Shown one piece after another: positions 1 through 25,944 of a stretch of 25,944 nt of DNA (its first letter is position 1; each line of letters starts with the position of its first letter). Below the pieces are notes generated by a model that was given only the letters and a program-made list of their open reading frames with translations, searched no databases and was not told the origin of the DNA. A program made the position numbers and the translations under genes. Source of the DNA: a virus. The stretch spans positions 1 through 25,944 of the IMG/VR virus record IMGVR_UViG_3300032286_000709. The stretch is one strand, 5' to 3'.

Positions 1-2
1 CT

Positions 3-629
3 GTGGACGATCAGGAGCGCACCAGCTCCAACATCAACCTGATCGAACGGTTCGCCGGTGCGGCGGCTCACGCTCTCGGGTTGCAGATGGTCGGTGACTT
101 GCTCGCGCTCGTCACTTCCAGCAGCTTCACCTCCGCGCTCACGCAGAGCTCGGCAACCTTCAGCTACGCCTCCGTAGTGTCGGCTGGAATCACCCTCAAC
201 AACGCAAACGTTCCCCAGCACGATCGGTACGCGGTTCTCGCCCCTTCGTTCTATGGCCGTCTCTTGAATGATTCGACCATCGTGGCGAACGCTCAGATCT
301 CCGGTGAACAGGCCCGCACGGCTGGCATCGGATCCGTTGCTGGGTTCAACATTAACATGTACAGCGCGGTTCCTTCCAACAGCATCACTCTCGGCGGATT
401 CTTCGCCCAGCGTGAAGCGCTCTTGATCGCAGCCCGCGTTCCCGAAATTCCCACTGGCGTCCCGATCCCCGGCGACATCAGCGTGGTGACGGAACCCCGC
501 ACCGGACTTTCTGTTCAAGTACGGGAGGCCTATTCTGTCCAAACCGGACAGCTGAGCAGAACCTACTGTCTTATTTACGGCTGCAAAGCCGGCGAGACCA
601 ACAGCCTCGTGCGTATCAACGGCAGCTAA
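3..629 (+). CDS. Major capsid protein, C-terminal part (5' end outside window)
   Basis: This is the C-terminal 208 residues of a probable HK97-fold major capsid protein, the subunit that builds the icosahedral head. The frame runs off the left edge, so the GTG at position 3 is probably internal. The segment APSFYGRLL followed by an Ala/Gly/Ser-rich beta region and the late YGCKAG segment resembles the P and A domains of coat proteins. There is no membrane segment or catalytic motif. It is followed by a strong hairpin and then by a head-completion gene, the normal place for a coat gene. The assignment rests on composition, residue patterns and position, not on a database match. Another abundant head protein is the main alternative. 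Confidence 0.7.
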   Translation: MDDQERTSSNINLIERFAGAAAHALGLQMVGDLLALVTSSSFTSALTQSSATFSYASVVSAGITLNNANVPQHDRYAVLAPSFYGRLLNDSTIVANAQISGEQARTAGIGSVAGFNINMYSAVPSNSITLGGFFAQREALLIAARVPEIPTGVPIPGDISVVTEPRTGLSVQVREAYSVQTGQLSRTYCLIYGCKAGETNSLVRINGS

Positions 630-640
630 TTCACTCGGGG

Positions 641-670
641 AGGGCGGTGGGCTGAAAGGCTCGCCGCCCT
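641..670 (+). terminator. GC-rich hairpin with GAAA tetraloop after the capsid gene
   Basis: The arms AGGGCGGTG (641-649) and CGCCGCCCT (662-670) pair over 9 bp with one G-U. Pairing continues inward to a GAAA loop at 654-657, giving about 13 bp in all. The sequence TTCCACTTT follows. The U tract is interrupted, so this may be a partial terminator or attenuator, or a 3' stabiliser that raises the coat mRNA above its downstream neighbours. Confidence 0.6.
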
Positions 671-692
671 TTCCACTTTAAGAAATCCTCAA

Positions 693-992
693 ATGTCTGA
701 ATTTACTGAATGCCTGAAGGAAAGCCTGGCGGCTCTCTACACCCAGACCGGCACCGCCGCCACCATCGGAACCACGAGCGTCACCGGGATCCTGTCCACA
801 ATTTCACGCAAAGAGAATGTCGAGCTGGGCGGTTTTGATTTGGATCTGAATTCCACGTTCACCATCGACCTGACCGCCATCTCATCGGCTCCAACAATCG
901 GATCCATTCTTGTGGCCAACTCCGTCAGCTACCGGGTGGCGTCTTTGGATACATCGGTCGGAAGCTACGTCCTCGGACTTCGAGAGGTTTAA
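693..992 (+). CDS. Putative head completion / head-tail connector protein
   Basis: This 99-residue protein sits directly after the coat gene. It has a short helical N-terminus with three Thr/Gly-rich turns, then beta-rich sequence ending in an RVASLD...LGLREV pattern. Small beta-rich proteins of about 100 residues at this position usually complete the head or join it to the tail. The start follows the sequence gaaatcctcaa, which lacks a clear Shine-Dalgarno box. No catalytic residues are visible. The role is inferred from size and position, and I do not recognise a specific family. The gene ends two bases before the glycosyltransferase start, so the inserted cassette begins immediately downstream. 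Confidence 0.5.
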   Translation: MSEFTECLKESLAALYTQTGTAATIGTTSVTGILSTISRKENVELGGFDLDLNSTFTIDLTAISSAPTIGSILVANSVSYRVASLDTSVGSYVLGLREV

Positions 993-994
993 CC

Positions 995-2680
995 GTGGCC
1001 ACCCGAAATCCTAAAATTTCAATTTACATGATCGCCGGCCACGAGGCGCAATTCATGGAACGCTGTCTCTCTGCATTTTCTGGATATTGCGACGAGTTGG
1101 TCGTCTGCATGGCGCAGGGATCCCGGCCGGACGACGGCACCCGGGCGATCGCTGAAAAGGCTGGAGCCGTCATCACGGAATATCACAACGCACCGGCAGG
1201 CGCCGATTGGCCGCATATCGACAACTTTGCGGCCGCTCGCAACAAAGCACTGGACGCCTGCTCCGGGGACTATGCCGTGTGGATCGACTGCGACGACCTA
1301 CCCCATAAAGACCTAAAAAACGCGTTTAAAAGGGCCGTGGCTGCGTTTGAATCCGATCCGAAGGTCGGCATCTATGCCGGAGTTTATGACGTTATAAACG
1401 CCAAACTGCGCCCAGTACGGGAACGGATGGTCAAGAAAATAGAAAACGTATGGACGGGCCGGTGGAACTACGCTGTTCATGAGGCGCTGTTACCGCTTCC
1501 GGGATTCACTTCAGTGGGCGAGCAGGCGGTCTGGGTCGAACATCACCCTGGTGGATACAAGCAGGGAAGTGCCGATCGCAATCTCCGCATTCTAAAAGCG
1601 CAACTGAGCGAGGCTGGAAAGTACGCGTACTACTACCAGCAAGAACTTTTCCTATCCAACAACCGGGCGGAATCGATCACATGGTCGAACGCTGCCGCCC
1701 ACTGGCCAGATCAGGAACCGACGCTGGCCTATGAGGCGATGAACAATCTGGCGAGCGCAACGCCTGACCGCGAGAAGCGGATCGAGCTTTATCACAAGGC
1801 GCATCACATGAATCCCAGCCGCCGGGAATCTCTTTACTATCTGGCCCGGGAGGAAGCGTCTGTCGGCCGCTGGTCGTCGGCTTACCATTATCTCAAGTCG
1901 GCGATGGTTCAATCGGATCCCGGCGTGATGGTCTGGAACGCCCAGCGCACGGTCTATGACTTTGAATGCATCGATCTCTATATTGCGGCGTGCCGAGCCG
2001 TAGGCGACAATGAAGAGGCTGATCGGGTGACCGCAAGCTGGCGGAAGATTCGTCCGGTCAAAATTTCAATCTGTCACGCCACCCGCGGGCGACCGCAGGA
2101 AGCCATCAACGCCCGGATCCTATGGATGAAAAAGGCGGCTGATCCGGCTGCCGTCGAGTGGATCTTTTCCTGCGACGACGATGATGAAAAAGCGAAGACG
2201 CTCAAACCGTGGGGGCCGGTCATGGGCAAGGGTAGCTGCATCGCCGCTTGGAATAGGGCGGCCGCTGTGGCGCAAGGCGAGATTATTGTGCAGGGCTCCG
2301 ACGATTGGGATCCACCGCTGCACTGGGATCAAATCCTGATCGATAGGTTGGGCGATACCAGCAAGCCGAAGATTTTGGCGATTAGCGACGGCCATCGGAA
2401 GGATGACCTGCTGTGCATGGCGATCATGACCCGGGCGAGACTAGAAGATCAGGGTGCCATGTTTGCGGCTGAATATGATCAATGCTCGGGGATATGGTCG
2501 GACAACGAATTCAGCCACAGGGCGAAATTTGACGGAGTGATCGTGAACGCAAAAGACGTGGTCTTCAAACATAACAACCCATTCTTCACCGGCGCACCAC
2601 AGGACGAAGAATTCAAAAAGCACAACGCCAAAGAAAACTACACGCTGGGAGAAAAGATTTTTAAGGAACGCAATCCGTGA
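995..2680 (+). CDS. Two-domain GT-A (GT2-like) glycosyltransferase with central TPR-like region
   Basis: This 561-residue protein has three parts. Residues 7-190 are a GT2-type GT-A domain, with an N-terminal KISIYMIAGHE strand and a metal-binding DCDD at 98-101 (WIDCDD). Residues about 225-345 are helical and TPR-like (YHKAHHMNPSRRESLYYLA). Residues 355-561 begin with KISICHATRGRP and carry CDDDD and a second acidic SDDWD at 435-439, indicating a second GT-A fold. GT2 enzymes transfer sugars from nucleotide donors. Whether both domains are active is unknown. The GTG start has GAGAGG 8-9 nt upstream. It is the first gene of a five-gene cassette, and its stop overlaps the next GTG by 4 nt. A target on the virion or on host surface glycan is inference. 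Confidence 0.8.
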   Translation: MATRNPKISIYMIAGHEAQFMERCLSAFSGYCDELVVCMAQGSRPDDGTRAIAEKAGAVITEYHNAPAGADWPHIDNFAAARNKALDACSGDYAVWIDCDDLPHKDLKNAFKRAVAAFESDPKVGIYAGVYDVINAKLRPVRERMVKKIENVWTGRWNYAVHEALLPLPGFTSVGEQAVWVEHHPGGYKQGSADRNLRILKAQLSEAGKYAYYYQQELFLSNNRAESITWSNAAAHWPDQEPTLAYEAMNNLASATPDREKRIELYHKAHHMNPSRRESLYYLAREEASVGRWSSAYHYLKSAMVQSDPGVMVWNAQRTVYDFECIDLYIAACRAVGDNEEADRVTASWRKIRPVKISICHATRGRPQEAINARILWMKKAADPAAVEWIFSCDDDDEKAKTLKPWGPVMGKGSCIAAWNRAAAVAQGEIIVQGSDDWDPPLHWDQILIDRLGDTSKPKILAISDGHRKDDLLCMAIMTRARLEDQGAMFAAEYDQCSGIWSDNEFSHRAKFDGVIVNAKDVVFKHNNPFFTGAPQDEEFKKHNAKENYTLGEKIFKERNP

Positions 2681-3441
2681 TTCACACGCACAACGCGTTC
2701 AGACTTGGCGACAATCTGGTGCAGCTAAACTTTCTGCGCCGCCTATGCCTGCAAAATCCTGAACTAGAGATCACGCACTATTACAGTCCTGACCTTTGCA
2801 GATTTGAGGAAATCGACGCGCTCCGGTCTGATATTTCACGCCGGCTATTTCTAAAGACGATTGACCAAGCTCCCAAAGAGAGCATCGACTCCTGGCGAGG
2901 ATCCGACGGCTACTGGTACGGTCATCCCGACAGATTGGATTTTGCAAAGTTTCACCTGTGCTGGTTTGAGGAACTGGCCAGCCGGATGGCCGTAAAAAAT
3001 CCAATACGCAAAACGGAAGATCTCTTGTTTGATTATTGGGCGCTCGAATCGTTCATTCCCATGACCGAAGACTTCGACGTCGTCGTCATCAATTCGCCGG
3101 GGCTGTCGAATCAATTCACAAATTTCAACAAAGACGACTTCACCGTTTTAATTTCAAAACTTGTCGCAAAAGGCCATCGAGTAATCACAACGGCGCCGAC
3201 TGAAATCTGTCCTGTCTTTGAAAATAAAAACGTCACTTGGATCGGAGCCACGGCCGCCAAGGCGAAAGCAATCATCGGAACATCCACCGGGCCGAGCTGG
3301 CCGTGCCTGAACGTTCACAACAAAAACGCCTTTCACTTGCTTTGCGCCGATACCGAAAACGTAATCCTTACTGAACGCGGGCAGATGGCCAGAAGCGCAT
3401 TCCACGCCATTCATATTTTGGAAGAAGTGGGGCTGCTTTGA
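2677..3441 (+). CDS. Putative GT-B-fold (heptosyltransferase-like) glycosyltransferase
   Basis: This 254-residue protein has an N-terminal FRLGDNLVQLNFLRRL segment, typical of the GDxxxxxPxxxxL start of GT9/ADP-heptose transferase-like GT-B proteins. Near residue 200 it has a GTSTGPSWPCL segment, where such proteins bind the nucleotide (usual form S.tGp.hla...). At 254 residues it is shorter than typical GT9 enzymes (about 320-350), so it may be a minimal or degenerate GT-B protein. It starts with GTG inside the upstream stop (GTGA), and the next gene begins inside its own stop, which suggests translational coupling. The cassette context supports a role in glycan synthesis. The exact substrate cannot be read, and a family outside GT9 is possible. 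Confidence 0.55.
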   Translation: MIHTHNAFRLGDNLVQLNFLRRLCLQNPELEITHYYSPDLCRFEEIDALRSDISRRLFLKTIDQAPKESIDSWRGSDGYWYGHPDRLDFAKFHLCWFEELASRMAVKNPIRKTEDLLFDYWALESFIPMTEDFDVVVINSPGLSNQFTNFNKDDFTVLISKLVAKGHRVITTAPTEICPVFENKNVTWIGATAAKAKAIIGTSTGPSWPCLNVHNKNAFHLLCADTENVILTERGQMARSAFHAIHILEEVGLL

Positions 3442-3959
3442 AAGCTGAGCTGACGAAAGCCATGGAAACTTTGGCCTGGGATCCGGCCGTCCGGTTCATT
3501 GGATACGGCGTAAAAGTGGGCGGTCGGGCCGCCGGCACACTGAACCGCGTTCCAGATTCTCAACTGATCGAGACGCCTGTGGCTGAAAATCTTATGGTTG
3601 GAATGGCGACCGGCCTAAGTCTGGCAGGACTGAAGCCCGTCGTTTTTATCGAAAGAATGGATTTCATTCTGAACGCCTTGGACGCAATCGTGAACCATCT
3701 AGGCGCTGCGGCCAAAATAAGCTGCGGGCAATTCTATCCGGCCGCCATCATCAGAGTGGTCGTGGGAAATAAAAAGAAGGCACTTTTTACAGGGCCAACG
3801 CACACGCAGGACTTTACCCAGGCGATTAGGGGAATGGTGGACTTTCCCGTCATCGATCTTTCGCACCCTTCGCAGGTGGCCGGTGAATATAAATTCGCAC
3901 TTGAGGGACTGAGCTGGGGTCGATCGACCATGCTTGTCGAACGAAAGGACGATTGGTGA
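3438..3959 (+). CDS. TPP-dependent enzyme, pyrimidine-binding half (E1-beta / transketolase Pyr domain)
   Basis: This 173-residue protein matches the Pyr domain of 2-oxoacid dehydrogenase E1-beta and transketolase-type enzymes. ETPVAEN contains the conserved Glu (E50) that activates the aminopyrimidine of TPP. It is followed by GMATGLSLAGLKPVV and a DFILNALDAIVNH segment, as in E1-beta. It ends after the Pyr domain, so the usual C-terminal transketolase domain of about 150 residues is absent. Its partner should be the PP-domain protein at 5044-5658, since neither alone carries both cofactor halves. It starts with TTG overlapping the previous stop. The reaction is unknown: decarboxylation or two-carbon transfer on a keto acid or sugar is possible. 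The small E1-like pair may resemble the two-subunit decarboxylase layout, but the motifs are E1-like. Confidence 0.8.
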   Translation: MKAELTKAMETLAWDPAVRFIGYGVKVGGRAAGTLNRVPDSQLIETPVAENLMVGMATGLSLAGLKPVVFIERMDFILNALDAIVNHLGAAAKISCGQFYPAAIIRVVVGNKKKALFTGPTHTQDFTQAIRGMVDFPVIDLSHPSQVAGEYKFALEGLSWGRSTMLVERKDDW

Positions 3960-5047
3960 AGCAGAACAAATACAGCGACCTAAAAATCTTTTCGTTCCCG
4001 GATAAAATCCACAGCTTCCGAGACGATATTATCACGGCCCCAATCTACGTGCGGATCAAACCGACGAATATCTGCAATCATGCGTGCCGTTTTTGCGTTT
4101 ATTCTGACGGCACAACTCGGCCTAAAGATCGCCCGGATCTACATCTGCAAGCCGGAATGCACACCAGCATGAACGAACGGGACGTCATGCCTACGGCCAA
4201 GGCGATGGAACTGATTGAGGATCTTTCCAACATAGGCACCAAGGCCGTGACGTTCAGCGGAGGCGGCGAACCGCTACTGCATAAAGATATTGTTCAAATT
4301 ATGACTAAGACTGTTTCGTCCGGGTTGGATCTTTCCATCATCACCAACGGCCAGCTTCTCACCGGTGAACGGGCGGAAGTATTGGGCAACGCCAAGTGGG
4401 TCAGGATTTCCATGGACTACACCAGCGCTGAACAAATGGCCGCCAGCCGAAACGTGCCGGATCGATCATTTGATTCGGTCATGCAAAATATAAAAAACTT
4501 TTCCAATACAAAAACCGAAAGCTGCGATGTTGGAATCAATTTCATCATTACCCGTTATAATTACGAAGGGCTCGTTCCATTTGCAAAAGAGTTGAAGGAA
4601 TGCGGGGTGAGCAACGTCCGCTTTTCGCCCGTCTATGTTCAGAACTTTAAGGAATATCACGGTACGATTGCGACCAGGGTGCGTGAACAGCTTGCGGAAT
4701 GTCAGTCATTCTGTGACGAAGATTTCACGATCAATACGACCTATGATCTAGACAGTCCAAGCAAGTCGCCGCTCCGGCCGTTTCATCGTTGCCTATATGC
4801 TCAAGCCGTTTGCGTGGTAGGTGCCGATCTGGACATTTACGCCTGCCACAATACGGCATACGCAAATCACGGCCGGATCGCATCAATGAAGAATCAAACA
4901 TTCAGTCAGGCATGGTTCGGCGATGAGGCGAAGGCATGGCATAAGAACTTCAATCCCGGCGTGAGCTGCCTGCATGAATGCGCCAATCACGCGAAGGTTG
5001 CGCTGTTTGAAAAACTGGCAACCGACAGCCATGACGCCTTTGTATGA
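3956..5047 (+). CDS. Radical SAM enzyme with SPASM/twitch-like C-terminal cluster
   Basis: This 363-residue protein has the radical SAM CxxxCxxC motif (CNHACRFC, Cys at about residues 40, 44 and 47). That motif binds the [4Fe-4S] cluster that cleaves S-adenosylmethionine. The SAM-binding SGGGEPLL follows near residue 102. The C-terminal quarter has several more cysteines (HRCLY, AVCVV, YACHN, SCLHEC), consistent with a SPASM or twitch domain holding an auxiliary cluster. I chose the GTG at 3956 because it makes the same GTGA overlap as elsewhere in the cassette. A TTG at 3953 is in frame. It lies between the two halves of the TPP enzyme, so a joint pathway is likely. The substrate could be a sugar, a peptide or a cofactor-bound unit, and none is shown by the sequence. 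Confidence 0.85.
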   Translation: MKQNKYSDLKIFSFPDKIHSFRDDIITAPIYVRIKPTNICNHACRFCVYSDGTTRPKDRPDLHLQAGMHTSMNERDVMPTAKAMELIEDLSNIGTKAVTFSGGGEPLLHKDIVQIMTKTVSSGLDLSIITNGQLLTGERAEVLGNAKWVRISMDYTSAEQMAASRNVPDRSFDSVMQNIKNFSNTKTESCDVGINFIITRYNYEGLVPFAKELKECGVSNVRFSPVYVQNFKEYHGTIATRVREQLAECQSFCDEDFTINTTYDLDSPSKSPLRPFHRCLYAQAVCVVGADLDIYACHNTAYANHGRIASMKNQTFSQAWFGDEAKAWHKNFNPGVSCLHECANHAKVALFEKLATDSHDAFV

Positions 5048-5658
5048 ATAAACAAGACCTGATCGATTTTGAGCTGCGGATCAAAGCCCTTTTTGAGCAG
5101 GGGAAACTGCCCTATCTGATCCACCTTTGCGGTGGCAACGAAGATCAACTGATCGAAATCTATAAAGAAATCCGCCCTGGCGATTGGATCTTTTCAACCC
5201 ATCGATCGCATTATCACTACCTTTTGGCCGGCGGGGATCCCGACGCACTGGAACAGATGATCAAAGATGGCAGATCCATGTTCGTCTTTGACCGTAAATT
5301 AAATTTTTACACTTCCAGCGTGCTGGCTGGGACATGCGGGATAGCGGCCGGAGTCGCGCACACGCTCAAAGAACAGGGCAGCGCATCAAAGGTATGGTGC
5401 TTTTTAGGCGACGGGGCAGAGGATGAGGGTCACTTTTATGAAGCCGTGAACTATGTCGCAGGCTCTGGCCTGCCTTGCACCTTTATCATCGAGGACAACG
5501 ATCGGTCGGTTGATACGTCCAAAGCAGCCAGGGGAAAAGCGACAATGACTTGGCCGGATTGCGTCCGGCGCTATTCCTACATGCCAACGTTCCCCCACGG
5601 CGGTGCTGGGTGCAAAACGATGGTCACTTTTGATCCATCGATTCGCCCGATCTGGTGA
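5044..5658 (+). CDS. TPP-dependent enzyme, pyrophosphate-binding half (E1-alpha-like)
   Basis: This 204-residue protein is the PP domain of an E1-alpha-like TPP enzyme. Its GDG at 122-124 is followed after 27 residues by ND (152-153), the classical TPP/Mg motif. It also has THRSHYHYLLAGG (51-64), matching the His-bearing loop of E1-alpha proteins, and FYTSSVLAGTCGIAAGVA. E1-alpha proteins are usually about 320-400 residues. This one starts near the core and ends soon after a distinctive PTFPHGGAG segment. It begins with ATG overlapping the radical SAM stop (ATGA). With the 3438-3959 protein it completes one cofactor site. No lipoyl-domain or E3 partner is present, so it is unlikely to feed a dehydrogenase complex. 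A ligase, decarboxylase or ketol-transfer reaction fits better (inference). Confidence 0.82.
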   Translation: MNKQDLIDFELRIKALFEQGKLPYLIHLCGGNEDQLIEIYKEIRPGDWIFSTHRSHYHYLLAGGDPDALEQMIKDGRSMFVFDRKLNFYTSSVLAGTCGIAAGVAHTLKEQGSASKVWCFLGDGAEDEGHFYEAVNYVAGSGLPCTFIIEDNDRSVDTSKAARGKATMTWPDCVRRYSYMPTFPHGGAGCKTMVTFDPSIRPIW

Positions 5659-5675
5659 CAACAACAGTTTAGAAT

Positions 5676-6122
5676 ATGCCCGCCGTCACCATGCTCGATC
5701 GCCTTATCGAAGGCGCTTTCCAGGAACTACTTTCCGCCACCGTAACTGGGCAGGACTACCACCTGTCGCACGATCTGACCGAAAACAAACCGCCATCGAT
5801 CGTCATTAAAGCGACCATGGGAACAGAGGAACCCGTGCAGGGATCCGGCGTGTTCAGCGTCCCGGTCGAGATCATTCTGGAACAGAGCTATGACGACACG
5901 ACACTGGCGGCACATACACAAAAATGCTCGAAAATTCTTCAGGCGTTTTATGATACAAGCAGCCTGACGGCCCGGCTGAACGCCACGACAGCGATTGGCG
6001 CGGCTCGTTGCTACAACGCAAAACTGGAAAGCAGTGAGGCGGAGGCCGACAACGAGGAGCGCAGTATGAAGCGAAACTTCAAGCTGGCAGTGATCGCCTA
6101 TCCAAACTCAACAGCGAGTTGA
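5676..6122 (+). CDS. Putative tail completion / tail terminator protein
   Basis: This 148-residue protein opens the tail module. It has an N-terminal amphipathic helix (MLDRLIEGAFQELL), then beta strands containing a VPVEIILEQSYDD segment and a final FKLAVIAYP strand. This pattern is common in small neck proteins that cap the tail tube (lambda gpU-like or minor tail completion proteins). The location just before a tube-like gene supports the role. The start has no good Shine-Dalgarno box. It is separated from the cassette by 17 nt, so the cassette sits cleanly between head-completion and tail-completion genes. The family is not recognised with certainty. Confidence 0.5.
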   Translation: MPAVTMLDRLIEGAFQELLSATVTGQDYHLSHDLTENKPPSIVIKATMGTEEPVQGSGVFSVPVEIILEQSYDDTTLAAHTQKCSKILQAFYDTSSLTARLNATTAIGAARCYNAKLESSEAEADNEERSMKRNFKLAVIAYPNSTAS

Positions 6123-6140
6123 CACAAAAAATAGGGCAAT

Positions 6141-6485
6141 ATGGCGACCACAATCGGAACTTCAGGCCTTTCTTTCGGAATGAGCGCAGAGAGCGGAATC
6201 CTCGTTTCCAACTTCTCTGAAACAAGGAACATCGAGAAAGCGGAAGTCCGCAACGCGTCCGGCGACGTGGTCGCTCTCGCACTTTATAATCAGACTGACG
6301 CTCTCAGCTTTTCTGGCACAATCACCGGAACTTACGCCACAACGGCCGGAGCCGTTCTGACCACACTCGCCAACGCTACCAGCACCGGCGGGAAGATCGT
6401 GGTCGAATCCGTGGCCTTCTCGAAAAGCCCTGACGCGTTCGTCACGGTGGACGTCAGCGCCACTCGCTACCCCAACATGAGCTAA
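6141..6485 (+). CDS. Putative major tail tube protein
   Basis: This 114-residue protein is rich in Thr, Ser, Ala and Gly with alternating hydrophobic beta strands (LSFSGTITGTYATTAGA, KIVVESVAFSKSPD). That composition is usual for the small proteins that polymerise into the inner tail tube. It lies between the tail completion protein and the assembly-chaperone genes, the standard tube position. Its stop is followed at once by a short GCCC-GAAA-GGGC hairpin, as the capsid gene is by a larger one, which suggests a highly expressed transcript. It is shorter than the typical 140-250-residue tube proteins. A minor tail protein is the alternative. Confidence 0.55.
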   Translation: MATTIGTSGLSFGMSAESGILVSNFSETRNIEKAEVRNASGDVVALALYNQTDALSFSGTITGTYATTAGAVLTTLANATSTGGKIVVESVAFSKSPDAFVTVDVSATRYPNMS

Positions 6486-6497
6486 GCCCGAAAGGGC
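6486..6497 (+). other. Short GAAA-tetraloop hairpin after the tail tube gene
   Basis: GCCC-GAAA-GGGC forms a 4-bp stem directly after the stop codon. There is no U tract, so it is more likely an mRNA-stabilising or pausing element than a terminator. Confidence 0.35.
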
Positions 6498-6517
6498 GGT
6501 TCACCTGAGATCCTAAA

Positions 6518-6895
6518 ATGATCGAGAGCTTCTGGGGTACAACGAATATCAAAGTGGCAGCGGCCGCAGCCGCCTATGGCGCCAAGCTACGGCCTATGGA
6601 TCCGGTCACCAGAATCCAAAAAGAGGATGGGCGTGAACAGGTCACGTTCTGGTTCATGGATGGCGGTGAAGGACAGGATGCAAAGGCTGAAATGGAACGC
6701 ACTTGGGCGGATATGAAAAGCCCGGAGGATGCATCGATCCGGTTCGTGAGGGCGGCGCTTGAGAATAGAGAGACACTCCTCGGGCTGGTGAAGCGTGCAG
6801 AAAAAATTCTATCCATACAAAGAGGCGGGCAGACGCTACTGGTCGCAGAGAAGGCTCGTCCTGAGCTAAAGAAAGCCCTTTTAAGCAGGCTATGA
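6518..6895 (+). CDS. Tail-module protein of unknown function (possible first assembly chaperone)
   Basis: This 125-residue protein is mostly helical. It has an Ala-rich N-terminus, a beta segment (REQVTFWFMDGG) and a charged helical C-terminus. It lies between the tube gene and the frameshifted chaperone pair and overlaps the next start by 4 nt. Genes here usually encode accessory tail assembly factors acting in the cytoplasm. Its start follows gagatcctaaa, a context also seen before other structural genes in the window. I do not recognise the family. It has no signal peptide, membrane segment or catalytic motif. Confidence 0.5.
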   Translation: MIESFWGTTNIKVAAAAAAYGAKLRPMDPVTRIQKEDGREQVTFWFMDGGEGQDAKAEMERTWADMKSPEDASIRFVRAALENRETLLGLVKRAEKILSIQRGGQTLLVAEKARPELKKALLSRL

Positions 6896-7278
6896 GCGAC
6901 CAAGATTTAGAGGCGGAACTGAATTCCGCGTTCGTCAGCCCGGATCGATATTTCAAAGATCAACGGCTGGCGCCCTACACCGAAGGCTCCCGGCTGCTTC
7001 TGCTTCAAGTCCGGGATGACGCCGACAGTTCAATCTATTTTATCTGGTCATTCCTCTACGTTCACATTCTGCTGGCCAAAGATAGAAAATCCGCGATCCG
7101 GCTGGCGTGGAATAAGGATGAATTCCGCGAGAAGCTCATGGAATGGTCGGAGGATATGACCCCGGAAGATCGAGACACTGCCGGGCTGCTGGTGGCGTCT
7201 ATCCTTGGGGAAGCGAACAAGTCGCGGGTGGCGGTCATCCCGGATAAAAAGCCAATCGGCGACCCGGGAAACGCCTGA
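6892..7278 (+). CDS. Tail assembly chaperone, short (unshifted) form
   Basis: This 128-residue protein has a helical, acidic C-terminal half (EWSEDMTPEDRDTAGLL). It is predicted to act like lambda gpG, which coats the tape measure protein and recruits tube subunits. The case rests on three sequence facts. It lies between the tube gene and the tape measure gene. Its last codons carry the slippery heptamer GGGAAAC. A conserved-looking open frame continues in the -1 frame past its stop to 7481. ATG overlaps the upstream stop. The protein sequence itself is not recognisable as a known chaperone, which is normal for this fast-evolving group. Confidence 0.65.
   Translation: MSDQDLEAELNSAFVSPDRYFKDQRLAPYTEGSRLLLLQVRDDADSSIYFIWSFLYVHILLAKDRKSAIRLAWNKDEFREKLMEWSEDMTPEDRDTAGLLVASILGEANKSRVAVIPDKKPIGDPGNA
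7266..7272 (+). promoter_or_regulatory. Programmed -1 ribosomal frameshift site GGGAAAC
   Basis: The heptamer G GGA AAC is in the correct phase (gga and aac are zero-frame codons) and lies 3 nt before the TGA at 7276-7278. It matches X XXY YYZ and differs from lambda's GGGAAAG only in the last base. Slippage gives GGG and AAA pairing and continues as CGC CTG ACG in the -1 frame. I could not establish a downstream stimulatory structure, though the next 20 nt are very GC-rich. Confidence 0.8.
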
Positions 7279-7481
7279 CGCCGGCCGGATGCGCCGCGAG
7301 CGTGTTCGTGCTGGCAAAGGAAACAGGATGGGACTTGCAGAAGATTCTATGGGAAATCCCGATCTGCTTGGTCAACCAGGCCGAACACGTTTTCATGTTC
7401 ATCAATGGCGTGAAACTGCGCCGGGTGGAAGCGATCACCGGCGACGATCTTCGTGACATAAAGGATATGCTTGGAATATGA
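7272..7481 (+). CDS. -1 frameshift extension of the tail assembly chaperone (gpT-like domain)
   Basis: This is the frame entered after slippage at 7266-7272. It adds about 69 residues, giving a fusion of about 196 residues starting at 6892. The frame is closed upstream by TAA at 7245-7247 and has no good independent start near its beginning, so frameshifting is the natural way to express it. The residues are protein-like (VFVLAKETGWDLQKILWEIP, then HVFMFINGVKLRRV), with hydrophobic helices as in lambda gpT. In lambda the fusion (gpGT) is made at a few percent and links tube and tape measure. The TGA overlaps the ATG of the next gene (7478), which strongly supports real translation of this frame. 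Confidence 0.78.
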   Translation, partial: RLTPAGCAASVFVLAKETGWDLQKILWEIPICLVNQAEHVFMFINGVKLRRVEAITGDDLRDIKDMLGI

Positions 7482-8272
7482 AATTGACGATTGATCAAAA
7501 AAGGCTGACCAAGGCACTGGCCCTGTGGGGAAAACTAACGAAAGAGGAGCAGGCGAAAGAGCTGCGATCGTCCGGCCGCGCGCTGGCAGTCAGGTTGACC
7601 AACGCAACCCAGCCTTTTGGAATGAATGCTGATGCCCGCAAAAAAGGAGAGAACGCAATCCTGCGGGATATTGCGGCGATCACAAAGCCGTTGAACAAGG
7701 AATGGTACGCAGAAGCGCAAAGGATGCGGCAATTTGATCCGGGTGCATTCAGAAGGAGATTCACGACGAAGGATGGGAGAGTGTGGCTCGAGGAACAGGA
7801 CTACGAACTGAATCCTTCAAACATTAAGGAATTTCATCAAAAAATGAGGAATAGAAGCACAGGCAGAACCAAGACTGCCGGGATGAAAACCAGAGATATA
7901 GGAAGGCACGGCGCTGCCGATCGTGGGTACGTATTAGATAAAGTTCAGGCAAAATATATAAAAGAAACGCAGAAGAAAGTCGGCATCGCAAAAGCCGGAT
8001 GGGCGGAATGCGCTTCAATGCTTGGGGGATTCGCCAGGGTAAAAGGCGTTGGATCTGTTCAGGGATGGATTCAGAAGCTGATTTCCAAGTACGGGAAAGG
8101 CTCCGTGACTGTGACCGACAAGTACGTGGAGCTGAAAAACAGCATCCCATGGATTGGCCGGGCGCTCAGCCGTTCCAATTTACAGAAGACTCTTGACATC
8201 CAGCGAAACACACTAGCCAAAAGCGTGATTGAAATTGTGAAACATAACTCAAAAAAAGCAGGATTTGCCTAA
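7478..8272 (+). CDS. Tail-associated protein between chaperones and tape measure
   Basis: This 264-residue basic protein starts in an ATGA overlap with the frameshift extension and ends one base before the tape measure start. The N-terminal 90 residues are helical and charged. The middle is Lys/Arg/Gly-rich (NRSTGRTKTAGMKTRDIGRH), and the C-terminal part has short strands followed by a helix. It may be a minor tail protein or a helper of tape measure assembly. I do not recognise the family and see no enzyme motif. Composition becomes more AT-rich towards its 3' end, continuing into the tape measure gene. Confidence 0.5.
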   Translation: MKLTIDQKRLTKALALWGKLTKEEQAKELRSSGRALAVRLTNATQPFGMNADARKKGENAILRDIAAITKPLNKEWYAEAQRMRQFDPGAFRRRFTTKDGRVWLEEQDYELNPSNIKEFHQKMRNRSTGRTKTAGMKTRDIGRHGAADRGYVLDKVQAKYIKETQKKVGIAKAGWAECASMLGGFARVKGVGSVQGWIQKLISKYGKGSVTVTDKYVELKNSIPWIGRALSRSNLQKTLDIQRNTLAKSVIEIVKHNSKKAGFA

Positions 8273-8273
8273 T

Positions 8274-9749
8274 ATGGACGCCGTCGCAACAGCCAAGCTG
8301 ACACTAGAAAAAAGCTCGTTTGAAAGCGGACTAAAACAAGCAGAAGGAGCTGTTGCAAACTTTGCTAAACAAACTGCTGGGCTACTCGCCGGCGCGTTTG
8401 CGTTTGATAAAATTCTAGAAGGATTCTCGTCTGCCATTGAAAAGGGCGACCAGCTTCAAGATCTGGCAAATCGTTTCGGAGTTTCAGCGTCCGCCCTTCA
8501 GGAAGTCGGGAACGCCGCATCATTGTCAGGGGCAGGAGTTGAAGACGTGGCCAGCGCCATGAACAAGCTGGCCGTGAATGCAGGAAAGGCCATCGGCGGC
8601 GATGACGCTATGGTCAAAGCATTTAAAGATATTGGGCTTAGCGTCGCAAAACTCCAAGGGATGTCTCCTCAAGATATTTTTTATGCTCTAAGTGAATCCA
8701 TACAAAACACGGCAAACCCACTTGAAGCGTTTGCCAAGGCTCAAGCTGTGGCCGGTAAAAGTGTGGGAGCTCTAATGGAAACGCTTAGAATGGGGCCGGC
8801 GGCCATTCAGGAAATGGGCGACGCGATGGGGATATGGTCGGACGATGAAATCAGTCAACTTGGAGCCGCCTCTGATGCAATCAAGGAATTTCAAAACACT
8901 CAAACAATTTGGTTTGGTAAGACGTTAATCGGTATTTCTAGTTTAATTGAAAGATACCAAGATCTGATAGAAGCAATTTATTTGCATATTAGAGCGAATC
9001 GAGATGAAAACCTAGACGCCGCTGGCCGTGCTTCTTTGTATGAACAATCAGCCGGGAAAACTGCCGATGTCGTTATGGGTAGAAGCGACATACAAAAGAA
9101 TGCGTCGAAAGGGACTTCTGCTGTCGCTGATAAGGAAGCAAGCAACGCAACAAAAAAAGCTCAAAAAGAATTTGAGCAGTCAGAAAAAGATGCAGCAAAA
9201 CAAGAGTTAAAACTTATTGAGGCAAAAATCAAAGGAGAGGAAGACGCTCAAAATCTTGCTAAAAAGTTTGAAGAAGATGCTGCAAAAAAGAAGGAAAAGG
9301 CAATTCAAGACGCAGCCGACGATGAGGCAAAATATCAGGAAGAACTTTTTAAGGCTGAAATGGATGCGGCCAAATTTGAAAGCTCAGAGAAAATTCGCCT
9401 TATGCGTTTGCCAAGGGAAACACAGAAAGCCGAAGGCGGAGCCGCCGGGCAACGCCTAGACATTGCGGCCGGGCTGGGTGGCGGAGTGGCATCAGAAGTC
9501 GCCAAAGCAAGGGCAAAGGCTGAATCCGATCAGAAAAAAATATCAGCCAAACAACTTGAAGAACAAGTTTTGGCCTCAACTTCGGCAACAACTGATAAAG
9601 GAGCTCAAAGGACGATGGCCAGTCGCCGTTCCGAGTACATCCAAACGCAGGCCAAGAAAGAGGCCGAAGGCAAAACTACTCTCGACGACATCAACAAAAC
9701 CCTGCAAGACGCGCTGGCGAAGCTAACGTCTGCGCCACTGGTGAGCTAA
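8274..9749 (+). CDS. Tail tape measure protein
   Basis: This 491-residue protein is predicted to set tail length and to be ejected with the DNA. The N-terminal region (residues 15-60) has FAKQTAGLLAGAFAFDKI, then QLQDLANRFGVSASALQEVG, a pattern very common at the start of tape measure proteins. Residues about 280-370 are a Lys/Glu/Ala-rich coiled coil. The ATG at 8274 is preferred because AGGA lies 10 nt upstream. An in-frame TTG at 8265 would overlap the previous gene. It is short for a tape measure. Using the usual rule of about 0.15 nm per residue, it implies a tail near 70-75 nm. The gene is AT-richer than its neighbours. There is no peptidase or lysozyme domain. Confidence 0.85.
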   Translation: MDAVATAKLTLEKSSFESGLKQAEGAVANFAKQTAGLLAGAFAFDKILEGFSSAIEKGDQLQDLANRFGVSASALQEVGNAASLSGAGVEDVASAMNKLAVNAGKAIGGDDAMVKAFKDIGLSVAKLQGMSPQDIFYALSESIQNTANPLEAFAKAQAVAGKSVGALMETLRMGPAAIQEMGDAMGIWSDDEISQLGAASDAIKEFQNTQTIWFGKTLIGISSLIERYQDLIEAIYLHIRANRDENLDAAGRASLYEQSAGKTADVVMGRSDIQKNASKGTSAVADKEASNATKKAQKEFEQSEKDAAKQELKLIEAKIKGEEDAQNLAKKFEEDAAKKKEKAIQDAADDEAKYQEELFKAEMDAAKFESSEKIRLMRLPRETQKAEGGAAGQRLDIAAGLGGGVASEVAKARAKAESDQKKISAKQLEEQVLASTSATTDKGAQRTMASRRSEYIQTQAKKEAEGKTTLDDINKTLQDALAKLTSAPLVS

Positions 9750-9750
9750 T

Positions 9751-10404
9751 ATGGCCGCTTCTATTCTTGGCGCATTATCGTCCGGCAGTAAGATCCTGCG
9801 GCGTTCCGATTACAGCCGGGAAATCGTGGGGCTGGAAACGCTGACTGAAACCTACACGATCAGGACGGCGGATCGTCAGACCATCCTGCCGCTCAAGGAC
9901 GTCACGCACTCCGCCTTCTCCACCGCATCGACCAAGTTCACAAGGATGGTAGTGGAGACAGCGGCCGTTCGGGAGCAGGACGGCGACATCAGCGAAATGA
10001 CCGTCACTTATGTGGGGCTCACCAGCGAGACAAGCCTGCCGCCTGCTCAGATCAAATATATTCCGACAACAGGGGCGGACATATGGGGGCCGCCCGTGGT
10101 GATTGAAGTCAGTTTTGTCACTGATCTGACGGAAAGCCAATTTGCAAGCGGTCAACTTTCGTCAGGTTTTCCTGTGATTGAACGATTCAGCCCATCCTCA
10201 AAAGTTCCCATGCCTGCTTACATCAACGACACGGCAACTCCGCAAAATCCACGCACCCCAGGAGTGACCGTCAGCAATCTTCAGGGAACCCTGACTTACT
10301 TCGGGTACTGCTTGGACAGCTTGGATTCTACCCGCCGCGGTCAGTTCCTAGTCGCCAGGGCGGTCTTTAAAGAGAAGCAGCAAGGGCAGGGCGTGTACGC
10401 GTAA
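9751..10404 (+). CDS. Distal tail protein (Dit-like position), unknown family
   Basis: This 217-residue beta-rich protein starts two bases after the tape measure stop. Residues 5-60 contain SREIVGLETLTETYTI, followed by many Thr/Val strands and a Pro-rich C-terminal third. The gene after a tape measure usually encodes a tail-tip or distal tail protein that begins the baseplate. The sequence fits a beta-sandwich structural protein with no catalytic motif. The specific family is not recognised. It is followed closely by a small tail-tip gene and then the fibre gene. Confidence 0.5.
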   Translation: MAASILGALSSGSKILRRSDYSREIVGLETLTETYTIRTADRQTILPLKDVTHSAFSTASTKFTRMVVETAAVREQDGDISEMTVTYVGLTSETSLPPAQIKYIPTTGADIWGPPVVIEVSFVTDLTESQFASGQLSSGFPVIERFSPSSKVPMPAYINDTATPQNPRTPGVTVSNLQGTLTYFGYCLDSLDSTRRGQFLVARAVFKEKQQGQGVYA

Positions 10405-10407
10405 GCC

Positions 10408-10683
10408 ATGGCAACCGAAGCCCGCCTAAATGAAATCGATGGCCCGTCCCGACTTGGGAAGGGATTTTTCAACAAGCTGATTCGGCGTATTGAATGCACT
10501 AAACCGATCGCCGGGGCCAACGTCACCCTGATCGACGTACCGGACGGCATCCAGATCAGCGTGACAGGCGTGGTCACGGCCGGAGGAGGCGGACTGAATC
10601 AAATCACGCTGAACGTATGTTCAAACGGTACTCCTGCCACAATTATAGTTTATGGCCCGGGGGCGGCCACAACCACTACCTAA
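10408..10683 (+). CDS. Small tail-tip / adaptor protein
   Basis: This 91-residue protein has a polar N-terminus with FNKLIRRIECTKPIAG, then a beta turn region (VTLIDVPDGIQISVTG), a Gly-rich linker and a Thr/Ala-rich end. The pattern of an anchoring helix, a beta repeat and a Gly linker resembles short adaptor proteins at the tail tip near fibre genes. It lies between the distal tail protein and the fibre protein and ends in TTTT residues. Function is inferred from position only. Confidence 0.45.
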   Translation: MATEARLNEIDGPSRLGKGFFNKLIRRIECTKPIAGANVTLIDVPDGIQISVTGVVTAGGGGLNQITLNVCSNGTPATIIVYGPGAATTTT

Positions 10684-10706
10684 CCTTGACATAGGCGAGG
10701 GATAAA

Positions 10707-12413
10707 ATGGGCCAGCAGATCGATCTTTATCTGGATACAGGGGCCAACGCACTGGTGGCGGCAGGATCCGTGAAGAATGGCGTATTCCCGACGCTCACCC
10801 GAAACGATTCCTACACGCTCCGCGTCCGCTTGCAGGCCCGGGACAGCTCCGGCCTGCTCCGCGACATCGACACCACGGGCGCCAGCCTAAAGCTCGGGAT
10901 CGGTTATTTGGACGGAAAGCCGACCGACGGCCAGTTTAAGCTCACCACCAGCACCGGCACTTCGACGGCGATCTCTTTCAATGCGACGACAGCTCAAGTC
11001 GCCACGGCAATCTCTGCCATCGCCGGCAACTGCACAGTGACGACGTACGGCTCCGTGACGAACGGGGCGTGGGTGATCACTGCCGTCACCGCCAACACGG
11101 CGCTGTCCTTTGGCGGATCGTCTTTCACGCTATTCCCGACCAGCTCCGTGCTGATCAACACCCGACGCTATCCGGCCGTTTCCGTCAACGCCCAGCAGAT
11201 CATCCAACTTTCCCGCAACCCTGCCGTGTACAGCGACACGTTCACCGCGGCCAGCACGGCCGGAGTGGTAAGCCTGACGCAACTTCAGGTCGGATCCTCT
11301 GGGACAACTGGGACAAATCAGACCTGGCGGCTTAGCGTTGGCCCGGATGCGGAAGGCGGAAACATCGTTCTAAACTACGGAGCAAACAGCACCACCGGGA
11401 TCGCCATCGGAGCCACCGCGGCCAGCTTCTCGGAAGCGCTGTCTGCCGTCACGGGCATCGGATCCGGGAACATCAGCGTGCAGGCAGGCAACAACCAGGG
11501 CGACTATACGATCAGCTTTGTCCGCAATCTCGGCCAGCAGAATGTCACGACAGCGCTGTCCTTGGATGCCTCGGCCGTAGTGTTTGGAAAGTTTTTCCAG
11601 ACTACCGTCAGCATGAACACGAGCGAGCTGGATGAGCTCTATGCGGAAGTGGGAACAAGCACGATCACGCCGAAACTCGAGATTGAGCTGACGCAGTCTG
11701 GGACGCCCAAAACGATCTACCAGGGAGACATCACAATCCGCAAAGACGTCATCACCACAGGATCCGCAGTCCCGGCATCGGCGGCTGGCTACTACACGAA
11801 AGCAGAATGCGATGCCCTATTCGTCGAAGACAGCAACACAAACGTGGATGCGACCAACCGCAAGCTGTACAACTCAGGCGGATCCGTGTTCCTCGATTGG
11901 CAGAATAACACGATCGGGACAGGCGCTACCGTTTTGGATCTATCCGGCACGGCCGTCACTATTACGGACGGATACGACCTCGGACTTGGCACCGCTACCG
12001 GGACGAAGTTTGGCGTCAGCACGTCGTCGAAGCTGGCATTCTACGGATCCACCCCGGTCACGCAGCCCAACAGCCCGAACGTCGTGACGAGCTTGTTCAA
12101 CATTGGCCTGTTGCGTAGTGGCTCCACCACTTACGGTGTGTTCCCGCTGTCGCCTAAAACGCTCACGACGACCGCGTCACTGGCGTTTGGCAACGTCGGA
12201 AGCAATTCATCCACGTCGATTACAGTCTCAGTCACTGGGTGTGCCATTAACGACATCGTGCTGCTTGGAATTCCAAGCGCCGTATCAGAAGGACTGACGT
12301 TCTTTGGGCACGTAGTCGCAACAGATCAGCTTCATGTGGACGCGGTGAACGCAACCGGCGCAGGCAAGAATCAATCCACGCAGACTTTCCGCATCACAGT
12401 CATCGGGTACTAG
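10707..12413 (+). CDS. Tail fibre / receptor-binding protein
   Basis: This 568-residue protein is Thr/Ser/Gly/Ala-rich and almost entirely beta. Residues 1-360 contain repeated beta domains (SFNATTAQVATAISAIAG and later ASFSEALSAVTGIGSG look like related repeats). Around residues 410-450 is a fibre-type segment, LGTATGTKFGVS...LAFYGSTPVTQP, similar to stretches found in many phage fibres. The last 100 residues form a beta-rich tip. It should extend from the tail tip and bind the host surface. The start has GAGG about 10 nt upstream. The gene is GC-richer than the following adhesin-like genes. Exact receptor and trimer architecture cannot be read. Confidence 0.7.
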   Translation: MGQQIDLYLDTGANALVAAGSVKNGVFPTLTRNDSYTLRVRLQARDSSGLLRDIDTTGASLKLGIGYLDGKPTDGQFKLTTSTGTSTAISFNATTAQVATAISAIAGNCTVTTYGSVTNGAWVITAVTANTALSFGGSSFTLFPTSSVLINTRRYPAVSVNAQQIIQLSRNPAVYSDTFTAASTAGVVSLTQLQVGSSGTTGTNQTWRLSVGPDAEGGNIVLNYGANSTTGIAIGATAASFSEALSAVTGIGSGNISVQAGNNQGDYTISFVRNLGQQNVTTALSLDASAVVFGKFFQTTVSMNTSELDELYAEVGTSTITPKLEIELTQSGTPKTIYQGDITIRKDVITTGSAVPASAAGYYTKAECDALFVEDSNTNVDATNRKLYNSGGSVFLDWQNNTIGTGATVLDLSGTAVTITDGYDLGLGTATGTKFGVSTSSKLAFYGSTPVTQPNSPNVVTSLFNIGLLRSGSTTYGVFPLSPKTLTTTASLAFGNVGSNSSTSITVSVTGCAINDIVLLGIPSAVSEGLTFFGHVVATDQLHVDAVNATGAGKNQSTQTFRITVIGY

Positions 12414-12440
12414 CCCAAAAGGCGAGGGGAGCGAGATCCT

Positions 12441-13121
12441 ATGGCTTTCCTGCATCCATCATATTTTCCGTTTTGCGTGCAAGACGCAGGGGCAATCCCA
12501 ACCGGGAACGGAACCGAGTATCCAATCGGAATGAGCTTGGAAGCGGTGATGGAGTTATACTGGAAATGTAAATCTTATAATATAAACGGAGGCTATTCGT
12601 TCAGTTATTATTTTGATCTCGGAAATGATAACATAAAAACTTATACAATAAATGACTCTTATTCTTCTGAATCTAGAAGTCTTTCGTATTGGCCAAACAC
12701 GATGAGCGATATGCTTTGCACTTTACCGGAATTTTATGGGGAGGGATTTGGAACTGGAACAATTTTTACAACAAATTCTGGGACTGAAACAAATTCACAG
12801 CCATATTATTATATGACAATTTTTAATTCTTTGCCGGATGCGCCAAGTATTATCAGTAAGGGTGGCTTATTTTATCCGAAATTCGTTTTGGTATTTGCGC
12901 CAGCTCTTGAATATGGATCTTATTACAGCACTTTACAGCCAACTAGCGGGTATTACGTATCGTCACCTAATTTCGTTTCTGTTGTTATGGCCGATCAAAC
13001 ATCATCTTGCACGATGTATGCAAGAGCAAGCGGTGACCCATATTACTTTTATAGCCCATCAGGCTTAACTTTTAGCGGATCTATAACTATCACAAAAGCA
13101 AGTGATCGAATTACTGAGTAA
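12441..13121 (+). CDS. AT-rich tail-module protein of unknown function
   Basis: This 226-residue protein is unusually rich in Tyr, Ser, Phe and Asn (SFSYYFDLGNDN, QPYYYMTIF) and is probably a beta-rich surface protein. Its first 90 bases have the same composition as neighbouring genes. After that the DNA becomes strongly AT-rich, suggesting a conserved N-terminus joined to an acquired C-terminal part. It could be a fibre-tip or host-range protein that docks on the fibre through residues 1-30. It follows the fibre gene with the start context gagatcct-ATG. The next gene begins 20 nt before its stop. I do not recognise the family. Confidence 0.45.
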   Translation: MAFLHPSYFPFCVQDAGAIPTGNGTEYPIGMSLEAVMELYWKCKSYNINGGYSFSYYFDLGNDNIKTYTINDSYSSESRSLSYWPNTMSDMLCTLPEFYGEGFGTGTIFTTNSGTETNSQPYYYMTIFNSLPDAPSIISKGGLFYPKFVLVFAPALEYGSYYSTLQPTSGYYVSSPNFVSVVMADQTSSCTMYARASGDPYYFYSPSGLTFSGSITITKASDRITE

Positions 13122-13620
13122 AATCATCAATTGCGGCGGCATTTTTTGCGGCGGTTTTGTCAGAGATTATTTAATACGAGCAGAACAATTTAACGACATA
13201 GACTTTTTCTTTTTTGGCGAATGGCCGCATCCGTTTTCTGCTTGGCCTTTAATTAGGTCAGAACCCGGAAGGGAAACAGCAGAACATCATGCTAAAGGGA
13301 TGAAATTTCACTGTGTAAGACTTGAGCCCATAGACCTTACCTGCAATCTATTTTGCTTTGATGGGCAAAAAGTTTTCCCGCGAAAGTGTTATAATCCAAT
13401 AGACTACAAAAAGGCATGGGAAATGTTGCTGAACAAACAATTTATTCAGCAGGTTCCAGCCATTAAAAATATCGCACTAAAAACAAAACTTCTAAAAAGG
13501 GGATGGGAATTTCATGGGATAAGCATGGCAACAAAGACGATTGCAAATCCTAACATATCCGGCCCGTGGTCGGACTTTACCCTGGCGGTCGAACGTTTCC
13601 ACGCTTTGACACGCTCGTGA
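13102..13620 (+). CDS. Minimal nucleotidyltransferase-fold protein (Pol-beta / CCA-transferase head type)
   Basis: This 172-residue protein has the nucleotidyltransferase signature. CGGFVRDYL (GG at 17-18) is followed by NDIDFF (D32, D34), and a possible third acidic residue D78 lies in EPIDLTC. In CCA-adding enzymes and related nucleotidyltransferases, GG...DxD holds the NTP and two metal ions. The fold appears reduced to the head domain plus a short helical tail, with no RNA-binding domains. It starts with GTG inside the preceding gene, is AT-rich like it, and lies amid structural genes, so it looks like a moron. Possible roles are nucleotide transfer to RNA, protein (AMPylation) or a small molecule. 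None is shown. Confidence 0.65.
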   Translation: MIELLSKIINCGGIFCGGFVRDYLIRAEQFNDIDFFFFGEWPHPFSAWPLIRSEPGRETAEHHAKGMKFHCVRLEPIDLTCNLFCFDGQKVFPRKCYNPIDYKKAWEMLLNKQFIQQVPAIKNIALKTKLLKRGWEFHGISMATKTIANPNISGPWSDFTLAVERFHALTRS

Positions 13621-13627
13621 CCCATAT

Positions 13628-13897
13628 ATGGCATACGACCTTCAGATCAATCAGGACACGTCCCTCAGCGTTGGTGAATATGGTGGCCGCGTAGCAACAG
13701 GCACCACGGCCGTCACTGGAAACTTTCAGGCCATTCAGTTCATCGCCGATGGATCCTTCACGTCCGTCAGCCAAAGCGCTCTCACGGGTGATGCTCTCAC
13801 CGGCGTGACGTTCCCGGCCGGGTTCGTCGTGTTTGCGTCCGTCACCGCCTTCCAACTGGCCACCGGCAAAGCCATCGCCTACACCCGGGGGAACTAA
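13628..13897 (+). CDS. Small beta-rich structural protein
   Basis: This 89-residue protein (MAYDLQINQD..., ending TGKAIAYTRGN) has short beta strands separated by Gly/Thr turns and a hydrophobic centre (FPAGFVVFASVTAFQL). Small proteins of this kind are found beside phage fibres and adhesins and may decorate the tail or assist fibre assembly. Composition returns to GC-rich here, after the AT-rich island. It begins 8 nt after the nucleotidyltransferase stop and ends 3 nt before the adhesin start. The role is inferred from composition and position. Confidence 0.45.
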   Translation: MAYDLQINQDTSLSVGEYGGRVATGTTAVTGNFQAIQFIADGSFTSVSQSALTGDALTGVTFPAGFVVFASVTAFQLATGKAIAYTRGN

Positions 13898-13900
13898 GCC

Positions 13901-14716
13901 GTGTATCTCGGCCTCGGTCTGAGACTCGGCGGACTTGGATTGTCCGGCTTTGACGCCGACGCCGCGGCCTATTTCGACCGGGCCGGAGTGACTGACGCAA
14001 CTGCGAAAGCGCAGATCAATGCGTTCGTGAAAGGCATGAAGGGCTTGAGCCTTTACAATAACATGGTTAGCTGGCCTCTTCTCTCTTCTCAAAACAAAGG
14101 AAGCGGAACGACTGCGTACAGCTTGGGTGGTCTTGGAATTTACAACGCAACACTAATCAATGGCCCGACTTGGGGCACCGGTGGTATTACATTTGATGGA
14201 TCAAATGATTACATTAACTCAAACTTTAATCCATCTTCAGCGGGTGTTGACGCAGGGAATCATTTTCTTGGTATAGTTACAACTACTAATCCTTCTACTT
14301 CTGGATATGCTCAATTGATTGGCAACGAAATTGCGTCAAATTTTGACGATGCGTCCGGACTTTCAAGAATTGGCTCGAATGGTCTTACATTTTATTTTGT
14401 AGCAAACGAACTCGCTATGAACGATTCAACAGTACAAAGCATTGTGGGAATGTCTGGCTCGCAACGCAAGAATTCATCACAAGTTCAATTTATTAGAAAT
14501 GGACAAGAAATAGCAACATCGAGCGCCACTCTTGGCAGATTTGCAAATAATAATTATTTTATTGGTGCTGGCAATTCTAATGGAACAGCAAATTACTTTG
14601 CCGCTACTACATTAGCTTTTGCCTTTGCGTTCTCAACATCACTTTCCACTGGAAATTTATCTTCTTTTTACTCACTCTACAAAACCACCCTTGGCACCGG
14701 CCTTGGATTGCCATGA
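13901..14716 (+). CDS. LamG / concanavalin-like tail adhesin
   Basis: This 271-residue protein starts with a Gly/Leu repeat (LGLRLGGLGLSGFD), then a helical segment (TDATAKAQINAFVKGMK), then a jelly-roll-like region. The motif GGITFDGSNDYIN near residue 95 is characteristic of LamG/concanavalin-like lectin domains. Such domains bind glycans, so it is a candidate host-recognition protein at the tail tip. The first 180 bases and last 30 bases are GC-rich, while the middle (about 14100-14680) is AT-rich, indicating mosaic exchange of the binding part. It starts with GTG and overlaps the next gene by ATGA. Confidence 0.6.
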   Translation: MYLGLGLRLGGLGLSGFDADAAAYFDRAGVTDATAKAQINAFVKGMKGLSLYNNMVSWPLLSSQNKGSGTTAYSLGGLGIYNATLINGPTWGTGGITFDGSNDYINSNFNPSSAGVDAGNHFLGIVTTTNPSTSGYAQLIGNEIASNFDDASGLSRIGSNGLTFYFVANELAMNDSTVQSIVGMSGSQRKNSSQVQFIRNGQEIATSSATLGRFANNNYFIGAGNSNGTANYFAATTLAFAFAFSTSLSTGNLSSFYSLYKTTLGTGLGLP

Positions 14717-14847
14717 AGCTGATTCTTCTCTGCGCCGTGCTGGCAGGCTGTTCGCCTGCTCCGGTAGCGGTTGAAGTTCCCACCAGATACACCAACACGC
14801 CGACGATGGGCGACGCGGCCCGGGCAGGCGGTGAAAAACCGTTTTGA
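14713..14847 (+). CDS. Tiny lipoprotein
   Basis: This 44-residue protein starts in an ATGA overlap with the adhesin gene. It has a short hydrophobic signal (LILLCAVLAGC) with the lipobox LAGC, so Cys would be lipidated and the mature part would be about 31 residues (Pro/Thr/Ala-rich). It lies at the start of the lysis genes. It could be an outer-membrane spanin-like subunit or a superinfection-exclusion lipoprotein. It is too short to assign. Confidence 0.6.
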   Translation: MKLILLCAVLAGCSPAPVAVEVPTRYTNTPTMGDAARAGGEKPF

Positions 14848-14850
14848 GAT

Positions 14851-15000
14851 ATGGCGCGCAAAATCGATTGGACGACTGTTCCAGATAAAGAAAAGCTCTA
14901 TGCTCTCGCCTATCTAATCGACGAAGGATTCATTGAACCCGTCGATCGGGAAGGCGAGCTGTATCTCTGCATCACAACGGCCGGGGCGAACATGAAATGA
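14851..15000 (+). CDS. Small soluble protein, unknown
   Basis: This 49-residue protein (MARKIDWTTV..., DKEKLYALAYLIDEGFIEPV) looks like one compact helical hairpin with a short beta tail. ATG follows gagat, three bases after the lipoprotein stop. Its TGA overlaps the next ATG at 14997, which supports genuine translation. Its function is not recognised. The location between a lipoprotein and an XhlA-like gene suggests the lysis operon. Confidence 0.55.
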   Translation: MARKIDWTTVPDKEKLYALAYLIDEGFIEPVDREGELYLCITTAGANMK

Positions 15001-15257
15001 GCACGGATCAAATCAACGAACTTTCCGAACGCCTTTCCGTGGTACGGGAATCTGTCGCCCGAATAGAGACCCGCCAGTCGGTCATTCTCGACCTTTTGGA
15101 ACGCTCACAGGCCAGCTTGGGCGAATATCACGGCCGGCTGAACGCTATCGAACGCGAAGCCCACACGATTAAAACGAAGCTGTGGCTGGTGGCGCTTGTC
15201 TCCGGAGCCGTAGTCAGCACGGCGTGGGAGCTGATCAAACGTCGATTCGGTCTTTGA
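14997..15257 (+). CDS. XhlA-like coiled-coil membrane protein (holin accessory)
   Basis: This 86-residue protein has a heptad-rich helix at residues 5-58 (ELSERLSVVRESVARIETRQ), followed by one membrane segment (LWLVALVSGAVVSTAW) and a short basic tail. An N-terminal coiled coil with a C-terminal membrane anchor is the layout of XhlA-type proteins, which act with holins in phage lysis. The next genes encode a one-helix holin-like protein and a spanin-like pair, which fits. It overlaps its upstream neighbour by ATGA. Confidence 0.62.
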   Translation: MSTDQINELSERLSVVRESVARIETRQSVILDLLERSQASLGEYHGRLNAIEREAHTIKTKLWLVALVSGAVVSTAWELIKRRFGL

Positions 15258-15272
15258 CACTAGGCAAAGGGC

Positions 15273-15440
15273 ATGAACGATACTTTATCCTATGTAATCA
15301 GCCACGGGACGCAGATCCTGGGCGCAGTCACCGCTCTCATGACGGCCGCCATCGCCGTCGCAACCTTGTTCCCCGGGGACGAGCCGGAAGCGACCCTGCA
15401 AAAGATCGTCGATTTCATCAGCAAAATCTCCCGCAAATAA
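15273..15440 (+). CDS. Small membrane protein, holin candidate
   Basis: This 55-residue protein has a single hydrophobic segment at about residues 12-34 (ILGAVTALMTAAIAVATLF) and a short amphipathic helical tail ending ISRK. AAAGGG lies about 5 nt before the ATG. Size, single helix and position between the XhlA-like gene and the spanin-like genes make it a holin or holin-accessory candidate, forming lesions in the inner membrane that release the endolysin. It was found by reading the frame directly because it is very short. Confidence 0.58.
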   Translation: MNDTLSYVISHGTQILGAVTALMTAAIAVATLFPGDEPEATLQKIVDFISKISRK

Positions 15441-15446
15441 GGGAAC

Positions 15447-15617
15447 ATGATCGCCGCGATCCTTTCGGCGGTGAGTGGACTAATCGGAATCATTCTGTAC
15501 GTGTTGAACCGTAAGACTCCGACCCAGCGGAACTTTGAAGCGATCGAACTGGAACGCCGGAAAAGACTGAGAGACATCGATGCGTGGTGGACGAAACGCC
15601 CTCCTGCTGATTCTTAG
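15447..15617 (+). CDS. Inner-membrane spanin candidate (short)
   Basis: This 56-residue protein has an N-terminal membrane anchor at residues 2-20 (IAAILSAVSGLIGIILYVL), then a charged periplasmic tail (IELERRKRLRDIDAWW). A lipoprotein gene (15580-15828) starts inside its 3' end in another frame. This nested arrangement is the hallmark of i-spanin/o-spanin pairs such as Rz/Rz1, which fuse inner and outer membranes at lysis. The periplasmic part, at about 35 residues, is much shorter than in Rz. It may instead be a second holin, but the overlap favours a spanin-like role. Confidence 0.5.
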   Translation: MIAAILSAVSGLIGIILYVLNRKTPTQRNFEAIELERRKRLRDIDAWWTKRPPADS

Positions 15618-15828
15618 CCTCGGGCTGGCAAGTTGTGCGACGGTCAGCCAAACGCAAGACGGCCCGCCGCCAAGCCCGGACACAGTCTCGTACTTCATCT
15701 ACGAGTGGGACAAAGCCGAGCGAACAAACAAACCCTGTCCGCAAGCTTACCGAGATCTCTTTGCGCAATCGCTCAAAGCGCTATCTGATTCTCTGGCAGA
15801 AACAGAAAGAGAGCGAGCGAGGCGATGA
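15580..15828 (+). CDS. Outer-membrane lipoprotein, o-spanin candidate
   Basis: This 82-residue protein has a signal peptide (ALLLILSLGLASC) with lipobox LASC, Cys at about residue 19. It is followed by a polar, Pro-rich stretch (DGPPPSPD), as in Rz1-type o-spanins, and a helical C-terminus rich in Glu and Arg. It begins within the last 38 nt of the inner-membrane protein gene and its stop overlaps the endolysin start. It would be anchored in the outer membrane and contact the inner-membrane partner across the periplasm. Confidence 0.6.
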   Translation: MRGGRNALLLILSLGLASCATVSQTQDGPPPSPDTVSYFIYEWDKAERTNKPCPQAYRDLFAQSLKALSDSLAETERERARR

Positions 15829-16331
15829 CCAGTCTGGCGGAGGCAACGGCTCGGACTCTCCGCTGCATTGAAACGCTGGATCTAGACTTCCAGAAGCGGG
15901 TGCGCGGTTGGCTGATGGAGATGCAGAACAGCCGGATCCAGCCGCTAATCTATACGGGCAGGAGATCCATGGAAGAACAGGCGATGCTGTTTGCTCAGGG
16001 ACGCTCCCGCCCTGGCAGAATTATCACACAGGCAAAGCCCGGGCAGTCGTACCACAATTACGGGCTGGCGTTCGATTGGGTGCCGTTGAGGGTAGGAAAG
16101 GGCGATCTGCTAGACACAAACTGGGACGACGAAACCGCCTTCCGCCTTGGCGAGCACGTCGGGCTAACGTTTAACCTCACCGCAATAAGCTGGGAAACTG
16201 GTCACTTACAAGATGGCCGATATAGTTCATGGCGTGACATTCCACATAGTCCTGTGGAACAAGTCGTGGAAAAGCCTAAGGCAGCAAAGGGCAGGGGACT
16301 GGTATCAAAACGCCCATGGAGCTCACGATGA
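15825..16331 (+). CDS. Peptidase M15-type endolysin
   Basis: This 168-residue protein is a zinc D-Ala/L-Ala-D-Glu-type peptidase that would cut peptidoglycan cross-bridges. It has the M15 signature SYHNYGLAFD (zinc ligands H77 and D84). WETGHLQ provides the third ligand H127 and a nearby acidic residue E124, the candidate catalytic base. The size is normal for a globular single-domain phage endolysin, with a short basic C-terminal tail (about 140-168). There is no signal peptide, so export depends on a holin, matching the small membrane genes just upstream. It starts by ATGA overlap with the lipoprotein gene. Confidence 0.85.
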   Translation: MTSLAEATARTLRCIETLDLDFQKRVRGWLMEMQNSRIQPLIYTGRRSMEEQAMLFAQGRSRPGRIITQAKPGQSYHNYGLAFDWVPLRVGKGDLLDTNWDDETAFRLGEHVGLTFNLTAISWETGHLQDGRYSSWRDIPHSPVEQVVEKPKAAKGRGLVSKRPWSSR

Positions 16332-16657
16332 GCCCGGAGGTCATGTCGCCGGAGCATAGAAAACACTTGGCGACGATCATCAACGACCTGACGAACGACG
16401 TTTCCGCCAAGTACGTGAAAGGCCAGCTCGAGCACGGCGGCGCCCTGTGGCGTCGGCCGGTGTGGAAGGATGCGTGGGACGAGGTGCTGGATCTGTGCAC
16501 CTACATGCACACCCTGAAATTGCAGCTTGGCGTGATCGCCGACATGGCCCTGCAAGGCGCAAGCGATGAGAGCGTGGCCGCGGCTACGTCCCGGGAGGCG
16601 TGCCGACAGATTCTCGCCGTCCTGCACGGGTTGCCGGGAGCGGAGGATAAGAAATGA
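16328..16657 (+). CDS. MazG-like all-alpha protein
   Basis: This 109-residue helical protein has the pattern KYVKGQLEHGG...DEVLDLCTYM. The spaced acidic residues in E-H-G-G and D/E..E..D on consecutive helices resemble all-alpha NTP pyrophosphohydrolases (MazG/dUTPase-2 superfamily), which hydrolyse nucleotides. I chose the ATG at 16328 because it overlaps the endolysin stop (ATGA) and has GGAG 7 nt upstream. An ATG at 16316 is in frame. The full E-x-x-E...E-x-x-D set is incomplete, so activity is uncertain. It lies at the end of the lysis genes and may alter host nucleotide pools. Confidence 0.5.
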   Translation: MSPEVMSPEHRKHLATIINDLTNDVSAKYVKGQLEHGGALWRRPVWKDAWDEVLDLCTYMHTLKLQLGVIADMALQGASDESVAAATSREACRQILAVLHGLPGAEDKK

Positions 16658-17397
16658 AAATCATCCGCAAGTGGAAGCGTTGGCTGGCCGTTTCGTGCAG
16701 CCACGGGCACCTTGCGAACGCGGCGGCCTGCAAGGCTGCCATTGAAATGAAGCGCCGGTGGAAACCCGACACCATCATGCACCTGGGCGACGCCGTCGAT
16801 CTGGCAGCTCTCCGGGCCGGAGCCATGCGGGATCCAAACGCCACTGATCGATCCGCCTCGATCCGGGAAGACTTCGACGCTGGGATCAGCTTTCTGCGTG
16901 AACTTCAGCCCACTCACTTTTGGGCGGGCAATCATGAAGATCGCCTGTATTCCATGCAGAACAGCCCCAGCGCAATCGTCGCACACTGCGCCACCAGCGC
17001 GATCGCCGAACTCATGACAGCCATGAAGGAAATGAAAACCAAGGTCACCCAGTACGACATTGAAAAAGGATGGGTGGACTTTGGCGGGACGCTGTTCGGG
17101 CATGGATATATGTTCAACGAATCAGCCGTCAGGGATCATGTTGAGATGCTGCGCAAGCCGGTCGTGTTCGGGCATCTACACCGGATCGATCGAGCAGCTG
17201 GCCGTTGCATAGGCGCCCCAGTGGGATGGTCGATCGGTTGTCTCGCCGACATCGGATCAATGCACTACGCCCGCCGCAATCGCTCCGTGACGCGCTGGGC
17301 GCATGGGATCGCTTACGGGGAGTACGTGGACGGCGGGCAGGGCTGCACGGTCAACGTGGTGAGCCCGGTGGAGGGGGAATGGCGACTGCCGATTTAA
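16654..17397 (+). CDS. Calcineurin-like metallophosphoesterase
   Basis: This 247-residue protein carries the family motifs in order: SCSHGH (14-19), HLGDAVD (GD at 45-46, D49), GNHED (92-96), FGHGYM (H150) and VVFGHLHR (GHLH 173-176). These bind two metals and hydrolyse phosphoesters, often in nucleic acids or nucleotides. In the first motif the usual DxH is C15-S16-H17, so the metal-bridging Asp appears replaced by Cys. It starts in ATGA overlap with the MazG-like gene. A role in nucleic-acid processing or nucleotide signalling is possible but not shown. Confidence 0.78.
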   Translation: MKIIRKWKRWLAVSCSHGHLANAAACKAAIEMKRRWKPDTIMHLGDAVDLAALRAGAMRDPNATDRSASIREDFDAGISFLRELQPTHFWAGNHEDRLYSMQNSPSAIVAHCATSAIAELMTAMKEMKTKVTQYDIEKGWVDFGGTLFGHGYMFNESAVRDHVEMLRKPVVFGHLHRIDRAAGRCIGAPVGWSIGCLADIGSMHYARRNRSVTRWAHGIAYGEYVDGGQGCTVNVVSPVEGEWRLPI

Positions 17398-17678
17398 AGG
17401 ACTGGGCGGAGGCGCTTGCCGAGCATATGGCGGGCAGGCGGATCGAACCGATCCCGCCCGGGTGGAAATCGATCGAGGATCTGCAAAAGATTTTCAAATA
17501 CACACGCCCGACAATCAGCCGGATGATGAGTCGAATGGTGAGGGAAGGTAGAGCGGAAAAACGGAAGTTTTATCAGTTAGTAAAAGCAGGAAATCATCAG
17601 TCCAAGTTTGGCCCACGAAGGGAGTACACCCGGCCAGCGCCTTATTATAAACTCAAGAATATATCCCAAAAGGGATAA
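17379..17678 (+). CDS. Winged-helix / HTH DNA-binding protein
   Basis: This 99-residue protein has a helix-turn-helix at about residues 30-65 (SIEDLQKIFKYTRPTISRMM followed by VREGRAEKRKFYQL), which looks like a winged helix with a beta hairpin. The ATG at 17379 is chosen because GGAGGGGG lies just upstream. It overlaps the end of the phosphoesterase gene by 19 nt. The same frame stays open far upstream, but that part is antisense-like sequence of the phosphoesterase gene and not this protein. As the last gene of the rightward late operon, facing the repressor gene, it may regulate late or lysogeny genes. Confidence 0.62.
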   Translation: MATADLKDWAEALAEHMAGRRIEPIPPGWKSIEDLQKIFKYTRPTISRMMSRMVREGRAEKRKFYQLVKAGNHQSKFGPRREYTRPAPYYKLKNISQKG

Positions 17679-17688
17679 ACTTAATCGA

Positions 17689-17829
17689 CTACTTTTTGGA
17701 TTCAGCCAGCTCCCGGACAAGCAAGGTCGTCACGTAGGCTGAAAAAGACAGGCCGTTCTTCTTGGCCAACTGTTCGCCCTTACGCTTGACCTTGGGATCG
17801 ATCGTCAGGTTCGTTTTCACCTTTTTCAT
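17689..17829 (-). CDS. Ribbon-helix-helix (RHH) regulator, leftward
   Basis: This 46-residue protein reads MKKVKTNLTIDPKVKRK, then a helix with KNGLSFSAYV and TTLLVRELAE. A short beta strand (KTNLTID) followed by two helices with a G-x-S turn is the Arc/MetJ RHH fold, which binds operators as dimers. The gene is divergent from a second RHH gene at 17913. The best promoter (17837-17864, minus strand) places the transcription start at or next to the ATG, so the mRNA may be leaderless. A palindrome sits inside that promoter, suggesting autorepression. It is a candidate lysogeny repressor or antitoxin-like regulator; no toxin is adjacent. Confidence 0.75.
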   Translation of the reverse strand: MKKVKTNLTIDPKVKRKGEQLAKKNGLSFSAYVTTLLVRELAESKK

Positions 17830-17836
17830 AGGGCAT

Positions 17837-17864
17837 ATTGTATGCGTAATAAATACGCCTTCAA
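17837..17864 (-). promoter_or_regulatory. Sigma70-like promoter for the leftward RHH gene
   Basis: On the minus strand, TTGAAG (17864-17859) is followed after 16 nt by TACAAT (17842-17837). The -10 box matches consensus at 5 of 6 and the -35 box at 4 of 6. Only 7 nt separate the -10 box from the ATG, so the expected start of transcription is at or one base before the start codon, which would give a leaderless mRNA as for lambda cI from PRM. Confidence 0.55.
17844..17858. promoter_or_regulatory. Palindromic operator candidate GCGTA-N5-TACGC
   Basis: GCGTA (17844-17848) and TACGC (17854-17858) are a perfect inverted repeat separated by ATAAA and lie wholly inside the spacer of the leftward promoter. 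GCGTA recurs at 17920-17924 and 17930-17934. AATACGCCTTC (17852-17862) is repeated inverted as GAAGGCGTATT (17915-17925). This arrangement suits cooperative RHH binding at the divergent promoter region. Confidence 0.55.
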
Positions 17865-17912
17865 GTAAAAAAGAATTTTAAAAATAAAAAAGAAAAGTGT
17901 GGACAATGCGGA

Positions 17913-18095
17913 GTGAAGGCGTATTCACGGCGTATGCCCCGCCGTCCGCTAAATGGTCAGAAGGTTGAAAAGACCAACTTTTTCTTTCCGGCGATTATTA
18001 AAAAGGCCGCTCAAAAACTGGCAAGCAAGCGTCGAATTTCTCTTTCGCAACTCGTCACCCAACTGCTCGATCGAGCGTCGGGAGAATCAAGCTAG
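17913..18095 (+). CDS. Ribbon-helix-helix regulator, rightward
   Basis: This protein is up to 60 residues with a basic N-terminus (RRMPRRP), a beta strand (KVEKTNFFF), then helices with KKAAQKLASKRRISLSQLVT and QLLDRAS. It is RHH-like, similar in layout to the leftward regulator but not the same sequence. Start choice is open between GTG 17913 and ATG 17934. With the later start, the inverted repeat at 17915-17925 would lie upstream of the gene as an operator. The two genes diverge from an A/T-rich gap, the standard form of a phage bistable switch. I could not identify a convincing rightward promoter. Confidence 0.65.
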   Translation: MKAYSRRMPRRPLNGQKVEKTNFFFPAIIKKAAQKLASKRRISLSQLVTQLLDRASGESS

Positions 18096-18101
18096 ATACT
18101 T

Positions 18102-18467
18102 ATGATCTCGGGGCGTCTCCACGATACAGCCATGAAACTCCGCCAAGAGGACGCCGCCCTTTCACTCCGCCAATTTGGCGCCGCTTATAATCTAGGATAC
18201 GCCAAAATCAAACAACTGCGGGAAATGCATGGATTTCCCCTAATCGCGGGAAAGGTAATTCCAAGCGACTTTGATCAATGGCGGAAGGAGCAGGCTGGCC
18301 TACGTTCACAGCGTCCCGCAAATCCTCCACGCAGTGTCGCTGATAAAGCTCGTGAACTAACGTCGAGGAATGATTCACGAGTCGCATGGCGACTGATTGA
18401 GAGCAGCCTGCAAGACGCAGTCGCGTCACTCGGGTTACCCGCAAAGAGTGAAAACAATGACCTTTAA
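18102..18467 (+). CDS. Excisionase-like HTH DNA-binding protein
   Basis: This 121-residue protein has LSLRQFGAAYNLGYAKIKQL at residues 20-40, then EMHGFPLIAGKVIPSDFDQW. This is the MerR/Xis-type winged HTH pattern in which a helix-turn-helix is followed by a small wing. Excisionases of this type bend att DNA to direct the integrase. It follows the RHH gene and points towards the integrase. Its last 260 nt overlap the integrase gene on the other strand, covering the active-site region, which is unusual. An internal ATG at 18132 is possible. The C-terminal 60 residues are less certain as real coding sequence. Confidence 0.55.
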   Translation: MISGRLHDTAMKLRQEDAALSLRQFGAAYNLGYAKIKQLREMHGFPLIAGKVIPSDFDQWRKEQAGLRSQRPANPPRSVADKARELTSRNDSRVAWRLIESSLQDAVASLGLPAKSENNDL

Positions 18468-19305
18468 GACCGCAAATATCGAGCAACCTACGCCAGCACA
18501 GCGACGCTCGGGTGCGGGGAACTTCACAGGTAACCTCACGGCCTTCCGTTTTCATGGCCTTCAGCATGGGCTCGATGGCGGCCGGGATCGGAATGCTGAA
18601 CGATTTTCCGGTTCCGCCCTTGGGGCAGGGGAACGTCAGGATCCGGTTTTTGAGATCAACGCAAGAAAGCGGGATCTGCGTTTCACGGAGACGACAGCCG
18701 GTGGCCAAAGCAATCTCAAAGGAAACCTTCATCCATTCCGGGACGCCTTCTATGGACAGAGCTTTCCGCACAATTTTTATCTCATTATCCGAAAAAACAG
18801 GTTTTACGCGGGCGATCGGGCCCCGTTTAATTCGGTAATCGAGCAAGGCAACGGAGTCCATCTTTCCAAGCAGTCGGCCCTGACGGTGAATCCATTTAAG
18901 AATCTTCAAATCTTGGCACGCCTGGTTCCGACCGGCCTGTCCGCCAGACGTGCGGGGAAGGTTTTGGCGCCATTTCAAATAAATTTCGCAGTCATTAGCG
19001 GAAAATACTTGCAGACTTATTTTTTTCTCATAAATAAATCGCTCAAGATGTTTCCACGAATTCAAGTAATAAACTTTTGTAAGAGCAGAAACGGGGTGAT
19101 TCTCGATCAAATCATTCACCCAGTCGTGGCCGCATTTCGCCGTGTTTTCGTGAACGCCAAGTCGGGCAGCTTCCGCAACTGCCTTGGCCCGGTGCAGGGT
19201 ATTATCGATGCGATAGCGGGTGGCCTTACTGCGCCACTTTCCGTCTTCGTTTTTGTAGCGAATGAAGTACCAGGGGGAGCCTCGTTTAACGTAGGAAAAG
19301 GCCAT
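18208..19305 (-). CDS. int: Tyrosine recombinase integrase
   Basis: This protein has about 365 residues from the ATG at 19303-19305 (a GTG two codons earlier is also in frame; numbering below uses that GTG). The N-terminus is Arm-type (FSYVKRGSPWYFIRYK), followed by a SAM-like core-binding domain. The catalytic set is R207 in TGCRLRE, K231/K236 in CPKGGTGKS, H288-x-x-R291 in FHSLRVT, H314 in VNHSS and Y323 in HELYQRH. All residues needed for site-specific recombination are present. The gene is next to a tRNA-derived att site. It transcribes leftward, opposite the early operon, and overlaps the excisionase-like gene by 260 nt, so expression of one could affect the other. Confidence 0.9.
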   Translation of the reverse strand: MAFSYVKRGSPWYFIRYKNEDGKWRSKATRYRIDNTLHRAKAVAEAARLGVHENTAKCGHDWVNDLIENHPVSALTKVYYLNSWKHLERFIYEKKISLQVFSANDCEIYLKWRQNLPRTSGGQAGRNQACQDLKILKWIHRQGRLLGKMDSVALLDYRIKRGPIARVKPVFSDNEIKIVRKALSIEGVPEWMKVSFEIALATGCRLRETQIPLSCVDLKNRILTFPCPKGGTGKSFSIPIPAAIEPMLKAMKTEGREVTCEVPRTRASLCWRRLLDICGLKGHCFHSLRVTRVTRLRLAGCSQSVAMRLVNHSSTLVHELYQRHCVEDLRDAVNVGQPAPSAIDQSRLELPFPRLGEIHAFPAVV

Positions 19306-19321
19306 GGTCACAACGGTAACA

Positions 19322-19351
19322 TTTACTCAGTTTGAAGCAATAACATACAAT
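19322..19351 (+). promoter_or_regulatory. Weak rightward promoter candidate for the early operon
   Basis: TTTACT (19322-19327) and TACAAT (19346-19351) are separated by 18 nt. The -10 box is good and the -35 box is poor (3 of 6). Its position between the divergent integrase and the early genes is right. If it is used, transcription starts near 19358, after the ATG at 19350, so the first early protein would need a later start. Confidence 0.3.
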
Positions 19352-19613
19352 GAACTTCCATAGCATAATAAATCAAAACGAAGAAAGAAACAGAACCGTG
19401 GGTTCAAATCCCACCCCGTCCGGTGCTTATCATTATAACGACTTAGATAGAGTTGTAAAATCGCAGGTAATACCTGAGCTTCCGAAGCGTCATTACCAAC
19501 AAGTTAACTTTAATAAACGGGGCGGATATAATTTAGGGCCGGACGCTTACGTTTGGCACCCGGATCCCGCCGTCCGGCTGGCATGGTCTCGCCAAGTAAG
19601 GGGCGAACAGTGA
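19350..19613 (+). CDS. Small early protein spanning attP, unknown
   Basis: This frame of up to 87 residues crosses the tRNA-like att segment. The part after it (HYNDLDRVVKSQVIPELP through YVWHPDPAVRLAW) looks protein-like. Its TGA overlaps the GTG of the next gene (GTGA), which supports translation. The true start is uncertain because the ATG at 19350 lies inside the -10 box candidate. Integration would separate the first 15-25 codons from the rest, so the protein, or its N-terminus, may differ between lytic and lysogenic states. No family is recognised. Confidence 0.4.
   Translation: MNFHSIINQNEERNRTVGSNPTPSGAYHYNDLDRVVKSQVIPELPKRHYQQVNFNKRGGYNLGPDAYVWHPDPAVRLAWSRQVRGEQ
19396..19422 (+). 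other. attP core: 3' end of a tRNA gene
   Basis: The sequence contains a complete T arm: stem GTGGG/CCCAC (19398-19402 and 19410-19414) around the loop TTCAAAT. It is followed by the acceptor strand CCCGTCC (19415-19421) and a G. The complementary GGACGGG and the D and anticodon arms are absent upstream, so this is only a 3' half. Phages that integrate at tRNA genes carry exactly this segment. The tRNA is not identified; a G discriminator is compatible with tRNA-Ser among others. Confidence 0.75.
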
Positions 19614-19762
19614 TTTCTTGGGAGCTGATGAAGGATCTGGCCCAGCTTTCCGGGCTGATCGTGGGCTGGGGCCTGTTTGTGGGCTGCGGAATCGGTGGCC
19701 TGACCATAGCGATCGCCGTGATCTGCTGGATTATTGACTTCGTTCGCAAGGAGATTCTGTGA
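19610..19762 (+). CDS. Single-pass small membrane protein
   Basis: This 50-residue protein starts at a GTG overlapping the upstream stop. It has one hydrophobic segment (GLFVGCGIGGLTIAIAVICW) followed by a basic end (DFVRKEIL), so it should sit in the inner membrane with N outside or N inside unresolved. Small membrane proteins in early phage operons often act in superinfection exclusion or host takeover. The next gene overlaps its stop by GTGA. Confidence 0.55.
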   Translation: MISWELMKDLAQLSGLIVGWGLFVGCGIGGLTIAIAVICWIIDFVRKEIL

Positions 19763-19953
19763 GCGTCCGGGATTTGGAAGCCGAGGGCGTGCTGGGGGCC
19801 GTGGTGCCGTCTAAGTCCGTGGGCATGGCGGAGTGGTCGTCGGCGACTGCACTGATCGACCTGCAAAGCCGGACGAAACGCCTGGAAGCTGACGTGGCAC
19901 GCCTGACCGAAGTGGTGGCGTCCCTGATTGCCAAGCAAGGGCAGGCCAAATGA
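19759..19953 (+). CDS. Small coiled-coil protein
   Basis: This 64-residue protein has a C-terminal heptad helix (DLQSRTKRLEADVARLTEVV) and a polar N-terminal region. It is probably an oligomeric partner of a neighbouring early protein. GTG and ATGA overlaps on both sides support translation. Function is not recognised. Confidence 0.5.
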   Translation: MSVRDLEAEGVLGAVVPSKSVGMAEWSSATALIDLQSRTKRLEADVARLTEVVASLIAKQGQAK

Positions 19954-20291
19954 GCGCACTGGCCAGCAAATTCATGCTGCTTTGGAAGGCAGCCGGTGGA
20001 CCGGAGCTCACAGCAGAATATAAATTTCACCCGACACGTAAGTGGAGGTTTGACTACGTGATCGCAAATTCAGACGCCCGCTGTGCCGTCGAGTTGGACG
20101 GCGGTGCGTTCCTTCCGTTCGGGGGCCGCCATGGGCGTGGGATGGGAATGGTGAAAGACTGCGAAAAATATCGTGCCGCCGCAGACCTTGGATGGCGGGT
20201 GTGGAGATTCACGACCAAGTGCATCACCCCGGAAGCCATTAAAACGACGATTCAATCCATGAAACTCGCAACTAAACGGAGCACAAAATGA
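19950..20291 (+). CDS. PD-(D/E)xK-type phage endonuclease
   Basis: This 113-residue protein shows the pattern WRFDY (D35), VELDGG (E48, D50), GRHGRG, KDCEKYRAAADLGWRVWRF. This resembles the small phage nuclease group related to VRR-NUC, DUF559 and very-short-patch endonucleases. In those, the FD and E/D residues bind metal, and GRH...KD...K completes the site. It probably cuts or processes DNA in early replication or recombination, possibly a Holliday-junction or nicking function. It starts by ATGA overlap. Exact subfamily is uncertain. Confidence 0.65.
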   Translation: MSALASKFMLLWKAAGGPELTAEYKFHPTRKWRFDYVIANSDARCAVELDGGAFLPFGGRHGRGMGMVKDCEKYRAAADLGWRVWRFTTKCITPEAIKTTIQSMKLATKRSTK

Positions 20292-20470
20292 ACGAACCAA
20301 AAAACAACGACGAACAATTCAACGCGGAGAAGGCGAAAGAACCGACGTCTGCTCCGGTAAACGACAAGCCCGACTACGAGTGCGACGTTTACGAGCGGGA
20401 ACGCGAAGACTCGGATTACAGCTTCCAGCGTTTTTGCGACTACTCGGGCAACAACCGGTACGGCGGATGA
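20288..20470 (+). CDS. Small acidic protein, unknown
   Basis: This 60-residue protein has an Asn/Lys/Glu-rich N-terminus and a Tyr/Asp/Arg-rich end (YEREREDSDYSF). It is likely disordered. It starts in the ATGA overlap with the nuclease gene, and its stop overlaps the next ATG. Acidic small early phage proteins often act as inhibitors or DNA mimics, but no motif supports this here. Confidence 0.5.
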   Translation: MNEPKNNDEQFNAEKAKEPTSAPVNDKPDYECDVYEREREDSDYSFQRFCDYSGNNRYGG

Positions 20471-20682
20471 TGCCCAACCGCACATTCCTGATCATGGAGA
20501 CGGCCTGTCTCCGGGCGAAAGCCAACTCGGCCGAAAAGGTAAGCGATGCCGTGAATCGTGGCGACTTGACCGAAGCGCACCGGCTGGCCCGTCAGCATGA
20601 GCTGGCATGGCAGAAGCCGGAGCGTGAGTTCCAAGACTTAAACCTACCGCATATTACCAACGACTTTTGCGACGACGAATAG
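20467..20682 (+). CDS. Small helical early protein, unknown
   Basis: This 71-residue protein starts at ATG 20467, which overlaps the previous stop (ATGA); upstream frame extension is not real coding. It is mostly helical (LIMETACLRAKANSAEKVSD, then LTEAHRLARQHELAW) with an acidic tail. It may be a small early regulatory protein. No family is recognised. The 46 nt after it contain A-rich sequence before the OB-fold-like gene. Confidence 0.5.
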   Translation: MMPNRTFLIMETACLRAKANSAEKVSDAVNRGDLTEAHRLARQHELAWQKPEREFQDLNLPHITNDFCDDE

Positions 20683-20728
20683 TTGGAGCAAATCCAAGAA
20701 ACCCAAACCAAGAAAGAAAAATAAAAAT

Positions 20729-21214
20729 ATGGCAATAGTAGCAAGCAGAGGCGGGACATACACTCCCGCACCCGAAGGATCTCATGACGCAGTTTTCTGC
20801 GACGTGGAAGACCTTGGAATCATCGAAACCCAATACGGCAAAAAGCACCAGGTCAGGATCGTCTGGCAGCTTGGCCTGAAGATGGAAGACGGACGGCCGT
20901 ACACCATCGGACGGCGCTATGGGCTCAGCCTGCATGAAAAGGCTGCGCTTTTTAAAGACCTGAAGTCGTATGCAAAGAAGGCGCCACCCCAGAATCTCGA
21001 TCTGGAAACGCTAATCGGCAAACCCTGTCAGATCCTCGTGACCCACACGGAACGCGACGGATCCACCTACGCCAACGTTCAGGCCGTTTTGCCTGCCGGC
21101 AAGGTCAAGGTGACCGTGGACAAGGACTTCGTCAGGAAGTGCCTTCGATCTGGAACAGCCGAGACAGTGAGAATCGGCGAAGAAGACGGCGACGGCAACA
21201 ACGTCCCCTTTTAA
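20729..21214 (+). CDS. OB-fold-like ssDNA-binding / replication accessory protein
   Basis: This 161-residue protein has the strand-rich pattern of phage proteins with a single OB-like fold. The N-terminal strands include GKKHQVRIVWQL, then a helical LFKDLKSYA and IGKPCQILVTH with YANVQAV strands. The C-terminal tail is acidic (IGEEDGDGNNVPF), typical of SSBs whose tails recruit partners. It lies in front of the exonuclease gene, where recombination modules place their ssDNA-binding protein. No aromatic DNA-binding cluster can be proven, so the family is tentative. Confidence 0.55.
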   Translation: MAIVASRGGTYTPAPEGSHDAVFCDVEDLGIIETQYGKKHQVRIVWQLGLKMEDGRPYTIGRRYGLSLHEKAALFKDLKSYAKKAPPQNLDLETLIGKPCQILVTHTERDGSTYANVQAVLPAGKVKVTVDKDFVRKCLRSGTAETVRIGEEDGDGNNVPF

Positions 21215-21244
21215 CCCGGAGACAATCGAAATCCTAATCAACTA

Positions 21245-21278
21245 GAGCCGGCGGACGTTCTATCCGTCTGTCCGGCTC
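21245..21278 (+). other. Intergenic hairpin before the small membrane gene
   Basis: GAGCCGGCGGACG (21245-21257) pairs with CGTCTG-T-CCGGCTC (21265-21278) over 13 bp with one bulged T and one G-U, leaving a 7-nt loop. No U tract follows. It may be a regulatory RNA structure or processing site between the SSB-like gene and downstream early genes. Confidence 0.5.
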
Positions 21279-21289
21279 GGAAAAACAAA

Positions 21290-21382
21290 ATGCAAATCCT
21301 CACAACCTTAATTCAAATCGTGTTTCCTGTGATCGCCGTTGCGCTTGCCGTTGCGTCGATCGGATGGATCCGCAACTGGTAA
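21290..21382 (+). CDS. 30-residue single-pass membrane protein
   Basis: ATG 21290 opens a 30-residue frame that is nearly all hydrophobic (LIQIVFPVIAVALAVASIGW), with a short IRNW end. The start follows AAAAACAAA and lies 11 nt after the hairpin at 21245-21278. One membrane helix is likely. Such tiny proteins in phage early operons may affect holins, transport or superinfection. It is short, so its reality rests on membrane-like composition and position. Confidence 0.4.
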   Translation: MQILTTLIQIVFPVIAVALAVASIGWIRNW

Positions 21383-21387
21383 CCTAC

Positions 21388-22155
21388 ATGCCACCCATCA
21401 TCGCAACCGCAAAGGCCGAGTCGTCACACTACTACATGGCGACCGGCGAATTATGCCACGGCGACCTGCGCTCTGCCCGCAAGGTCGGAGCGTACCCGTC
21501 CGTCACCACCATCCTGGCAGCAGCCGGCCCCAGCAAGACCGGGCTGATGAACTGGAAAGAGGAGCAGGCGATCGCCGCTGCCCTTTCACTGCCAAGGAAC
21601 GATGGCGAATCTTTGGCCGACTTCGCCAAGCGCGTCGTGTTGGACAGCCGAAAGGAAGTGGAGGCGGCGGCCGCCCGCGGGACGCATATTCATTCCCTGG
21701 CTGAAATCCTGATCAACGGCGAGGAGCCGGGTGAGCTGGTCAACGGATACGAAACCCACTTTGAGTCGCTAAAGGAATGGCATTCATGCTGCGTGACCAA
21801 AGTACACGCAAGCGAATCGGTCATGGTGAACGAGGCTGAAGGATACGCAGGCCGAGTGGATCTGATCGCCGACATTCATGGCGTGATTGAAGTGGTGGAT
21901 TTTAAAACAAGGAAACTAAAAGACAAAAAAACGCCTGCCTATGAAACAGATATTTTACAGCTCAGCGCCTACGCATACGCATTTACGGACGAAGGCATGG
22001 CCTGTCGGAATATTCTGATCGATCCGGTCACCGGACAACTGGCCGAGGTGCGTTACACGGCCGAGCAGGTGCACAAAGCATTTGAGGCGTTCACGTCCAT
22101 TTGCAAGGTCTGGCGGTGGCTAAAGAAGTACGACCCGCGGGGAAGTGCGAAATGA
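21388..22155 (+). CDS. RecB/Cas4-like PD-(D/E)xK exonuclease
   Basis: The reading frame has the nuclease signature YAGRVDLIADIHGVIEVVDF-KTR. D158 lies in the RVDLIA strand and D171-x-K173 is the DxK of the core, followed by a Q-L-x-x-Y helix (QLSAYAYA). Conserved HIH near residue 100 and E149 complete the site. Numbering is from ATG 21388 (255 residues). ATG 21364 (263 residues) is in frame but lies inside the membrane-protein gene. Enzymes of this kind degrade DNA ends for recombination (PD-(D/E)xK, RecB-like). It lies next to an SSB-like gene, which suggests a phage recombination module. Confidence 0.75.
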   Translation: MPPIIATAKAESSHYYMATGELCHGDLRSARKVGAYPSVTTILAAAGPSKTGLMNWKEEQAIAAALSLPRNDGESLADFAKRVVLDSRKEVEAAAARGTHIHSLAEILINGEEPGELVNGYETHFESLKEWHSCCVTKVHASESVMVNEAEGYAGRVDLIADIHGVIEVVDFKTRKLKDKKTPAYETDILQLSAYAYAFTDEGMACRNILIDPVTGQLAEVRYTAEQVHKAFEAFTSICKVWRWLKKYDPRGSAK

Positions 22156-22304
22156 TTCAAATCCTCCCCGACCAAACGACGCACGAACAACTCCTGAACC
22201 GCGTTCGATCGCTGGCCCGTGAACTGGCCGAGGCGAAGGCAGCGCTGGCCGCCGCTGAAACACGCGAGAACGTACTGATCGACCGGATCCGGGAGGGACT
22301 GTGA
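22152..22304 (+). CDS. Small coiled-coil protein
   Basis: This 50-residue protein starts in the ATGA overlap with the exonuclease gene. It is almost entirely a heptad helix (QLLNRVRSLARELAEAKAAL), ending IREGL. It is probably an oligomeric adaptor. Its stop overlaps the next GTG by 4 nt. No family is recognised. Confidence 0.5.
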   Translation: MIQILPDQTTHEQLLNRVRSLARELAEAKAALAAAETRENVLIDRIREGL

Positions 22305-22723
22305 GAGCGCTGCTGTCCATTCTCGCCATTCTTGGGATCACGTCCGGGCAGGCATCCAACCTTATGGTCGATTGCAGACCGGAGGCCAAGCGGATTGACG
22401 TGAAGAAAATCAAAGTCCGCATCACTGGGTATTGGCCAGGTGAGGACGAGTGGTCGAGTCGCTTTCAGTCGAGCACCGGGACACGACTGCGTGCTGGCCG
22501 TCACTGCGCCGTTGATCCAGACATCATTCCGCTGTGGTCGAAGATTAAGATCCTGAACGGAAAGCGGGAGTGGGTGGCGGTGGATACTGGCACTGCGGTC
22601 AAAAGCAAAAAGGCCAGTGGGGGAAAGCTGCCGGTGATCGACGTGTTTGCCGCCAGTGAGGCGCAATTCAATGCGATGCGGTTGCCCAGGGTGGCAACGG
22701 TGGAAGTGACTCGTGCGAACTAA
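22301..22723 (+). CDS. Secreted 3D-domain (double-psi beta-barrel) protein
   Basis: This 140-residue protein has an N-terminal signal peptide (ALLSILAILGITSGQA). Its body has the three spaced aspartates of the 3D domain: AVDPDIIPLWSKI (D72), VAVDTGTAV (D95) and VIDVF (D114), within a compact beta barrel related to MltA and RlpA lytic transglycosylases. It would act in the periplasm or at the envelope. It sits in the early operon, far from the lysis genes, and may help with DNA entry, peptidoglycan changes or blocking of superinfection. Confidence 0.68.
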   Translation: MRALLSILAILGITSGQASNLMVDCRPEAKRIDVKKIKVRITGYWPGEDEWSSRFQSSTGTRLRAGRHCAVDPDIIPLWSKIKILNGKREWVAVDTGTAVKSKKASGGKLPVIDVFAASEAQFNAMRLPRVATVEVTRAN

Positions 22724-22994
22724 AAAAGCGACATTGATGAGCGCCAGGATGAGGGCGCTGCGTAAAGGTGATACAAGGCCGACACTCCGGCGCCTTGGCG
22801 TAATAGCGACAAAACTGCGTCACGATCTTTGCTTGCCAAGCACGTTTCGCCTCGGGGCCGAGCTCGAATGTAGCTACAAAACGATCCAGCGGGACATCGA
22901 TCTGCTGCGTGACTTTTTTGGATACCCGCTGGAATACGACCGAACAAAATACATCTACAAGCTGGCCGGGCCGCTGCCGGAGGCCGTGCTGTGA
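22713..22994 (+). CDS. HTH transcriptional regulator (DeoR/WYL-type N-terminus only)
   Basis: This 93-residue protein has a basic N-terminus and an HTH: FRLGAELECSYKTIQRDIDL, followed by a wing (YPLEYDRTKYIYKL). The pattern of F-x-L-A-x-E-L-x-x-S-x-x-T-I-x-R-D-I is the HTH_11 family usually fused to a WYL or ligand domain. Here the regulatory domain is missing, leaving just the DNA-binding part. It would be a small regulator of early genes. ATG at 22737 is an alternative start. It overlaps the preceding gene by 11 nt. Confidence 0.65.
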   Translation: MRTKKATLMSARMRALRKGDTRPTLRRLGVIATKLRHDLCLPSTFRLGAELECSYKTIQRDIDLLRDFFGYPLEYDRTKYIYKLAGPLPEAVL

Positions 22995-23119
22995 CGTTGC
23001 TGGATCTGCTTTCTATGTTTTCCGCCCGCGTCATCGGTACCTACACGCCGGCTCAGTACGCCCAGCAGGTCATCATCGCCCGGAATAACCGGATGCGGTG
23101 GGGAATTGGGCAGTGGTGA
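22991..23119 (+). CDS. Small protein, unknown
   Basis: This 42-residue protein starts at a GTG overlapping the HTH stop (GTGA) and ends with a stop that overlaps the next GTG. It begins with a short hydrophobic helix (TLLDLLSMFSARVIG), then polar residues (AQQVIIARNNRMRW). Function is not recognised; the two overlaps are the main evidence that it is translated. Confidence 0.42.
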   Translation: MTLLDLLSMFSARVIGTYTPAQYAQQVIIARNNRMRWGIGQW

Positions 23120-23310
23120 GCGTAAAACGCACCACATGGCTGATCGAAATCTTGGAACGTGCCAAACGCAATCTGGCCGCCGAACAACACAAGGCCGCCG
23201 GGACGCGGTTGGATCTGGCGCTGACGATTGCCCGGGAGCTGTTGAAGCGGGCGAAGGGGTATCAAAAGCGCGACATGGATACCAAAGCCGTTGCTAAGGA
23301 AAGCAAATGA
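23116..23310 (+). CDS. Small basic helical protein
   Basis: This 64-residue protein starts at the GTG overlapping the previous stop and overlaps the primase-helicase start by 4 nt. It is helical and basic (EILERAKRNLAAEQHKAA, ELLKRAKGYQKRDMD), so it may bind DNA or act with the replication protein. No family is recognised. Confidence 0.5.
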   Translation: MSVKRTTWLIEILERAKRNLAAEQHKAAGTRLDLALTIARELLKRAKGYQKRDMDTKAVAKESK

Positions 23311-25268
23311 TCCACCAACTTCCACCGGCCGCCGTTGAAGTCATGAAGAACGGGGCCCCGGAAGGCACGCGCAACACGGAGCTGTTTAAGCTGTGCCTTC
23401 AGTGGCGCGACTCCGGTGCGTGCCAGGATGAGACGCTCACGAACGCCGAGGAATGGTGTGTGAGGAACAATCTACCGCTGAAAGAGGCTGAGGGGTGCAC
23501 AAAGTCGGCGTTCAGACAGCCGGCCCGTCAGCCCTATCAGCCGAAAGGAAAGTACCGATTGCACAACCTACAAGTGATTAAAGACGACGCACCCATCCCG
23601 GCCATGCCGCGAAGCGTGGACGAGACGCCGGTGGAGAAGTTCCTGACGGCAGCGTTTGAAGTGGGCGAGATGATCAACATAACCCGCAGCATTCGGGACG
23701 ACGACCGGGAGCGCCCGGACGGATCCGGGGAAACCCGCACCCGCGAGGAATGGCTTGAGCTGTTTAAAGGCGAAGGGCTGAAAGAATGGCAAGGGAACGC
23801 CGTTGGAGTATATGCCTCGATCAATCCGAACAACGGCAAAGGCCGCAAGTCGGAGCACGTGGTGAAATGGCGGCACTGCCTGATTGAGTTCGATGAATCG
23901 ACGATGGATGAACAGTGGAAGATTATTAAAAAGAGCGGATTGCCTACCACCTGCATCATCAAAAGCGGATCACGCAGTCTGCACGCGTGGGTACGGATCG
24001 ACGCGACGACGCAGGAGGAATTCAAGGAACGCGTCGAGTTCATTTACAATCATCTGGAGCATTCCAAGCCGGATCCGGCGAACAAGGACGCGGGGCGCTT
24101 GTCACGTTTGCCCGGGGCGATGCGGACGGCCACAGGCCAGCGGCAGGATTTGGTTGAATGCGGAACGCCTAAAATCTCATTCTTAGAATGGAAGGAGCGG
24201 ATCCTGTTTGGCGACATTCCCGAGCCGTACAAGTGGGACGACCTGCTCAATTTTAAAGAGACCGAAGATCCGACCCAGCTGCTTGGGAAGCGGTGGATCT
24301 GCCGGGGCGGATCGGCGCTGTGGGTGGGTAGCAGCGGGCTGGGTAAGTCAGTACTGTGTACGCAGGCCGCCATCACTTGGGCAATCGGTCGGGCGTTCTT
24401 TGGCATCAACCCGCACGGAAACGGGCTGAAGTCGCTGATCATTCAGGCCGAAAACGATCAGGGGGACGTGGCGGAAGCGATTCAGGGAGTTTTGAAGGCG
24501 ATGAACCTGACTGCAGGGGAGATTGAGCTGGTGAAGGCGAACGTCATAATCGTCCGAGACTGCATGTCTACCGGCGAGAAGTTTGTCGATCGTGTTCGGC
24601 GTCTTGTCGAAAAGTACAAGGTGGATCTGGTATGGGTGGATCCCCTGCTCGCGTTTATCGGCGGCGATCTATCGAGTCAGGAGACGGCCAGCGAGTTTCT
24701 TCGCACGATGCTGAACCCGCTGTCGCTGTCGGCTGGGTTTGCGTGGATGCTCATTCACCACACGCCAAAGCCCGTCCGGGAAGGCAACGGATACCAAGGC
24801 CACGACAAGGCATATAGCGGATTCGGATCGTCCGAGCTGACAAACTGGGCCCGGAGCGTTCTTACGCTTGCGCCTGCTGGCGACGATGCCGAAGGAAGGC
24901 GCATTTATCGTTTGGAGGTAACCAAACGCGGGAAGCGCTCAAACCTGTCTTTTGGAGGGATTGTGGCGCAAAAATCAGTGCAACCGCACGTCAATCTAAG
25001 CCACAGCGACGTTGGGCTGGCGTGGATTGAAGCCGGTGAAGCGGTAAAGAAGAAGCCAGGGCCGGAGCCGGACGAAGTGGACTTCAGCAAATACAAGGAA
25101 TATCCATGCGCCCGTGGGGCGTTGGAACAGTGGGTAATGAAGCAAATTGACGGGATTTCGCAGTCCACCGCCTACCGGATAGTTGGGCGGGCTGTGGATC
25201 AAAAAACCATCAAAAAACAGGCAAATGGAACCTATATTTTGGAGCAAAAAATCGATGAACCTTTTTAA
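23307..25268 (+). CDS. Primase-helicase (AEP-like primase plus RecA-like helicase)
   Basis: This 653-residue protein combines three parts. Residues 1-90 are helical. Residues about 160-285 look like an archaeo-eukaryotic primase/PrimPol-like fold (LIEFDE 192-197, SLHAW 224-228, RLSRLPG near 267). Residues 325-560 are a RecA-like motor with Walker A GSSGLGKS (341-348) and Walker B LVWVD (441-445), as in RepA/AAA_25 helicases. The C-terminal 75 residues include a helical domain (SQSTAYRIVGRAVDQKTI), possibly HTH. It would prime and unwind phage DNA. It lies directly upstream of a repeat cluster that may be the origin. Confidence 0.78.
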   Translation: MIHQLPPAAVEVMKNGAPEGTRNTELFKLCLQWRDSGACQDETLTNAEEWCVRNNLPLKEAEGCTKSAFRQPARQPYQPKGKYRLHNLQVIKDDAPIPAMPRSVDETPVEKFLTAAFEVGEMINITRSIRDDDRERPDGSGETRTREEWLELFKGEGLKEWQGNAVGVYASINPNNGKGRKSEHVVKWRHCLIEFDESTMDEQWKIIKKSGLPTTCIIKSGSRSLHAWVRIDATTQEEFKERVEFIYNHLEHSKPDPANKDAGRLSRLPGAMRTATGQRQDLVECGTPKISFLEWKERILFGDIPEPYKWDDLLNFKETEDPTQLLGKRWICRGGSALWVGSSGLGKSVLCTQAAITWAIGRAFFGINPHGNGLKSLIIQAENDQGDVAEAIQGVLKAMNLTAGEIELVKANVIIVRDCMSTGEKFVDRVRRLVEKYKVDLVWVDPLLAFIGGDLSSQETASEFLRTMLNPLSLSAGFAWMLIHHTPKPVREGNGYQGHDKAYSGFGSSELTNWARSVLTLAPAGDDAEGRRIYRLEVTKRGKRSNLSFGGIVAQKSVQPHVNLSHSDVGLAWIEAGEAVKKKPGPEPDEVDFSKYKEYPCARGALEQWVMKQIDGISQSTAYRIVGRAVDQKTIKKQANGTYILEQKIDEPF

Positions 25269-25383
25269 CCTTCAAATTAACTTGAAGGTACCTTCAAGAT
25301 CGGTTGACGGTACCACCATCAAGTTCCCCCCTTTAAGGGGGAACTTGAAGGTGAAGTCTGAAAGCGCTGAACAACTTGAAGGT
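25268..25383. repeat. AACTTGAAGGT repeat cluster; possible origin or operator
   Basis: AACTTGAAGGT occurs at 25279-25289, 25342-25352 and 25373-25383, all direct. The partial inverted copies ACCTTCAA (25268-25275) and ACCTTCAAG (25290-25298) also occur, and CTTGAAGGTACCTTCAAG (25281-25298) is a perfect 18-nt palindrome. The cluster fills the gap between the primase-helicase and an HTH gene. This is typical of replication origins (iterons) or of a multi-site operator. The last copy also supplies the GAAGG ribosome-binding sequence of the next gene, so protein binding there could block transcription of that gene, and structure there could block its translation. Confidence 0.7.
25320..25347 (+). 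terminator. Strong hairpin within the repeat cluster
   Basis: CAAGTTCCCCC (25320-25330) pairs perfectly with GGGGGAACTTG (25337-25347) around the loop CTTTAA (11 bp). No U run follows, so this is not a classical terminator. It may be a replication structure, an attenuator or a binding site sharing the repeat motif. Confidence 0.5.
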
Positions 25384-25391
25384 AGGTGCGT

Positions 25392-25865
25392 ATGATTGGG
25401 CCAGAAATCATCGAGAAAATTCCGGCTAATTTTCAGCATCCAGCGATGACCATGGATACGCTGTCTGATCTCGTTTTTGAGGCCTATTCCGAGCTCAAGA
25501 TCACGGTCACCACAAGCACGGCGTTCACCACGACTAAGGTGATCGAATACCTGATGGCGAAGGCACCGGATCACCCGGCGATGGCTAACCGAACGGACAC
25601 GCTGGGTCATGCCGTACTGAACATAGCGCTGAACAAGTCGCCGGAGTCCATGACGGCCGTGGCCAAGCGATACGGCGTGACGAAGCAGGCCATCAGCAAG
25701 CAGGTGACAGAAGTTTATGACCGGCTCGGGATCCGGTCGCGATCACAGAAAAGCGATAAGGCCAGAGAGTCCTATCGCAAGCGGGCATACAGAGTACACG
25801 CACAGCGGCGGCGTGAGGCTCCAAAATTCAACATGGCCGCAGTCAAGAAAGGCATAAAGAAATGA
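25392..25865 (+). CDS. HTH DNA-binding protein (sigma-region-4-like helix)
   Basis: This 157-residue protein starts at ATG 25392, with GAAGG 9 nt upstream inside the third direct repeat (a GTG at 25386 is in frame). Its second half has SMTAVAKRYGVTKQAISKQV and a YDRLG helix, then a basic tail (RESYRKRAYRVHAQRRREA). This is the sigma-70-region-4 or HTH-type fold used by regulators that bind promoters or origins. It follows the repeat cluster, so it may bind that cluster and control its own gene. It overlaps the next start by ATGA. Confidence 0.62.
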   Translation: MIGPEIIEKIPANFQHPAMTMDTLSDLVFEAYSELKITVTTSTAFTTTKVIEYLMAKAPDHPAMANRTDTLGHAVLNIALNKSPESMTAVAKRYGVTKQAISKQVTEVYDRLGIRSRSQKSDKARESYRKRAYRVHAQRRREAPKFNMAAVKKGIKK

Positions 25866-25944
25866 AATTAAAAGCAATCGTCACTAAACTAAACGACACA
25901 CGCGACAAGGCGCTGGAACTGGTGGGCAAGACCATCGGGCTGGC
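25862..25944 (+). CDS. Early gene, 5' end only
   Basis: ATG overlaps the previous stop (ATGA) and the frame continues out of the window. The visible 27 residues (MKLKAIVTKLNDTRDKALEL...) are helical and basic. Nothing more can be said. Confidence 0.45.
   Translation, partial: MKLKAIVTKLNDTRDKALELVGKTIGL

Follow-up and report, generated by a model that had tools for sequence, protein, structure and literature searches.

A 25,944-nucleotide stretch of viral DNA (IMG/VR record IMGVR_UViG_3300032286_000709; hereafter the window) carries five overlapping genes for two glycosyltransferases, the two halves of a TPP enzyme and a radical-SAM enzyme within the structural operon of a phage. This raises the question of what such an enzyme set makes, and where its product goes. 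The initial annotation proposed a five-gene cassette that modifies a sugar and adds it to virion protein or host surface glycan. Our analysis indicates that small freshwater phages probably use an exchangeable set of enzymes to make an unusual C2-branched sugar and to attach it to the virus particle. The features of the window that bear on this question are as follows.

3-629: fragment of the major head protein, upstream of the five genes (PHROG match 3.7e-18)
693-992: small gene between the head-protein fragment and the core glycosyltransferase gene
995-2680, + strand: core glycosyltransferase, GT2 + TPR + GT2-like (Pfam PF00535, 5.5e-11)
2677-3441, + strand: GT9-fold (heptosyltransferase-like) transferase, 254 aa, first gene of the module (AlphaFold2 model)
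3438-3959, + strand: 173-aa beta half of the TPP enzyme, consisting of the pyrimidine-binding domain (PF02779, 4.1e-7)
3953-5047, + strand: radical-SAM enzyme, probably starting at 3956, whose C-terminal region is SPASM/twitch-like (PF04055, 2.6e-19)
5044-5658, + strand: TPP alpha half, PP domain, 204 aa (PF00676, 4.1e-17)
2682-5669, + strand: segment exchanged as a block, giving the module borders (DNA homology to contig L111)
5676-6122: gene directly downstream of the five genes
8265-9749: tape-measure protein, at the end of the gene run that starts with 5676-6122
18208-19311, - strand: integrase-like gene

All five open reading frames were confirmed at these coordinates on the + strand, with no internal stops. 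The 4-nt overlaps described initially hold for three junctions (2677/2680, 3438/3441 and 5044/5047), while the remaining one (3953/3959) measures 4 nt if the radical-SAM gene starts at the GTG at 3956 and 7 nt with the TTG start. Placement between head and tail genes is borne out by the head-protein fragment upstream and the tape-measure gene downstream. Pfam families were assigned to four of the five genes (GT2, Transket_pyr, Radical_SAM and E1_dh), and a scan for promoters and terminators gave no signal above chance. The head protein shows just a 26.5% match, to Verrucomicrobia phage P8625, and the terminase from one relative has weak matches to many hosts; neither singles out a host.

The synteny search that had been suggested recovered the five-gene arrangement repeatedly, in dozens of contigs, which is far beyond chance. 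The contigs are environmental and some come from common sites; given these shared sites and sampling from listed matches, the counts reported here are of contigs and not of independent events, and locus counts are lower bounds. It had been argued that a dedicated phage system would be less likely if the genes occurred together only in bacterial polysaccharide loci, or if their frames were disrupted in related phages. Most occurrences of the genes are in phages, and all distinct full-length copies have undisrupted frames, single boundary cases excepted. For the TPP and radical-SAM genes, dN/dS is 0.009-0.12 in the pairs where it could be estimated, many pairs being saturated. Intact frames and purifying selection rule out a pseudogene or an assembly artefact. 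Our literature search found no paper that treats radical SAM, glycosyltransferase and transketolase together in the context of phages and auxiliary metabolism.

The extent of the exchangeable unit was read from a head-protein scan that is blind to the cassette, with the slot scored as the interval between the GT2 gene and the gene at 5676-6122. Among the matches listed, 24 contigs have a fully readable slot; the set of GT9, TPP-beta, radical-SAM and TPP-alpha genes is present in 12 of them and absent from 12. Genes for a 211-aa methyltransferase and a 222-aa protein fill the slot in 6 of the 24, and a 161-aa methyltransferase gene with the same 222-aa gene in a further 4. The slot holds a DUF5672 protein, a methyltransferase-like protein and the 222-aa gene in L130, and two further ORFs and a GT47 exostosin-like protein in L117. 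The core glycosyltransferase gene is found in every backbone relative with a visible position (same scan, matches listed).

The borders of the exchange are sharply defined by L111, whose DNA is homologous to the window over 6-2681 (90%) and again from 5670 (88%), with no homology inside. The homology stops one base past the GT2 stop codon and restarts six bases upstream of the next start codon, and this gap at gene borders indicates that 2682-5669 was swapped as one block. In L111 the slot is occupied by a methyltransferase gene and a small gene, and the neighbouring tail proteins are 97-99% identical. A single five-gene cassette was rejected, since the first gene is kept when the other four are exchanged. 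The region consists of one core gene (995-2680), which is a fixed component of the phage lineage, and a separate four-gene exchangeable module (2677-5658); the earlier idea of a dedicated, conserved phage cassette survives for these four genes.

The core enzyme contains a GmaR/SunS-like GT2 domain (~5-206), a TPR-like region (~246-353) and a second GT2-like domain (~354-551), in agreement with its earlier description as a two-domain glycosyltransferase, with the TPR-like region in between. Its GT2 domain matches SunS (7msp, 1.3e-11), a peptide S-glycosyltransferase, and GmaR (22ao, 4.3e-17 over 5-206), the middle region matches a TPR profile (9.7e-32, best stretch ~246-306), and the PHROG matches are phrog_13126 and phrog_14945. 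A GmaR-homologous GT2 domain followed by TPR is the arrangement of GmaR-type protein glycosyltransferases; GmaR adds GlcNAc to flagellin. The presence of a GmaR/SunS-type glycosyltransferase with TPR, encoded in the structural operon next to the head protein, favours a virion protein as the likely acceptor.

No family match was obtained in Pfam, PHROG or NCBIfam for the protein encoded at 2677-3441. Its AlphaFold2 model (pLDDT 93.9) has a GT9 fold, which upholds the initial designation as GT-B-like. The best six structural matches are all GT9 enzymes (WaaC, WaaF and 3tov, Z 13.8-14.1), with WaaC at Z 14.1 over 236 residues and both 3tov and WaaF at 14.0; TibC follows at 13.3. Two chloroplast NDH-supercomplex chains (Z 13.0 and 12.6) rank below GT9 and above other GT-B enzymes, which score Z ~10 or lower, and a Foldseek match was found at 7.6e-7. 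The likeness to WaaC, WaaF and TibC spans the fold across all 254 aa and a GD motif near the N-terminus, but the phage protein is shorter and gives no family match by sequence. GT9 enzymes are typically LPS builders, and the modelled fold suggests ADP-heptose-type donors for the phage enzyme. A GD motif near the N-terminus is also present in the product of the 222-aa gene from the alternative modules; homology between the two genes is unsupported (profile-comparison probability 1.1%).

Both TPP halves have PDH E1 subunits as their best matches. The beta half matches E1-beta structures (2.8e-14) and positions 240-403 of phrog_34187; Glu50, which aligns to E1-beta, and His122 are invariant in alignment A4, and the E1-beta-type THTQ histidine is kept. 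The alpha half matches PDH E1-alpha structures (4.2e-18) and positions 13-195 of phrog_34187, with GDG (G122 D123 G124) and N152 invariant in alignment A1. The pair carries the GDG...N motif of the E1 superfamily in the PP domain and the catalytic glutamate in the Pyr domain, the beta half lacks the C-terminal transketolase_C domain, and the alpha half is below full length; the halves are similarly short in relatives. Phages also encode the two halves fused, as one protein of ~390-403 aa belonging to phrog_34187, which the fused protein of L063 matches over its full length (6.3e-153). Since the halves match separate parts of phrog_34187 and are fused in several phages, this natural evidence indicates that they make up one enzyme, as had been proposed. 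Because they are far shorter than usual E1 subunits (204 and 173 aa), activity of the putative enzyme is not assured. No lipoyl E2/E3 partner was seen, so the C2 unit, once activated, would be expected to pass to a different acceptor.

The radical-SAM enzyme has the superfamily motifs CX3CX2C (C41, C45, C48) and GGE (G104-G105-E106), both invariant in alignment A2. Four further invariant cysteines in the same alignment (C280-X17-C298 and C339-X3-C343) lie past the radical-SAM core and suffice for one auxiliary cluster, as in BtrN, whose auxiliary cluster is held by four cysteines. The structural model, of only moderate confidence (pLDDT 75.9, with low values near the first cluster and at the C-terminus), resembles SkfB (Z 23.4), DesII (Z 22.7), BlsE (Z 20.9) and BtrN (Z 15.4). 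SkfB is a peptide-modifying SPASM enzyme; DesII and BlsE act on sugar nucleotides, and BtrN acts on aminocyclitols. In 2-deoxystreptamine synthesis, other producers use a Zn/NAD dehydrogenase for the step that BtrN catalyses. The phage enzyme shares with BtrN the radical-SAM fold, four cysteines fit for one auxiliary cluster and replaceability by a Zn dehydrogenase (see below), and with DesII and BlsE the radical-SAM fold, these two being among its best structural matches. Sequence identity to all three is low, however, and the model also resembles peptide enzymes. The BtrN-type swap, the number of cysteines and the DesII/BlsE-like model support, but do not prove, a dehydrogenase role.

Radical-SAM genes searched independently were found in at least 80 loci, 63 of which have enough flanking sequence. 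Among the matches listed, the E1-type pair is present in 58 of the 63 and the GT9-like gene in 56; the co-occurrence of TPP and radical-SAM genes thus does not stem from the choice of query. The remaining five of these listed loci (L236, L240, L242, L245 and L271) contain a transketolase-type TPP pair (PP domain Transketolase_N, 4.4e-12, 213 aa; Transket_pyr, 1.6e-22, 151 aa), the pyrimidine-domain partner in L271 being recognized by visual inspection of the third frame. All five keep the GT9 and radical-SAM genes, and a methyltransferase gene is added in L236, L240, L242 and L245. L236 is homologous to the window over 249-3416, 3957-5043 and from 5651 onward, a pattern indicating that precisely both TPP genes were replaced.

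The redox partner also varies. In a survey of 94 loci, mostly found via the TPP alpha gene (matches listed), 78 contain the radical-SAM gene, 12 a Zn alcohol dehydrogenase gene, none both and 4 neither; at least three of these four are cellular and carry other radical-SAM genes (L082, L083, L086). The Zn dehydrogenase accompanies fused TPP genes, and also split ones in L065, L072, L073 and L080. When the dehydrogenase label is placed on the TPP tree, it requires three changes, at least two of them forced by well-supported branches. An SDR was rejected as the usual partner: its gene comes after the TPP gene in several fused cases and is next to the pair in L084, but it is not a general neighbour. 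The combination of radical SAM and TPP singled out initially is therefore a recurrent pairing in which the radical-SAM enzyme is not obligatory, a Zn dehydrogenase being found elsewhere. Judged from gene content, the chemical logic appears constant across phages, individual enzymes being replaced by unrelated ones.

From the observed genes, families, folds, conservation, module borders and swap partners, we infer a reaction, a sugar, an order of steps and an acceptor. A host sugar nucleotide would be oxidized or otherwise activated to a keto-sugar by the radical-SAM enzyme, for which the Zn-dependent alcohol dehydrogenase may be the counterpart in other phages. The minimal, split E1-type TPP enzyme would then extend the ketone by a C2 unit drawn from pyruvate or another 2-oxo acid, yielding a C2-branched sugar. 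The GT9-fold and GT2/TPR/GT2 enzymes would move the sugars onto a virion protein from the same operon, and exchange of the module would lead otherwise near-identical phages to display different terminal sugars. We give an even chance to this scheme, in which a core protein-type glycosyltransferase works with an exchangeable module making a C2-branched sugar for a virion protein.

Of the readings of the module, sugar branching has the best precedent. E1-like pairs are proposed to acetyl-branch keto-sugars in avilamycin, paulomycin and everninomicin through C2 addition to ketones (AviB1/AviB2, Pau11/Pau12 and EvdU5/EvdS3), and for KbDH-alpha/beta such C2 addition has been demonstrated in vitro (PMC4753412, PMC10338323, PMC12247030). 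These aKADH2 pairs resemble the phage enzyme as E1-alpha/E1-beta-like TPP enzymes in a sugar-modification setting with glycosyltransferases, where a keto-sugar must be supplied. The phage pair differs in the minimal size of its halves (204 + 173 aa), which are separate in some phages and fused in others, in its location in a virion operon, and in its partner, a radical-SAM enzyme or Zn dehydrogenase. Split transketolases are proposed for equivalent branching in miharamycin and amipurimycin, once the ketone has been made by an oxidoreductase, and the two-gene pair beside a putative oxidizing enzyme in the L236-type variant is comparable. Phage modules draw on both of these TPP families, in each case next to a putative oxidizing enzyme. 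Those Streptomyces enzymes are uncharacterized, and the phage transketolase-type pair occurs in few relatives among the matches listed and is absent from the window. In mycobacteriophages Che8, Corndog and Myrna, capsid and tail-tube proteins are glycosylated by phage-encoded enzymes. This is the element in common with the scheme proposed here; sugar-building TPP or radical-SAM enzymes are not reported for those phages in the account consulted. Weighing against this scheme are the lack of sugar-nucleotide supply genes in the module and the GT9 fold, whose suggested ADP-heptose-type donor is not the one that known pathways use for branching.

The main rival keeps the sugar chemistry unchanged and places the product on a host surface glycan, leading to receptor masking, seroconversion or superinfection exclusion. 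The integrase-like gene at 18208-19311 (-) suggests a temperate phage, LPS is the usual product of GT9 enzymes, and cellular relatives of the TPP pair sit among glycan genes. We nevertheless consider host-surface modification unlikely, given the tight overlap of the genes within the structural operon, the similarity of the core enzyme to protein glycosyltransferases and a module in which no flippase-like gene is seen. It is also rather improbable that the TPP enzyme catalyses another C-C reaction, either ketol transfer or cleavage that alters sugar length, or decarboxylation of a 2-oxo acid to supply an acyl group. The transketolase-type replacement of the E1-type pair in relatives is compatible with such a reaction, and the enzyme superfamily concerned also includes Ao:DCPIP OR. 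A Zn dehydrogenase is likewise paired with an E1-type enzyme in butanediol/acetoin catabolism, where the Zn butanediol dehydrogenase makes the compound that the acetoin enzymes AcoA/B then cleave. Yet the phage enzyme has no lipoyl E2/E3 partner, and its neighbours are repeatedly glycosyltransferases and methyltransferases, not catabolic genes.

The radical-SAM and TPP genes might instead be mere neighbours of the glycosyltransferases, acting in peptide modification or on a small molecule outside glycosylation. The top structural match of the radical-SAM model, the peptide-modifying SkfB, points in this direction, but the block alternates with other glycan-type genes, flanked each time by the same glycosyltransferase and tail genes, and the GT9-like gene travels with 56 of the 63 radical-SAM loci (matches listed), so that we regard this possibility as slight. 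A viperin-type antiviral nucleotide enzyme was rejected as highly improbable: the PADLOC pVip (2.4e-23) and NCBIfam viperin matches lie over the radical-SAM core, but the NCBIfam score is 70.9 against a cut-off of 180 bits, and the matches end near residue 254, leaving the four-cysteine region uncovered. The near-constant TPP and glycosyltransferase neighbours also argue against this assignment.

If the branched-sugar reading is correct, the module would be a phage-encoded route to branched sugars, whose chemistry has otherwise been proposed mainly for antibiotics and for some LPS. Mechanistically unrelated enzyme families would interchange around a constant reaction logic. A wider generalization is tentative, at somewhat under an even chance: phages may mix and match C-branched-sugar chemistry by combining a transferase of GT9 type with whichever minimal TPP carboligase (split or fused E1-type, or split transketolase-type) and oxidizing partner (radical-SAM enzyme or Zn dehydrogenase) is at hand, in a swappable 'sugar identity' block within a virion operon. 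Near-identical phages would then differ in the branched sugars, rare elsewhere, that their virions carry. It becomes testable whether block exchange diversifies virion sugars in phages, as it does O-antigens in bacteria, and the phage genes offer unusually small candidate TPP carboligases. A function hypothesis is also gained for phrog_34187, annotated as of unknown function, which belongs to the same TPP family as the window halves and the 'transketolase central region' proteins of the cyanophages S-SM2 and P-TIM68. The cyanophage proteins differ in being fused and in having a Zn dehydrogenase in place of the radical-SAM enzyme, and their genes, with that of the dehydrogenase, lie in a sugar context that speaks for the branched-sugar scheme, amid carbohydrate kinase, epimerase, nucleotidyltransferase and phosphoheptose isomerase genes.

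In some of the contig loci compared with the window, the two halves of the E1-type TPP enzyme are replaced by a transketolase-type split pair, which adjoins the same radical-SAM gene:

L236, 3203-5001: transketolase-type split TPP pair
L271, from 3494 on: transketolase-type split TPP pair

A 230-aa methyltransferase accompanies this pair in the L236 lineage. At L056, from a large phage, the radical-SAM gene (7142-9265) carries an insertion with Hint motifs upstream of the third Cys of CX3CX2C, which looks like an intein.

The final ~20 residues of the window's TPP alpha half (5044-5658) bear a weak resemblance to the very C-terminal end of PDH E1-alpha, with an insignificant score, as if ~130 internal residues had been lost relative to that protein.

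Short E1-type TPP pairs are also present in Deltaproteobacteria, Desulfobacterales, and Nanoarchaeota MAGs (L082, L083, and L086), adjoining other radical-SAM genes and glycan genes. A Prochlorococcus single-cell contig (L085) has a Zn dehydrogenase and a fused TPP gene, with putative heptose-type phosphatase, kinase, and epimerase genes, as read from sequence, on the opposite strand.

The window phage may be temperate, as suggested by a weak match to a phage integrase:

18208-19311, minus strand: phage integrase, weak match (PF00589, 3.6e-6)

The similarity of the head protein fragment (3-629) to its counterpart in Verrucomicrobia phage P8625 (26.5%) may hint at the host.
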